DNA of 56,476 nucleotides, from positions 1 through 56,476 of the forward strand of contig SKSF01000082.1 of NCBI GenBank assembly GCA_007118095.1, read 5' to 3'. The stretch comes from Dehalococcoidia bacterium. GTDB lineage: Bacteria; Chloroflexota; Dehalococcoidia; Tepidiformales; Tepidiformaceae. The position numbers were made by a program, and so were the translations under genes. The notes under the pieces are model-generated. The model was not told the origin of the DNA, ran no database searches, and saw only the letters and a program-made list of their open reading frames with translations. Below, piece by piece: positions 1 through 56,476 of the stretch. Positions within the stretch are counted from its first letter, which is position 1, and each line of letters opens with the position of its first letter.

Positions 1-44
1 ATTGGCGGGCTCGTCTTTTGTTGTGTGGCGCCAGTGCCGTGGCG

Positions 45-1295
45 TCAGGCTGCGCTCACCACCTGGTCGGCGGCTTCGCCGAGGTCGCGGCAGCGGATGA
101 CTTCGATGCCGGACTCGTCGAGCAGCTTCTCGCCTTCGGCGAGGTTCGTGCCGACGAGACGCATGACCATGGGTACGCGGATGTCCATCTGGCGGTGCGC
201 TTCGATGACGCCTTCGGCGATGATGTCGACGCGCGCCATGCCGCCGAAGATGTTGATGAGGATTGCCTCGACGTTGGGGTCTTCGAGGATGACCTTGAGG
301 GCGTTGACGACGCGCTGCGGGTCGTTCACGGTGCCAATGTCGAGGAAGTTGGCGGGTTCGCCACCGGCGAGCTTGATGGTGTCCATTGTGGCCATCGCGA
401 GGCCGGCGCCGTTCACGATGCAACCGATGTTGCCGTCGAGCTTGATGAAGTTCGGGACGCCGAGGTCCTGCGCCATGATTTCGAGCGGCGCTTCCTCGTC
501 CTTGTCGCGGAGCTCGGCCAGGTCCTTGTGGCGGTAGAGCGCGTTGTCGTCGATGGAGAGCTTCGCATCGACGGCAGCAACGCGGCCATCGCCGAGGAGG
601 GCGAGCGGGTTGATCTCGACGAGGCTGGCGTCGGTGTTCACCGCAGTGCGATAGAGGCCCTCGGCGAGCTTCGCGCACTGGTCGGCCTGGTCGCCGGAGA
701 GGCCGAGGCGCTGGGCGACAGTTCGGCCAACGTAGGGCATCCAGCCGGCGGAGGGGTTCACCTGGATGCGGGCAATGGCGTCGGGATTTGTCGCGGCCAC
801 CTCTTCAATCTCGGTGCCACCTTCGGAGGAAGCGATGAAGAGGTGGCTGGCGATGCCGCCTTCGACGGTGACGGAGAGGTAGTACTCTTTTTCGATCTCG
901 GCCTGTTCGGCAACGAGGACCGTCTTGACGAGCTTGCCTTCCGGGCCGGTCTGGATGGAGACGAGGTGCTTGCCGAGGATGGCCTGGGCGGCTGCCTCGG
1001 CTTCGTCGGCGGTATCGGCGAGGCGGACACCGCCGACGCGCTCACCCTTGACCTGGCCGGCGTTGTTTGCCGGGTCGGTGGTGAGCTTTTCGTACATGGC
1101 GGCGGTTTCAGATTCTTCGACCAGGCGGCCCTTGCCGCGTCCGCCGGCGTGGATCTGTGCCTTGACGACAACCTTGCCGCCGAGCTCTTCGGCGATCTTG
1201 CGCGCTTCGGCGGGTGTTGTGGCGACGCGTCCCTTTGTCACAGCGACCCCGTTCTGGTCGAGGAGGTCGCGAGCCTGATATTCGTGCAGCTTCAT
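45..1295 (-). CDS. sucC: Succinyl-CoA ligase (ADP-forming), beta subunit
   Basis: Catalyses, with the alpha subunit SucD, succinyl-CoA + ADP + Pi to succinate + CoA + ATP in the TCA cycle. The protein (416 aa) starts MKLHEYQARDLL, the family N-terminus, and carries an ATP-grasp fold (KAQIHAGGRGKG near residue 45) and the C-terminal CoA-ligase part with NIFGGMARVD. It is slightly longer than the usual 385-400 aa. The start was placed at MKLHEYQ rather than the longer open frame because the family begins there. Transcription runs leftward, so sucD would be expected just beyond the left edge of the window. Identification is secure. Confidence 0.97.
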   Translation of the reverse strand: MKLHEYQARDLLDQNGVAVTKGRVATTPAEARKIAEELGGKVVVKAQIHAGGRGKGRLVEESETAAMYEKLTTDPANNAGQVKGERVGGVRLADTADEAEAAAQAILGKHLVSIQTGPEGKLVKTVLVAEQAEIEKEYYLSVTVEGGIASHLFIASSEGGTEIEEVAATNPDAIARIQVNPSAGWMPYVGRTVAQRLGLSGDQADQCAKLAEGLYRTAVNTDASLVEINPLALLGDGRVAAVDAKLSIDDNALYRHKDLAELRDKDEEAPLEIMAQDLGVPNFIKLDGNIGCIVNGAGLAMATMDTIKLAGGEPANFLDIGTVNDPQRVVNALKVILEDPNVEAILINIFGGMARVDIIAEGVIEAHRQMDIRVPMVMRLVGTNLAEGEKLLDESGIEVIRCRDLGEAADQVVSAA

Positions 1296-1384
1296 AAGGC
1301 GCTCCGGTAGATGATGCGCACCGAGACTAGCAGCAGCGGCACCAAGGGAACAGCTTTTGTGGCGGCGCGCTGCCCCGTGGATGG

Positions 1385-2248
1385 TCAGTCGAGCTCGGCG
1401 GCGCGTTTGAAGGCGCGGTGGACGCCGAGGAGGCGCAGCATGAAATGGCGCAGGCGCGGGGAACTTTCGCCCAGGACGAGCATGGGCCGGATGGGCGGCG
1501 TGTTGACGTAGATCTCCGGCAGGCCGGTGTCGATGACCTTCATAACCGCGCGGACGACCTTCGACGGGGTGGTCTTGCCGGCGAGCCTGGAGGTCGTGAC
1601 TCCGCGGGAGGCGGCTGCGTCGTGCCACATGCCCGTATCGGTCACCCAGCCAGGGCAGACCGCGGAGACGGTGACCCCGGTGCCGCGGTATTCGGCGTTG
1701 AGGGCGTTGCTGGCGGCGATCTCGCCCGCCTTGGTGGTCGCGTAGACCGTGCTGTAGGCAGGTGCGACACGGCCTGCGAGGGACGACATGTTCACGACGC
1801 GACCGTGGCCGCGTTCGGCCATCCCGGGGAGGACGGCGTGCATGAGGTGCAGGACCGCGTGCATGTTCACGGCCAGGATGTCGTCAATGGTGGCGGGGTC
1901 GACACTGGTGAAGGGGGCGGTTTCGAACAGGCCGGCGTTGTTCACGAGGATATCGATGCGGCCGAAGGCCGTCTCCGCATTGTCCACGAGCTTTGCGCGC
2001 ACAGCGGCGTCCGATATGTCGCCGGGGACGGTGATGACCTGGACCCCGTGACGGCGTGCACGCGCGGCGACTTCTTCGAGGGGGCCTTCTGAGCGGGCGG
2101 TGAGCGCCAGGTTTGCACCGGCACGCGCGAGGCGTTCGGCGACGAGTGCGCCGAGCCCGCGTGAGGCGCCGGTAACGATGGCGGACTGTCCCTCGAGGCG
2201 GCGCCCGGAGGCGCTGTCATTTTGGACCTGGTTTCGCCGTCGGAGCAT
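1385..2248 (-). CDS. Short-chain dehydrogenase/reductase (SDR)
   Basis: NAD(P)-dependent oxidoreductase of the classical SDR family, 287 aa; the substrate cannot be read from sequence. Visible motifs are the dinucleotide-binding TGASRGLG near residue 26, NNAG, the catalytic Ser region MSSLAG and the YATTK active-site Tyr/Lys. A purine-rich GGGAGGG Shine-Dalgarno lies just before the ATG. The C-terminal tail of about 40 aa is hydrophobic/basic and unlike FabG. It lies upstream of sucC on the same strand with an 89-base gap, so cotranscription is possible. It is distinct from the true fabG at 30.8 kb. Confidence 0.9.
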   Translation of the reverse strand: MLRRRNQVQNDSASGRRLEGQSAIVTGASRGLGALVAERLARAGANLALTARSEGPLEEVAARARRHGVQVITVPGDISDAAVRAKLVDNAETAFGRIDILVNNAGLFETAPFTSVDPATIDDILAVNMHAVLHLMHAVLPGMAERGHGRVVNMSSLAGRVAPAYSTVYATTKAGEIAASNALNAEYRGTGVTVSAVCPGWVTDTGMWHDAAASRGVTTSRLAGKTTPSKVVRAVMKVIDTGLPEIYVNTPPIRPMLVLGESSPRLRHFMLRLLGVHRAFKRAAELD

Positions 2249-2339
2249 GGGTGTCCCTCCCTGATGGAAAACGGGATAGTGGCACGCCGCGGCGGCGGCT
2301 TCAAGTACGGAAGTTGTACGCGGACGAGGGTAAAGGTGA

Positions 2340-2426
<87 letters not shown>

Positions 2427-2743
2427 GGGGATATCGTTGGTCAGCAGGGGTGGTGTGGTCAACAGGGTTGAAGGTTGGAGGTGGGAAGTGGGAGGAGCCT
2501 CTGTTCCCGGCGGCTGCTTTCGTCGTGGGACACGAGATTTCGACGGGAAGTCTCCTGGTCTGATCATTTTCTTTTTCTCTACTTCGTATCAACAGTGCCC
2601 GTATTTGGTGGTGTACGGTGAGATCGGTGGGGCTGTTTCAGCGATGCGGCAGCCACTGCGGTTTCAGTGGTGGCGGCAGTCGCGGTGGACCAAGCACGTA
2701 GAGAAGCCGACCGGGAATCACCTGCCATCCCGGGGAGGTTGGA
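2427..2743. other. Intergenic stretch between tRNA-Ser and the Crp/Fnr gene
   Basis: About 317 bases without a convincing gene. The part next to the tRNA probably holds its promoter, and a pyrimidine-rich T tract lies around 2565-2582. A GGGGAGG Shine-Dalgarno (about 2732-2738) serves the Crp/Fnr gene. No clear sigma-70 promoter, hairpin terminator or riboswitch was recognised. Confidence 0.5.
2433..2462 (-). promoter_or_regulatory. Possible promoter of tRNA-Ser
   Basis: On the minus strand a -35-like TTGACC (bases 2457-2462) is followed after 18 bases by AACGAT (2433-2438), only 3 of 6 to the -10 consensus. This would put the transcript start at the mature tRNA 5' end. It is a weak call made from position and the good -35. 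Confidence 0.3.
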
Positions 2744-3466
2744 ATGACGCTGGAGTCCGCCGGTCGAGGCGACCCACGGCGGAACGCGATTCTGCGACAG
2801 CTTGCGGATGCGGACCGGCAAGCGCTCCTCGGGGCGTCGAGCCTCGTCCCCATTATCCCGGGCCGGGCGATCGTTTCCACGGCGACGGCGCACCGTGCTG
2901 TGTATTTCCCGCTCAAGGGGATCGCCTCGTTTTCAATCGAACTGGAGGATGGCGCGGCCATCGACGCGGCCATTATCGGCGCGGAAGGCGTGCTCCAGGT
3001 CCCGCCATATGTGGAGCACTTCGACCTGAACATCACGCTGCGCGGGCAGCTTCCTGGTGAAGCGCTCGCTGTCAGCCAGGACGTGTTCGAAGCGCAGACC
3101 CGGCGGTCGGCTCAGCTCGGGGATCTCGTTATGCGGCACAGGGGCCTGATGATTGGCGCGCTGAGCATGAGCATCGCGTGCGCCCGGTTCCACGAAGTGC
3201 GGCGCCAGTATGCGCGGTGGATCCTGGCGTTCCATGACCATGCGGGGCATGAGTGTTTCCCGGTGACCCAGGACCTGCTGGGGTCGATTATCGGCGTCAG
3301 GCGCGCCACGATCACGTCAATTGCGCAGCGGATGAAACAGGAAGGGATGATCGACTACCGGCGCGGGGAGGTGTGCATCCGTGACCGTAAGGGGCTGGAA
3401 GCGGTGGCGTGCGAGTGCTATCACACGCTCCAGGCGAGCTACCGGCAGATCTTCCAGGCATTGTGA
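2744..3466 (+). CDS. Crp/Fnr-family transcriptional regulator
   Basis: 240 aa. The N-terminal half is a cupin-like cyclic-nucleotide-binding-type sensor domain (about residues 15-130). The C-terminal half is a Crp-type winged helix with the recognition-helix region GVRRATITSIAQRMKQEG and the tail GLEAVACECY that marks one Crp/Fnr subfamily. No N-terminal Fnr-type cysteine cluster is present, so it is unlikely to be an Fe-S oxygen sensor, and its ligand is unknown. A GGGGAGG ribosome binding site precedes the ATG. It stands alone, so its targets cannot be inferred from context. Confidence 0.88.
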   Translation: MTLESAGRGDPRRNAILRQLADADRQALLGASSLVPIIPGRAIVSTATAHRAVYFPLKGIASFSIELEDGAAIDAAIIGAEGVLQVPPYVEHFDLNITLRGQLPGEALAVSQDVFEAQTRRSAQLGDLVMRHRGLMIGALSMSIACARFHEVRRQYARWILAFHDHAGHECFPVTQDLLGSIIGVRRATITSIAQRMKQEGMIDYRRGEVCIRDRKGLEAVACECYHTLQASYRQIFQAL

Positions 3467-3611
3467 GGCTGGCCGGGCGGTTTGCAACGGCATGTATATG
3501 CCAGCAGGGTCTGCTGCCGATCCGACGTGACCCCTGGCCGCGGGTACGGTTCATACGAGCAGCGGCGGAGGCGTGTCCCCGGCTGCCAGTAATCAACCGG
3601 GCGGTAGAGGT

Positions 3612-3977
3612 ATGAGCCGGATTTCCCTGCATGTGCGGCTGCCAGACGGCGGCGAGAAGCTGCCAGTGCCCATCGAGGAAGGTGGCATGGGCGAGTTTAC
3701 GGTCCTGCGCGACCCGGACGGCCAACAGATTGCGATGGCACAACTCGAGCTCGTGGAAGACGGGACCGTCCTCGTGCGGCCGGCCGAACGGTCTGGCCCG
3801 GGGCTCACGCGTTATTACTTCGCGGAGGGCGGGCGCGACGTCGCGTTCCTGGTGGGCGACCTGGTGATGCGCGGCAGGCTGGCGACCCGCGTGGAGGAGG
3901 CGGCACGGGTCTGGTGGCTTGTCCTCCGACGGGCGGGTGTTGGGGCAGGCAGCCTCGAAACCGCACAGAGCGCCTAG
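3612..3977 (+). CDS. Conserved-looking hypothetical protein
   Basis: 121 aa, family not recognised. The start MSRISLHVRL was chosen over an in-frame upstream ATG at 3573 because it follows AGAGG at a good distance. The composition is soluble: a beta-rich N-terminal two thirds (alternating strands around LPVPIEEGG, FTVLRDPDGQ and TVLVRPAE) and a short helix with VWWLVLRR. There is no signal peptide and no cysteines. It lies between the Crp/Fnr gene and the CIRCE operator, and codon use matches its neighbours. Confidence 0.6.
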   Translation: MSRISLHVRLPDGGEKLPVPIEEGGMGEFTVLRDPDGQQIAMAQLELVEDGTVLVRPAERSGPGLTRYYFAEGGRDVAFLVGDLVMRGRLATRVEEAARVWWLVLRRAGVGAGSLETAQSA

Positions 3978-3998
3978 GCGCCGTCGTGCCTATGTGAG

Positions 3999-4025
3999 TT
4001 AGCACTCTTGACTATAGAGTGCTAA
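3999..4025 (+). promoter_or_regulatory. CIRCE operator (HrcA binding site)
   Basis: A perfect match to the CIRCE inverted repeat: TTAGCACTC (3999-4007), a 9-base spacer, and GAGTGCTAA (4017-4025). CIRCE is bound by the heat-shock repressor HrcA and normally precedes groESL or dnaK/hrcA. Here it lies 54 bases before the GTG start of fmdB. The spacer contains TTGACT (4008-4013), which with GATGAT (4031-4036, 17-base gap) could be the promoter, so bound HrcA would cover the -35 region. Nothing in the window encodes HrcA or a chaperonin. Confidence 0.93.
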
Positions 4026-4078
4026 CCGGTGATGATTGCGCTATCTATCTGGCGTGTGTTTTGAGCGCGAGGTGCAAG

Positions 4079-4378
4079 GTGCCGACCTACGAATACCACT
4101 GTGAAAGCTGCGAGACGAGCTACGACCTGATGCAGAGCTTCTCCGCCCCCTCGGAGCACGCTTGCGAGGAATGCGGCAAGGGCACTGCAAAGCGCGTGCT
4201 CCATGCGCCGCGGGTGGTGTTCAAGGGTTCCGGATGGTATGCGACGGATAGCCGGAATTCGTCCAGCGCGTATTCGGAAGCGACCGAATCGACCAGCGAT
4301 TCGAGCGATGCGTCCACGAGCAGCGACGCCGGCACGGGCAGTTCCGACGACAAAGTCGAGAGCTCGGCCGCCAGCTAA
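4079..4378 (+). CDS. FmdB-family zinc-ribbon protein
   Basis: 99 aa with the FmdB/CxxC zinc-ribbon start PTYEYHCESC; cysteines at 8, 11, 29 and 32 form the likely zinc site. The C-terminal 45 residues are Ser/Thr/Asp-rich and probably disordered. The GTG at 4079 was preferred over the upstream GTG because the family begins M-P-T/I-Y-E-Y and because GAGG lies before it. It is the first gene after the CIRCE operator and is followed 10 bases later by dtd. The family function is poorly defined; a role in stress regulation or protein quality control is only suggested by the operator. Confidence 0.9.
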   Translation: MPTYEYHCESCETSYDLMQSFSAPSEHACEECGKGTAKRVLHAPRVVFKGSGWYATDSRNSSSAYSEATESTSDSSDASTSSDAGTGSSDDKVESSAAS

Positions 4379-4388
4379 GACGCACGTC

Positions 4389-4853
4389 TTGCGAGCCCTG
4401 GTCCAGCGCGTTTCGAAGGCTTCGGTGACGGTCGAGGGCGAGGTCCGCGGCCAGGTTGACCGAGGGTTTCTTGTCCTGCTTGGCGTGACCCATGAGGATA
4501 CGGCCGGGACGTGTGACGCAGTCGCGCGGAAAGTTGTGAACCTGCGCGTTTTCGAAGATGACGACGGGAAGATGAACCGTTCGCTGGCGGACGTTGACGG
4601 TGCGGTCCTCTGTATCAGCCAGTTCACCCTGTACGGTGATGTGCGCCGGGGGAACCGGCCATCGTTCACGGGTGCTGCCCTACCAGCGGAAGCAGACGAG
4701 CTGTACCAGCGGTTTTGTAATGTTATCCGGGATGCGGGCATCGCGTGCGAAAAGGGCGTGTTTGGAGCGCATATGGAGGTGGCACTGGTGAACGATGGGC
4801 CGGTGACGATCCTGGTGGACAGTGACGAGCTGAAGAAGCCGCGCGATGCTTGA
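4389..4853 (+). CDS. dtd: D-aminoacyl-tRNA deacylase
   Basis: Hydrolyses D-amino acids (and Gly-tRNA-Ala type errors) from tRNA, a translation proofreading step in the cytosol. The protein of 154 aa matches the usual 145-150 aa and has the family signatures SQFTLYGD near the middle and NDGPVT near the C-terminus (the Gly-cisPro motif). The start is a TTG at 4389, giving LRALVQRVSKASV; no ATG or GTG lies at the family N-terminus. It lies 10 bases after fmdB, probably in the same CIRCE-controlled transcript. Confidence 0.94.
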   Translation: MRALVQRVSKASVTVEGEVRGQVDRGFLVLLGVTHEDTAGTCDAVARKVVNLRVFEDDDGKMNRSLADVDGAVLCISQFTLYGDVRRGNRPSFTGAALPAEADELYQRFCNVIRDAGIACEKGVFGAHMEVALVNDGPVTILVDSDELKKPRDA

Positions 4854-4913
4854 CCGGGGACCGGGGCGGCTGCAAGGTTCAGCACAATCGACGGGCTACG
4901 AGGCGGATGACCC

Positions 4914-6617
4914 ATGCACATGAGCAAGCTGATGGTGAAGACCCTGCGGGAGGCTCCCGCTGAAGCGGAGCTGCCGAGCCACCGTCTGCTCCTGCGTGCG
5001 GGGCTGATGGTGCCGCTGGCGGCGGGCCTATACTGCTTCACACCGCTTGGCTGGAAGGTGCACCAGCGGCTCGAGAACATCATTCGCGAGGAGATGGACC
5101 GCTACGGCGCACAGGAGATCCACCTGCCTGCGCTGCACCCGCTTGAGACGTGGGAGCAGAGCGGGCGGGCGGCGACGATGGGGCCGATCCTGTTCCATCT
5201 GCGCGACCGGCGAGAGCGGGAGTTTGTGCTCGGGCCAACGCATGAGGAGGTCGTGAGCATCCTCGCGGGGCGGAGCATCCAGAGTTATCGCGACCTGCCG
5301 TTCACGCTGTACCAGATCCAGACGAAGTTCCGGGACGAGCCGCGGCCGCGCGGGGGGCTCATCCGGCTGCGCGAGTTCTATATGAAAGACGCGTACAGCT
5401 TCGACCCCGACTGGGAGACACTGGACCACTCGTACCGGGACGCGTTCGACGCGTACCTGCGCATCTTCGAGCGGGCAGGGCTGCCGGTCATCGCGGTGGA
5501 GGCGGACTCGGGGGCCATCGGCGGGAAGGATAGCCAGGAGTTCGTGTACCTGACAGAAAGCGGGGAGGACGAAATCCTGCTCTGCGACTCCTGTGGTTAC
5601 GCTGCGAACGCGGAAAAGGCGAACATCCAGAAACCGGCGCCGGTCCCGGGCGAGGCGCTGCCACTGGAAGAGGTTGCGACGCCGGGCGTCACGACGATTG
5701 CCGGGCTCGCGGAGTTCCTGGGCTTGGAAGAGCGGCAGACGGCGAAGGCGGTGTTCTACCTGGCCGACGGCGAGCCGGTGTTCGCCTGCATCCGTGGCGA
5801 CCTGGACGTGAACGAAACGAAGCTGCAGAACGCCCTGAAGGCGACAACGCTCGAGGTGATGGACGAGGCGGCGGTGAAGAAGCACGGGCTGATCGCGGGC
5901 TCTGCTTCGGCGGTGGGCCTGACCGGGATGCGCGTGGTGGCGGACGAGACTGCCGTCGAAGCGCCAAACCTGGTCGCTGGCGCCAACAAGGACGACGCCC
6001 ACCTGAGGAATGTGAACCACGGCCGGGACTGGCGCGCGGACATCACCGCGGACATTGCGCTCGCACGTGACGGAGACGCATGCGCGAAGTGCGGCGGGCG
6101 GCTGACGGTGCGGCGCGGCATCGAGATGGCGCACGTCTTCAAGCTGGGCACGATGTATTCCGAGTCGATGGGCGTCCATTTCCTCGACGAGCAGGGTGAG
6201 CGGCAGCCGGCGGTGATGGGCTGCTATGGCATCGGCCTGGAGCGGATGCTGGCGGCGGTGATCGAAGAGAACCACGACGAGAACGGGATCACGTGGCCGG
6301 CGGCGGTGGCGCCGTTCGACGTACACATCGTGGTCATCAACGGGGACCAGGCAGAAGTCGCGGAGGCGCTGGCCCAGCTCGAGTCGGACTGCGAGGCAGC
6401 GGGCCTCCGCGTGCTGGTGGACGACCGCGACGACTCGCCCGGCACGAAGTTCAAGGACGCGGACCTGATGGGGATGCCGGTGCGGCTGACGGTGAGCCCG
6501 CGCGCGTTGAAGGGGGGCGGTGTGGAGTTCAAGCCACGGCGTGAGGCGGAGGCACGGGTGATCCCGGCGGGCGAGGCACCGGGCGAGATTCGCACGGCAC
6601 TGGCGGAAGCCCGATAG
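4914..6617 (+). CDS. proS: Prolyl-tRNA synthetase, bacterial type
   Basis: Charges tRNA-Pro. The 567-aa protein has the bacterial (YbaK-insertion) architecture: N-terminal class II catalytic core with motif 2 (FRDEPRPRGG then REFYMKDAYSF), an inserted editing domain at about 225-385, motif 3 GCYGIGLERML and a C-terminal anticodon-binding domain. The start could equally be the ATG two codons in (4920). It lies 60 bases after dtd, and a promoter for nusA follows it, so proS probably ends this transcript group. Confidence 0.97.
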   Translation: MHMSKLMVKTLREAPAEAELPSHRLLLRAGLMVPLAAGLYCFTPLGWKVHQRLENIIREEMDRYGAQEIHLPALHPLETWEQSGRAATMGPILFHLRDRREREFVLGPTHEEVVSILAGRSIQSYRDLPFTLYQIQTKFRDEPRPRGGLIRLREFYMKDAYSFDPDWETLDHSYRDAFDAYLRIFERAGLPVIAVEADSGAIGGKDSQEFVYLTESGEDEILLCDSCGYAANAEKANIQKPAPVPGEALPLEEVATPGVTTIAGLAEFLGLEERQTAKAVFYLADGEPVFACIRGDLDVNETKLQNALKATTLEVMDEAAVKKHGLIAGSASAVGLTGMRVVADETAVEAPNLVAGANKDDAHLRNVNHGRDWRADITADIALARDGDACAKCGGRLTVRRGIEMAHVFKLGTMYSESMGVHFLDEQGERQPAVMGCYGIGLERMLAAVIEENHDENGITWPAAVAPFDVHIVVINGDQAEVAEALAQLESDCEAAGLRVLVDDRDDSPGTKFKDADLMGMPVRLTVSPRALKGGGVEFKPRREAEARVIPAGEAPGEIRTALAEAR

Positions 6618-6668
6618 CGTTACCGGAGACCGCGACTACCAGGTTAGAAGCGTAAAGGTCGAAATGCA

Positions 6669-6696
6669 TCGACCTTTCGGCCGGGCATGCTATACT
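6669..6696 (+). promoter_or_regulatory. Probable promoter for the nusA operon
   Basis: A -10 TATACT (6691-6696, 5/6) preceded 16 bases upstream by TCGACC (6669-6674, 4/6). The transcript would begin near 6703, about 50 bases before the nusA ATG and immediately ahead of two overlapping hairpins. Confidence 0.5.
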
Positions 6697-6706
6697 GTGG
6701 GCAGTC

Positions 6707-6720
6707 ATTTCTTCGGAAGT
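6707..6720 (+). promoter_or_regulatory. Leader hairpin with cUUCGg tetraloop (possible antiterminator)
   Basis: Bases 6707-6711 (ATTTC) pair with 6716-6720 (GAAGT, one G-U pair) around a TTCG loop closed by C-G, an exceptionally stable tetraloop type. Its 3' arm shares 6717-6720 with the 5' arm of the terminator hairpin that follows, so the two cannot form together. Confidence 0.45.
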
Positions 6721-6741
6721 GGGCCTGGCGCCCACTTTTTT
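6717..6741 (+). terminator. Intrinsic terminator in the nusA leader (attenuator candidate)
   Basis: AAGTGGGC (6717-6724), a 5-base loop, then GCCCACTT (6730-6737) inside a run of six T (6736-6741). This is a textbook intrinsic terminator ending only 10 bases before the nusA start codon and about 35 bases after the putative transcript start. It could end proS readthrough, or attenuate nusA expression in response to NusA level. Confidence 0.75.
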
Positions 6742-6751
6742 GTTGGGGGAT

Positions 6752-8299
6752 ATGAAGAGCGATTTCCTGCTTGCACTAGGGCAACTTGCTGCCGAGAAGA
6801 ACCTCCCGCGTGACGTGGTCATCGAGGCTGTCGAAGCCGCACTGAGCTCGGCGTACCGTCGTGATACGGACGACGCCCCCAACGTGTACGTGAAGATCGA
6901 CACCGAGTCGGGGGACATCAGGGCGTACATGCAGAAGACGGTCACCGACGAAATCGTCGATGACAAGGCGGAGATGACCGTCGACGAAGCGCGGCGCTAC
7001 AAGCGTGATGCGCGCGCCGGCGATGTCCTCGATTTCGAAATGCCGCTGCCTGACAACGCGGGGCGCATCGCCGCGCAGACGGCAAAGCAGGTCGTCCTGC
7101 AGCGCCTGCGCGAAGCGGAGCGCGATGCTGTGTACGAAGAGTACGCGGGCAAGGAGGGCGAACTGGTCGTGGGCACGATCCAGCGGATCGAGTCGCGCCA
7201 GATGATTATTGAGCTCAGCCGCGGGACGGAGGCGGCGTTGCCCGTAACCGAGCAGGTACGGAACGAGCACCTGCGGCCCGGTCAGCGGGTGAAGGTGGTG
7301 ATCATGGAGGTGCTTCGCGCGGCGAAGGGGCCTCCGATCATTGTCTCGCGTTCGCACCGGTCGCTGCTTCGGCGGCTCTTCGAGATGGAAGTCCCCGAAA
7401 TCCGCTCAGGGACCGTGGAGGTCCGTTCGATTGCGCGCGAAGGCGGTCACCGCAGCAAGGTGGCGGTGCATTCGCGGGTGCCGGGACTCGACCCCATTGG
7501 CGCGTGTGTTGGCATGCGCGGGGCACGGGTCCAGAACATCGTGAACGAGCTGAACGGCGAGCGGATCGACATCATCAAGTGGGATCCGGACCCGGCGGAA
7601 TTCATTACGAATGCGCTGAGCCCGGCGCAGGTGCTGGAATGCCAGACGTTCCCGGAGGAACACCGGGTCGTCGTGACTGTGCCGGACAGCATGATGTCGC
7701 TCGCGATTGGCAAGGAAGGGCAGAATGCCCGCCTGGCGGCGAAGCTGACCGGGTGGAGCATCCAGATCCAGAGCCAGTCGGCAGTGGAAGCTCGCGAGGC
7801 TGGCGAAGAGGCAGCGGCTCCGTCGTCGTTCACGCCAGCGCCTCCCGGAGAAGAGCCGGACATCGACCTGGTGGCCGAGTACGAGGAAGTGGAGCCACTC
7901 GAAGAGGAGCCCACACCTGTGGCACCTGCGGTCACTCCTTCGCCGATGCCAGAACGGCCCGCGGCGACGACCGGCCAGGGCGGCGAAGAGGAAGAAGACA
8001 TCACCTTCGCGGCTGCTGTCGCATCGATGCCTGTCCCGGACCGCGAGGAGCGCGAGGCCGAGGACTACGGCGAGGAAGACGACGAGTACGACGAGGAAGA
8101 GGAAGACTACGAAATCCCGGCTGCGGTGGCGCCAGAGGATCGGCCTTCGGCAATCCGGTTTGCGGAAGACGTCCTGCCACGGCGTGGCGACGAGGAGCAA
8201 CCGGGGAAGAAGGGCACCAAGAAGCAGCGTCGCACTCCCCGGTACGAGGAGGAAGACGACGAGATGGACGATATCGATTACTCGGGTCGTATCCACTAG
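6752..8299 (+). CDS. nusA: Transcription termination/antitermination factor NusA
   Basis: RNA polymerase-associated factor for pausing, termination and antitermination. The 515-aa protein has an N-terminal RNAP-binding domain (about 1-125, MKSDFLLALGQLAAEK), an S1 domain (about 130-200), tandem KH domains (about 200-345, with GACVGMRGARVQNI and SLAIGKEGQNARLA) and a very acidic, low-complexity tail of about 160 residues. The start at 6752 was chosen for the family N-terminus and the GGGGGA ribosome binding site. It heads nusA-rnpM-infB-rbfA-truB; rimP, which usually precedes nusA, is absent, and proS lies there instead. Confidence 0.97.
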   Translation: MKSDFLLALGQLAAEKNLPRDVVIEAVEAALSSAYRRDTDDAPNVYVKIDTESGDIRAYMQKTVTDEIVDDKAEMTVDEARRYKRDARAGDVLDFEMPLPDNAGRIAAQTAKQVVLQRLREAERDAVYEEYAGKEGELVVGTIQRIESRQMIIELSRGTEAALPVTEQVRNEHLRPGQRVKVVIMEVLRAAKGPPIIVSRSHRSLLRRLFEMEVPEIRSGTVEVRSIAREGGHRSKVAVHSRVPGLDPIGACVGMRGARVQNIVNELNGERIDIIKWDPDPAEFITNALSPAQVLECQTFPEEHRVVVTVPDSMMSLAIGKEGQNARLAAKLTGWSIQIQSQSAVEAREAGEEAAAPSSFTPAPPGEEPDIDLVAEYEEVEPLEEEPTPVAPAVTPSPMPERPAATTGQGGEEEEDITFAAAVASMPVPDREEREAEDYGEEDDEYDEEEEDYEIPAAVAPEDRPSAIRFAEDVLPRRGDEEQPGKKGTKKQRRTPRYEEEDDEMDDIDYSGRIH

Positions 8300-8312
8300 G
8301 AGGCACGGCGCG

Positions 8313-8621
8313 ATGGCACGGGGAAGTGGCGGACGCACACGCCACGTGCCACAGCGCACGTGTATCGCCTGTCGATCACAAGAAGGCAAGCGTGAACTAG
8401 TCCGCATCGTGCGGACGCCAGACGGACGTGTGGAAGTTGACACAACTGGCAAGGCCAACGGGCGGGGGGCATATCTTCACTCCGACCGGGCCTGCTGGGA
8501 GAAAGCGCTGAAACGCGGTACGATAGCTGTTGCACTGAAAATCACCCCGGCCAAGGACGATGTCGAGGCGCTACGAGCGTTTGGCACTACGCTGCCGGTA
8601 GAGGGAGGTGAGTCCGTATGA
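8313..8621 (+). CDS. rnpM: YlxR/RnpM family RNA-binding protein
   Basis: 102 aa, with the YlxR signature RTCIACR (about residue 15), a central GRGAYLH and a basic surface. The B. subtilis homologue binds RNase P RNA and modulates RNase P activity; in other bacteria its role is less clear. It has a GGAGG ribosome binding site and overlaps infB by 4 bases (ATGA), the usual nusA-ylxR-infB order. The gene for RNase P RNA also lies in this window (26.4-26.8 kb). Confidence 0.93.
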   Translation: MARGSGGRTRHVPQRTCIACRSQEGKRELVRIVRTPDGRVEVDTTGKANGRGAYLHSDRACWEKALKRGTIAVALKITPAKDDVEALRAFGTTLPVEGGESV

Positions 8622-10432
8622 CTACCCAATCTTCCGCGCCCAGAACGCGCTCGGAAGGGAAATCTGCGCCTCGAAGGCCGCGCACCGTCGCGATTCCACA
8701 GGCGCTGACAGTCCGAGAACTCGCAGACTTGATTGGCACGACGCCGATCGAGGTTATCAAGCGTCTCATGACGAACGGCGTGATGGCTGCGCAGAACCAG
8801 TCCATCGATTACGACACCGCTGCGATCGTGGCGTCCGATATGGGCGTGGAGCCGACCGAGGCGGAGGCCGCCAAGGCTACCGAGCCGGAGGCCGAAGAAG
8901 AAGAAGTCTTCGATGACCCGCCCGAGAGCCTGGTGAGCAGGCCAGCCGTCGTGACCGTCCTGGGACACGTTGACCACGGGAAGACGAGCTTGCTCGACGC
9001 TATCCGTACGTCGCGCGTTGCCGCGGGCGAGGCAGGCGGGATCACGCAGCATATCGGGGCGTACCAGGTGAGCCGTGACGAGAAGCTGATCACGTTCATC
9101 GATACACCGGGCCACGCGGCGTTCACCGCGATGCGAGCCCGAGGTGCGCAGGTCACGGACGTGGCGATTGTTGTGGTCGCCGCCGACGATGGCGTTATGC
9201 CGCAGACCATCGAGGCGATCAACCACGTTCGCGCCGCGGACGTGCCGATGATCATCGCGATCAACAAAGTGGATCTACCGCAGGCGAACCCGGACCGGGT
9301 GAAGACGCAGCTCACGGAGCACAACGTCATCGTCGAGGAGTATGGCGGTGATGTGGTGTGCGTCCCGGTTTCGGCGCAGACGCATGAAGGACTCGAGGAT
9401 TTGCTCGAATCCGTGAACCTGGTCGCCGAGATCCAGGAGCTGAAGGCGAACCCGAACCGGGAGGCTAACGGCGTCGTTATCGAGGCCGAGCTGAGCCCGA
9501 CGCGCGGTTCGACGGCAACGTTCCTGATCCAGGGCGGCACGTTGCGGCATGGCGACGCGATTGTCGTCGGCGAGATCAGCGGCAAGATCAAGGCGATGTT
9601 TGACTACCAGGGGAACCGCATCAAAGAGGCGGGCCCTTCGACGCCAGTCGAGCTTATCGGCCTGGAGTCGGTCCCCGTGGCGGGCGACCGATTCCGCGTG
9701 GTGAAGGACGAGAAGACGGCCCGCCAGATTGTGGAAAGGCGGAAGCGTGCGCGGGAGGACCAGGAGCAGAAGGACCACGCACACGTCAACCTCGACACGC
9801 TGTTCAACGAAATCAGCCGCGGAAACCTGAAAGAGCTGATCGTCATCATCAAGGCGGACGTGCAGGGCAGCGCCGAAGCGCTCCGCAGCTCGCTGGAACA
9901 GCTCAGCACTTCGGAAGTGCGGGTGAAGGTCATCCACACGGCGACTGGCCCCGTGAGCGATTCGGACGTGATGCTTGCGGAGGCTTCGAACGGGATCATC
10001 ATCGCGTTCAACACGCGCATTGACCCGTCGGCGAAGAAGCAGGCTGAGACGGTGGGCGTCGAGATCCGGACGTACAACATCATCTACCAGGCGCTCGAAG
10101 CTGTTGAGCAGGCCATGCAGGGGATGTACGAGCCGGTCTACGAGCCTCGTGTCGACGGTCACGCCGAGGTCCGGCAGCTCTTCAAGTCGAGCCGGCTCGG
10201 GAACATCGCCGGGTGCCAGGTGCTCGACGGTTCGGTGCGCCGCGGGTCGCTGGTCCGTGTGCTGCGGGGGAACGAAGAGATCGCGAAGACGAAGTGCGAC
10301 GGATTGAAGCGCTTCCAGGATGACGTCCGCGAAGTGCAAACCGGGTATGAGTGCGGTATCACGCTTTCGGACTTCGACAAGTTCGAGCTCGGCGACGTAA
10401 TCGAGTTCTACCACCAGGAGCGGGTGAACTAA
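8618..10432 (+). CDS. infB: Translation initiation factor IF-2
   Basis: GTPase that brings fMet-tRNA to the 30S subunit and drives subunit joining. At 604 aa it is a short form: a compact N-terminal IF2-N domain (about 25-75), an acidic linker, a GTPase domain with G1 GHVDHGKT, G3 DTPGH and G4 NKVD, then domains II, III and the C-terminal fMet-binding beta barrel. The long N-terminal extension of proteobacterial IF-2 is missing, as in many Gram-positive-like and Chloroflexota proteins. It is translationally coupled to rnpM. Confidence 0.98.
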   Translation: MTTQSSAPRTRSEGKSAPRRPRTVAIPQALTVRELADLIGTTPIEVIKRLMTNGVMAAQNQSIDYDTAAIVASDMGVEPTEAEAAKATEPEAEEEEVFDDPPESLVSRPAVVTVLGHVDHGKTSLLDAIRTSRVAAGEAGGITQHIGAYQVSRDEKLITFIDTPGHAAFTAMRARGAQVTDVAIVVVAADDGVMPQTIEAINHVRAADVPMIIAINKVDLPQANPDRVKTQLTEHNVIVEEYGGDVVCVPVSAQTHEGLEDLLESVNLVAEIQELKANPNREANGVVIEAELSPTRGSTATFLIQGGTLRHGDAIVVGEISGKIKAMFDYQGNRIKEAGPSTPVELIGLESVPVAGDRFRVVKDEKTARQIVERRKRAREDQEQKDHAHVNLDTLFNEISRGNLKELIVIIKADVQGSAEALRSSLEQLSTSEVRVKVIHTATGPVSDSDVMLAEASNGIIIAFNTRIDPSAKKQAETVGVEIRTYNIIYQALEAVEQAMQGMYEPVYEPRVDGHAEVRQLFKSSRLGNIAGCQVLDGSVRRGSLVRVLRGNEEIAKTKCDGLKRFQDDVREVQTGYECGITLSDFDKFELGDVIEFYHQERVN

Positions 10433-10470
10433 GAGGGTTCACCCGCTCGATCTCCCCCGGAGGACCGGTG

Positions 10471-10833
10471 ATGAGCAGGCGCACGGAACGTGTGAGCGAA
10501 TTACTGCGCGCGGAGATCAGCGAGCTGATCCAGCGGTCAGTGAAGGACCCGCGGATTGAAGATGGCCTGGTATCGGTGACGGAAGTCGTGGTGTCGCCGG
10601 ACCTGCGGCACGCGACGGTGTATGTCTCGCACTTCGGTGACGAGGAGCGACACGAGGACGTGCTGGAAGGGCTGCATCACGCCGCACCGTTCTTGCACAC
10701 GGAGCTGATGCGCCGGCTGAAGATGCGGAACGTGCCGCAGCTCGTGTTCAAGCTCGATGTTTCGCTGGAACGCGGGGCGCGGCTGACGTCGCTCATCGCC
10801 GAGACCGTGCATGGCCAGGAGCCGGATGAGTAA
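10471..10833 (+). CDS. rbfA: Ribosome-binding factor A
   Basis: 30S subunit maturation and cold-adaptation factor, 120 aa with the KH-like fold. Family landmarks are RTERVSELLRAEISELI at the N-terminus, VKDPRI, VSPDLRHATVYVS and MRNVPQLVFKLD. A CGGAGG ribosome binding site lies before the ATG at 10471. It overlaps truB by 8 bases. Confidence 0.96.
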   Translation: MSRRTERVSELLRAEISELIQRSVKDPRIEDGLVSVTEVVVSPDLRHATVYVSHFGDEERHEDVLEGLHHAAPFLHTELMRRLKMRNVPQLVFKLDVSLERGARLTSLIAETVHGQEPDE

Positions 10834-11746
10834 GCGGGATGGCCAGGCGGCGCTCGATGGCATCCTGCTGATCGACAAGGCGACGGGCTGGACCAGCCAT
10901 GACGTCGTGGCGAAGGCGCGCGGGATCACGCGGCAGCGGCGGATTGGTCATACGGGGACGCTGGACCCGGCGGCCACCGGGCTCCTCGTCTTATGTCTTG
11001 GCAAGGCGACCCGGCTCGTGGAATACATGAGCGAGCAGGACAAGACGTACGAGGGCGAAATTGCGCTCGGCGCGCGCACGGACACAGATGACGCGGACGG
11101 CCAGGTCATCGGCGAGTGCCAGCCTGTGCCGGCCATCGAGGAGCAGCAGCTTCGAGAGATAGAAGCCCAGTTCACGGGGACCGTGGAGCAGGTGCCGCCG
11201 GCATACAGCGCCGTGAAAGTGAACGGTCAGCGCGCCTATTCGATAGCGCGCAAGGGCGGGGAACTCGAGCTGGAACCGCGCCCGGTGACCATTCACGAGC
11301 TCTCGCTGGAACAGACGGGCGACGGCCGGCTAGGAATCCGGGTCGCCTGCGGGTCGGGGACGTATGTTCGAAGCCTGGCACGGGATATCGGGGAGGCGCT
11401 GGGGTGCGGGGCGCATCTTTCATGGCTGCGACGCGTCCAGACGGGCGGCTTCCTGCTCGATGAGGCGGTTTCGATAGAGGAGCTGGACGAGCTCGGGAAA
11501 GCGGGCACGCTCGGCGATGCCCTGCGGGCGCCGGATGAAGGTGTGATGGACCTGGATGCTGTCGTCGTCGCGAACGAGCGTGGTTCCTTCCTGTCGCAGG
11601 GGCGGGCCATCCAGGTTCGGACAGAGCCGTGGTTCCCTGCCGAGCATGCGCGGGTCTACCGCATCGACGGCAAGTTCACGGGCATCGGCGAAGTGACAGA
11701 TGATGGGCGGGTTCGGCCAGTAAAGGTGCTGGCGCCGGAGGGCTGA
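10826..11746 (+). CDS. truB: tRNA pseudouridine-55 synthase
   Basis: Makes pseudouridine 55 in the T loop of tRNAs. The 306-aa protein has the catalytic-Asp motif HTGTLDPAATG, followed by LGKATRL, the Y of QDKTYEG and VPPAYSAVKVNG. The start ATG at 10826 lies inside the rbfA stop region and has AGGAG at the correct distance; an ATG 15 bases upstream is less well placed. The C-terminus holds a PUA-like segment. It ends the nusA operon and is convergent with the HisN-like gene 6 bases away, with no obvious terminator between them. Confidence 0.96.
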   Translation: MSKRDGQAALDGILLIDKATGWTSHDVVAKARGITRQRRIGHTGTLDPAATGLLVLCLGKATRLVEYMSEQDKTYEGEIALGARTDTDDADGQVIGECQPVPAIEEQQLREIEAQFTGTVEQVPPAYSAVKVNGQRAYSIARKGGELELEPRPVTIHELSLEQTGDGRLGIRVACGSGTYVRSLARDIGEALGCGAHLSWLRRVQTGGFLLDEAVSIEELDELGKAGTLGDALRAPDEGVMDLDAVVVANERGSFLSQGRAIQVRTEPWFPAEHARVYRIDGKFTGIGEVTDDGRVRPVKVLAPEG

Positions 11747-11752
11747 CGCGGC

Positions 11753-12538
11753 TCAAGCGGAGTCGCGCCTGAGGAAGTCGAGCGTGGCATCGTGGAGCGC
11801 GCCGTTCGTGGCGACAACGGAGTCGCCGGGGCCCGGTTCGCCGGTGATGGTCGTGATGTGCCCGCCGGCTTCGGTGATGACCGGATAGAGTGCCGCGACG
11901 TCCCAGTAGTTCATAACCGGGTCGAGCATGACGTCGGCGCGGCCAGCAGCAACGGACAGGTATCCGAAGCAGTCGCCCCAGGTTCGGACCAAGTTTGCGT
12001 CCTGGTTGAGCGCGTCGAAGGCGCGCGGGTGGTACCGGGCCATGCCCTGCACGCTCGTGATGCAGACCGTGGCATCACCATATTCCGTTGTGCTGGAAAC
12101 GGTGACCGGGGAATCGTTGATGGTGGCGCCGAGGCCCCGGGCGGCGGCAGCGGTTTCGCCCGCCGCGTGGCAGGCGATGACGCCGACGACGGGCTCGCCA
12201 TCGTATTCGAGCGCAACAAGGGTGCCGAAGAGGGGGACATGGTGAGTGAAGGCTTTCGTGCCATCGATGGGATCGAGCACCCAGCGAAAGCGGCCATCGC
12301 CAGGGGTTTCGCCGAATTCCTCGCCGAGGATGCTGTGGCCGGGGCATTCGCGGGCGAGGAAATGGCGCATCGCTTCTTCGGCGTTGCGGTCCGCCTCGGT
12401 GACGGGCGTCCCATCGGCCTTGAGGTCGATGGACGTGCCGGACCAATAGAGCGGCATGATGACATCGCCCGCGATACCGGCGGCGCGCACTGCGATATCC
12501 CGGAGCTCCTGGAGCTCGGTCGGCGAGGGGCCGGTCAC
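11753..12538 (-). CDS. Inositol-monophosphatase-family phosphatase, HisN-like
   Basis: Mg-dependent phosphatase of 261 aa. Metal-site motifs are ILGEEFG, LDPIDGTKAF and, near the C-terminus, WDVAALYPVITEAGG. The sequence around the DPIDGTK motif, with VPLFGTLVAL after it, is closest to the histidinol-phosphatase (HisN) subgroup, so it may dephosphorylate histidinol phosphate. No other histidine genes are nearby, so inositol phosphate or a related sugar phosphate remains possible. It overlaps the upstream aldo/keto reductase by 4 bases (ATGA). Confidence 0.85.
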   Translation of the reverse strand: MTGPSPTELQELRDIAVRAAGIAGDVIMPLYWSGTSIDLKADGTPVTEADRNAEEAMRHFLARECPGHSILGEEFGETPGDGRFRWVLDPIDGTKAFTHHVPLFGTLVALEYDGEPVVGVIACHAAGETAAAARGLGATINDSPVTVSSTTEYGDATVCITSVQGMARYHPRAFDALNQDANLVRTWGDCFGYLSVAAGRADVMLDPVMNYWDVAALYPVITEAGGHITTITGEPGPGDSVVATNGALHDATLDFLRRDSA

Positions 12539-13524
12539 CGGGGCGAATCGCCCTTGCGGTAGTCGGCGGTCATCTCGTCGAGCCGCTGCTTAAGGTCTTC
12601 CGGGAGGGGTGACTCGACCGCGGCGAGGGAGTCGTCGAGCTGTTCCGGGCGGCTGGCGCCAATAATGGGGGAGGTGATGGTGGGGTTGGCGAGCACCCAT
12701 GCGACGGACATCTGGGCAAGCGACATCCCGGCTTCGCGGGCAACCGGCAAGAGTTCTGCGACGGTGTCGAATTCGCGGTCGTGCCAGTAGCGGTCCTGGT
12801 AGCGGGGGCCGGCGTTGCCGAGGGTGAAGCGTGAGCCTTCTTCGGGCGTTTCGCGCTGGTGCTTGCCTGTGAGGAGACCGCCTGCGAGGGGGTTGTAGGG
12901 GATGACGCCGATGCCTTCTTCGGCACAGAGGGGCAGGAGTTCGCGTTCGATTTCGCGGAAGAGCAGGTTGTAGCGCGGCTGGACGGAGTCGAAACGGACA
13001 ATGCCCATGGCTTCGCTGCGGCCGACGGCGCGCGCCACCTGGTAGGCGAGGTAGTTCGAGCAGCCGACATAGCGAGCGCGGCCGCTGCGGACGATGTCCT
13101 CGAGCGCACGGAGCGTCTCGTCAATGGGGGTATCGGGGTCGGGGCCGTGAAGCTGGTAGAGGTCGACGTAGTCGGTGCCAAGGCGTTTAAGGGAAGCGTC
13201 GATGGCATCGAGTATGTGTTTGCGGGAGTTGCCCTGGTCCCAACGGTTGGGTCCCATGCGGCCCCAGCACTTGGTGGCGAGGATGAAGCGTTCGCGGCGG
13301 CCCTGGAGCCAGCGGCCGACGATTTCCTCAGTGCGGCCGACGGTCTCAGCGCCGCCGCCAAGGGGATAGACGTCGGCTGTATCGAGGAAGGTGATGCCGC
13401 CGTCCATGGCGCGGTTGAGGATGGCGTGGGAGGTATCCTCGTCGCACTGGTAGCCGAAGGTCATGGTACCGAGGCAGAGGCGGGATACTTTGAGGCCCGT
13501 GCGGCCGAGCCGGGTGTGTTCCAT
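12535..13524 (-). CDS. Aldo/keto reductase
   Basis: NAD(P)H-dependent carbonyl reductase of 329 aa in a TIM-barrel fold. The tetrad is visible: Asp and Tyr in FLDTADVYPLGG, Lys in LATKCWG and His in YQLHGPDPDTP. The start MEHTRLGRTGLKVS is the family N-terminus and follows AAGGAGCACCTT. It resembles the YajO/general stress AKR group; the substrate is unknown. It is translationally coupled to the HisN-like phosphatase. Confidence 0.92.
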   Translation of the reverse strand: MEHTRLGRTGLKVSRLCLGTMTFGYQCDEDTSHAILNRAMDGGITFLDTADVYPLGGGAETVGRTEEIVGRWLQGRRERFILATKCWGRMGPNRWDQGNSRKHILDAIDASLKRLGTDYVDLYQLHGPDPDTPIDETLRALEDIVRSGRARYVGCSNYLAYQVARAVGRSEAMGIVRFDSVQPRYNLLFREIERELLPLCAEEGIGVIPYNPLAGGLLTGKHQRETPEEGSRFTLGNAGPRYQDRYWHDREFDTVAELLPVAREAGMSLAQMSVAWVLANPTITSPIIGASRPEQLDDSLAAVESPLPEDLKQRLDEMTADYRKGDSPR

Positions 13525-13610
13525 GAAGGTGCTCCTTGGGATGCGCGTGTGGGCGATTGTACGGGAGGGGAGCTCGTGCGGACACGACGCCGGGTGGATG
13601 GAGGGCCTGG

Positions 13611-14267
13611 CTACCGTGCCCATAGGAGCCCCTGGTGCAGGCGCAAGCGGGTCCATCGCAGCACGTATCGCAGGGCAGCGAGCTGCGGAAGCAAATAGAC
13701 GCCAACCCAGACAAAGATGTCGAGCTGACGGCTGGCGAATGGACCTGGGAACAGGCGAATCATGTCCCAGGGCCGGTCCTGAATGAGATGCAGGAAAAAT
13801 TCGCGGGCGAGCTGCGGGACAGCGATGGCGAGCAGGACGAGCAGCGCATCGAATCGCCGTGTGAAGGCCAGCTCGACTCCGCTGATGGCACGGTAAAGGT
13901 AGAAAAGGACGAAGAAGTTATCGAAGAGGTTTGGGAAGAGGAGCAGCAGTTCTTGCGAACTGGCAACGGCGAAAATGGCGACGCCCACCAGCCGATAGCC
14001 GAACAGGGCGAGACCGAGATTCCGGACGAACCGGTCGTCCCAACGCAGCACCACGTAGGCAGCGAGCGCCTGGTAGTAGAGGTCGATCAGCTTGTCCCAG
14101 ACCTGGTAGAAGTCGTGGTCATCGGGACGCCGGTCGAGGTCGAGGATGCGCCAGTCCAGCCAGTCGACAAAGACCGCGAGCAAGATGCCCGGGAGCGGCC
14201 GCCGCAGGATGAGCAGCGGCACAAGGAGGCGAATTACCGCAACTTCCGTAAAGTCCAGTTCTATCAA
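13611..14267 (-). CDS. Integral membrane protein, possibly CDP-alcohol-phosphotransferase-like
   Basis: 218 aa with five or six hydrophobic segments. The first possible start is a TTG right after an upstream stop. After the first helix lies D35-x2-D38 followed by D58-x3-D62 (VDWLDWR then DKLID), which recalls the D-x2-D...D-x3-D metal motif of CDP-alcohol phosphatidyltransferases. The Gly and the Ala-Arg of that motif are missing, however, so the assignment is speculative. It lies downstream of another minus-strand membrane protein gene. Otherwise unrecognised. Confidence 0.6.
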   Translation of the reverse strand: MIELDFTEVAVIRLLVPLLILRRPLPGILLAVFVDWLDWRILDLDRRPDDHDFYQVWDKLIDLYYQALAAYVVLRWDDRFVRNLGLALFGYRLVGVAIFAVASSQELLLLFPNLFDNFFVLFYLYRAISGVELAFTRRFDALLVLLAIAVPQLAREFFLHLIQDRPWDMIRLFPGPFASRQLDIFVWVGVYLLPQLAALRYVLRWTRLRLHQGLLWAR

Positions 14268-14492
14268 GGCGTCCCCGAGGTGCGTGTGCTCTTACGCTTC
14301 GATGTGGTGGTGCTTCGCCCGGCAAGCCTACACGGTGACCCCGGAGCAGCCACGTCTCACGACCGCGACGCAACTGCGCATCTTGCGACCCGCATGGGAC
14401 TATTACCACCTGCATTAGCGATCGTTGCATCCTCGATAACAGGGGCCAAAATGTATTGAAGGCAGCAGGCCCAGGCAATCATGCGCAATACG

Positions 14493-15014
14493 TTACGCAG
14501 GGACGGAGGTCATGCGGAATCGTTCGTAGAAGGCGGCAGCCATAAGCGCGAGCAGACTGAACGGGCCGGCGGCGACGACGGCAACGGCGGCAAGGTAGGA
14601 GCCTAACCCGGACGCCTGGGCCGCCGCGGTATGCCAGGCCCAGGCGTCGGTCATCGCGGCAAGCAGGGAGACGATCGCTGCGACGGGGACGAGGGCGGCG
14701 CCGAGCACGCCAGCGGTCCGCCGGCCCGCAGACATGAGCACGACGACTGCGGTGATCCAGGCGGCCGGGGCGGTCACAAGGTGCGTAAGGGCGAGCCCGA
14801 TGACCAGGCCATCGGGGGCGCGAGCCCACGAGAAGCCGAAGCCCACCGCCGAGTCTTCGAGCACCAGCAGGACCCAAAACGCGAGCATTGCCAGGGTTGC
14901 GCCGCCAAGGAGCGCGAGCACCCCAACACGGCGCACTGCGGCCATTCGTCGCGCCGACCTTCCACGTCCGCCGGCGGTTCGCTGTGCCGTACCTGTGCCC
15001 TCGTTATCTGCCAC
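14493..15014 (-). CDS. Hypothetical membrane protein, four TM segments
   Basis: 173 aa with a basic N-terminal tail (about 28 aa, RGRSARR) and four predicted transmembrane helices: about 30-52, 70-92, 100-120 and 138-162. No signature motif or known family was recognised. Codon use is like its neighbours. It may be cotranscribed with the downstream membrane protein (225-base gap) but nothing links their functions. Confidence 0.6.
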   Translation of the reverse strand: MADNEGTGTAQRTAGGRGRSARRMAAVRRVGVLALLGGATLAMLAFWVLLVLEDSAVGFGFSWARAPDGLVIGLALTHLVTAPAAWITAVVVLMSAGRRTAGVLGAALVPVAAIVSLLAAMTDAWAWHTAAAQASGLGSYLAAVAVVAAGPFSLLALMAAAFYERFRMTSVPA

Positions 15015-15101
15015 GGGTGATGCTCCCTTCCCGGTCCCAGTAAACGACGGGGAAAGGCCGAGCCGGCAGTGGACCGGTTGTGCCGGGCCACGGGACCACG
15101 G

Positions 15102-16439
15102 CTACAGGTGGCCCTCGTTGCGCAGATCGCGGAGGGTGGCGCGCCACGCTTCGAGCGTGCGGTCGACGTCGCGGGTTTCGTGGACGGCGCTGACGATGAG
15201 GCCGTTGCCGAAGACCTGGACGCCGTGGTTGATCATGCCCAGGTTGAGGAGTCGCTGGGTTTCGGGGTTGGAACCTGCGTGGACGAGGTCGGACGGGACG
15301 TCGAGCGGGCCGTAGGGGCGCGGTTCCGGGAGGGCGTCGCCGCCGAGGACTACTTTGATGATGCTGGCGGCGCCGTAGGCGAAACCGGGGAGGCCCTGCT
15401 CGCGGAGTTCGGCGTTCAGCCCTTCTTTGAGCGTGGTGGCGGTCTGTTCGGCGCGAGCCTGGTGTGCGCCATCGCCAAACTGTTCGAGGCAGGCGACGCC
15501 GGCAGCCGCGGAGACGGGATTGGCATTGAAGGTGCCGGGATGGCCCACCTTCTTTGATTTCTTGTCGGCGCCGGGGAAGCTGAGCTGTTCCATGATGTCA
15601 CGGCGACCGGCGACGGCGCCGCCGGGGAAACCGCCGGCCAGGATCTTGGCAAGCGCGGTGAGGTCGGGGGTGATGCCTTCGCGCTCCTGGACACCACCGG
15701 GCGCCCAGCGGAAGCCGGTGACGACTTCGTCCATCATGAATAGCAGGCCCCGCTCGCGACAATACGATGCAAGTTCGGTGAGGAAGTCCGCGGGGAGCGG
15801 GAGCGTGCCCATGGAGGCGCCGGAGGCCTCGACGATAATCGCGCCAACGTCGTCCCGGGCGGCGACGGTCTCGCGGACGACGTGCATCTCCGGGGCGATG
15901 ACGAGGACGCTATCGAGCGTGCCGTCCGGGACGCCGGAAGGCGCCGTGGCACCGTAGCTCGAGCTGGAGATGACGTAGTCGTGCCAGCCGTGGAAGTGCC
16001 GGTCGAATTTGATGACGGCGGGTTTCCCGGACGCTGCGCGCGCGAGCCGGAGGGCCATCAGCGTGGCTTCGGTGCCGGAACTGGTGAACCGGACGACTTC
16101 GGCGGAGGGAACGAGCCGGATAACTTCTTCGGCCCAGCGGACTTCGGCTTCGTGGCTGGCGCCGTAATGGGTGCCCCGTGCGGTCTGCCTGGCGGCCGCC
16201 TCGGTGACGGCAGGGTCGGCATGGCCGAGCAGGAGCGCGCCGTGACCCATGACGTAGTCGACGAGCTCATGGCCATCGACATCCCATTTGCGGGCGCCTT
16301 CGGCGCGATCGACGTAGATGGGGAAGGGACGCTGATAGCGCGCGTCGTGTGTGACGCCGCTTGGAAGCGCCTGCTGCGCGCGCTCGTAGAGTGACGCGGA
16401 ACGCGGGTGGTTCTCGACGTACGTGGATTCGATGGTCAT
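15102..16439 (-). CDS. Glutamate-1-semialdehyde 2,1-aminomutase-like class III aminotransferase
   Basis: PLP enzyme of 445 aa. It has GHGALLLGHADPAV, the TSSGTEATLMALRLARA cofactor loop, MDEVVTGFR and the PLP-lysine region ALAKILAGGFPGGAVAG, all typical of HemL-type aminotransferases. It may make 5-aminolevulinate for tetrapyrroles or act on another amino acid, and no haem genes are nearby. The ATG at 16439 was chosen because GGAGGG sits 8 bases upstream; a start two codons earlier would have no room for it. It is divergent from the methyltransferase, only 34 bases away. Confidence 0.88.
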   Translation of the reverse strand: MTIESTYVENHPRSASLYERAQQALPSGVTHDARYQRPFPIYVDRAEGARKWDVDGHELVDYVMGHGALLLGHADPAVTEAAARQTARGTHYGASHEAEVRWAEEVIRLVPSAEVVRFTSSGTEATLMALRLARAASGKPAVIKFDRHFHGWHDYVISSSSYGATAPSGVPDGTLDSVLVIAPEMHVVRETVAARDDVGAIIVEASGASMGTLPLPADFLTELASYCRERGLLFMMDEVVTGFRWAPGGVQEREGITPDLTALAKILAGGFPGGAVAGRRDIMEQLSFPGADKKSKKVGHPGTFNANPVSAAAGVACLEQFGDGAHQARAEQTATTLKEGLNAELREQGLPGFAYGAASIIKVVLGGDALPEPRPYGPLDVPSDLVHAGSNPETQRLLNLGMINHGVQVFGNGLIVSAVHETRDVDRTLEAWRATLRDLRNEGHL

Positions 16440-16473
16440 TGGCATCCCTCCGCTGGATGGATGATACCGCGAG

Positions 16474-17268
16474 ATGGGAGATGAGTGGCGCAGCTTTGTC
16501 GCGCGCCACCAGCAGGTAGAATCGTGGTGCCCGGGGAGGACGCAATTGCCAGTGAGACCAACCGCTACACTCGACCGGGGGACGCTGCTGACGTTCCAGG
16601 AGCGCGAACGTGCCCTCGTAGAGGTGCTGCGCCGAAGCGGGTACCGGTCACTGGAAGGTGTGCGCATCTTCGAAGCCGGCGCCGGGAACGGCTACAACCT
16701 GCTGCAGTTCGTCCAGTGGGGCGCGTACCCGGGAGACCTTGGGGGCATCGAGCTCGACGCTGAGCGGGCGGAGTATGCGCGGTCGCACCTGACGGGGCTG
16801 CGGATGCACACCGGGTCGGCCGAGCAGATACCGGAAGAAGACCAGTCGTTCGATATCTGCGTGGCGTTCCGGCTCTTCAGCAGCCTGCACAACGAAGAGC
16901 GGTCGGAGCACATCGCCGCGGAGATGTTCCGGGTGACGCGGGCGGGAGGCCTGCTGCTCGTGTACGACATCCGGCGGAAGCGTGCACGGAACCGGGATGT
17001 GCAGTCGGTTCACCCGGACGATATCCACCGCTGGTTTCCGAAGTGCCGGGCGCACACGGAACACCTTTCGCTCGGGTCGAAGACCGGCGCAGTCGCCGCG
17101 CGCATTGGGACACCTGTGTTTGGAGCGCTTTCGCTGCTGCCACCGTTGCGGACACATTCGTTGCATATCATGCAGCGGCCGGCGACATCGGCGTTCGGCG
17201 ACGAGGAGGCATGGGAGGCGCCGGCGCAGACCACTTCCAGGGCCAACGACGCACAATCGGCAGGATAG
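16474..17268 (+). CDS. Class I SAM-dependent methyltransferase
   Basis: 264 aa. The Rossmann core is visible: motif I FEAGAGNGYNLLQF near residue 65, an acidic loop GIELDAERAEYARSH, AEQIPEEDQSFDICV (post-motif II) and EMFRVTRAGGLLLVYDI. The substrate is unknown. It starts 34 bases from the divergent aminotransferase, leaving little room for separate promoters. The C-terminal 25 residues are low-complexity. It is convergent with the GNAT gene. Confidence 0.88.
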   Translation: MGDEWRSFVARHQQVESWCPGRTQLPVRPTATLDRGTLLTFQERERALVEVLRRSGYRSLEGVRIFEAGAGNGYNLLQFVQWGAYPGDLGGIELDAERAEYARSHLTGLRMHTGSAEQIPEEDQSFDICVAFRLFSSLHNEERSEHIAAEMFRVTRAGGLLLVYDIRRKRARNRDVQSVHPDDIHRWFPKCRAHTEHLSLGSKTGAVAARIGTPVFGALSLLPPLRTHSLHIMQRPATSAFGDEEAWEAPAQTTSRANDAQSAG

Positions 17269-17284
17269 CCCGGGCCGGGTAGCT

Positions 17285-17872
17285 TCAGGAAAGGGCGGCG
17301 CGGTGGCCGGGCGCGGGTTCGGCGGGGGCGACGTCGTAGGGCAAGGGACGCCCCATGACGAAAAAGGGCGCGCCGTTCGGGCTGAAGCGCATCATGTGGA
17401 TGACCTGGAAGCCCAGGCGCCGGTAGAGCTGGTGGGCGCGGCTGTCGGTACGCGTGCTGAGCACACAGGTCGCCTCGGGCCGGTCCTGGAGCAAGGCGGC
17501 GATGAGGCGCTGCCCAACGCCATGTCCCTGGTACGCGGGGTCCACGGCGACTTCGACGAGTTCGTAGGAGTCGGAGAGCCAGCGGTCTTCGCGGTCGCGG
17601 TCGACCGCGCGGGCGACGGCATCGTGCCACCACTGGCCGGGTTTGCCGTGATAGCCGTAGATCATCCCGACGACAGCGCCGCCGGGTTCATCGCAGGCGA
17701 TGAACCCGCGGAACCCGTCACGGCTGCTGTGCACGTCGAGGATGCGCTGTCGGACTTCGCGGCCGCGATCCGGGTCGCTATAGGGTGGGAGGGCGAAGGC
17801 CGCGCCGTAAACGGCAATTGCGTCTTCGAAGCGCGGCCCCTCCAGCGGCAGCGACCAGATCTCGACGCTCAT
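17285..17872 (-). CDS. GNAT-family N-acetyltransferase
   Basis: 195 aa with the GNAT fold: acetyl-CoA loop VDPAYQGHGVGQRLIAALL (motif A), then STRTDSRAHQLYRRLGF (motif B). The substrate is unknown. It overlaps the MoxR-like ATPase gene by 4 bases and is its only downstream partner, so the two are translated together and may act in one process. Confidence 0.88.
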   Translation of the reverse strand: MSVEIWSLPLEGPRFEDAIAVYGAAFALPPYSDPDRGREVRQRILDVHSSRDGFRGFIACDEPGGAVVGMIYGYHGKPGQWWHDAVARAVDRDREDRWLSDSYELVEVAVDPAYQGHGVGQRLIAALLQDRPEATCVLSTRTDSRAHQLYRRLGFQVIHMMRFSPNGAPFFVMGRPLPYDVAPAEPAPGHRAALS

Positions 17873-19272
17873 CCGCGATACTGCACTCGTTGCCCAACGC
17901 GGTCCTTGTTGAGCCGCTTGTTGAGGTGGAGACCTTCGAGGAGGAATTCGATCGCAGCTGCGTTTTCACCGGGTGTGCGGCTGCCACTTTGCGGGGCGAT
18001 GGACTCCTCGAGGCCCTCGACGTCCTTGATGAGCCGGGCGTAGTCGTTGCTCGGGACCATGTCGCCGACTTCGACGGAGACGCCGGCCTTGAACCGCTGG
18101 ACGACAGGCTCGAGCTCGGCGATGTTGAAGTGACGGCCGAAGACTGCTGCCACGGCTCCCTGGATGAGCTTCTCGACGATCTGGTCTTCGCGACCTTCTT
18201 CGACGGTTTCGAACTCGACCTTGCCCTGGAGGGTCGGGATGACATAGGGGAGGTCGCTGACGCGGGGGACGACGACTTCTTCTTTCGCCATGATGGCGCG
18301 GCGCAGGGCGTTGGCGAGCATGCTTTCGTAGTTGGCAATGCTGGCGCGAACGCTGACCCCGGAGCGCTGGTTCACATCGGGGCTGCGGCGTGCGAGCCGG
18401 CTGATCTCGGCGATGATCTCCTTCATGTAATCGGGAACGATGACATTGAAGTCGGCCGGTACCGGGGTGTGCTCCGCGTCCATGATCTCCATTTCATGTT
18501 CGACCTGGAGCGGATAGTGCGTGCGGACCTGGGCGCCGTAGCGGTCTTTCAGCGGCGTAATGATGCGGCCGCGGTTGGTGTAGTCCTCGGGGTTGGCGCT
18601 GGCGACGACGTAGACATCAAGCGGCAGACGTACGCGGTAGCCGCGGATCTGGACGTCGCGCTCTTCCATGATGTTGAGGAGGCCGACCTGGATGCGCTCT
18701 GCAAGGTCGGGCATTTCGTTGATGCAGAAGATCCCGCGGTTGGTGCGGGGGACGAGGCCATAGTGGATGGTGAGCTCGTCGGAGAGGTACTTTCCTTCGG
18801 CGACCTTGATGGGGTCCACCTCGCCGATTAGGTCGGCGATGGTGATATCGGGCGTTGCAAGCTTTTCGCCATAGCGCTGGTCGCGGGGGAGCCACTCGAG
18901 CGGCGCATCGTCGCCCTGTTCGGCGATGATGTCGCGACCGTGGCGCGTGATGGGGTTGAAGGGATCCTCGGGGATTTCGCACTCGGCGAGGACGGGCATC
19001 TCGTCGTCGAGCAATGAGACGAGGGAGCGAATGATGCGCGACTTGGCCTGGCCGCGTTCGCCCAGGAAGATAATGTCCTGTCCAGCCAGGATGGCGTTGA
19101 CGATATGGGGGATGACGGTTTCGTCGTATCCGTATACCCCGGGGAAGAATTCTTCGCCTCGGCGCATTTTCTCAATGAGGTTCTTGCGCATCTCCTCCCG
19201 TACCGGGAGCGTCTTGTAGCCGGAAGCGCGGAGTTCTCCCACCGTCCGGGGACGTTCGATCGTTGTCATCAC
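17869..19272 (-). CDS. MoxR/ChlI-type AAA+ ATPase
   Basis: 467 aa, related to the magnesium-chelatase BchI/ChlI and MoxR chaperone-like ATPases. Walker A is GERGQAKS (71-78). The Walker B position reads IFCINEMP (181-188), with Asn in place of the usual Asp before the catalytic Glu. VVASANPEDYTNRGRI is the sensor-1 region, with a sensor-2/lid domain after about 290. Such ATPases usually work with a von Willebrand A-domain protein, but none is adjacent here. Its mRNA has a strong promoter and a 115-base leader. It is unlikely to be a true Mg-chelatase, as no BchH/BchD is present. Confidence 0.9.
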   Translation of the reverse strand: MMTTIERPRTVGELRASGYKTLPVREEMRKNLIEKMRRGEEFFPGVYGYDETVIPHIVNAILAGQDIIFLGERGQAKSRIIRSLVSLLDDEMPVLAECEIPEDPFNPITRHGRDIIAEQGDDAPLEWLPRDQRYGEKLATPDITIADLIGEVDPIKVAEGKYLSDELTIHYGLVPRTNRGIFCINEMPDLAERIQVGLLNIMEERDVQIRGYRVRLPLDVYVVASANPEDYTNRGRIITPLKDRYGAQVRTHYPLQVEHEMEIMDAEHTPVPADFNVIVPDYMKEIIAEISRLARRSPDVNQRSGVSVRASIANYESMLANALRRAIMAKEEVVVPRVSDLPYVIPTLQGKVEFETVEEGREDQIVEKLIQGAVAAVFGRHFNIAELEPVVQRFKAGVSVEVGDMVPSNDYARLIKDVEGLEESIAPQSGSRTPGENAAAIEFLLEGLHLNKRLNKDRVGQRVQYRG

Positions 19273-19328
19273 CTAGCACTCTCCTGGCCGGACCACACCA
19301 GCTTTGGCCGGCGCGGCGGGGGTTCGCC

Positions 19329-19386
19329 TGGTACCACGGAGTGGTTTTTTGGGGGCGGCGGATTGGCCACCTCGATGTGGTACCAC
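19329..19386. repeat. Repeated TGGTACCA element in the MoxR-gene leader
   Basis: TGGTACCAC occurs at 19329-19337 and again within the 10-base palindrome GTGGTACCAC at 19377-19386, 48 bases apart. Both lie in the transcribed leader between the promoter and the start codon of the MoxR-like gene. They may be protein sites or arms of an RNA structure. Confidence 0.5.
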
Positions 19387-19394
19387 TGGGTTCC

Positions 19395-19422
19395 ATCATA
19401 GAGTGGGGCATAAGCGTGTCAA
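19395..19422 (-). promoter_or_regulatory. Strong sigma-70-type promoter for the MoxR-like gene
   Basis: On the minus strand: TTGACA (19417-19422, 6/6), a 16-base spacer, TATGAT (19395-19400, 5/6). Transcription would start near 19388, leaving a leader of about 115 bases. It is one of the best consensus promoters in the window. Confidence 0.75.
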
Positions 19423-19508
19423 CAAAGGTTTTGCGGCCGGATGGGCATGGCTGAGCGCTACAATTTTGTATCGAGGCGCCGTTGTCCGGGACGGGAAGGA
19501 GGTCAGCG

Positions 19509-19913
19509 ATGAAGTGGCCATTCAAGAGAAAGCCGCGTATCACGGAAGAGCAATACGGGCGCCTGATGACCTCCTTCGGGCGGACCGCGGACAAGGATCC
19601 GTTTATCTGGACCCCGTCGAAGGCGCTGGCGGACCGGGTCATCGAAGAGCATGCGGAGCTGGCAAACGCGGTGGACGCGGCAATGTATTCGGGGGCCGCC
19701 CGGTATCACCTGGAGCTACTGGCTGCCTCGTGGCTGATGGCCCAGGAGGAGAGCGTCCCTTTCGAGACGGCGGAGGTGTTTGAAGAGGCGGTCATCTGGA
19801 AATTCAAGCCACTTGCGAAGGGATCGGGCGAGCTTTCGCGGCGGCTGTCCGAGCTCGCGCGGGGCGAAGCCGAGCGGGACACGCGGATGGACGACAGCCT
19901 GCGCAGCACCTGA
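19509..19913 (+). CDS. Hypothetical protein
   Basis: 134 aa, charged and mostly helical, with no signal peptide, membrane segment or cysteine pair. The basic start MKWPFKRKPR follows GGAAGGAGG at a proper distance. A TACAAT (19459-19464) 45 bases upstream could be its -10. The central part ALADRVIEEHAELANAVD reads as an amphipathic helix. Family not recognised. It is followed 57 bases later by the ACT-domain gene on the same strand. Confidence 0.65.
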   Translation: MKWPFKRKPRITEEQYGRLMTSFGRTADKDPFIWTPSKALADRVIEEHAELANAVDAAMYSGAARYHLELLAASWLMAQEESVPFETAEVFEEAVIWKFKPLAKGSGELSRRLSELARGEAERDTRMDDSLRST

Positions 19914-19970
19914 CTGCGGGAAACGCACCCGAAACGTGGACATGCCAAGCTGAACAGCAGGAGGCCAGCC

Positions 19971-20750
19971 ATGCCCGCATACCGCTCCATCCGCATCCAG
20001 ATGCCAGACCGGCCCGGCGCCCTCGCGGCGGTGAGCACCGCCCTCTCGGTCCAGCAGGTGAACATCGTCCGGCTCGACGTCGTGGGGTACCACGAGGGGA
20101 TGGTGGTCGATGACCTGCTGGTTTCGGGGCCGGACCAAGAGCACATCGGCCGTGCTATCGGGGGCTTCCAGCATGACGTCGTCGTCCGGACGTTCGACGA
20201 GACGAGCGGGGACCCCGCGTTGCAGATCGCGGACGGGCTGGTCGCGATTGCCCGGGCACGCGGCCGTGACGAGGCGCTGCAGAGATTGCTGGATTCGGCG
20301 CTCCGGATCGCGCGCGCCGACAGCGTCGCCATTGGGCGCGCGTGTGACGACGGCAGCATGATGATCGAGCCAGACATGGAGGAAGAGCCGCTGCACATTA
20401 CGTCGAGTGAAGCGTGTATTGGACGGCATGTGCTCCACCGCCAGACGGCAGTTGCATTCCCGGTATCAGCTGACGAGACGTTAGACGGGGTGTGCCGGGT
20501 GAGCCCCTGCGCGTGGGTCGCGCTGGCGCCGCTGGGCGCGTTTGCGGTCGTCATCTTCACGCGGACGCTCAACATCCCGTTCTTGCGCGACGAGCTGGAG
20601 CGCGTCGCCGTGTTCACCGAAGCTGCCGGGGCAACGCTGAGGCTGCGCGGAGACATCGAAGCGAGTGGCTCGATGCGTGCGGGGCAGGAAGCGTCCCTGC
20701 CGCCGGGCGCAATCACGCTCGGGGACGTCCACCGGGCGCAGTACGCCTGA
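19971..20750 (+). CDS. ACT-domain protein with a GAF-like C-terminal part
   Basis: 259 aa. Residues 1-75 form an ACT domain (RIQMPDRPGALAAVSTAL, then VNIVRLDVVG), the fold that binds amino acids in regulators of metabolism. Residues about 90-235 look like a small alpha/beta sensor domain, perhaps GAF-like, ending in a helix around ELERVAVFTEAAG. There is no DNA-binding or catalytic domain, so it is probably a ligand-binding regulator. AGGAGG lies before the ATG. It is convergent with the M20 peptidase. Confidence 0.75.
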   Translation: MPAYRSIRIQMPDRPGALAAVSTALSVQQVNIVRLDVVGYHEGMVVDDLLVSGPDQEHIGRAIGGFQHDVVVRTFDETSGDPALQIADGLVAIARARGRDEALQRLLDSALRIARADSVAIGRACDDGSMMIEPDMEEEPLHITSSEACIGRHVLHRQTAVAFPVSADETLDGVCRVSPCAWVALAPLGAFAVVIFTRTLNIPFLRDELERVAVFTEAAGATLRLRGDIEASGSMRAGQEASLPPGAITLGDVHRAQYA

Positions 20751-20774
20751 GGGCTGCGCGCTGCGCCCGTCGGG

Positions 20775-21860
20775 TCAGGTGCGCAGGACGGCTGCCTCGA
20801 CGACACGGGCACAGTCGACCATTTCGGGGACGACGAGATACTCGTCCTTCGTGTGCTGGTTGTAGCCGCCGCGGCCGATGACGATGCCGGCAATGCCCTG
20901 GCCGCGGAAGACATTGCCGTCGGTGCCGCCGCCCACGGGCTGCGGGTCGGGCTCCATGCCGAGTTCGCGCAGGACGGGATAGAGGAGCCGCGCCGCCGGG
21001 TCGTCTTCGGTGAGCCGATAGCCGGGGTAGGCCGTGCGGAAGTCGGCCTCGATTGATGCTTCGGGATGGTTGCGCTTGACCTGTTCCACGTGCGAGCGGG
21101 CGCGTGATACCAGGTCTTCGACCTTGAGCTGGTCCATGGAGCGCATCTCGCCCTGGATGACGCATTTGTCCGGGACTGCGTTGCGGACGAGACCGCCCTC
21201 GATGCGGCCGACGTTGCCGGTGGTTTCGTAGTCGAAGCGGCCCTGGGGGAGGCCGGCTGCGATCTCAGCGCCGATGGTGACCGCGGGGACGCCCTTTTCG
21301 GGTTCGAGGCCAGCGTGGGCGGAGCGGCCAGTAATGTCGATGTCGTAGACGTAGTGGAACGGCGCCTGGCCCTGGATGCTCGATGGCGGGCCGCCGCTAT
21401 CAATGACGACGGCGACCTTGGAGCTGAGCGATGAGTAGTCCATCTTGCTGGCGCCGACGAGGCCGACTTCTTCGCCACGGCTGATGGCTACTTCGACCGG
21501 GCGGTGGCTGGCGCCGTCTTCGAGCACGGACTGGATGACTTCGAGGATGACGGCACACCCGCCCTTGTTGTCGGCGCCGAGGATGGTTGAGCCGTCGCTG
21601 CGGATGATGTCATCGCCGTCCCAGACGGGTTTGATGCCACGGCCCGGTTCGACGGTGTCCATGTGGGCGGACAGGAGAAGCGGCTCGCCTTCGCCGGGGA
21701 GGCGGGCGAGGACGTTGCCCGCGCTGTCCTGCCATGCTTCGAGGCCGAGTTCTGACAGACGGCGTTCGAGGTCAGCGGCAATTGCGTCCTCTTCGCCGGA
21801 GGGTGAGTCAATGGCGACGAGGTCGAGGAAGGCCTGGAGGATGCGTTCACGCTGGATCAC
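20775..21860 (-). CDS. M20-family metallopeptidase, PepT-like
   Basis: Zinc-dependent peptidase of 361 aa. Likely metal and catalytic residues lie in SAHMDTVEPGRG, GADNKGG and SRGEEVGLVGA (Glu-Glu), with the C-terminal His in YNQHTKDEYL. The dimerisation domain (about 170-275) is present (GRSAHAGLEPEKG). The layout fits the tripeptidase-T-like subgroup. The start is a GTG at 21860 giving MIQRERILQAFLDL, with AAGGGGAG upstream; the longer open frame has no family similarity. Confidence 0.9.
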   Translation of the reverse strand: MIQRERILQAFLDLVAIDSPSGEEDAIAADLERRLSELGLEAWQDSAGNVLARLPGEGEPLLLSAHMDTVEPGRGIKPVWDGDDIIRSDGSTILGADNKGGCAVILEVIQSVLEDGASHRPVEVAISRGEEVGLVGASKMDYSSLSSKVAVVIDSGGPPSSIQGQAPFHYVYDIDITGRSAHAGLEPEKGVPAVTIGAEIAAGLPQGRFDYETTGNVGRIEGGLVRNAVPDKCVIQGEMRSMDQLKVEDLVSRARSHVEQVKRNHPEASIEADFRTAYPGYRLTEDDPAARLLYPVLRELGMEPDPQPVGGGTDGNVFRGQGIAGIVIGRGGYNQHTKDEYLVVPEMVDCARVVEAAVLRT

Positions 21861-21967
21861 GGTATTCTCCCCTTCGTGCGTCGGAGTGAGGATAGGGCAT
21901 CCGCGGAGCAGGCGCCGCGTGATGCGCGTTAATGACACCCTAATGGAGCCTAGCGCATGCTGGAGCT

Positions 21968-22714
21968 GTGAAGACAGAAATGGAAACACGAGCACTGTCA
22001 ATCGAGGTGGCCTACAACGTGAGGCACCTCGCCGATTACGAGACGGAGAGTGGTCAACGGACGACGGCACGGGACATTATCCGTTCGGCAAGCCTCCACC
22101 GTGTAACCGAGGGCGGCGCGGAAGCGTTCGTCGCGGCTGGCGTACACACGGTCATCGACTTCCGCTCCGATGAGGAGCGACGGCGTGATGTGACGCCGGA
22201 CCTCGGCCGGTACGGCATCCATTCGATTCATGCGCCTGTTTTCCAGTCCGATGGCTCGCCGACAGGGCTGGCGGACAAGGAGTTCCCGGGATACGGGTAC
22301 GTCTACCAGCGCTTCCTGGACATCGGGGCGCCCGCCTACCGGACGCTGTTCGAGACGATCGCGGAGACGGAAGGCGGCGTGCTCTTCCACTGCGCGGCGG
22401 GGAAGGATCGCACCGGCGTCGCGGCCGCGCTACTCCTGGAGCTTTCGGGGACACGGCACGAGGCTATCGTGTCGGATTACACGCTGACCGAAGAGCTACT
22501 GCGGCCACAGGTCGAAGAATGGCTCCCCGAGATGAAGGAGCGTGGCATTGCAGAGTCGCGCGCCCGGGAGCTCGTCGGCGCTCCACAGGACGCCATCGAA
22601 ACCGCCCTGACCACCCTTCGCGAACAGCACGGGGGCGCAGAGGATTACCTGCGCAGCATCGGGCTGAGCGAGACGGTGATCAGCGCTGTGCGGGCGCGGA
22701 TGCTGGACGTGTAG
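21968..22714 (+). CDS. Tyrosine-protein-phosphatase-family protein
   Basis: 248 aa with the Cys-based phosphatase signature HCAAGKDRTG (Cys142, Arg148), the form found in bacterial tyrosine/lipid phosphatases of the PF13350-like group. A preceding IDFRSDEER motif around residue 63 is also typical. It may act on phosphotyrosine or phosphoinositides. The start is a GTG; an ATG four codons later (21980) is possible. Its last 35 bases overlap the convergent GNAT gene. Confidence 0.88.
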   Translation: MKTEMETRALSIEVAYNVRHLADYETESGQRTTARDIIRSASLHRVTEGGAEAFVAAGVHTVIDFRSDEERRRDVTPDLGRYGIHSIHAPVFQSDGSPTGLADKEFPGYGYVYQRFLDIGAPAYRTLFETIAETEGGVLFHCAAGKDRTGVAAALLLELSGTRHEAIVSDYTLTEELLRPQVEEWLPEMKERGIAESRARELVGAPQDAIETALTTLREQHGGAEDYLRSIGLSETVISAVRARMLDV

Positions 22715-23162
22715 CCTGGCGGGAGAGCGGTGACCACTCCATGAAGTAGTGGGTGCTGCTTTCGCCGGTGACCTGAAACCCGAGCCGGCGATAGAGCCGC
22801 TGCGCGGGGTTGGTCCGCAGCACCTGGAGCCGGACCTGATTACCGTCTTTCCGTGCCTGCCGCTGGATCTCCTTGAGCAGCGCTGAGCCGATCCCCCGCC
22901 GTCGATACGGCCGGGCGATCTCAATGTTTGCGACGCCCACGCAGTTGTCTTTCCGTGTCAGCTCCAGGATGCCCGCGGTTTCGCCGTCGACTTCGAGCAC
23001 GCGCATGCGGCCTGTTTCGAAGCGCTGACGGAAGAGGCCATACTGGACTTCGTCGTCCCAGCTTCCCCATGCGAGCTCGATATAGCGGCCCATTGCTTCG
23101 CGATGGAGCGCGAACAGGCGTGGCTGCTCGTCTTCGCGCGCGGGACGGAGGCCCAGGTTCAC
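22680..23162 (-). CDS. GNAT-family N-acetyltransferase
   Basis: 160 aa. The acetyl-CoA loop IARPYRRRGIGSALLKEIQ and the motif B stretch NPAQRLYRRLGF are clear. The substrate is unknown. The start is a GTG overlapping the DAHP-synthase stop by 4 bases, so it is coupled to that gene. It converges on and overlaps the phosphatase gene at its 3' end. Confidence 0.88.
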   Translation of the reverse strand: MNLGLRPAREDEQPRLFALHREAMGRYIELAWGSWDDEVQYGLFRQRFETGRMRVLEVDGETAGILELTRKDNCVGVANIEIARPYRRRGIGSALLKEIQRQARKDGNQVRLQVLRTNPAQRLYRRLGFQVTGESSTHYFMEWSPLSRQATRPASAPAQR

Positions 23163-24250
23163 GTGCCATCTCCCCCGGTGGCCGGTGCGAACGTGCCGGT
23201 TTCGATGCCGACACCGGACAGCGTGGCGTGGATAGCGCGCGCGTTGTCAACGATGCGGCGGGCTTCGTGGCTGACGGCCTGGCGGCCATCAACGAGGGCT
23301 TCTTCGGGGTTTGCGTGGATGTCGAGTTCGAGTCCCTGTGCTCCGGCGGCGACAAACCCGTAGGCAACGCGTTCGACGAGTGCACGGTCTCCGCTGCTGT
23401 GACTGGGGTCGGCAAGCAGCGGGAGGTGTGAGCGCGAGCGCACAGTCGGGATCATGCCGATATCGGCGCTGAAGCGGGTCTCGGTTTCGAAAGACTTGAT
23501 GCCGCGATAGCAGAGGATGACCTTGCGGTTTCCAATGCCCACCGAGCGGCCTTCGCGGTCGAGGCCGGACATGATGTAGGCGGCGGCGGACAGCCACTCG
23601 TCCATGTCGTTTCCGAACCCGTGCTTGAGGATGACGGGGACATCGAGGCGAGCGAGCTCTTCGAGCAGGGGTGAGTACTGCGCACTGCGGGCGCCGACCT
23701 GGATGATATCGATACCGGAACGGAGAAAGGCATCGAGGTGGCGGATATCGATGAGCTCGGAGACAGTGGGGAGGCCGGTCTCCGCCTTCATTGCGGCGGC
23801 GAGTTCGAGGCCCTGCTCGATGGGGAGGCCGCGATAGTCGTAGGGGCTGGTGCGTGACTTATCGACGAAGGTTCGAAGCACATCGACGCCGGCAGCGCGC
23901 GCCATACGGGCCGAGGCCAGTGCCTGTTCTTCGCTTTCGATAGCGCACGGGCCGCCGACGACGGTCAACGTGTCGCCGCCGAAGCGGACGCCGTGGACAT
24001 CGACGACCGTGTCTTCGTGGTGGAAGTTGCGGCTGGCGTCCTTGTATTTCTCGGTGATGCGTATGACGCGTTCGACGCCGGGGAGTTCAAGGATGCGGCC
24101 TTCGTCGACGTACGATGTGATGCCTTTGACGCCGATAACGGTGGTCGCGGAAACGATTGTTTCGCAGGGGAGGCCGTACTCCTCTGTGATACGGTCAATT
24201 ACGCGTTGCGTTTGGTCGGGCGTGGCGCCGTCGACCATATGGATAATCAT
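23159..24250 (-). CDS. aroF: 3-deoxy-7-phosphoheptulonate (DAHP) synthase
   Basis: First enzyme of the shikimate pathway: PEP + erythrose-4-phosphate to DAHP. The 363-aa protein is of the KDO8PS-like type, with an N-terminal ferredoxin-like/ACT-like domain (about 1-70), as in Thermotoga DAHPS, that often mediates Tyr/Phe feedback. The barrel starts at about 90 with VVGGPCAIES, then LRTFVDKSRTSPY, IQVGARSAQ, VILKHGFGNDMDEWL and ADPSHSSGDR. The start MIIHMVDG was chosen; an ATG four codons later is possible. No other aromatic genes are nearby. Confidence 0.95.
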   Translation of the reverse strand: MIIHMVDGATPDQTQRVIDRITEEYGLPCETIVSATTVIGVKGITSYVDEGRILELPGVERVIRITEKYKDASRNFHHEDTVVDVHGVRFGGDTLTVVGGPCAIESEEQALASARMARAAGVDVLRTFVDKSRTSPYDYRGLPIEQGLELAAAMKAETGLPTVSELIDIRHLDAFLRSGIDIIQVGARSAQYSPLLEELARLDVPVILKHGFGNDMDEWLSAAAYIMSGLDREGRSVGIGNRKVILCYRGIKSFETETRFSADIGMIPTVRSRSHLPLLADPSHSSGDRALVERVAYGFVAAGAQGLELDIHANPEEALVDGRQAVSHEARRIVDNARAIHATLSGVGIETGTFAPATGGDGT

Positions 24251-24361
24251 GTGAGCACCCCGGGGTTGCAGGCGGATTGGGACTGTGTTGGTGATGTGGC
24301 GGGTAGAGATGGGGGATGTATTTTGCAGAGATCCGGGTGTTCGCTTACGCACCGATTACTT

Positions 24362-25396
24362 ATGTCGGATACCATCACCAGCATGGGCAAAACTTTCTCA
24401 CCATTGAAGTGGGCCGTCATCCCGTTGGCCGCGATCTGTGCGCTCCTGATTGCGCTCCCGGCGAACGCTGATGACCGCCATACCGTCTCCCCGGGCGAGA
24501 CCCTGTTGGGTATCGCTGCGCGTTATGGCATTGATGTGTCGGCAATTGCCGAGCGGAACGGGATCAACAATGTCAACCTTGTGGTCGCAGGGCAAACGCT
24601 GCTGATCCCCGGGGCGGGTGGCGGCCAGGGTGGTGCATCGGCTCCCCCGGAAGGACACCGGATTGGCGCTGGCGAAACGCTGACGAGCATCGCTGCGCGC
24701 TACGGGCTGAGCATCGCGGTGCTGACGGAGCTGAATAACCTGGTTAACCCGAACCATATTGTCGCCGGCCAGTTGTTGCAGCTCCCGGGCCAGGGCGGGT
24801 CGACACCAGAGCCTCCCGCGACAGGCCAGGGGGCAGCAGGTTCGCATACCGTCGCGGCCGGTGACACGTTGACGAGCATCGCTGCCCGGTACGGCGTGAG
24901 CGTCTCTGCACTCGCGGCCGAGAACAACATATCGAACCCGAACCGGATCATCACCGGGCAGCAGCTCAGCATCCCGGGGGGCGGTACTGGCGGCCATAGC
25001 CAGGCGTCGATCGAGCAATGGCTCATCCAAGCGGAACAGGAGTTCGGGCTGCCAGCGGGGCTGATGCGAGCGGTCGCGATGCAGGAGTCTGGCTGGCAGC
25101 AGCACGTGGTCAGCAGCGCGGGGGCCATCGGTGTGATGCAACTCATGCCGGGCACGGCGAACTGGCTTGTCTCGGACGTGCTGCCGGGAGCTTCGGACTG
25201 GCGGAACAACCCGCGCGACAACATCCGACTGGGCGCGGCGCTGCTGAACCGCAACCTGGTCGCCTATGGCGGTGACCTGGATTACGCGCTGGCCGCTTAT
25301 TACCAGGGCGATGGGAACATCACGCGTTTCGGCATCTTCGACGAAACGTGGCACTACATCGCCAATGTGCGCGCGCTGATGGAGCGTTACCGCTAA
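24362..25396 (+). CDS. Secreted LysM-repeat lytic transglycosylase
   Basis: Cell-wall hydrolase of 344 aa. It has an N-terminal signal peptide (hydrophobic stretch about 17-36 ending ANADD), three LysM peptidoglycan-binding repeats at about 39-84, 98-143 and 163-207 joined by Gly/Pro-rich linkers, and a C-terminal SLT goose-lysozyme-like domain (about 218-340) with the catalytic Glu in AMQESGWQ and GAIGVMQLMPGTA. No Shine-Dalgarno is seen before either ATG (24362 or 24383), so it may be leaderless. A strong terminator follows. Confidence 0.93.
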   Translation: MSDTITSMGKTFSPLKWAVIPLAAICALLIALPANADDRHTVSPGETLLGIAARYGIDVSAIAERNGINNVNLVVAGQTLLIPGAGGGQGGASAPPEGHRIGAGETLTSIAARYGLSIAVLTELNNLVNPNHIVAGQLLQLPGQGGSTPEPPATGQGAAGSHTVAAGDTLTSIAARYGVSVSALAAENNISNPNRIITGQQLSIPGGGTGGHSQASIEQWLIQAEQEFGLPAGLMRAVAMQESGWQQHVVSSAGAIGVMQLMPGTANWLVSDVLPGASDWRNNPRDNIRLGAALLNRNLVAYGGDLDYALAAYYQGDGNITRFGIFDETWHYIANVRALMERYR

Positions 25397-25423
25397 AAGG
25401 CTCCTCCCCAGGGAGGCACAAGA

Positions 25424-25456
25424 AAGGCCCCCGGCTTTGTTGGCCGGGGGCCTTCT
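25424..25456. terminator. Bidirectional intrinsic terminator
   Basis: GGCCCCCGGC (25426-25435), a 7-base loop and GCCGGGGGCC (25443-25452) form a perfect 10-bp stem, with AA before and TT after extending it to 12. The T-containing tails suit both directions, serving the lytic transglycosylase gene (plus) and the thioredoxin-TPR gene (minus). Confidence 0.85.
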
Positions 25457-25479
25457 TACGTTGCTTTGCGAACAGGAGC

Positions 25480-26331
25480 CTAGAAGAGGAGCTGCGACAG
25501 GCGGCGCTGGTAGTCGCGCGCAAGCTCGGTCTGGGGCCCGAGGATGTCGAAGATTGCGAGGACCGCCTTGCGTGCGGCTTCGTCGGCAAAGCGGCGGTCG
25601 AGGCGGATTGATTCGAGGAGTTCGTCCAGGGCTTCCTCGTACTTCTCCTGCGACGCGAGGAGGACGCCGTGCCGGTACCGTGCGCGGGGGTCCTTGGGGT
25701 CGGCGGCGGCTTCGCCGGGGAGATCTTCACCAGCATGCTTCTCCGCGAAGTTCGCAAGGAAGATGCGGTGCTTGAGCGCGCGGGCGCGGCGGTCGGCCGG
25801 GGCGCGGTCGAGCAGGTCATCTGCCTCTTCGGTTTCGCCGCGGTCGATGAGGAGCGAAGCGAGTCCAACGATGGCGTCCGGGTTACCAGGGACACGGCGC
25901 AGGAGGTCGCGGTAGGCGGCTTCGGCGTCTTCGGATGAAAGACCCTTCCGGGCGATGTCGGCGGCTTCGTGTGCGGCGCGTTCGGCTTCGGTGGGGAGGA
26001 GGGACTGGAAGAAGGTCCGGACTTCGGTTTCTTGTTTGGCGCCGAGGAACTCGTTGGCAACCTTGCCGTTCTTGAAGCCCTTCACGGCGGGGATGCTCTG
26101 GATGCCGTATTGCGTCGCTGTGCGGGGATTCTCATCGGTGTTGAGCTTCACGACTTCGACCTGCCCGGCGAACGACCCGGCGACCTTTTCGAGCGTGGGA
26201 CCGAGGACGCGGCAGGGGCCGCACCAGGGCGCCCAGAAGTCAACGACGACCGGAATTTCCTGTGAGCGTTCGATGACGTCCTTTTGGAACGAGGCGTCGG
26301 TGACCTCTTTGACGGCGGAACCAGTGGTCAT
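25480..26331 (-). CDS. Thioredoxin-TPR fusion protein, CnoX/YbbN-like
   Basis: 283 aa. The thioredoxin domain (about 1-110) keeps the active site WCGPC (Cys37, Cys40), VVVDFWAPWC and IPAVKGFKNG. The C-terminal about 150 residues form TPR-like helical hairpins (DAEAAYRDLLRRVPGN, LLASQEKYEEALDELLESI). In E. coli CnoX, which hands substrates to GroEL/DnaK, the catalytic cysteines are altered; here CGPC is intact, so redox activity is likely. A TACGAT -10-like hexamer on the minus strand (26368-26373) suggests its own promoter between rnpB and this gene. Confidence 0.9.
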   Translation of the reverse strand: MTTGSAVKEVTDASFQKDVIERSQEIPVVVDFWAPWCGPCRVLGPTLEKVAGSFAGQVEVVKLNTDENPRTATQYGIQSIPAVKGFKNGKVANEFLGAKQETEVRTFFQSLLPTEAERAAHEAADIARKGLSSEDAEAAYRDLLRRVPGNPDAIVGLASLLIDRGETEEADDLLDRAPADRRARALKHRIFLANFAEKHAGEDLPGEAAADPKDPRARYRHGVLLASQEKYEEALDELLESIRLDRRFADEAARKAVLAIFDILGPQTELARDYQRRLSQLLF

Positions 26332-26444
26332 GGCTTCATGACTCCCATTGTTGCTTTGTGTGACCTTATCGTAGCGAGGGGGACATACGTAGCGGAAGAT
26401 ACGCCACGCCGGCGATGAGGCGGTTCTGCGAGGTGTGCCACATG

Positions 26445-26800
26445 GGCAGTCCAGCGGGCCGGTAAGCCGGATTCTGTCCCTCGCAAGCGAGGGGGCGGCC
26501 ATCTCTCTGGGCGCGGCATCGCTGCCGCGCTCTAGCGGCCAACCCGGGAGTACGAACGAGCCGGGCACTCTCCTCCCCTATTCGGCCTTGCTCCGGGTGG
26601 GGTTTGCCCGGCCGCCGTGTTGCCACGACGCCGGTGCGCTCTTACCGCACCATTTCACCCTTACCCGCGCAAAGCGGGCGGTATGTTTCTGTGGCACTTT
26701 CCGTCGGCTTACGCCGCCCAGGTGTTACCTGGCACCCTGCCCGGTGGAGTCCGGACTTTCCTCTCCCTTGCGGGAGCGGCCGCCTGGCCCGCTGGACACC
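26445..26800 (-). ncRNA. rnpB: RNase P RNA (class A)
   Basis: Catalytic RNA of RNase P that removes 5' leaders of pre-tRNAs. On the minus strand the conserved elements are in order: GAGGAAAGTCCGGACTCC near the 5' end, ACAGAAACATACC, GGTAAGGGTGAAA, GGTAAGAGCGCACC and ACAGAATCCGGCTTACCG near the 3' end. Helix P1 pairs GTCCAGCGGGCC (about 26797-26786) with GGCCCGCTGGAC (26460-26449). The ends are estimated from P1. It sits 43 bases after the degenerate recombinase gene. Confidence 0.97.
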
Positions 26801-26803
26801 TCT

Positions 26804-26809
26804 ATTGTA
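26804..26809 (-). promoter_or_regulatory. -10 element of the rnpB promoter
   Basis: TACAAT on the minus strand (5/6 to consensus), 7 bases before the predicted 5' end of RNase P RNA at about 26797. No good -35 is present at 16-18 bases. The position between the recombinase stop and rnpB argues for a separate rnpB promoter. Confidence 0.55.
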
Positions 26810-26843
26810 CCGAAGGGACGGCAAGGGGGGCGGCGGGTTGTTT

Positions 26844-28259
26844 CTAACTGCGAAGGAAGACGCGGACGCCTTCGGTCCCTGCTTCGATGCGGTCGACGAG
26901 GTCACGGAGGGCAACCTGGAGCTCGGCGAACTCCAGGCGGTCCCACTCGCGGGTAACGCGGGTGCGCAGCTCTTCGAGGTGCTGCCGGTATTCGGCGGCG
27001 GACCGCTGGGCAGCGAGGCGTTCGCGAGCCTGCCGCAGCTCCTCCTGGAGCTCACGCTGTTCGCGGGCGGGTTCGGCACCGAGTGTGCGCATGCGCTCGA
27101 GGCTGATATGGCCATGGGCGGCGTCGGCGACGATTTCTTCGACCTGGCGGCGGAGGCGGCGGAGCTGACCTTCGATGCGTTCGACCTGTGCGGAGGCGTC
27201 GTTCACGAAGGTATCGACATTGCCGGTGTGCTGGACGCGGCGCGGGGCTTCGCCGGATTCGGCAAGCTGGTCGCGGACCCGCTGTTCAAGTTCGGCAGCG
27301 CGCTGGGTGTTGTACTGGCAGGCGTTCTGGTTGGTACGCGACTCGCACTGGTAGTAGCGGTAGGTCGCGTTGCGGGACTCGCCGGCGCGCGTCGTCCAGT
27401 TCTGGCGGCGGCTGACACCGATCATGCGGTTCCCGCACTGTGCGCAGAAGACAAGGCCGCTCAAGAGGAAGGGCTGGACGGAGCGACGGGTCATGGATGG
27501 CTGGCGTGCCTGGAGGCGTTCCTGGACACGGCGGAAATCGGCGGCACTGACCAGGGCGGGATGGCTATCCGGGACTTTGACGCCGAAGCGCGAATACGTA
27601 CCGAGATAGGTGCGGTTCCGGAGGATGTCGCGGATGGAGACCATGCTCCAGCGGCCGCCGCGCCGTGTCTTGATGCCTTCTTCGTTCAGGCGACCAGCGA
27701 TGAGGCGAATGCCGAGGCCTTCGTTGAGGTAGAGGTCGAAGATGTAGCGGACGACGGCGGCTTCTTCGGGCACGATTTCGAGCCGGCGGCCGGCGCCGAT
27801 GCGATAGCCATAGGGAGGACGACCAAGGGCTTCGCCGCGCACGGCCTTGCGCCGCATGGCGGTGCGGACGCGCTCGGAGACGGGGGTGCCTTCGCCCTGG
27901 CTGGCCCAGCGCTCAACGATGGCGCGGGCGGCTTCTTCGTCATGTTCCGCGGAGTAGACCGGCACGCCGGTTTCTTCGATGGCGAGGAGCCTCATGGCGG
28001 CGTGGCCGAGGTCGGACCCGAGCACGCCGAGACAATCGACAACGACGACGGTGAATCCGTGGTCGCCGCGGCGGAGGAAGCCGAGCATCTGCTGGAGGCC
28101 GGATTCCTCCGGGTCCTGGCCTTCGGTGTCGAGGAACGTGCCGGCGATCTCGTAACCATTGCGCGAGCAGAAGTCGACGAACGCGCGGTTTTGCTCCCCG
28201 ATAGGGCGCAAGTCGCCGTCGCGGCGTGCACCTTCGACGAAGTATCCGACCGCCTTCAC
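26844..28259 (-). CDS. Degenerate (catalytically dead) large serine recombinase-like protein
   Basis: 471 aa with the large-serine-recombinase layout: resolvase-like N-terminal domain (about 1-120), recombinase DNA-binding domain (about 135-250, GRPPYGYRIG and RNRTYLGTY), zinc ribbon (Cys272, 275, 305, 314) and a long C-terminal coiled coil (355-440). Aligned without gaps to gamma-delta resolvase, the Y-A-R-V-S active-site segment reads Y6-F-V8-E9-G10, so the catalytic Ser is Gly. The D-R-L-G-R motif reads D75-C-L-G-V79, so both Arg are lost. The frame is intact, a GTG start lies 4 bases after the DUF164 stop, and codon use is host-like. It is probably a domesticated DNA- or RNA-binding protein. 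Confidence 0.88.
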   Translation of the reverse strand: MKAVGYFVEGARRDGDLRPIGEQNRAFVDFCSRNGYEIAGTFLDTEGQDPEESGLQQMLGFLRRGDHGFTVVVVDCLGVLGSDLGHAAMRLLAIEETGVPVYSAEHDEEAARAIVERWASQGEGTPVSERVRTAMRRKAVRGEALGRPPYGYRIGAGRRLEIVPEEAAVVRYIFDLYLNEGLGIRLIAGRLNEEGIKTRRGGRWSMVSIRDILRNRTYLGTYSRFGVKVPDSHPALVSAADFRRVQERLQARQPSMTRRSVQPFLLSGLVFCAQCGNRMIGVSRRQNWTTRAGESRNATYRYYQCESRTNQNACQYNTQRAAELEQRVRDQLAESGEAPRRVQHTGNVDTFVNDASAQVERIEGQLRRLRRQVEEIVADAAHGHISLERMRTLGAEPAREQRELQEELRQARERLAAQRSAAEYRQHLEELRTRVTREWDRLEFAELQVALRDLVDRIEAGTEGVRVFLRS

Positions 28260-28263
28260 GAGC

Positions 28264-28965
28264 CTACCCCGGGGCCAGGATGCGTTCGCACATAGGACAT
28301 TCGACCACGCGGTCGCGTGACAGCACCTGCTTGCGCACGGCATCGGGGAGGGCAACGCGGCAGCCACCGCAGGCCTGGCCCTGGAGGCTGGCAACAGCAT
28401 TCCCCCCCTTGCGGTTCCGGAGGTCCTGGTAGCGGCGAAGCGTCGCGCTGTCGATTGCGCCCGCCTGCTCGCCACGGCGCTGCTCAAGGCTGGTGAGTTG
28501 TGACTGGAGCGAGTCGAGGCGCGAGCGGAGTTCTTCCTCTTCCTTTTGCCGCGTTGCCTGGACGGACTCAAGGTTGCGCCGGGCGGCGTCGCGCCGGGCA
28601 TTGAGCTTTTCAATGCGCTCAAAGACCTCTAGGAGCTCGTCTTCGAGGCCGCTGCGCTTCTTCTTCAGCGTCTCCACTTCGTGCTCGAGGCTCATGAGCT
28701 CTTTTGTGCTGGTGACGGAGCCACTGAAGAGTCGCTTCTCCTCGGGGTCGATGCGTGCTGTGAGGTCCGCTATCTCGCCTTCGAGCCGCCGCTGGGTCTT
28801 TTCCTGGTTCGCGATGCGGGACTCTTCGTGTTCGAGCTGGCGGCGGGCGTGATCGACGGCTTCGCTGCTTTCGAGCTGGGCGGTGACGGCGCTGATGTTC
28901 GACTGCAGCGTTGCGAGCTGGTCGTCGAGATCCTGGAGTTTGACGAGTTCGGTAACGGCGGACAT
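28264..28965 (-). CDS. DUF164-type zinc-ribbon coiled-coil protein
   Basis: 233 aa. Residues about 5-170 form a long coiled coil, and the C-terminus carries a zinc ribbon C-x2-C...C-x2-C (ACGGCRVALPD then VVECPMCERIL). This is the CdsZ/CT398 (DUF164) family; suggested roles include nucleic-acid or sigma-factor binding, but the function in most bacteria is unproven. It is the first gene of a minus-strand unit with the degenerate recombinase, which follows after 4 bases. Confidence 0.88.
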   Translation of the reverse strand: MSAVTELVKLQDLDDQLATLQSNISAVTAQLESSEAVDHARRQLEHEESRIANQEKTQRRLEGEIADLTARIDPEEKRLFSGSVTSTKELMSLEHEVETLKKKRSGLEDELLEVFERIEKLNARRDAARRNLESVQATRQKEEEELRSRLDSLQSQLTSLEQRRGEQAGAIDSATLRRYQDLRNRKGGNAVASLQGQACGGCRVALPDAVRKQVLSRDRVVECPMCERILAPG

Positions 28966-29097
28966 AGAGAAGGCTAACCCTAGCGCTAAGCGTAGGGGGC
29001 GGCGGGGACCGCGGCAAAGGGCCGCGGGGTGAATTTGCGCAATCGTTACGTTTGCCGGTGGTTATGGTGGTATGACGCCGGGCGGGGAGGTGAGGGC

Positions 29098-29103
29098 TAT
29101 ACT
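29098..29103 (+). promoter_or_regulatory. Possible -10 of the yceD-rpmF-fab operon
   Basis: TATACT (5/6) lies 34 bases before the DUF177 ATG, at the right distance for a short leader. There is no good -35 at normal spacing (a TATGAC lies too far upstream). It is weak, but it is the best candidate ahead of the 13-kb gene run. Confidence 0.4.
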
Positions 29104-29136
29104 GGAGGGGAGTCCGATGGGGGGAGGTCGCCGAAG

Positions 29137-29628
29137 ATGCTCTTCAATGTGAGCCAGCTCCTGCAGGAGCCGGTGGGCTCAAGCCGAACTTACGACCTGG
29201 TCGCGGAGCCGCCAATCCACGGTGGGACGGCCGTTCTGACGCGCACGCCGACGGGGGTGCTGGTCCAGGCGGAGGTGGAGGTGATTTTGGAGGCGGACTG
29301 CAGCCGGTGCCTGGCGTCGTTCGGATACCGGCGGAGGGTGCCGATCGAAGAGGTGTTCTATCAACAGGTTGACGTGCACACGGGTGCACGGATGGATACT
29401 GAGGCGGACACGGACAGCTTCCTGATTGATAAGCGACACACGATCGACATTAGTGAGGCGGTGCGGCAGTATGAAGAAATGGCAGCAGAAATGCAGCCAT
29501 TGTGCCGGCCGGACTGCCCTGGCATCTGCGCGCAGTGTGGCCGAGACCTGACGCAAACAGCGTGCGTATGCGAGGGACCGCCCCTCGACCCCCGATGGGC
29601 GGCGCTGGAAGCGCTGAAGCACAGGTAA
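29137..29628 (+). CDS. DUF177/YceD-family protein
   Basis: 163 aa. It has the YceD signature C-x2-C (Cys55, Cys58 in EADCSRCLASF) and a C-terminal cysteine cluster (123, 127, 131, 134, 143, 145) around RPDCPGICAQCGRDL. YceD is linked to 23S rRNA accumulation and ribosome assembly and almost always precedes rpmF, as it does here (31-base gap). GGGGGGAGG is the ribosome binding site. The extra C-terminal cysteines are usual in the non-proteobacterial forms. Confidence 0.92.
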   Translation: MLFNVSQLLQEPVGSSRTYDLVAEPPIHGGTAVLTRTPTGVLVQAEVEVILEADCSRCLASFGYRRRVPIEEVFYQQVDVHTGARMDTEADTDSFLIDKRHTIDISEAVRQYEEMAAEMQPLCRPDCPGICAQCGRDLTQTACVCEGPPLDPRWAALEALKHR

Positions 29629-29659
29629 CCGATGAGTAAGAAGCTGAAGGAGCATCGCC

Positions 29660-29854
29660 ATGCCGCTACCGAAGCGGAAGTACCCGAAGGCGCGCCAGGG
29701 GAAGCGCCGGAGCCACCACCAGGTGCAACTGCCACACGTGGTGGACTGTCCCCGCTGCCACAGTCCTCGACTCGCGCACACGGCGTGCGGCATTTGCGGA
29801 ACGTATCGCGGCCGGGAGGCAGTAGCGGTCCCGTCGCAGGACGAGGAAGAGTAG
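29660..29854 (+). CDS. rpmF: Ribosomal protein bL32
   Basis: 64 aa with the bL32 start MPLPKRKYPKARQGKRRSHH and a zinc site Cys30, 33, 43, 46 (C+ form). It has AAGGAG at good spacing. It sits between yceD and fabD; plsX and fabH, which often follow rpmF, are missing here. Confidence 0.97.
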   Translation: MPLPKRKYPKARQGKRRSHHQVQLPHVVDCPRCHSPRLAHTACGICGTYRGREAVAVPSQDEEE

Positions 29855-29916
29855 ATACGGACCCGGCCACAGCGTTTGCGAGCTTTGACGAGCCGGCACG
29901 TGATGGCCGGGTCTTC

Positions 29917-30819
29917 GTGTTCCCGGGACAGGGAGCGCAGTATGTCGGCATGGGCAAGGACCTCTATGAGGCCTACCCGGCGGCGCGCGAGGTCTTCGAC
30001 CGCGCGGATGAGATTCTCGGCCTCAAGCTGAGCAAGATTTGCTTCGAGGGCCCGGAAGAAGAGCTGCAGCAGACAAAGAATACGCAGCCTGCGATCGCGG
30101 TTACGAGCCTCGCTCTGCTAAAGGTGGCGATGCAGGAGTCGCCTTCGCTGGCGCCGCGGCCGGGCTACATGGCAGGCCACTCGCTGGGCGAGTACGCGGC
30201 ACTGGTGGCTGCAGGTTCGCTGTCGTTTGACGATGCGGTGCGGTTGTTGCGGACGCGCGGAGAGCTGATGCAGTCCGCAGGCGAGCAAAACCCCGGCACG
30301 ATGGCCGCGATCCTGGGGCTGGACGCGGTGGACTGCGAAGAGGTCTGCCGGGAGTCCGGGGCGGAGCTGTGTAACTTGAACGCGCCGGGACAGGTGGTCA
30401 TCGGCGGAGCGAAGGGAGCAGTGGTCCGCGCACTGGACTACGCGAAGGCGCGCGGGGCGACGAAGGTCATCCCCCTGAGCGTGAGCGGCGCATTCCACAG
30501 TTCGCTGATGAAGCCGGCCGCCGACGGGATGGTCCAGCCGGTGGCGACTGCCGCGATCGGTGACCCGGTGACTCCGATTATCGCGAACTGCAGCGCGGAG
30601 CCGATCACGGAAGAGAACAGCATCCGGCATGAACTCGTGGACCAGGTCTGCAAGCCGGTGCAGTGGAGCCAGACGGTTGAGTACCTGGGCAAGCAAGGGG
30701 CGAACACGTTCATCGAGTTTGGCCCCGGGCGCGTGCTGACGGGTATCATCAAGCGAATGTTGCGGAAGTCGACCTGTATCAATGTAAATGACGCGGCCTC
30801 AGTCCGCGTTGAGCTTTAA
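29917..30819 (+). CDS. fabD: Malonyl-CoA:ACP transacylase
   Basis: Loads malonyl groups onto ACP for fatty-acid synthesis. The catalytic motif [10 protein letters not shown] (Ser) and active-site His in SGAFHSSLM are intact, with [12 protein letters not shown] at the N-terminus. The start is doubtful: the only canonical start after rpmF is the GTG at 29917, which gives 300 aa and removes most of strand 1 (RVFVFPGQG). The frame stays open upstream through all of rpmF, with GTG at 29785 and TTG at 29794 as longer options. Confidence 0.95.
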
Positions 30820-30824
30820 TCCCT

Positions 30825-31574
30825 ATGACGGAGTTGCAGGGGCGCAAGGCGCTCGTCACCGGCGGATCACGAGGGATTGGGCGTTCAATCTGCCTCGCAT
30901 TGGCCGAAAAGGGCGCGCATGTAGCGGTGAACTACCATTCATCGCCGGATGGCGCGAAGGCGGTCGTCGAGGAGATCGAGGCAGCAGGTGGTTCGGCAGT
31001 CGCCGTGGGCGGCGATGTTGCAGACCCCGATGCTGCGCAGTCACTGGTGAAGCAGGCGCACGAGGCGCTGGGCGGGCTCGACATCCTGGTGAACAACGCC
31101 GGGATCACGCGCGACGGTTTGCTGATGCGGATGTCCACGGACGACTGGGATGCTGTGCACCACACAAACCTGCGCGGCGCTTTCCTGGTAACTAAGGCTG
31201 CGACCCGGCACCTGATGCGCTCCGAGCAGGGGCGTGTGGTGAACATCACCAGCGTGGTTGGCGTGATGGGTAACGCGGGCCAGGCGAATTACGCGGCGGC
31301 CAAGGCCGGGCTGATTGGATTCAGCAAGGCGGTGGCACGGGAGCTGGCTTCCCGGAAGGTGACCGTGAACGCGGTGGCGCCAGGATTCATCGAGACGGAT
31401 ATCACGGCTGATCTGACCGACGAACAAGTCGAAGGCGTGCTGGCACAGATCCCGTTGCAACGGCTGGCCGGGCCGGATGAAGTTGCGCCGGTAGTCGCAT
31501 TTCTCTGTGGCCCCGGTGCGGGGTACATTACCGGACAGACCATCCACGTGGATGGTGGCCTGGTTATGTCTTGA
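30825..31574 (+). CDS. fabG: 3-oxoacyl-ACP reductase
   Basis: NADPH-dependent reduction of beta-ketoacyl-ACP in fatty-acid elongation. The 249-aa SDR has [22 protein letters not shown] (the FabG hallmark), the Ser of ITSVVGVMG and the catalytic Y-x3-K in ANYAAAKAG, with the C-terminus [11 protein letters not shown]. It follows fabD by 5 bases and overlaps nusB by 4 bases. Confidence 0.97.
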
Positions 31575-32071
31575 GCGAGAACGTCCTGAGACGGATGCGG
31601 TTTGTTGTGCTCGAAGCGCTCTACGAGGCGGAAACTTCGACCCATGACGCCGAGACCGCATTTCAGCGGCGGCTGCGCGACGTTTCGACGGAAGACGCAG
31701 AGCTGACGGAGCACGGGCCCCAGAGCTTCGGGCTCGGGATGCTGCGCGGTGTGCTGGCACGCCGCGAGGAGCTGGACCAGCGGATTGCTGATGCGGCGCC
31801 ACGGTTCCCGGTAACGGATATGGCTGTCGTTGACCGCAATATTCTGCGGCTTGCAATATGGGAGCTCGTTACCCATACTTCGGCGCCGACCGGGGCTGTC
31901 GTGAACGAAGCAGTGGAACTCGCGCGTCGTTACGGTGGCGAACGGACACCGGGCTTCGTCAACGGAGTACTACGGACAATTGCGGGGAAGGTACGTGATG
32001 CCGGGGACAAAAGCCCGGCGCCCTCTCCGCCGGAAATTCCCAATCAACACAGAGAGCAGGAGAACCCCTAA
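31571..32071 (+). CDS. nusB: Transcription antitermination factor NusB
   Basis: Forms the NusB-S10 part of the rRNA antitermination complex. The 166-aa protein has the NusB core: [15 protein letters not shown] at the N-terminus, [16 protein letters not shown], then [28 protein letters not shown]. The start is a TTG overlapping the fabG stop; the C-terminus has a short disordered Pro-rich tail. It lies between fabG and acpP with no gap (its stop abuts the acpP start), an unusual place for nusB. Confidence 0.95.
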
Positions 32072-32329
32072 GTGGCCACAGTGTTTGAACGTGTCCGCGC
32101 CATCGTGGTAGAGCAGCTTGGCGTCGACGAAGAAGAGGTAGTGCCGAACGCGTCTTTCGTGGACGACCTGAACGCGGATTCGCTCGACCTCGTCGAGCTG
32201 ATAATGTCAATCGAGGAAGAGTTTACCGGGGACGCGGAGCTCGAGATCTCCGATGAAGACGCGGAGAAGATCGCAACGGTGCAGGACGCCGTAGACTATT
32301 TGAAGGATCATGGCGTCGAAGACAAGTAG
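32072..32329 (+). CDS. acpP: Acyl carrier protein
   Basis: 85 aa, acidic. The phosphopantetheine site is the Ser of [12 protein letters not shown], in the normal mid-protein position. The start is a GTG immediately after the nusB stop. It is slightly longer than the usual 77-80 aa because of an insertion near [11 protein letters not shown]. Confidence 0.96.
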
Positions 32330-32381
32330 ACGGCGCTAAGTCAGATCCTGGTACCGGGCTCGTGTCCGGGGGAGGCAACGC

Positions 32382-33020
32382 GTGGAGTTCCTCGGCGTTG
32401 GGTACCAGGAAATCCTGGTCATCCTCGTGCTGCTACTGGTGGTTGTGGGGCCGGATAGGCTGCCGCAGATGGCCTATCAGATCGGCCGCGCGGTGCGTGA
32501 GATGCAGAAGTATGCGCGCGCAGTCCGTGATGAGTTCAGCGATGAGATGAAATACATCGAGGAACAGTACAACACGGTGCGCGGGGATATTGACCAGGCC
32601 CGGCAGGAGCTGCAACAGGAACAGCAGACCCTCAATAGCGAATTCCGGAGCTTCGACCGTGACCTCCGGGACGCGGCCCAGGATGTGGACCGTGACCTGG
32701 AGGCTGCGGTGCCGGATGAGGTGAAGACCGACGGGCGCAATAATGTCGTCCCGATATCGTCGGCATCGGCGCAAAAGACCGGCACCGGGGATGACGGGGA
32801 GACGAAGCGGCCGATCCGGCCGGGCGAGCGCCCTTCGCGGCCGACGCCGAAGCGCCGCCCAAGCTCGACGCGTTCACAGCAGGGCCGCGGCAGCACGGGC
32901 GGGTCCAAGTCGTCCTCTACGACTCCGCGCGAACGGTCGCAGCCGACAAAGCAGGCAGATTCGACATCAAAGAACGAGGAAACGGGCGGTGACGACAATC
33001 AGCCTCCGCTCGTTTTCTAG
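32382..33020 (+). CDS. tatB: Twin-arginine translocase TatB-like protein
   Basis: 212 aa. An N-terminal membrane helix (about 8-24) is followed by the hinge GPDRLPQMAYQIGRAVREM, typical of TatB (GPxRLP). Next come an amphipathic helix, a coiled region to about residue 105 and a Ser/Pro/Arg-rich disordered tail of 100 residues. It forms the Tat receptor with TatC, whose gene begins 9 bases later. No separate tatA is present, so this protein may serve as a TatA/B type here. The start is a GTG. Confidence 0.9.
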   Translation: MEFLGVGYQEILVILVLLLVVVGPDRLPQMAYQIGRAVREMQKYARAVRDEFSDEMKYIEEQYNTVRGDIDQARQELQQEQQTLNSEFRSFDRDLRDAAQDVDRDLEAAVPDEVKTDGRNNVVPISSASAQKTGTGDDGETKRPIRPGERPSRPTPKRRPSSTRSQQGRGSTGGSKSSSTTPRERSQPTKQADSTSKNEETGGDDNQPPLVF

Positions 33021-33029
33021 CAGGCAGCG

Positions 33030-33836
33030 ATGAGCGCACAGCCGTCCCCCGAGACGCAGGAAGAGGCAGGCGCCCCCGCCGAGGAACAAGGCTACGCCGG
33101 CGGACCCGAGATGACGCTGATGGAGCACCTGCGGGAGCTCCGTAACCGCATCATGATCTCGGCTGCCGCGGTGATCCTGGGCATCATCGTCTGCTTCTTT
33201 TTCTGGGAGACGATCCTGGGGTGGCTACAGGCGCCGATGCGGGCACACGACCCGGACATCGGTGTGCACAGCTTTTCGCCGACGGACCGGCTGGTGGTGC
33301 TGTTCCAGATCGGCCTCTGGGGCGGGCTCTTGCTGGCGTCGCCCGTGATTGTTTACCAGTTGCTGGCGTTCGTGGTGCCGGGGCTGACGCCGAAAGAGCG
33401 GAAGCTCATTCTCCCGGCGATCGTCGGCGTGGCGGGCTTCATGCTCATGGGTATGGCGTTCGCGTACTGGGTGATCCTGCCGGTGTCGCTCCAATTCCTG
33501 CTGACGTTTGGCGGCGGCGAAATCGACAACGTGATCGGTATCCGCCAGTACGTGGACTTCGCGACGCGGGTGATCTTCTTCGTCGGCCTCGCCTTTGAGC
33601 TGCCGATGGTGCTGGCGTTGCTGGCGAAGCTCCGCATGGTGAACTGGCGGCAGCTCCTGGGTTTCTGGCGGTATGCCATCGTCCTGGTGTTCGTGGTGGG
33701 TGCGGTCGCGACGCCGACGCCCGACCCGTTGACGCAGGCGCTGGTCGCCGGGCCGCTCTTCGGGCTGTACTTCGTCGGGATCTTGTTTGCGTACTTCCTC
33801 GGGCCAACGCCGCCGGAGCGGCAACAGGCCGCGTGA
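33030..33836 (+). CDS. tatC: Sec-independent protein translocase TatC
   Basis: 268 aa with six membrane helices, starting after a 27-residue cytoplasmic tail at MTLMEHLRELRNRI, the conserved TatC N-terminus that recognises the twin-Arg signal. FSPTDRLVVLFQIG and FELPMVLALL are also family features. It overlaps the following TSUP gene by 4 bases. Confidence 0.96.
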   Translation: MSAQPSPETQEEAGAPAEEQGYAGGPEMTLMEHLRELRNRIMISAAAVILGIIVCFFFWETILGWLQAPMRAHDPDIGVHSFSPTDRLVVLFQIGLWGGLLLASPVIVYQLLAFVVPGLTPKERKLILPAIVGVAGFMLMGMAFAYWVILPVSLQFLLTFGGGEIDNVIGIRQYVDFATRVIFFVGLAFELPMVLALLAKLRMVNWRQLLGFWRYAIVLVFVVGAVATPTPDPLTQALVAGPLFGLYFVGILFAYFLGPTPPERQQAA

Positions 33837-34657
33837 GCGCGGAGACACCTCCGCCCCGGCATGGCCCGGCCTGCGGGGTGACGGGCGCGGCGGGCGGCTT
33901 CTTTTCAGGCATCACGGGCGTGGGCGGCGGGGCAATTATGATCCCGCTGCTCACCGGTGTACTGGGGATGCCACAGCACCGGGCGCACGGGACATCGCTT
34001 GTGGTCATCACGTTTGCGGCCGCGACCGGTGTGGCCGTTTACGCGTGGAGCACCTCGATCGACTGGACGCTGGTCGCGACGCTCCTGGCTGGTTCGATGG
34101 TCGGTGCGTACCTGGGCGCACGGGGTGCACACCGCCTGCCCGGGATGCGGCTCCGTCAGCTCTTCGGGGCATTTCTCGTGCTTGTGGCACTGCGCCTGGT
34201 GCTCGTGGAGCCGACGAACCCGATGCTGGACGCGGCCGGGCTCACGTGGCTTATCTTTGGCGCGGGGCTGGGGCTGCTGGGCGGGGTGGCAGCCGGGGCG
34301 CTCGGAATCGGCGGCGGTGCTCTCTTCGTGCCGGGGATGGTCGTGGTGCTAGGCACGGGGCAACACGAGGCCCAGGGCGTGTCGCTGGCCGTCATCGTAC
34401 TGACCGCGAGTGTGGGAGCGCTGACGCACGCCCGGCACGGGACGGTGGATGTGCGCGCGGCAGCATGGCTCGTGCCGTCGTCCATACCGGCGAGCGGGCT
34501 TGGGGCCGGGGCGGCCGCGGCGCTGGGTACGTTTGCGTTGCAGCGAATCTTCGCTGCCGTCATCCTTGCGGTGGGCATCCAGATGCTCGCATCGGCGACG
34601 CTACGGATCCGGCGCGAGCGGGGGCTTGAGACACCAAGCGAGGCAGACCGCGTATGA
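33833..34657 (+). CDS. TSUP-family (TauE/SafE-like) membrane transporter
   Basis: 274 aa, eight or nine hydrophobic helices. The two repeats carry the family signature GGGAIMIPLL and GIGGGALFVPGMV. TSUP proteins export sulfite, sulfoacetate or other organosulfur anions, but the substrate is not readable here. The start is a GTG overlapping the tatC stop; it overlaps udg by 4 bases. A second TSUP gene lies at 41.4 kb. Confidence 0.88.
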   Translation: MSAETPPPRHGPACGVTGAAGGFFSGITGVGGGAIMIPLLTGVLGMPQHRAHGTSLVVITFAAATGVAVYAWSTSIDWTLVATLLAGSMVGAYLGARGAHRLPGMRLRQLFGAFLVLVALRLVLVEPTNPMLDAAGLTWLIFGAGLGLLGGVAAGALGIGGGALFVPGMVVVLGTGQHEAQGVSLAVIVLTASVGALTHARHGTVDVRAAAWLVPSSIPASGLGAGAAAALGTFALQRIFAAVILAVGIQMLASATLRIRRERGLETPSEADRV

Positions 34658-35295
34658 GTGACCGGTTGGTGCGGGCGGATAACCTGTATGCCCGCATCCG
34701 GGATTGCGCCCGGTGCCCGCTCTCGGCGACGCGAACGCATGCGGTGCCGGGGGAGGGCTCGCTCGAATCCGAGATCATGTTCATTGGTGAGGGTCCGGGA
34801 ATGAACGAGGACCGGCAGGGCCGGCCGTTTGTCGGCGCTGCCGGGCAGTTCCTGGACGAGCTGATCGGTGAGGCAGGTTTCCGGCGCGAAGAGGTGTATA
34901 TCTGTAATGTGCTGAAGTGCCGGCCGCCGCAGAACCGCGACCCGATGCCGGCGGAGGTTGAAGCGTGCGATGATTACCTCCAGGAACAGATAGCGCTGAT
35001 TGACCCGCTGGTAATTGTGTCACTTGGGCGCTTTTCGATGGCACGATTTTTTCCGAAGGCGAAGATTTCGCAGGTGCATGGGAAGAGCCGTGCGATCGGC
35101 GAGCGGATGTTCGTGCCGATGTATCACCCGGCGGCGGCATTGCATCAGCAGAGTCTTCGGGAAACCATTAGAGAAGACTTTCGAGCGCTGCCCTCCATTG
35201 TTGAGGAGGCGCGCGCACTCCGGCCGGGGCCCACTGGCCCTGGCGAGGCGGTCGTAGAAGAGCCGGCCGCCCGGCAAATTCCGCTCTTCGAATGA
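34654..35295 (+). CDS. udg: Family 4 uracil-DNA glycosylase (Fe-S)
   Basis: Removes uracil from DNA in base excision repair. The 213-aa protein has the 4Fe-4S ligands Cys18, Cys21, Cys89 and Cys105, motif A GEGPGMNEDRQG and motif B MYHPAAAL. The C-terminus ends QIPLFE, resembling a beta-clamp-binding peptide (Q-x-x-L-F). It overlaps the TSUP and rnj genes by 4 bases each, inside the long plus-strand run. Confidence 0.93.
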   Translation: MSDRLVRADNLYARIRDCARCPLSATRTHAVPGEGSLESEIMFIGEGPGMNEDRQGRPFVGAAGQFLDELIGEAGFRREEVYICNVLKCRPPQNRDPMPAEVEACDDYLQEQIALIDPLVIVSLGRFSMARFFPKAKISQVHGKSRAIGERMFVPMYHPAAALHQQSLRETIREDFRALPSIVEEARALRPGPTGPGEAVVEEPAARQIPLFE

Positions 35296-36956
35296 GACGT
35301 ATGACGAACCCTTCTTTGCGTGTTGTTGCATTCGGCGGCCTGGGCGATATCGGCCGCAACATGGCGGTCCTCGAGTACGAGGACGACATGATCATTGTCG
35401 ACGTGGGGATCATGTTCCCCGAGGAAGAGATGCTGGGTGTGGACCTGGTGCTCCCGGACTTCAGTTATGTACGGGAGCGGGCGCACAAGTTGCGCGGCAT
35501 CTTCCTCACGCACGGGCATGAGGACCACATCGGTGGCGTGCCATACCTGCTGCGCGAAGTGAAGGCGCCGGTCTACGGCGCGAAGCTGACGATCGGCCTC
35601 GTTGAGGTGAAGCTGCGGGAGCACCGGCTGGCAAACGAGGCGGCGCTGAATGTCGCGGAGCCCGGGGACGTGATCGATGCAGGCGCGTTCCAAGTGGAAT
35701 TCTTCACGGTGGCGCATTCGATCCCGGATTCGTGCGGGCTGGTTATCCACACGCCGATGGGCCCCGTGGTACACACGGGCGACTTCAAGCTGGACCACAC
35801 GCCGGTGATGGACCAGCACACCGACCTCATCCGCCTGGGGCAGGTCGGGGCCGAGGGCTGCTTGCTCTTGATGGCGGATTCGACCTATGCGGATACGGAA
35901 GGCTATACGCCGAGCGAGGAGCTGGTCGGCGTATCGCTTTCGAACATCATCCACAAGGCGCCGGGCCGGGTCATCATTGCGACATTTGCGTCGCAGATTG
36001 CGCGCGTGCAGCAGATCGTAGACGGAGCTGCGGCCGCCGGACGGAAGGTTTTCGTGACGGGCCGTTCGATGGAGAACAACGTCGCGATGGCGCGACAGAT
36101 TGGTTATGTCCAAGCGCCGGATGGAGTGTTCATTGGCGTGGACGAGATGCGGAAAACGCCGAACAGCCAGGTGGTGGTCGTGACGACGGGGAGCCAGGGC
36201 GAGCCGACGAGTGCTTTGACGCGGATGGCCAATGGCGACCACCGGCACATCCAGATCGAGAAGGGCGACACGGTGGTCATCTCGGCGAACCCGATCCCGG
36301 GGAACGAGACAGCGGTGTCACGCAACGTGGACAACCTGTTCAAGCAGGGCGCGCATGTGCTGTACAACCGGCTGGAAAACGTCCATGTCCGCGGCCATGC
36401 GAGCCGGGAAGAGCTGAAGATTGTCCAGGGGCTGGTGCAGCCGGAGTACTTCATCCCGGTGCAGGGCGAATACCGGCACCTTGTGGCACACGCGGCGCTC
36501 GCCGAGGCGGTGGGGGTGCCGGAAGGCAATGCGTTCGTCCTCACGGATGGGGACATCCTGGAGATCGACGAGGAACATGCACGGGTCGTGGACCATGCGC
36601 CGTCGGGGTACGTCTACATCGACGGGCTCGGGATCGGTGATATCACACAGCACATTTTGCGCGACCGGGCGCACCTCTCGCGGGACGGCTTTGTGGTCGT
36701 AATCGTGCCGGTGGACCGCGAGACGAGCCAGGTGGCCGGGGTTATCGAGGTGCTTTCGCGCGGGTTTGTCGACATCGACGACAGCGAAGCGGTCATCGAG
36801 GAAAGCAAGCGTGTTGTGCTTGACGCGCTGACCACCGCCTCGCACCTGGCGGAGATAGGAGGGATCAACACTCGCGTGAAAGACGCTATGAGTAAATTCC
36901 TCTACGATAGAACTCGCCGGAAGCCAATGGTGCTGCCGGTAACGGTTGAGGTGTAG
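35292..36956 (+). CDS. rnj: Ribonuclease J
   Basis: Endo- and 5' exoribonuclease for mRNA decay and rRNA maturation, 554 aa. The metallo-beta-lactamase motif is THGHEDHIGG (about 74-83), and further metal ligands lie in VAHSIPDSCG and HTGDFKLD. The beta-CASP domain (about 215-380) and C-terminal domain (about 450-554) are complete. Start at the ATG overlapping the udg stop; the ATG three codons later (35301) is equally possible. Confidence 0.96.
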   Translation: MRRMTNPSLRVVAFGGLGDIGRNMAVLEYEDDMIIVDVGIMFPEEEMLGVDLVLPDFSYVRERAHKLRGIFLTHGHEDHIGGVPYLLREVKAPVYGAKLTIGLVEVKLREHRLANEAALNVAEPGDVIDAGAFQVEFFTVAHSIPDSCGLVIHTPMGPVVHTGDFKLDHTPVMDQHTDLIRLGQVGAEGCLLLMADSTYADTEGYTPSEELVGVSLSNIIHKAPGRVIIATFASQIARVQQIVDGAAAAGRKVFVTGRSMENNVAMARQIGYVQAPDGVFIGVDEMRKTPNSQVVVVTTGSQGEPTSALTRMANGDHRHIQIEKGDTVVISANPIPGNETAVSRNVDNLFKQGAHVLYNRLENVHVRGHASREELKIVQGLVQPEYFIPVQGEYRHLVAHAALAEAVGVPEGNAFVLTDGDILEIDEEHARVVDHAPSGYVYIDGLGIGDITQHILRDRAHLSRDGFVVVIVPVDRETSQVAGVIEVLSRGFVDIDDSEAVIEESKRVVLDALTTASHLAEIGGINTRVKDAMSKFLYDRTRRKPMVLPVTVEV

Positions 36957-37021
36957 TCGAGGACCTCACGGGCAAGCGCACAGGCAATGCGGGGTGACCT
37001 GTGGGCTCGAGGAGCAGGGAT

Positions 37022-39532
37022 ATGGCGGCAGGGAGCACGCGCCCCCGCGGCGTGCAGCAATCGAAGAGTCCCCGGAAACGTTCGAAAACACAGCACTCCT
37101 GGTGGCGCAGCCTTGCGCGTCCAGAGGTGATTGGCGTCGCAGTGGCGGCGCTCGCCATTGCCCTCATCCCTTTTGTGGTCGACCTGGGCGAGACCCTGTC
37201 TGGCATCCGCGATGGGGTCGCGCGCACGTTCGGTCTCGGGATCTTCCTGCTCGCCGGCGGAATCGCAGCGCTGGGCCTGGCAATTGCGCGCCGTTCGTAC
37301 CAGGACCGGGCGCGCTTCGCACGGAAGACGGCAGGGTGGGGCGCGGCGCTGCTCTTTGCATGGGGCGCGCTGGCGCTGAACGAAGCGGAATGGACGCTTG
37401 GGAGCGTCGAATTCGCCGAGGTCTCGCTCGGTGGCGAGCTCGGGCAGTGGCTGTTCGGCGGATTCCTGGGGCTGTTGCTGTGGATATTGCTCCCTGTGCT
37501 TGCAGTGAGTCTGCTGGCGCCACGCTTCAGCATGATGGTGGCGACGAACGCGCCCGCCTGGATCGAGACGGCATGGGAACGCCGGTGGCCGCACAAGGTG
37601 GCGAACGGGGTTTGGCGCTTCCTGGTGTACCTGGTCCAGATACCGCGAATCCCACGACGGGAACCGGAGCCGGTCATCGACGCCTCGGTCGCCGGGACCA
37701 TCGCCTACCGGCATTCGCCCAACGATAGCTACGAAGACGTTACCGCCACGGGCATCCGGCCGAACATCGACCCGGCACAGCCACGTTCGCCGGTCGGTTC
37801 CGGGGCCGCGGCACAGTTCGCTACTGCGGAGGCACCACCCATCCCGCCACCGCCAACCAAGGGGAATGCCGCGCCTGAAACGGTGGAACCTGCCGAAGAC
37901 GAACCCCAGGAAGCCGACGATTCGGCGCCCGGCGGAGACGCGGAAGGCGACGAAGCGCACCAGATGCGGCTGGCGTTTGAAGAGAAGAACGGGTGGCAGC
38001 TGCCTCCACCCGACCTGCTGAGTGAACCGCAGGAGAACTCGAACCGCACGCACGATAACGCTGCGCGCGCGCAGCTCATTGTCGACACGCTTGCGAGTTT
38101 TGGGGTCGACGCGACGGTGGTCGAAATCAACGAGGGGCCGACCGTGACCCAGTTCGGCGTAGAGCCGGGATGGGAAGTGAAGTACAAGGATGTCCCGCTA
38201 AAAGACGCTTCGGGGAAGACGCTTGTCGGCGAAGACGGGCGGCAGCGGACGGAGCGCGTTGAGACGGGCCGGACCCGCGTGCGGGTAAACAAGATTACGG
38301 CCCTGCAAAACGACCTGGCACTGGCGCTGGCGGCTCCGAGCCTGCGCATCGAGGCGCCGGTCCCGGGCCGGGCAATCGTGGGCATCGAGGTCCCGAACGA
38401 CAGCGCGAGCATCGTTTCGATGCGGAGCGTGCTGGAGACAAAGGACTACCGGGACCTGGCCACGAAGTCGAAGCTGGCGCTGGCGCTGGGCCGGGGTGTT
38501 GCCGGGAAGCCGATCGTTGCGGACCTGGCGAAGATGCCGCACCTGCTGATCGCGGGCGCGACGGGCGCCGGGAAGAGCGTGTGCATCAACTCGATCATTA
38601 CGGCCATCATGACGAACGCGACACCAGACCACGTGCGGTTCGTGATGGTGGACCCCAAGCGTGTCGAGTTGACGGGCTTCAAGGGGATCCCGCACCTGGC
38701 GTTCAGCGAAGTGATCGTGGACGTCGACAAGGTGGTGGGGACGCTGCAGGCGGTGATTTCGGAGATGGAGGCACGCTACAAGAAGTTTGCGGAGCTGGGC
38801 GTCCGGAACATCGAAGGCTACAACCGCCACCCCCGGGTCTTGAAGCGGATGCCGTACTGGGTCGTCATCATCGACGAGCTGGCGGACCTGATGATGGCCG
38901 CGCCGATCGAGGTGGAGAAGCACATTTGCCGGCTGGCGCAGCTCGCGCGGGCGACGGGGATCCACCTTGTGGTCGCGACGCAGCGGCCTTCAGTCGACGT
39001 GATCACGGGGCTCATCAAAGCGAACTTCCCGACGCGGATTGCGTTCGCGGTTACTTCGCAGACGGACTCGCGGACGATCCTTGACCAGGGCGGTGCGGAG
39101 AAGCTGCTGGGCCGCGGTGACATGCTGTTCCAGTCGACGGATGCATCGAAGCCTGTGCGCATCCAGGGTGTGTACCTGGCGGATGCGGAGGTTGAGCGGC
39201 TCGTGGAATGGTGGAAGGATGAGCGATTCAGCACGCTTGTGCCGGAAAAGGCCGACGACCTGCTGGAACAGGCGTTGCTTGAGCAGAACGGTGGGGACGA
39301 CGATATGGAGGTCGATGAAGACGACCCGCTGATGGAGGGGGCGCGTGAGCTCGCCTCGCAGCATTCGCGTATATCGCCTTCGATGCTGCAGCGCCGGCTG
39401 AACATCGGCCATGTGAAGGCGTGCCGATTGGTGGACGCGCTGGAGGATGAGGGGATCGTCGGACCACGCGAGGAAGGTGAGTCGCGCCGGGTGATGGAAC
39501 GGACGGGCTCAGAAGGGCACTTGTTAGACTGA
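37022..39532 (+). CDS. ftsK: DNA translocase FtsK/SpoIIIE
   Basis: Pumps chromosome ends through the division septum. The 836-aa protein has four membrane helices in the first 190 residues, an acidic Pro-rich linker (about 240-330), the motor domain with Walker A GATGAGKS and Walker B VVIIDELAD, and a C-terminal gamma winged helix (PSMLQRRLNIGHVKACRLVDALEDEG split in two pieces here for length: PSMLQRRLNIG and RLVDALEDEG). ATG 37022 with GAGGAGCAGG was preferred over the GTG at 37001. The stop overlaps the accDA start by one base. Confidence 0.96.
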   Translation: MAAGSTRPRGVQQSKSPRKRSKTQHSWWRSLARPEVIGVAVAALAIALIPFVVDLGETLSGIRDGVARTFGLGIFLLAGGIAALGLAIARRSYQDRARFARKTAGWGAALLFAWGALALNEAEWTLGSVEFAEVSLGGELGQWLFGGFLGLLLWILLPVLAVSLLAPRFSMMVATNAPAWIETAWERRWPHKVANGVWRFLVYLVQIPRIPRREPEPVIDASVAGTIAYRHSPNDSYEDVTATGIRPNIDPAQPRSPVGSGAAAQFATAEAPPIPPPPTKGNAAPETVEPAEDEPQEADDSAPGGDAEGDEAHQMRLAFEEKNGWQLPPPDLLSEPQENSNRTHDNAARAQLIVDTLASFGVDATVVEINEGPTVTQFGVEPGWEVKYKDVPLKDASGKTLVGEDGRQRTERVETGRTRVRVNKITALQNDLALALAAPSLRIEAPVPGRAIVGIEVPNDSASIVSMRSVLETKDYRDLATKSKLALALGRGVAGKPIVADLAKMPHLLIAGATGAGKSVCINSIITAIMTNATPDHVRFVMVDPKRVELTGFKGIPHLAFSEVIVDVDKVVGTLQAVISEMEARYKKFAELGVRNIEGYNRHPRVLKRMPYWVVIIDELADLMMAAPIEVEKHICRLAQLARATGIHLVVATQRPSVDVITGLIKANFPTRIAFAVTSQTDSRTILDQGGAEKLLGRGDMLFQSTDASKPVRIQGVYLADAEVERLVEWWKDERFSTLVPEKADDLLEQALLEQNGGDDDMEVDEDDPLMEGARELASQHSRISPSMLQRRLNIGHVKACRLVDALEDEGIVGPREEGESRRVMERTGSEGHLLD

Positions 39533-41349
39533 TGGCAATGAAGACATTCAAGGGCATGTTCCAGCGCGAAGCGGCCAGCGAACATGCAGACCGTGTGCCA
39601 GAGCCGGATGAACAATGCTTCGCGTGCGGCGCCGCGCTGGCGGAGTCGCGCATGTACGAGCGATACCGCGTGTGCCATGCGTGTGAGTATCACTACCACC
39701 TGAAAGCACGCGAGCGGGCAGCTCTGGTGCTGGACCTGGGCAGCTTCCACGAAGATGACCGGGGCGTGACGGCGATCGACCCGCTGTCGTTCGGTGGGAC
39801 GCGCTCGTACCGGTCACGGATCATTGCCGAGCAGCGGCGAACGAAGATGACGGAGTCGGCGCTGACGGGGACCGGGACCGTCTTCGACCGGGACGTGGTG
39901 TTTGCGGCGCTCGATTTCTCGTTCCTTGGTGGATCCGTGGGCGTGGCTTCGGGTGAGCGGCTGGCACGTGCGTTCGAGAAGGCGACCTCGCGCGGGTGCG
40001 CGATCGTCACGATGTGCTCGACTTCGGGCACGCGGATGCAGGAAGGGTTGCTCGCCCTGATGCAGATGCCGCGGGTGATAGCGGCGGCGCGGCGGCACAG
40101 CCGGGCGGGGCTTCCACACATCACAGTCCTTTCGAACCCGGCGACGGGCTCGGCGATGGCCGGGTTCGTACAGCTCGCTGACTATGTGGTCGCCGAACCG
40201 GGGGCGCTCGTGGGCTACAGCGCGCTCCGCACACTGCGGCAGACGGCGGCGCAGCAGCTCCCGCCGGACGCACACACGAGCGAATCGCAGCTCGAACACG
40301 GACTGATCGATACCATCGTGCCGCGGGCACAGCTCCGGGATTCGCTGGGGATGGTGCTCGACCTTTTGATGAACGATTACCGGCTGACGGCACCACGGGG
40401 ACGGCGTGCCCACAAGTCGACGCATACGCACCGGGGCGCCTGGCAGCTCGTGCAGCTTTCACGGCATGAGAACCGGCCAAACGCCGAGGAGCTGATCGCG
40501 CACATGACGACGTCGTTCGTGGAGCTGCGTGGCGACCGCACTGGCTACGATGACCGCTCGGTATTGACCGGGCTGGCGTCGATTTCCGGGGAAGCGGTGG
40601 TGGTGATTGGCCAGAACCGGCCGCATTCGACGGAGCGGGCCGACGACGGGTGGATCAGCGCTTCCGGATTCCGCAAAGCGACGCGGGCACTGCAGCTCGC
40701 AGAGAAATTCAACCTGCCGGCTGTGACACTGATCGATACGGCCGGCGCGTACCCGAGCCTCGAGAACGAAGAGGGCGGGCTTGGCACGGCCATCGCGACC
40801 TGCATGGCGACGATGCTGGAGACGCCGGTCCCGACGATCGCCGTGATTACTGGCGAAGGGAACAGCGAGGCGGCGGCAGCAATGGCAGCGGCCGACCGCG
40901 TCTTGATGCTCGACAACGCGGTCTACACGGTGATGCCTCCCGAGGAGGCGGCCGCCCGCGTGCTGATGGGCAGTGGTGACCGGCCGGAAGAGATGGCGGA
41001 ACGCCTCCGACTGACGTCCCACGACCTGCTGAAGCTGGGAATGATTGACGAGACCATCCCGGAGCCGGGCGAGGGGGCACATACGAACCATGTGGAGGCG
41101 TCGCTGCTCGTCCGCCGCGGTATCGTGCGGGCGCTGACAGACATACGGGGCACGAAACCAGCGAAGCGGCTGGCCCAGCGCTATGAGCGCTACCGAAATG
41201 TGGGCTCCGCGCGGACATCGGTGCGCGGCCGGCTTGAGCGCCAGCTTGCACACTTCGTTGACCGCGCCGAGCGGCTGCTCGACTGGGGCCGGCGGCGAAG
41301 TGGCACGAAGCGGACCACGGCTGCCGACTCTCACGATATTCCCGTGTAG
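39532..41349 (+). CDS. accDA: Fused acetyl-CoA carboxylase carboxyltransferase (AccD-AccA), divergent
   Basis: 605 aa joining the two carboxyltransferase subunits. The AccD half (1-290) has a zinc ribbon (Cys29, 32, 48, 51), FLGGSVG (132-138) and MQEG (169-172). The AccA half (about 300-600) keeps RGAWQLVQLSRHENRP, FVELRGDR and IDTAGAYP. Several active-site glycine motifs differ: AccD TGGV reads TGSA (205-208) and GFAGPR reads GYSALR; AccA GEGGSGGA reads GEGNSEAA (441-448) and GHQKG reads GQNRP. The AccA N-terminal coiled coil is missing. It may be malonyl-CoA-forming, but altered activity is possible. It starts inside the ftsK stop. Confidence 0.9.
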   Translation: MAMKTFKGMFQREAASEHADRVPEPDEQCFACGAALAESRMYERYRVCHACEYHYHLKARERAALVLDLGSFHEDDRGVTAIDPLSFGGTRSYRSRIIAEQRRTKMTESALTGTGTVFDRDVVFAALDFSFLGGSVGVASGERLARAFEKATSRGCAIVTMCSTSGTRMQEGLLALMQMPRVIAAARRHSRAGLPHITVLSNPATGSAMAGFVQLADYVVAEPGALVGYSALRTLRQTAAQQLPPDAHTSESQLEHGLIDTIVPRAQLRDSLGMVLDLLMNDYRLTAPRGRRAHKSTHTHRGAWQLVQLSRHENRPNAEELIAHMTTSFVELRGDRTGYDDRSVLTGLASISGEAVVVIGQNRPHSTERADDGWISASGFRKATRALQLAEKFNLPAVTLIDTAGAYPSLENEEGGLGTAIATCMATMLETPVPTIAVITGEGNSEAAAAMAAADRVLMLDNAVYTVMPPEEAAARVLMGSGDRPEEMAERLRLTSHDLLKLGMIDETIPEPGEGAHTNHVEASLLVRRGIVRALTDIRGTKPAKRLAQRYERYRNVGSARTSVRGRLERQLAHFVDRAERLLDWGRRRSGTKRTTAADSHDIPV

Positions 41350-41374
41350 GGTTACCCAGGACGCCAGGTCCCGC

Positions 41375-41395
41375 ATGTGCCTATCCGCGGCACAT
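41375..41395. repeat. Inverted repeat between accDA and the second TSUP gene
   Basis: ATGTGCC (41375-41381) and GGCACAT (41389-41395) around a 7-base loop. There is no T tract, so it is not a convincing terminator. It sits just before the TSUP start and could be an operator or a mRNA stem. Confidence 0.4.
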
Positions 41396-41402
41396 AGCGC
41401 CG

Positions 41403-42284
41403 ATGGCGCTGGCCTGCGAGTATCACGGAGAAGCACCGTGCCGGGGGTCCATCCTGAACGTCGAGGACCTGCTGCTTGTACCGCTTGGCTTCGCCGTCGG
41501 GGCGTTTGGCACGCTCGTGGGCGCCGGCGGCGGCTTCATCCTGGTCCCGATACTGCTGTTCCTGTACCCGGAGCGTTCGCCGCAGGAGATTACGGCAATC
41601 TCGCTGCTTGTGGTGTTCATGAACGCACTGTCCGGTTCGAGCGCGTACGCTCGACAGCGGCGCATCGACTTTCGGAGCGGGCTGTGGTTCGCAGCGGGGA
41701 CATTGCCCGGCGCGATCGGGGGTGTGTTGCTGGTCGGCGTGACACCACGCCGGCTCTTCGACGCGATCTTCGCTATCGCGCTGGCCGCGCTGGCAATCTA
41801 CCTGCTGACGCGGCGAGAACCCAGCGGCATCCAGGAACCGGTGCAGGGGCGTGGCGTCGTCCGGCGGATTCTACGGGACCGGTATGGGAACACATATATC
41901 TATGCGTTCCAGCTCTGGAAGGGCGTGGGGCTGAGTGTGGGAGTCGGGTTGTTCAGCAGTCTCCTGGGAATTGGCGGGGGTGTGCTGCACGTGCCGATCA
42001 TGGCGACGATCCTGCACTTCCCTGTCCACACGGCTATCGCGACGTCGCAGTTCACGCTCGCTTTTATGTCATTGGAAGCGACGGCGGTGCATACAATTAC
42101 CGGCACGCTGGGGTGGAACCAGGCGCTGGGCGAGGCTGCGTTGCTGGCGGCAGGGGCGATCCCGGGCGCGCAACTGGGCGCGTTCATCGGGCAGCGGCTC
42201 GGCGGGTCGATGCTCCAAAAGGTCCTGGCAGTGAGTTTGCTCATCGTGAGCGTGCGGCTCGGATTCGAGGCGATTGGCGGCTGA
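41403..42284 (+). CDS. TSUP-family (TauE/SafE-like) membrane transporter
   Basis: 293 aa, about eight hydrophobic helices, with the signature repeats TLVGAGGGFILVPILL and LLGIGGGVLHVPIMA. It is more distant from the copy at 33.8 kb than expected for a recent duplication. The first 20 residues (with two Cys) look non-homologous, so the true start may be further in, but no better start codon is seen. It ends the long plus-strand run and is convergent with the M1-like peptidase, 2 bases away. Confidence 0.87.
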   Translation: MALACEYHGEAPCRGSILNVEDLLLVPLGFAVGAFGTLVGAGGGFILVPILLFLYPERSPQEITAISLLVVFMNALSGSSAYARQRRIDFRSGLWFAAGTLPGAIGGVLLVGVTPRRLFDAIFAIALAALAIYLLTRREPSGIQEPVQGRGVVRRILRDRYGNTYIYAFQLWKGVGLSVGVGLFSSLLGIGGGVLHVPIMATILHFPVHTAIATSQFTLAFMSLEATAVHTITGTLGWNQALGEAALLAAGAIPGAQLGAFIGQRLGGSMLQKVLAVSLLIVSVRLGFEAIGG

Positions 42285-42286
42285 GG

Positions 42287-44521
42287 TTACTCGCCGGCCT
42301 GGTAGTCGCGCCAGGTGGGCTTTTTCGGGCGGGTCGACGATGGGCGCTCGATGCGGTGGCCCTGACGTGGTGGACCGTTGCCGTCGTCATCGCCGGAGGA
42401 ATCGAGCCGCTGAAGGAGGGCCCACGCACCAAAGACAAGGACGGCCATGAGGCCTGCCAGGAGCGCGAGCCGCTGGAGACCACGGCCCTGGGCGCCGTTC
42501 CATGACTCATAGGCCGACTGCGCCCGGCGGAGCGCGGAGGCGTGGTCTCCTTCATCGAAGGCTTCGTGCGCTTCGGCGAGGCTGGTTTCCGGGTCGTGCC
42601 AGAGCAAGCCGATGCGTTCGACGAAGTTATTGTCGAACCGTTCTTGCTCGCGCCCGGCGACCTCGAGCATCTGGACGCTCGCCCGGGCATTGAAGGCGGT
42701 CTCTTCGGCCTGTGAGGCAAGTTCGCGGGCCGCCTCGACGTCGCCGCTGTTATAGGCCTCGCGTGCCTGTATGTAGAGGTCGTGGGCAGGGTTGTCCTCG
42801 TGCGCGGTTGACAGATTGGTTTCGGCAGAGGCGATGCGTGCTACTACCTGTTCGTGCGTGGACAGCAGGGATGCAAGACCTGATGTGTCGAGTTCGGCCC
42901 AGGCGTCGTGGAGTGCGTCGCCGGGGTTGAGCCCGGCCTCGGCGGTGCCGGCAAGGAGGTCCTCATAGCGGCGGAGAAGCTCGCGGGCGTCCGCGACGCG
43001 GGATGGGATGGAGTCGAAGTTCCAGGCGTCGAGGTCTGCACAGAGATCCGTTGGGAGGCCTTCGAAGCCAAGTTGTGCTGCTTCCTGGCGGAGCTCGTCG
43101 ACGAGGTCGTGTGCTTCGCGGCGCTCCTGGAGCATGGGTGCGGAGCGTTCGGGATGCCAGACCCAGTCGAGGAACAGGCGATCGAGGTCGGCGCCGCTTA
43201 CGCGTTCGCCGACGTCCAGGAACCACCGTCCATCGAGCGGGAGGGCCTCCGGAACGTCGTCCATGTGCGAGAGGACTTCGGTCATGGCTTCCGGGCCGCC
43301 GACGGCGGATTCGAAGGCCTGCCAGAAGGCGCCGGATTTACCGTACCAGTAGACCGGGTCGACGATTGCAGAGCCGTTTTGCCAGGTGGCGAGCGGGTCA
43401 TCATATTCGAAGGATTGCCAGTCCTTTTGGTGGACCGGGAGGCCCATGGCACCGGCGACACGGAAGGTGGCGTATTCAGCGAGACCTTCCCAGAGCCAGG
43501 GGGCGTCGAGATTCAGGCCAGCCCACTGGTGGGCGAGTTCGTGGACTGTGGTGTGTTCGTCGTGGTGGCCGCCGTGCGTGAGGAGCATCTCGCCAGATTC
43601 GGTGTAGGCAACGCCAGCGGCGCCGGTCATGGCGAGGAAGTTGGACTCGCGCAGGAGGACCTGTTCGTGGGGATAAGGGTGCCCGAACACCTCTTCGAGC
43701 AAGGGAAGAGCTTCGGTGGCGATTTCGAATTGCTCGCGCGCCCAGTCTCCGCTCCCACCGAAGTAGGTCAGCCTGAGCGGGATGGCGCCTTCGCGAAGTT
43801 CAACGTCGATACTGAGCTGATGGCTGCGTGCCGCGTCGGTCACGGACTGGGCAAACGCTGCCATGGGCGATTCATGCGTGCGCTGCCGGCACCGGTTACT
43901 CATCCGGGCACAACGGCCGCTGACCTGGTCGTAGTTTCCAAACAGCGCCGCCATAGCGACTTCGCCACAAACCCAGCGTTCGTATCCCTTATCGCTGACC
44001 GAGGAGGGCTGGTCGTCGGCCAGGAAGCAGCCAGGGTCGACAACGGTATCGACATTCTGCGGGGCATCGATGAGGACGAACGACCCGGTGCCCTGGCTCA
44101 CGAAGACGGAATCGATATAGCCTGGTTCGACCGTGGTGAACGCCAAGTCATGCGCGGAGACCGAGTAGGTCATGGTTAGCTCCGCACGCAGGCTGCCGCG
44201 CAGGGGCTCGTCGAGGGTGACGTCCACGGTCGCCGGGGAGTCCTCGGCCGCCGCGTTCACTTGATGGCTGAGCCGTGTGCCATCGCGTGTAACCGTAACG
44301 TCCGAGACGCCGGGCAGAGCGAAGAGGGTGAGCGCACGCAGCTCGTCACCAGCGGACTGGATCTCGGCCTCCACGACGGCTTCTATGCGACCGTCATCGA
44401 CAGCGAGATGGTAGTAGCTTTCGGAGGCCATGTGCCAGCCGTCGGCCTTAGCCGGGGATGACTGGACGCCAACGAGTGCTACCAGCATGACGAGCGCGAG
44501 AAGGCCGTGGCGCACTCTCAT
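42287..44521 (-). CDS. Membrane-anchored M1-like (gluzincin) metallopeptidase
   Basis: 744 aa. There is an N-terminal signal peptide (about 1-27), a beta-rich region with four Cys (165, 185, 204, 211), the zinc motif HELAHQW (His327, Glu328, His331) and the third-ligand region WLWEGLAEY (Glu345). Helical TPR-like repeats (about 590-680) follow, then one membrane helix (about 687-708) and a basic cytoplasmic tail. The gap between the second His and Glu345 is 13 residues, against 18 in classical M1 enzymes. It is probably an extracytoplasmic peptidase; the substrate is unknown. Last gene after LLM and MarR. Confidence 0.85.
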   Translation of the reverse strand: MRVRHGLLALVMLVALVGVQSSPAKADGWHMASESYYHLAVDDGRIEAVVEAEIQSAGDELRALTLFALPGVSDVTVTRDGTRLSHQVNAAAEDSPATVDVTLDEPLRGSLRAELTMTYSVSAHDLAFTTVEPGYIDSVFVSQGTGSFVLIDAPQNVDTVVDPGCFLADDQPSSVSDKGYERWVCGEVAMAALFGNYDQVSGRCARMSNRCRQRTHESPMAAFAQSVTDAARSHQLSIDVELREGAIPLRLTYFGGSGDWAREQFEIATEALPLLEEVFGHPYPHEQVLLRESNFLAMTGAAGVAYTESGEMLLTHGGHHDEHTTVHELAHQWAGLNLDAPWLWEGLAEYATFRVAGAMGLPVHQKDWQSFEYDDPLATWQNGSAIVDPVYWYGKSGAFWQAFESAVGGPEAMTEVLSHMDDVPEALPLDGRWFLDVGERVSGADLDRLFLDWVWHPERSAPMLQERREAHDLVDELRQEAAQLGFEGLPTDLCADLDAWNFDSIPSRVADARELLRRYEDLLAGTAEAGLNPGDALHDAWAELDTSGLASLLSTHEQVVARIASAETNLSTAHEDNPAHDLYIQAREAYNSGDVEAARELASQAEETAFNARASVQMLEVAGREQERFDNNFVERIGLLWHDPETSLAEAHEAFDEGDHASALRRAQSAYESWNGAQGRGLQRLALLAGLMAVLVFGAWALLQRLDSSGDDDGNGPPRQGHRIERPSSTRPKKPTWRDYQAGE

Positions 44522-44563
44522 ACGATCACTATCGGCGTGCGCCAGGCGTGCCAGCAGTACTGG

Positions 44564-45046
44564 TTAGCTGGATTCAGCGGCCCGTTCGGGGTCGACCTTC
44601 TCGAGGGTTTGTTGCCGCTTTTCGCGGCCGGATTCGATGAGCTTATTGAGCGCCTGCGTCACCTCTTCAACTTCCTCATCGGAGAGGCTTTCCATGAGGC
44701 CCTTGCCAAATTCGCGGCTTTCACGGCGGACGTTCATGGCGGCCTGGCGCCCGCGGTCTTCGAGCCAGATGCGGATGCCACGGCGGTCTTCTTTTGAGAC
44801 TTCGCGCCGGATGAACCCGCCGCGTTCGAGCCGCTCGAGGAGGGCCGACACGGATGGCCGCGTGACGTAGAGGAGGTCGGCGAGCTCAGCATTGCTGCGG
44901 CCCTCTTCCTCGTAGAGGAAGCCGAGGAGGCGAAGCTGGGTGACCGTGAGGCCTTCACGGTCCCAGATGTGGAGCCGGATGGGGTCGAGCAGCGCACTGA
45001 CCCGGAAAAGCGCAGTCACCGCTTCTTCGCGCTGTTCGGATGTCAT
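44564..45046 (-). CDS. MarR-family transcriptional regulator
   Basis: 160 aa winged-helix repressor. The helix-turn-helix is in SNAELADLLYVTRPSVSALL, and the wing with the DxR motif is KEDRRGIRIWL. It lies 22 bases after the LLM oxidoreductase and 42 before the peptidase, so it probably regulates its own operon in response to a small molecule. Confidence 0.92.
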   Translation of the reverse strand: MTSEQREEAVTALFRVSALLDPIRLHIWDREGLTVTQLRLLGFLYEEEGRSNAELADLLYVTRPSVSALLERLERGGFIRREVSKEDRRGIRIWLEDRGRQAAMNVRRESREFGKGLMESLSDEEVEEVTQALNKLIESGREKRQQTLEKVDPERAAESS

Positions 45047-45068
45047 GCAGGGAAGCTCCTTCAGCGCA

Positions 45069-46094
45069 TCAGGCGCTCTTCAGTTGTTTGATGATCTCTT
45101 TCGCTGCGTCGGCGTCGTCGGGATTGCGGATAGGGGCGCCAAAGCCGATGCGATCGCAGACACCGCCATAGCGTTCCTTGAGGGCGTCGACCACCTGATC
45201 GTATGGGGCAACGACGGCGAACTCCTGCACCATCTCATCGGGGATGACGGATGGCATCTCGTCCCACTTGCCCTGCAGGCTCATCTCGTGGAGACGGGAG
45301 GTGGTGTCTCCCCAGCCGTGATGGTCGAACACTCGTTGATACGTACGCGTTGAGCCATAGAAGCTGATCTGCCGCTTGACGTCCTGGAGTGCTTTTTCGC
45401 AGTCGTCCCAGGTCTTGCCGGTGGCGAGGAAACCGCCACCACAGACTTCGAACTGGTCGCGGGTGCGGCCGCTTTCGGCGAGGCCCTTTTCGACCTGGGG
45501 AAGGAGGACGTCTTTTGTGTACTTCATCGTGTTGAAGCCGTGGAGCTTGATACCGTCACAGACTTGCCCGGCAACATATGCGTTACGTTCGTTAACCGCG
45601 GCGATGTGCACCGGGATGTGGGGGTGCTCGATGGGGCCGGGATTGAAGTTGGGCGTCATGAGCGTGAAGGAGTAATGCTCGCCGACGTAGTTGAGCTGTT
45701 CGCCAGTCTGGAACGTGCGCCAGATGGCGCGGAGGGATTCGACGTATTCGCGAATTCGGGGGGCAGGCGGGGACCAGGGAACGCTGAACCGGCGCTGGTT
45801 GTGTCCTTTGACCTGTGTCCCAAGCCCCAGGATGAGCCGACCGTTGCTGTAGCGCTGCAGGTCCCAGCACATCATGGCGGTGACCATGGGGCTTCGAGGG
45901 AAGGCGATGGCTACCGATGTACCGATTTGAATCTCCGACGTGTGCTCGGCTGCGAGGACGAGGGGCAGGAAGCTATCGTGCGCGGTCTCGGCGGCGTTGA
46001 TGCCAGAATAGCCCATGTCCTCGGCGCGGCGCGCGAGTTCGGGCGCGTCTTCGAGTTTGCCGGCATACATGCCTGTGTCGACTTTGAATCCCAT
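45069..46094 (-). CDS. LLM-class, probably F420-dependent, oxidoreductase
   Basis: 341 aa TIM-barrel protein of the luciferase-like monooxygenase superfamily. Family features are RAEDMGYSGINAAE, GTSVAIAFPRSP, LGLGTQVKGHNQRRF and PHIPVHIAAVN, closest to the F420-dependent group seen in mycobacteria. The substrate is not known. The start MGFKVDTGMYAG has GGGAG upstream. It is the first gene of the LLM-MarR-peptidase group. A weak promoter candidate on the minus strand lies near 46130-46160. Confidence 0.88.
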   Translation of the reverse strand: MGFKVDTGMYAGKLEDAPELARRAEDMGYSGINAAETAHDSFLPLVLAAEHTSEIQIGTSVAIAFPRSPMVTAMMCWDLQRYSNGRLILGLGTQVKGHNQRRFSVPWSPPAPRIREYVESLRAIWRTFQTGEQLNYVGEHYSFTLMTPNFNPGPIEHPHIPVHIAAVNERNAYVAGQVCDGIKLHGFNTMKYTKDVLLPQVEKGLAESGRTRDQFEVCGGGFLATGKTWDDCEKALQDVKRQISFYGSTRTYQRVFDHHGWGDTTSRLHEMSLQGKWDEMPSVIPDEMVQEFAVVAPYDQVVDALKERYGGVCDRIGFGAPIRNPDDADAAKEIIKQLKSA

Positions 46095-46418
46095 ATACAC
46101 TCCCGGCGGCGGGTCGGCCGCGTTGCTGGGTGGGGATTCTGTCAGCATCGCGGTAACACGGCAAGGTGAGCGCACGGAGGACCAGATCGCCTCTTTGAAC
46201 AACGAGAATTGGCGTGGCGCCTCCCGGGCTGATTGGCAGCATGTGAGTGGTGCGCCCCCGGTATTCCCGGCAGCCGTAGTAGGGCAGGGGAATGTGAAGT
46301 GGGATACGTGGCGTCACGGATGTCATGCGCTGGAAACAAACTGATGTAGCGAAGAAGCGACGCGGTGGTCTACGCTGGATATGTCACCAAGTATGACGCC
46401 GGTCTACAGGAGAAACCG
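46095..46418. other. Divergent intergenic region, LLM gene to zinc-ribbon gene
   Basis: About 324 bases with no supportable gene. It should hold promoters for both sides. On the minus strand TTGCCG-N17-CAGAAT (about 46138-46166) is a weak match. On the plus side only an AGGAG ribosome binding site before 46419 is clear. Short open frames here show no family features. Confidence 0.45.
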
Positions 46419-46625
46419 ATGAACACCGCGATTGAAAACCGACCCGCCGAGGAAGCGACAAGCGGAAACATCCGTGCTTGCGCCCGCTGTGGCATCCGGT
46501 ACGACTGGCGGCGGTCGCCAAGTTCCTCGCTGAAGATGACCTACTGCGGCTCGCTCTGCGAGGCGGCAGCGCTGGGCTTCACGATCGACGCGCTGCTGCA
46601 TGCCAAGGACCCGGCTGCTAGCTAA
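46419..46625 (+). CDS. Small zinc-ribbon-like protein
   Basis: 68 aa. Cys21-x2-Cys24 (ACARCGIRYDWRR) and Cys43-x3-Cys47 (YCGSLC) probably bind zinc. The ends are disordered. The family is not recognised; it may be a small nucleic-acid-binding or regulatory protein. AGGAG at ideal spacing before the ATG and a strong terminator after it support a real monocistronic gene. Confidence 0.72.
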   Translation: MNTAIENRPAEEATSGNIRACARCGIRYDWRRSPSSSLKMTYCGSLCEAAALGFTIDALLHAKDPAAS

Positions 46626-46650
46626 AGCGCCGACGGAATTCGCCAACGTA

Positions 46651-46681
46651 CGAAGCCGGGCAGATGCCCGGCTTCGTTGTC
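46651..46681. terminator. Bidirectional hairpin terminator
   Basis: CGAAGCCGGGC (46651-46661), a 4-base loop and GCCCGGCTTCG (46666-46676) form a perfect 11-bp stem. The tail TTGTCT is only moderately T-rich. It separates the convergent zinc-ribbon and rhodanese genes. Confidence 0.75.
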
Positions 46682-46698
46682 TCTGCCGATGTAGCGTG

Positions 46699-47535
46699 CT
46701 ACTCGAGCGTGAGTGGTGTGTCGTCGCGGTTGGCCCAGTCGCGCATGGAACCGTCGTAGACGCGGACGTTGTCCCAGCCGAGGAGCTCGAGGACAAACGC
46801 GGCGTGCGCCGCGCGGATGCCACCCTGGCAATAGGTGATGGTGGCTTTGTCCGGTGTGAATCCCGCTTCGGTGGCCATACGTTCAAGATCTTCCCGCGGG
46901 AGGAACTGCCGCCGATCGTCTTTCGCGACGAAATTGAGCCATTCGAGGTGTTTTGCGCCAGGGACGCGGCCGACACGCTTGTTCCCCCGGGCGTTCTCAC
47001 CATCCCACTCGGCGTCGGTCCGGGCATCGAGCACCTGGCAGTTGGTGTCCGTATGCATTTCCTTGAGGTCCTGGGCCGAGACGATGACCGCGGGGTTTGG
47101 GCGTGCAGTGAAGGTGGCTGGTTCGGGCCGTGTGGCGTGGAAGGTGACGGGGCGGCCTTCGGTGAGCCAGCGATGCCACCCACCGTCGAGGACTTTCGCA
47201 TTGGTATGCCCGTAGTACTTGAGGACCCACCAGAGGCGCGAGGCGACCAGTGCGTTGTTGTCGTCGTAGGTGACGACGGTCGTGTCGTTTGAGACGCCCA
47301 GCTTGCTCATGAGCTGCTCGAACTGGTCCGGGGGCATGACGAAAGTGCCGTGGTCTTCGCCGGGTGGCCCATTTTCCTTGATGTAGTAATGCGTGGGGAG
47401 CTGGACGGCGCCGGGGATGTGGGCGCGACGGTAGGCTTCGAGCGTTGCGCAGTCGATGATGCGGACGTTGGGGTCGTCGCGGTGCTCCATGAGCCAATCG
47501 GGTTCGGCCAGGAGTTCAGCTCGGGGGTAGTTCAT
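46699..47535 (-). CDS. Thiosulfate/3-mercaptopyruvate sulfurtransferase (tandem rhodanese)
   Basis: 278 aa with two rhodanese domains, about 8-130 and 155-275. The N-terminal domain lacks a catalytic Cys, as usual. The C-terminal loop YCQGGIRAAH carries the active-site Cys, and CH2A-like DARTDAEWDG is present. It transfers sulfane sulfur from thiosulfate or mercaptopyruvate; which donor cannot be told. It lies downstream of the peptidase cluster with a 60-base gap. Confidence 0.93.
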   Translation of the reverse strand: MNYPRAELLAEPDWLMEHRDDPNVRIIDCATLEAYRRAHIPGAVQLPTHYYIKENGPPGEDHGTFVMPPDQFEQLMSKLGVSNDTTVVTYDDNNALVASRLWWVLKYYGHTNAKVLDGGWHRWLTEGRPVTFHATRPEPATFTARPNPAVIVSAQDLKEMHTDTNCQVLDARTDAEWDGENARGNKRVGRVPGAKHLEWLNFVAKDDRRQFLPREDLERMATEAGFTPDKATITYCQGGIRAAHAAFVLELLGWDNVRVYDGSMRDWANRDDTPLTLE

Positions 47536-47595
47536 AGTGGTCGCCTCGATAGAAGAGTGTGATGCGGAAGCATACTACGATGCCCCGCCTCCGGG

Positions 47596-48186
47596 TCAGG
47601 ATGAGAGCGCCGCGATGCATTGCTCGCGAATCTCCCAGAGGCGTTCGGGGGTGTGCCCGGCCGCATCGCGCGTGCTGGCCCACTCCTGGAGAAAGCCGCG
47701 GTGGAGATTGCGCTTAAAGTCGCCGACCTGGTCCGGCTCGATGGTTTCCTCGTGGAGGAAGGTGTCGATGGGTTCAGCGCCGACGTTCGTGTCGCGGGTG
47801 AGGTCGATCATGGTGTTATCGCGGACGAGGTAGCAATGGGCTTCGGGGATGGCTTCGAGTCCGTTGGCCTGCAGGACGGGCCCTACCCCGGGGGTGTTGG
47901 ACTCGTGCATGCGGTAGATGCCGATGCGCAGCTCGACATCAAAGCGTTGTTCGGCGGCGAGGCGCGCCAGGAGCGCGTGCTTGGTGCTGCAGGTGCCACG
48001 TTGGTCGGCAAGCGGCGCCATCGGATCGGCAGGATCGCTGTTGCGGCCATAGGGGAGGCGCCAGACGTGTTCGAAGGCATCGCGCAGGGTAGCGCAGCCG
48101 GCGTCCTTGAACGCACGGCTGACGGGGCCTGCGTCCGCAAGGCCGCGGGTGGGGATGCCGTCGAGCGGGTGCTCAGAGGCGCTCAT
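47596..48186 (-). CDS. Transglutaminase-like protein
   Basis: 196 aa. A papain-like triad can be seen: Cys66 in RGTCSTKHALL, His117 in EAHCYLV and Asp128 in MIDLTRD, the order and spacing of transglutaminase-like cysteine enzymes. It may be a peptidase or amidase. The ATG at 48186 lies inside the 3' end of the S9 peptidase gene (14-base overlap), suggesting coupling; a start at 48228 would lengthen the overlap. It sits between two hydrolase-linked genes. Confidence 0.7.
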   Translation of the reverse strand: MSASEHPLDGIPTRGLADAGPVSRAFKDAGCATLRDAFEHVWRLPYGRNSDPADPMAPLADQRGTCSTKHALLARLAAEQRFDVELRIGIYRMHESNTPGVGPVLQANGLEAIPEAHCYLVRDNTMIDLTRDTNVGAEPIDTFLHEETIEPDQVGDFKRNLHRGFLQEWASTRDAAGHTPERLWEIREQCIAALSS

Positions 48187-50299
48187 CAAAGAACTGGACA
48201 AGGCGGCGCTCCTGGTAGATGAGTCCATTGTGGTCGCGTGGCATGTGCCGTTCCTGCGGGAAGATGAGGAGGTCGGCGTCCTTCTGGGCTTCGATGAAGG
48301 CTGAGAGGAGGCGAGCGGTGTGGCGGAAGTGGACGTTTTCGTCGATGCCGCCGTGGACGAGCATGAGGTGGCCTTCGAGCGAGGCGGCGTGATTCAACAC
48401 GGATGCCTCGCGGTAGCCGTCGGGATTGTCAGCCGGGGTGCCCATATACCGTTCGGTGTACCCCGTGTCGTAGCCGTCCCAGTCGGTGACCGGGGCGACG
48501 GCGACGCCAGCCTTGAACATACCGGGCGCCCGCATGAGGGCGAGGCAAGTGACGTAGCCGCCGTAGCTCGCGCCGTAGATGCCGGCTCGCTCCCCGTCCA
48601 CGGCGCCCCGGGCGGCGAGCTGGCGGACTGCCGCGGCCTGGTCATCGATCTCGACGGTGCCCATACGGCGGTGGATGTGCGCTTCAAAGGCGAGCCCGCG
48701 GTTCGCGCTGCCGCGGTTGTCGACCTTGAGGACGCCATAGCCACGGCGCGCGAGAAACTGCGCACGAAGGTCGACGGTGAGGCTCCAGTCGTTTACGACG
48801 CGCTGGACATGGGGGCCGCCGTAAACAGCGACGATGACCGGTGGTGTGCCGTCGTCGCCGAGGGGCGGATAAAACGCGCCGTGGAGCTGCGTGCCGTCGT
48901 GAGCCTCGAACTCCATGAACGCGGGTGGCTGCAGGCCAAGCGCGGCCGCGGAGGCGCCCTCGTTCGCGAAGATGACCGTCTGTTGGTTCCCGGCCAGGGC
49001 GCGGAGCGTCACAACGGGTGGGTGGTGCAGGGTGCTGTGGACATCGATGAAGTTGTCGGCGACAGGGGACACGACGGTCGTGTGCACGCCATCGGCGCCG
49101 GTGAGGCGCTCGATCTCACCCCCGTCCAGCGAGACGCGGTAGAGGTGCCGTTCCAGCGGGGATTCGCGGGTGGCTTCGAAGTAGACCGTGCGGTTGTCCT
49201 GATCGACTCGTACGACCCGGGTAACCGACCATGCGCCGGAAGTGAGCTGGCGGAGATCGCCGCCATCGGCGTAGTGGTAGAGGTGACGATACCCCGTCCG
49301 TTCACTCGACCACAGGAAGCCGCCCTCATCGAGGAAGCGGAGGTCGTCGTGAAGGTTGAACCACGGATGGGACTCTTCCTTGAGCAGCGTGACGTGCGAA
49401 CCATCGGAGTTGAACGCGCGCAGGTGGAGGGTCGACTGGTCGCGGGAAAGCACCTGTGCGGTGAGCGTGTTGCCCGGCCGCCATGCGACGCGCGCAAGAT
49501 AGATGTCGCGGTCGGGGCCGAGGTCCATCCAGGTGGTCTCACCCGTTTCGACATCGACGACGCCGAGTTCGACCACTGCGTTGGCCTCGCCGGCGAAGGG
49601 GTAGCGGTGGCGTTCGACGTCAACGCGGGAGCCTCCCTGGTGGACGATGGGATATTCGGGGATGTGGCGGCTGTCCGCGCGGACGAAGGCGATCTTCGTG
49701 CCGTCGGGTGACCACCAGTAGCCGTCCGGGCGGCCGAGTTCTTCGGCAGCGATGAAGTCGGCGACGCCGTTCGTGAGTCCGTCTTCGGCGTCGTACGTGA
49801 GCTGGCGCGGATTGCCGGCGGGGACATCCGCGACGTAGAGCTCGCCGTCGCGCACGAAGGCGACGCGGGAGCCATCGGGCGAAAGCCGAGCGTCGAGTGC
49901 GCCGCGTGTCCCGGGAATCTCCTGCGGTTCGCCATAGTCGAAGCAGACACGGAGCGCGCCCCCGGAGGGGATGAGGATTGTGGGTGTTTCTGCCTCCGGC
50001 GCGAAATGGTAGCTGGTAACCCCGACCTCGCGGAGGCGGGCGCGTTCGCGGCGGAGCTCTTCCTCACGCGAAAGGGCGCCTTCGTCTTCGGAGGCGGGTG
50101 GTGGCCCGGCGATGACATGCGGCTCACTACCGTCGACATCGCGTGCGAACAGGCTGAGCACGAGGTTCCCTTCGGCGGAAGCGAGGTAGGTCAGCTTTTT
50201 ACCGTCGGGCGAGAAGCCGATGCGTGCGGGGACGGACGTGCCGGGACGGGGAAAGTGCGCGACGTCTTCGAGGGTGATGGAGTCAAAGCGAGGGCTCAT
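48173..50299 (-). CDS. S9-family (dipeptidyl-peptidase-IV/acylaminoacyl-peptidase-like) serine peptidase
   Basis: 708 aa. The N-terminal about 440 residues form a beta-propeller (repeated strands such as LSPDGSRVAFVRDGELYVAD), and the C-terminus is an alpha/beta hydrolase. The catalytic Ser is in GASYGGY, the Asp in VHGGIDENVH and the His in PQERHMPR. No signal peptide is seen, so it is probably cytoplasmic and trims peptides. It overlaps the M24 gene by 4 bases (ATGA), so the two peptidases are translationally coupled. Confidence 0.93.
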   Translation of the reverse strand: MSPRFDSITLEDVAHFPRPGTSVPARIGFSPDGKKLTYLASAEGNLVLSLFARDVDGSEPHVIAGPPPASEDEGALSREEELRRERARLREVGVTSYHFAPEAETPTILIPSGGALRVCFDYGEPQEIPGTRGALDARLSPDGSRVAFVRDGELYVADVPAGNPRQLTYDAEDGLTNGVADFIAAEELGRPDGYWWSPDGTKIAFVRADSRHIPEYPIVHQGGSRVDVERHRYPFAGEANAVVELGVVDVETGETTWMDLGPDRDIYLARVAWRPGNTLTAQVLSRDQSTLHLRAFNSDGSHVTLLKEESHPWFNLHDDLRFLDEGGFLWSSERTGYRHLYHYADGGDLRQLTSGAWSVTRVVRVDQDNRTVYFEATRESPLERHLYRVSLDGGEIERLTGADGVHTTVVSPVADNFIDVHSTLHHPPVVTLRALAGNQQTVIFANEGASAAALGLQPPAFMEFEAHDGTQLHGAFYPPLGDDGTPPVIVAVYGGPHVQRVVNDWSLTVDLRAQFLARRGYGVLKVDNRGSANRGLAFEAHIHRRMGTVEIDDQAAAVRQLAARGAVDGERAGIYGASYGGYVTCLALMRAPGMFKAGVAVAPVTDWDGYDTGYTERYMGTPADNPDGYREASVLNHAASLEGHLMLVHGGIDENVHFRHTARLLSAFIEAQKDADLLIFPQERHMPRDHNGLIYQERRLVQFFDERL

Positions 50300-51696
50300 G
50301 CGTCGAGACCCTCGCGCCGAAGCTCTTCGATGGCCTTTCGTTCGCGGGGAAGGCGCCCCGAGAGGAGTTCGGCGCCGGTTTCGGTTATGTGCACATCGTC
50401 CTCAATTCGTATGCCGCCGAAGTCGAGCATTGTGTCGACGCGCTCCCAGTTGACGGCATCGCGGTACTGCTCGCGACGCGCGGGGTCGGTGAGTAATGCG
50501 CGGATGAAGTAGATGCCGGGTTCTATCGTGACGACGAAGCCCGGCTGGAGGGGGAGGTCAGCGCGAAGATACCTCAGGCCGAAGCGGTCGGAGGGTTCGC
50601 GGCCTGCAAGGCAGCCGCCGGCATCGTGCGTGGCGAGGCCGAGCATGTGACCGAGACCGTGGGGGAAGAAGAGCGCATGGGCGTCCGTGTCGACCAGGTC
50701 CTGCGGGTCGCCGCGGAGAATGTCGAGGTCACGGAGGCCGGTGGCGATGTCGAGGGATGCCTGTAGATGGAGGTCCTTGTATTCGACACCGGGCCCGGCG
50801 TTGTCGATCGCGCGCTGCTGTGTCCGGAGCACCAGGTCGTAGAGTTCGGCCTGAAGCGGGGTGAACTCGCGGCCAGCCGGGAAGGTGCGGGACACATCGC
50901 TCGCATAGCCGTCGATCTCGGCGCCGGCGTCGACCAGGATGATTTCGCCGTCGTTGAACTGGCGCGTGGTAGGCGTGAAGTGGAGGACGGCGCCATTGGG
51001 GCCGCCGCCGACGATGGAGCCGTAGGCGGTGCGGTCACCGCCGTTTCGGAAGAACTCGGCTTCGATTTCGACCTGGAGGAGGCGCTCGGTCATACCCGGG
51101 CGCACGCCACGGATGCCGCGGAAGTGACCTTGGACCGAAGCTTCGGCGGCAGCGCGCATGGCAGCAAGTTCGAGCTCGTCCTTGGCGCGGCGGGCTTCGC
51201 TTATCTTTTGCGCACAGTGGCCCGAGAGCTCCTCGTCGACCGGGATTTCGAGGGCAGCCCAGGAATTGAGGCCGTAGCCGCCCGGGTTGTCATGGAGGTC
51301 GTGGTGGCCAAGCAGGGCAACGGGTTCGCCGCGGCGCCGTTCGAGCCAAGGGCCCAGCTCGCGGAGGTCAAGCACGTGGTCGACGCCGGAGCGAGCCTGC
51401 TGGGATTCGAACGATTCGTTGGGGTTGGTCCAGACGAGTTCCTCGACGGAGCGCTGAGGGGTGAAGAGGATCCACCCCTCGGCGGGGTCGAAGGCGAGTA
51501 CCGCGCCGGGGTGGGAGAGCCCGGCGAGGTAGGCGTGTTCGGGATGGGCATGGTAGTCATGGTAGATATCGTTTCCCGGGACCGGGACGGGAAGGCCAGC
51601 GGGGGCGAGGACGATGCCGCGGTCGATCCCCCAGCTTTTCACGAGGTCGTCCCGGCGCTGGCGCAGGCGGGACGCCGTATCGGGCTGTGCTGTCAT
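50296..51696 (-). CDS. M24-family Xaa-Pro aminopeptidase
   Basis: 466 aa. An N-terminal creatinase-like domain precedes the pita-bread catalytic domain. Its metal ligands lie in LVDAGAEIDGYASDVSRTFP (two Asp), FPHGLGHMLGLATHD (His), VTIEPGIYF (Glu) and GIRIEDDVHIT (Glu). It releases N-terminal residues before proline. The start MTAQPDTASRL was chosen by family length. It is coupled to the S9 gene and follows the WYL regulator by 37 bases. Confidence 0.94.
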   Translation of the reverse strand: MTAQPDTASRLRQRRDDLVKSWGIDRGIVLAPAGLPVPVPGNDIYHDYHAHPEHAYLAGLSHPGAVLAFDPAEGWILFTPQRSVEELVWTNPNESFESQQARSGVDHVLDLRELGPWLERRRGEPVALLGHHDLHDNPGGYGLNSWAALEIPVDEELSGHCAQKISEARRAKDELELAAMRAAAEASVQGHFRGIRGVRPGMTERLLQVEIEAEFFRNGGDRTAYGSIVGGGPNGAVLHFTPTTRQFNDGEIILVDAGAEIDGYASDVSRTFPAGREFTPLQAELYDLVLRTQQRAIDNAGPGVEYKDLHLQASLDIATGLRDLDILRGDPQDLVDTDAHALFFPHGLGHMLGLATHDAGGCLAGREPSDRFGLRYLRADLPLQPGFVVTIEPGIYFIRALLTDPARREQYRDAVNWERVDTMLDFGGIRIEDDVHITETGAELLSGRLPRERKAIEELRREGLDA

Positions 51697-51733
51697 GCCC
51701 CAAGTGTAGCCGCGGAGTGCGGGACTGTGGGCG

Positions 51734-52705
51734 TCACTTGTAGAGGTCGGCAGCTTCGGCAAGCGAGGCGGCGACCTGTTCGCGGAGTTCGGGCGGGCTC
51801 ACGACGCATGCTTCGGGGCCCCAGCTCCTGACCCACGGGACAAATTCGAGCAGACTCGGCAGGCGGACCTGGAAACGGACGCCACCGTCGGCGAGTTGAG
51901 TAAGGGTCTGCGACGTGTGCCAGTTGGTCTCGGCGACACGCCGGGCCACACCGGGCGAGAAGTCCACGGTGATGTCGTATTCTTCGTCACCATCGAAGAC
52001 GACGCCCCAGCTATTGGCGAGGCGCTTCTTAATCGCGGGCAATTCCTGTGGCTCGAAGGAGTCATCGCTGGCGGCTGCCTTGACGATGCGGTCGAGCTTG
52101 AAGGTGCGGACTTCGCCATGCTCGTGGCTGAAGCCAATCACGTAGATTCCCGCCCCGAAGGGGGCCGGTTCGATGAGATACGGGTCCAACCCTGTCCAAA
52201 CCTCTTTGCCCGCGCGTATGGAGTGGTACCGGATCGCGACCGACTTGCCGTTCGCCCAGCCGCTTGTGAGCTGGCGAAGCACTTCGACCTGCTGCTCGTC
52301 GACCGGGGCAGCCGAGATCTCCTCGGCTGTACTGCGGATCTCGCGGCTGACGGCGGCGTAGGGCATGGCTTCGGCCAGTTTGTGAAGGGCATTCTGTGCG
52401 TCGGGGTCGCTATTGTCCGAATGGCGTGCGATGAGCCGGGCAGCGAGAAGGAGCGCGCGGGTTTCCTGCACGTTGAAGCGGATGGGATTGAGGACGACCG
52501 AACCGGGTGCAATGCGATACCGCCTGCCCTGGACCAGCAGCGGCACGCGCCATTCGCTTTCGATGGCGGCGAGGTCGCGCTGAATGGTGCGCTTGCTGAA
52601 GCCGACCTTCTCGGAGATCTCAGCGACCGTGAGTCCCTTCGGGTACTGCTCGAGCAGGAAGACGATCCTGCCAAGCCGTGTTGCGCGCTTGGTTTGTTCG
52701 CTCAT
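51734..52705 (-). CDS. WYL-domain transcriptional regulator (HTH_11)
   Basis: 323 aa. The N-terminal winged helix contains LTVAEISEKVGFSKRTIQRDL, a middle helical region follows, and a WYL-type ligand-binding domain spans about 150-225 (AIRYHSIRAGKEVWTGLDPYLIEP). A WCX-like C-terminus ends VVSPPELREQVAASL. WYL proteins sense small molecules or nucleic acids. It heads the minus-strand group of M24, S9, transglutaminase-like and rhodanese genes, so it may control them. GGAGGTG precedes the ATG, and two tandem repeats lie just upstream. Confidence 0.92.
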   Translation of the reverse strand: MSEQTKRATRLGRIVFLLEQYPKGLTVAEISEKVGFSKRTIQRDLAAIESEWRVPLLVQGRRYRIAPGSVVLNPIRFNVQETRALLLAARLIARHSDNSDPDAQNALHKLAEAMPYAAVSREIRSTAEEISAAPVDEQQVEVLRQLTSGWANGKSVAIRYHSIRAGKEVWTGLDPYLIEPAPFGAGIYVIGFSHEHGEVRTFKLDRIVKAAASDDSFEPQELPAIKKRLANSWGVVFDGDEEYDITVDFSPGVARRVAETNWHTSQTLTQLADGGVRFQVRLPSLLEFVPWVRSWGPEACVVSPPELREQVAASLAEAADLYK

Positions 52706-52717
52706 TGCACCTCCTTC

Positions 52718-52753
52718 TCATGTGTGTGGTGGGGCTCATGTGTGTAGTGGGGG
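52718..52753. repeat. Tandem 18-base direct repeat upstream of the WYL regulator
   Basis: TCATGTGTGTGGTGGGGC (52718-52735) is followed at once by TCATGTGTGTAGTGGGGG (52736-52753), 16 of 18 identical. The pair starts 12 bases above the WYL start codon, just above the ribosome binding site. It may be a paired operator for autoregulation or a leader RNA element. Confidence 0.8.
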
Positions 52754-52913
52754 CGTGGACGTTTTGGCGGGGAAGGGAAGGCAACGCTACGCGATAAGTG
52801 CGACAAACCATGTCGCGTTCAGCAAAGTCAGACTACTTGAAATCATCGGTGAATTATCCGCGTATCCAACCGCAATGAGACCGCGTGCGCAACATCCCGT
52901 AGGATCCGGGGAC

Positions 52914-53426
52914 ATGGGCGATGTGGAAGATCTTGGCCAGCTCAGCCTGGTTGCGGGCGAGGCGATTGGACAGCCGGGGCAACGGCGATTCCGCCTCTGC
53001 ATGCTCGGGGCCGACAGGGCAGCCGCCTGCTGGATGGAAAAAGAACAGCTTGCCGCGCTTGGCGAAGCTATCGAACAGGCGTTACGGGACCAGGGATTCG
53101 AGTACCGGCCGCCAGCCCCGGATGACGCACCGACCGAGCCACCGTTCCCGCTAAACCCGGAAATCGAGTTCCGTACCGGGCGGCTCTCGGTCGGGCTGGA
53201 CCCTGACGGTCAGATGCTATTCGTCACCGCCGGGGACGCCGGGGAACCCGACGACCCGGAGAGCGTAGAGGTACGCGGTGCCTTCAGTTATGTGCAGGGA
53301 CACGAGCTCGCCGAACAGATCAAGGAAGTGGTGGCGGCCGGGCGTCAGCCCTGCCCGCTTTGCAAGGCACCGATGGACCCAAGCGGGCACATGTGTGTGA
53401 AGCGGAATGGCCACCAGTCCCACTGA
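52914..53426 (+). CDS. DUF3090-family protein
   Basis: 170 aa. The start MGDVEDLGQ precedes the family feature AIGQPGQRRFRLCML; the core LNPEIEFRTGRLSVGLDPD and the C-terminal zinc-finger-like CPLCKAPMDPSGHMC are also typical. The family is known from Actinobacteria and Chloroflexota, often beside a histidine-phosphatase and a kinase-like gene, and its function is unproven. Neither usual partner is present here; pfkA follows after 77 bases. Confidence 0.85.
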   Translation: MGDVEDLGQLSLVAGEAIGQPGQRRFRLCMLGADRAAACWMEKEQLAALGEAIEQALRDQGFEYRPPAPDDAPTEPPFPLNPEIEFRTGRLSVGLDPDGQMLFVTAGDAGEPDDPESVEVRGAFSYVQGHELAEQIKEVVAAGRQPCPLCKAPMDPSGHMCVKRNGHQSH

Positions 53427-53461
53427 CGCACGGGGGCTCGAATTCGGGCAAACTAACGAGC

Positions 53462-53487
53462 ATCACCGGGGGCCGGTGATCTATACG
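53462..53487 (+). promoter_or_regulatory. Inverted repeat and -10 element before pfkA
   Basis: ATCACCGG (53462-53469), GGG, CCGGTGAT (53473-53480) is a perfect 8-bp inverted repeat. It is followed one base later by TATACG (53482-53487), a likely -10. The repeat would fill the spacer between -35 and -10, so it may be a repressor site; a -35 was not recognised. Confidence 0.5.
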
Positions 53488-53503
53488 TGCAAAGGATGAG
53501 TGC

Positions 53504-54475
53504 ATGCGCCGAATAGGAGTCCTGACGAGCGGCGGTGACGCGCCCGGGATGAACGCGGCGATCCGTGCGGTGGAGCGGTCGGCGAGCAGGCGGCGGATCG
53601 AGGTGGTGGGATACATCGACGGGTATAACGGGCTCGTCAATGACGACCGCACGACGCTAACGGATCGGACGGTGGGGAACGTGATCCAGCGCGGGGGCAC
53701 GTTCCTCGGGACTTCACGCTGCCCGGAGTTCCGCGAGCCTGAAGGCCGGGCGCGTGCCGCAGAGAACATGCGGAAGGCGAGGGTGGACGGGCTGGTCGTA
53801 GTTGGCGGTGATGGGAGCTTCAAGGGCGCGCTTGCACTTTCCGAAGAGCACGACATACCGGTCGTGGGCATCCCCGGGACGATCGACAACGATGTTTGGG
53901 GGACGGAAGAGACGCTGGGGTTCGACACCGCAGTCAACGCGGCGATGCGGGCAATCGACCAGGTGCGCGACACGAGCGAGTCGACGGGAATGATGTTCTT
54001 CGTTGAAGTAATGGGGCGCAGCTCGGGGGCCATCGCGCTGCACACTGCGGTGGCAGCGGGCGCGGTGGGCGTACTGGTACCGGAGTCCCACAGCGATATC
54101 TGGCAGCTTGCAGAGCGGGTCGAGTCATCGGCGGCACGCGGCAAGCGGTCGCACATCATCGTGGTCGCCGAGGGTGACGAGGCCGGCGGCGCTTTCGGGG
54201 TGGCCGAACGATTTCGCGAGGTGCTGGACTTTCCGCACCGCGTGGTGGTGCTCGGACACATCCAGCGCGGTGGCGCCCCAACGACCCGTGACCGGGTGAT
54301 TGCCTCGCAGTCGGGTGCGCTGGCAGCACAGGCGCTGGCCGACGGGCGATGGAACGTGATGATCGGCATGCAGGGGATGCGGCCCGTCGAGGTGCCACTG
54401 GCGGAGGTCGTCGAGCACCAGGCGCCACCAGCCGATTACGGGCTGCTGCAACTCGCGCAGGACCTGGCCGGGTAG
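53504..54475 (+). CDS. pfkA: ATP-dependent 6-phosphofructokinase
   Basis: Glycolytic enzyme, 323 aa. It has LTSGGDAPGMNAAIR at the N-terminus, GGDGSFKGA (the Gly in GGDG is typical of ATP- rather than PPi-dependent forms), the catalytic PGTIDND, and MGRSSGAIALHTAVA with GHIQRGG. The start follows a short AAGGAT-type ribosome binding site. No other glycolytic genes are near. Confidence 0.95.
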   Translation: MRRIGVLTSGGDAPGMNAAIRAVERSASRRRIEVVGYIDGYNGLVNDDRTTLTDRTVGNVIQRGGTFLGTSRCPEFREPEGRARAAENMRKARVDGLVVVGGDGSFKGALALSEEHDIPVVGIPGTIDNDVWGTEETLGFDTAVNAAMRAIDQVRDTSESTGMMFFVEVMGRSSGAIALHTAVAAGAVGVLVPESHSDIWQLAERVESSAARGKRSHIIVVAEGDEAGGAFGVAERFREVLDFPHRVVVLGHIQRGGAPTTRDRVIASQSGALAAQALADGRWNVMIGMQGMRPVEVPLAEVVEHQAPPADYGLLQLAQDLAG

Positions 54476-54513
54476 CGGCTCATCGAACGGTTGCGCCAGA
54501 AAGGAAACAGGAG

Positions 54514-54996
54514 ATGACGGAAACGATGCCGGCGGAAGGCGAGGCAGCACCTTCGTTCCAGGCACAGGACCAACAGGGGAATACGGTGAGCCTGAAGGAG
54601 CTCGACGGGCGATGGGTCGTGCTCTATTTCTATCCGAAGGACGATACACCGGGGTGCACCAAGGAAGCGTGCAATTTCCGGGATAACCATGGCGCGCTGC
54701 AGGGGCAGGGCGCCGTGGTGCTGGGGGTGAGTGGCGGCACCGAGCGGTCGCACGCGAAGTTCGCGGAGAAGTACGAGCTGCCGTTTCCGCTACTGGTCGA
54801 TGCGGACAACAGCATCGCCCGGGCGTATGGTGCCTGGGGCAAGAAGAAGATGTTTGGCAAGGAATACGAGGGCATCACACGTTCGACTTTCGTCATCGAC
54901 CCGCAGGGCAAGGTGGCCAAGGCCTGGCCGAAAGTGAAGCCCGACCAGCACGGCGAAGAGGTGCTCAACTGGCTGCGAACGAACGCGTCGAACTGA
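54514..54996 (+). CDS. bcp: Peroxiredoxin, Bcp/PrxQ type
   Basis: Thiol peroxidase of 160 aa. The peroxidatic and resolving Cys are both in TPGCTKEACNFRD, four residues apart, as in atypical 2-Cys Bcp. YFYPKDDTPGCT and FVIDPQGKVAKAW are also typical. The start has AAGGAAACAGGAG upstream. It lies 38 bases after pfkA. Confidence 0.95.
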   Translation: MTETMPAEGEAAPSFQAQDQQGNTVSLKELDGRWVVLYFYPKDDTPGCTKEACNFRDNHGALQGQGAVVLGVSGGTERSHAKFAEKYELPFPLLVDADNSIARAYGAWGKKKMFGKEYEGITRSTFVIDPQGKVAKAWPKVKPDQHGEEVLNWLRTNASN

Positions 54997-55022
54997 TCGC
55001 GGACTTTCCACACCGGGGAAGC

Positions 55023-56476
55023 ATGCGGGGGCGTGCAGGTTGCGTCGCAGCGGATCACACCCTGGCCGCAGGCACGGGATACCGGGTGCTCCGCGCAGGC
55101 GGGACTGGAGCGGATGCAGCCATCGCGATGGCCGCCGTCATGACCGTTGTGCAGCCACACTATTCGCATATCGGCGGCGATGCGTTCGCCGTGACGTACC
55201 GGCGGTCGGATGGACATGTGCAGGCGCTCAACAGCTCGGGGCCATCGCCGGCAGGCTGGGATGTCGAGGCGGCCCGGCAGCAGGGGGAGGTCCCCACCGA
55301 TGGGGCGCAGGCGGTCACAGTGCCGGGGTGCGTTGGGGGGTGGTGGGCCCTGCACGAGGACGGCGGGAAGCTGCCGTGGGCTGCGCTTTTCGAGGACGCC
55401 ATCATGCTGGCGCGCGACGGGTTCCCAGCGACGCGCGGACTGGAGCGCGCGGCCGCTTCGTGGCCGGGGCGCGGGATTGGGAGCGGGTACTTCGACAAGA
55501 CGTTCGGGCATGTGACGGGCAACGAAGGCGCGCAGGTGGTGCAGCCGGCCCTCGCGGCGACCCTTGAAACCATCGCGCGGGAAGGGGCGGCCGGCTTCTA
55601 CGGGGGCGGAGTCGCCGAGGCGTGCCTGCGGACGCTGCAACAGGACGGGGGAGCGCACGACGCAAGAGACTGGCGCTCACCAGCTCGGCGGGAAGAGCCG
55701 CTGCAGGTGGCGTTCCGGGGTCACACCGTTCACATCCAGCCGCCACCGTCGCGCGGGCTGGTGCTGGCGCTTGCGTTGCAGGCATACGAGGCGGCGCTGA
55801 CAGGAGGGGTCGATTCGATCGCGACATCGCAGTTCCGGGCGCTGGAGCACGCATTCGACCGGGTGAACGCGGAGGCAGGCGACCCGACCGTGGTGGACTT
55901 CGACGGCTACCGCTTCCTCGAGGAGCGGCAGGCCACCAACGAGCCCGTGACGCCCCGCGCCGACGGGGACACGACGTATCTGCTCGCCGTCGACACCGAG
56001 GGGAACGCTGTCTCGTTTATCCAATCAGTGTTCGAACCGTGGGGGAGCGGCCTCTGGTGCCCGGAGACAGGTATCCTGTTCAACAACCGGGCAGCGGGGT
56101 TCACGCTGCAGCGGGGGCATCCGAACGACGCCGCTCCCGGGAAGCGACCGATGCACACACTGCATTCCTACCTTGTGACGGATTCGGCAAGCGGCGAACT
56201 GCGGCTGGTGGGTGGCGCGCCAGGCGCGCACCGGCAGCCAACGACGAACCTGCAGATGATCGACGCGGTGCTGCGACAGGGGATGGACCCGCAAGATGCA
56301 CTCGACCTGCCGCGATGGTCGGTGGGCTCGCGGTGGAACGGCACGAGCACGGTGGAACTGGAATCCCGGCCGGGGAGCGAGCTGGCGAAGGAATTCGAGC
56401 GGAACGGGATCATCGTGCGGCCGGAGGCGGGGTGGCACGGCAAGATGGGCCGAGCGTCACTCGCAACGGCCAGCGA
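55023..56476 (+). CDS. Gamma-glutamyltransferase-family protein (3' end beyond the window)
   Basis: Open from 55023 to the edge (484 complete codons). It starts with RGRAGCVAADHTLAAG and LRAGGTGADAAIAMAAV, the family N-terminus. The auto-cleavage site is DTTYLLAVD; Thr317 would be the N-terminal nucleophile of the small subunit. GSGLWCPETGILFNNRAAGF and RPMHTLH follow. The classical TTHxS reads TTYLL, so it may belong to the GGT-like acylase group rather than true GGT. There is no signal peptide, hence it is probably cytoplasmic. It follows bcp by 26 bases. Confidence 0.92.
   Translation, partial: MRGRAGCVAADHTLAAGTGYRVLRAGGTGADAAIAMAAVMTVVQPHYSHIGGDAFAVTYRRSDGHVQALNSSGPSPAGWDVEAARQQGEVPTDGAQAVTVPGCVGGWWALHEDGGKLPWAALFEDAIMLARDGFPATRGLERAAASWPGRGIGSGYFDKTFGHVTGNEGAQVVQPALAATLETIAREGAAGFYGGGVAEACLRTLQQDGGAHDARDWRSPARREEPLQVAFRGHTVHIQPPPSRGLVLALALQAYEAALTGGVDSIATSQFRALEHAFDRVNAEAGDPTVVDFDGYRFLEERQATNEPVTPRADGDTTYLLAVDTEGNAVSFIQSVFEPWGSGLWCPETGILFNNRAAGFTLQRGHPNDAAPGKRPMHTLHSYLVTDSASGELRLVGGAPGAHRQPTTNLQMIDAVLRQGMDPQDALDLPRWSVGSRWNGTSTVELESRPGSELAKEFERNGIIVRPEAGWHGKMGRASLATAS

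Follow-up and report, generated by a model that had tools for sequence, protein, structure and literature searches.

A catalytically dead large serine recombinase retained as a probable host DNA-binding protein in Chloroflexota

Our analysis points to the domestication of a large serine recombinase (LSR) that has lost its active site and now probably serves its bacterial host as a dedicated sequence-specific DNA-binding protein, likely in transcriptional control. We put the probability of this reading at roughly 0.7. The gene, rec, lies in a 56,476-nucleotide stretch of a Dehalococcoidia bacterium (contig SKSF01000082.1), which we refer to as the window. An earlier sequence-only reading had proposed that a phage integrase-like protein was taken over by the host for a DNA- or RNA-binding role. 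Domestication is strongly supported by orthologues in near and far relatives, the lost catalytic set, low dN/dS in all domains, and conserved synteny with the upstream gene cdsZ.

RESULTS

A full-length recombinase with a destroyed active site

The rec open reading frame begins with GTG and contains no internal stops and, as had been read earlier, no frameshifts; it is present in one copy in its 3.2-Mb genome. Its parts are as follows.

26844 to 28259, reverse strand: rec, catalytically dead LSR of 471 amino acids (open reading frame, Pfam, model, structure matches)
27906 to 28259, reverse strand: N domain, residues 1 to 118, resolvase fold with catalytic residues lost (alignment, model, structure matches)
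28230 to 28238, reverse strand: codons 8 to 10, Val at Arg8 and Gly at Ser10 in gamma-delta numbering (alignment)
28014 to 28028, reverse strand: codons 78 to 82, G-V-L-G-S, equivalent to D-R-L-G-R of active enzymes (alignment)
27840 to 27878, reverse strand: helix E-like helix, model residues 128 to 140 (model, alignment)
27504 to 27770, reverse strand: Recombinase (DNA-binding) domain PF07508, residues 164 to 252 (Pfam, E 6.6e-22)
27264 to 27467, reverse strand: zinc beta-ribbon PF13408 (Zn_ribbon_recom), residues 265 to 332 (Pfam, E 3.6e-12)
26949 to 27218, reverse strand: coiled coil, model helices 348 to 381 and 387 to 437 (model)

The matches to PF07508 and PF13408 both exceed their curated cut-offs, and together with the model helices they bear out the view that the recombinase domain, zinc ribbon, and coiled coil are intact. 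Furthermore, the four cysteines of the zinc ribbon (Cys272, 275, 305, and 314) are invariant or almost invariant in the family. The Pfam search returned no match in rec to the Resolvase domain (PF00239), even at an E value of 1. Nevertheless, an AlphaFold2 model (single chain, 90 family sequences; mean pLDDT 85.5, pTM 0.51) matches entire LSRs end to end, including the SPbeta integrase (9y66; E 6.8e-19, Z 19.1), with further whole-LSR matches to Bxb1, phiC31, and A118. The N domain by itself matches serine recombinase catalytic domains, namely those of gamma-delta (2rsl; Z 8.3 over 111 residues) and TP901-1 (3bvp; Z 10.3). Judging from the model and these matches, the N domain adopts a resolvase fold whose sequence has diverged beyond the reach of PF00239.

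Residues 8 and 10 of rec, which are Arg and Ser in active enzymes, are Val and Gly, in agreement with the earlier reading. The loss of the D-R-L-G-R motif also stands, since both arginines are absent whichever register is used, while its placement at residues 75 to 79 (D-C-L-G-V) was wrong. Two orthologues that still read D-R-L-G (L065 and L072) fix the register without gaps at residues 78 to 82, with Val79 and Ser82 where the arginines would be. We aligned 99 orthologues with 20 active LSRs, almost all of the latter from Chloroflexota genomes. Among five key residues (R8, S10, R45, R68, and R71), every active LSR has all five; the orthologues retain none (n = 49), one (n = 30), two (n = 18), or three (n = 2). 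The loss is conserved in that none of the 99 orthologues combines Ser10 with Arg68. Three members (L053, L063, and L067) still have Arg8 and Ser10 and have lost Arg68 and Arg71, and such cases suggest that the active site decayed stepwise once function was lost. An alternative enzymatic role for the N domain was considered and rejected: the positions with at least 90% conservation (M1, A3, G5, Y6, C31, and G98) make no obvious catalytic set. At position 31 (window 28167 to 28169, reverse strand), 94 of 99 family members share the Cys of rec, and 17 of 20 active LSRs have Ala. In short, rec is a full-length LSR with a destroyed active site.

Distribution and inheritance

Rather than being missing from close relatives, rec has an orthologue in 35 of the 37 genomes from its family. 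The two exceptions (G003 and G015) are incomplete assemblies, 78% and 85% complete, and G015 yielded cdsZ only as a fragment. In nearly all genomes of the family the orthologues are 60 to 68% identical to rec, and cdsZ lies directly upstream in each. Conservation of rec exceeds that of cdsZ, for which identity is 35 to 44% in most of these genomes and 60% within the genus. We scanned 393 genomes of the class, apparently Tepidiformales/Dehalococcoidia of the Chloroflexota (NCBI places Tepidiformaceae in class Tepidiformia). Of their 99 family-level groups, about 40 contained strong matches, a hand count based on a sample of orthologues and not an exhaustive collection. In a scan of the whole phylum, LSRs whose active sites are intact are among the best matches beyond the class (E about 1e-60). 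When a tree is built from the recombinase and zinc domains, the rec family forms a group apart from active LSRs (support 0.935) and is monophyletic as sampled, with outgroups limited to LSRs that match the rec family profile.

Patristic distances of rec and cdsZ are strongly correlated (Mantel r 0.83, versus a maximum of 0.25 among 999 permutations), and the two trees have 29 well-supported splits in common; of the 50 supported splits in the rec tree, 8 disagree with that of cdsZ. Together, the distance correlation and the shared splits indicate that rec has been inherited mainly vertically. Mobile relatives were sought and rejected: viral contigs contained no relative of rec, and phages and plasmids gave only distant matches (22 to 30% identity), of which the annotated ones are ordinary integrases or recombinases. 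Carriage on mobile elements with patchy horizontal spread is not the pattern of a gene that has cdsZ upstream in 92 of 99 loci and whose tree follows that of cdsZ.

Inverted constraint and a fixed recognition surface

Mean dN/dS was 0.00 to 0.18 per domain within four genera, dead N domain included, and 0.07 to 0.21 for rec against its nearest congener. These ratios indicate purifying selection on every domain. The distribution of that constraint differs from the one seen in active enzymes. Among rec family pairs at 45 to 60% mean identity, the recombinase domain was 62% identical, the zinc ribbon 58%, and the N domain 34%; the corresponding values for active LSR pairs in the same range were 46%, 51%, and 62%. 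By this comparison, constraint is inverted, with the DNA-binding domains, above all the recombinase domain, most conserved in the rec family and the ex-catalytic domain much less so. This pattern fits the DNA-binding role that had been proposed. Charge has also shifted. The N domain has become acidic (family mean net charge −5.3 versus +1.4 in active LSRs; −10 in the window's protein), and residues 119 to 149, the helix E region, are basic (family net +4.9 versus −0.3).

Arg185, Arg199, Arg210, Arg224, and His233 are fixed at 92 to 98% in the rec family and variable in active LSRs. Such a fixed recognition surface suggests a fixed DNA target. Retention of the coiled coil, along with the basic helix E region and the presence of both the recombinase domain and the zinc ribbon, would also suit a structural or nucleoid protein that bridges DNA with little sequence specificity. 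We consider this improbable, however, as conservation in the family is lowest in the coiled coil, while the fixed base-reading residues suggest a specific site.

The operon neighborhood

The genes and signals flanking rec in the window are the following.

28264 to 28965, reverse strand: cdsZ (DUF164; coiled-coil hairpin and C4 zinc ribbon), 4 nt upstream of rec (profile matches)
26447 to 26795, reverse strand: rnpB, class A RNase P RNA (RF00010, 298 bits), 48 nt downstream of rec
26804 to 26809, reverse strand: TACAAT, −10-like box 8 nt before the rnpB 5' end (read from sequence)

The earlier spacing of 4 nt from the end of cdsZ at 28264 is correct, and rec does lie beside rnpB, with a gap of 48 nt by the RF00010 match instead of the 43 estimated. 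Conserved synteny holds on the cdsZ side: the gene occurs on the same strand within 400 nt upstream in 92 of 99 rec loci. Counted from where the match to the cdsZ profile ends, the median gap is about 10 nt. On the rnpB side synteny is often broken in the window's own family. Of 95 covered loci overall, 56 have rnpB on the same strand no more than 1.5 kb downstream. For covered loci of the same family the figure is only 12 of 32, and in the other 20 rec is intact and constrained. One rearranged locus (L010, in G014) has rnpB near rec on the opposite strand.

Across relatives the operon order is cdsZ-rec-(rnhA)-rnpB. Distances from rec to rnpB fall into two groups, one at no more than about 125 nt and one at 440 nt or above, and in the latter an RNase HI-like gene often occupies the gap. 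Since two rec-less relatives that we inspected show the order cdsZ-rnhA-rnpB, parsimony favors an insertion of rec between cdsZ and rnhA, followed by loss of rnhA in lineages such as the window's. There is no rnhA between rec and rnpB in the window (26796 to 26843), and no match to PF13456 at E 1e-5 in its genome. A weak RNase H-like match occurs in the same genome (G000:C37, E 2e-4). Downstream of rnpB, window 25480 to 26568 (reverse strand) encodes what appears by eye from the translation to be a thioredoxin-like protein with a TPR-type tail (CnoX-like).

We did not detect cdsZ (PF24481) in the rec-keeping L102, L111, G221, G172, G191, G078, G037, G042, and G114; rec without detectable cdsZ occurs in lineages of three other families. 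Given these lineages and the 20 of 32 same-family loci that lack rnpB, neither gene is an obligatory neighbor of rec, nor is CdsZ an obligate partner. Two replacement scenarios were rejected. A substitute for RNase HI does not agree with the many rec genomes that have rnhA between rec and rnpB. A substitute for RnpA does not agree with the presence of RnpA elsewhere (G000:C30:9698-10012), and the RnpA domain PF00825 is not among the Pfam matches of rec.

The location of rec could be explained if the protein bound RNase P RNA or another RNA. The 56 of 95 loci with rnpB downstream would fit, as would L102 and L111, where rec is kept 47 to 49 nt from rnpB with no detectable cdsZ. We regard such a role as unlikely. 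The link to rnpB is missing in 20 of 32 same-family loci, RnpA is encoded elsewhere in the genome, and the conserved residues fall in the DNA-reading domains. Moreover, because rec-less relatives have the same cdsZ-rnhA-rnpB order, the position beside rnpB appears to be inherited. The TACAAT box suggests that rnpB has its own promoter. The earlier suggestion of a tie to RNase P thus fares poorly, with rnpB near in only 12 of 32 same-family loci, RnpA located elsewhere, rnhA often intervening, and an apparent −10 box belonging to rnpB itself.

A candidate operator upstream of cdsZ

Comparison of promoters within the family brought out two features.

28973 to 28984, reverse strand: GCTAGGGTTAGC, GCTA-N4-TAGC, conserved element between the −10-like box and cdsZ, candidate operator (promoter comparison)
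28989 to 28994, reverse strand: TACGCT, putative −10-like box of the cdsZ-rec promoter (promoter comparison)

Boxes of the form TANNCT, which resemble TACGCT, occur in many relatives. The element CGCTAGGGTTAGCC is conserved in 19 same-family representatives, scoring 219 versus 178 for the best of 100 shuffled sets, and in these CGCTA[G/C]GGTTAGCC sits just upstream of cdsZ, usually right after a −10-like TANNCT. The sequence GCTANGGTTAGC was found once in each of 8 genomes, at the cdsZ promoter in 7. Because such a 12-mer is expected by chance about once per genome, the evidence lies in positional conservation and not in uniqueness. Its dyad symmetry falls short of perfect, with 6.0 of 12 pairs on average versus 3.0 at random, and LSR sites are normally longer. 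Furthermore, the element was seen only in the window's family whereas the DNA-reading residues are conserved class-wide, so it may be something other than the site of rec. Other families carry different conserved promoter motifs, and for this reason we treat the link between the element and rec as hypothetical. In nine loci (L058, L059, L060, L062, L063, L064, L066, L093, and L094) a different block, TATAATCC, mostly followed by TTGTC or GTCCA, is conserved upstream of cdsZ; these loci come from several other families.

Other candidates for a target were rejected. Dyad counting near cdsZ gave lineage-specific motifs (GCTA..GTTA here, CTATAATCC in other families) instead of a class-wide one, and near rnpB it gave only G+C-rich motifs that probably come from the included rnpB 5' end. 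A cis-element inside the rec coding sequence was likewise dismissed, as synonymous conservation (0.830, versus a 95% level of 0.826) was no better than permutation.

A dead integrase might also guard attachment sites, sitting on them and blocking related elements that carry LSRs. Much like a dominant negative, rec has kept the att-reading domains and lost catalysis, and intact LSRs are abundant in related genomes. Yet those LSRs coexist with rec in relatives, no att-like site was found, and near-universal vertical retention with a single fixed surface is easier to reconcile with a fixed target than with an arms race; we therefore give this explanation little credence. Finally, although catalytic residues are lost, a decaying or recently inserted element whose stability is only apparent is hardly credible given low dN/dS in every domain, no frameshifts, a tree that agrees with cdsZ, and about 40 family groups that carry rec; the orthologue data exclude chance or decay.

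DISCUSSION

We propose that an ancestor shared by many lineages of the class took up an LSR gene between cdsZ and rnhA/rnpB. Its product would then have ceased to be catalytic, with selection in the host preserving the recombinase domain, zinc ribbon, coiled coil, and N domain. In its present form, the recombinase domain and zinc ribbon would read a fixed DNA site and cut no strand, and the N domain and coiled coil may provide oligomerization surfaces for a dimer or higher-order assembly. Such a protein would act through occupancy of its site, as a repressor of its own operon and possibly at other places as well. Autoregulation is proposed because the conserved element overlaps the operon promoter at its presumed transcription start, and rec is perhaps autoregulatory in this way. 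We infer DNA binding in vivo, oligomerization, autoregulation, and the partnership with CdsZ alike.

Previous studies have shown that CdsZ/FlgZ (DUF164) homologues bind the sigma factors RpoN or RpoD (PMC6426960, PMC3372290) and that one relative occupies hundreds of promoters in Waddlia (PMC6426960). In addition, rnpB and rnhA are found near DUF164 genes in other phyla (PMC3372290). Since relatives of CdsZ bind sigma factors, a joint role of rec and CdsZ at promoters is plausible by analogy. A more ambitious reading, in which the class-wide dead-LSR family is a host transcription factor with one fixed DNA site and a partner of sigma-associated CdsZ, is tentative, and we would not yet favor it.

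The fold and domain order of rec are those of the large serine integrases (A118, phiC31, Bxb1, and SPbeta). Unlike them, the rec family is without the active-site Ser and Arg, is not carried on an element, occurs in single copy, is inherited vertically, and has inverted constraint. Among NCBIfam families, rec most resembles XisF and CcrA/B/C, over the part that runs from helix E through the coiled coil, with scores far under the cut-offs (75.7 versus 900 for CcrC; 71.8 versus 375 for XisF). These developmental and cassette LSRs, unlike rec, are active recombinases. The operon partner CdsZ/FlgZ is a separate protein without recombinase domains. Hosts are known to reuse serine recombinases as active enzymes for inversion and excision, and nuclease-dead relatives of TnpB illustrate how a mobile-element enzyme can be reused as a regulator without catalysis. 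The latter are unrelated to rec and are RNA-guided, whereas rec would read DNA through protein domains. A regulatory family of dead LSRs was not found described in the open-access papers searched.

Taken together, the sequence evidence points to a new kind of host DNA-binding protein. Genes for dead LSRs are easily mistaken for integrases when prophages and islands are mapped. About 100 diverged pairs of recombinase domain and zinc ribbon, seemingly with one target, could be a resource for learning how LSRs read DNA. More generally, if our interpretation is true, LSR domains can serve for very long periods as a scaffold that binds DNA on its own.
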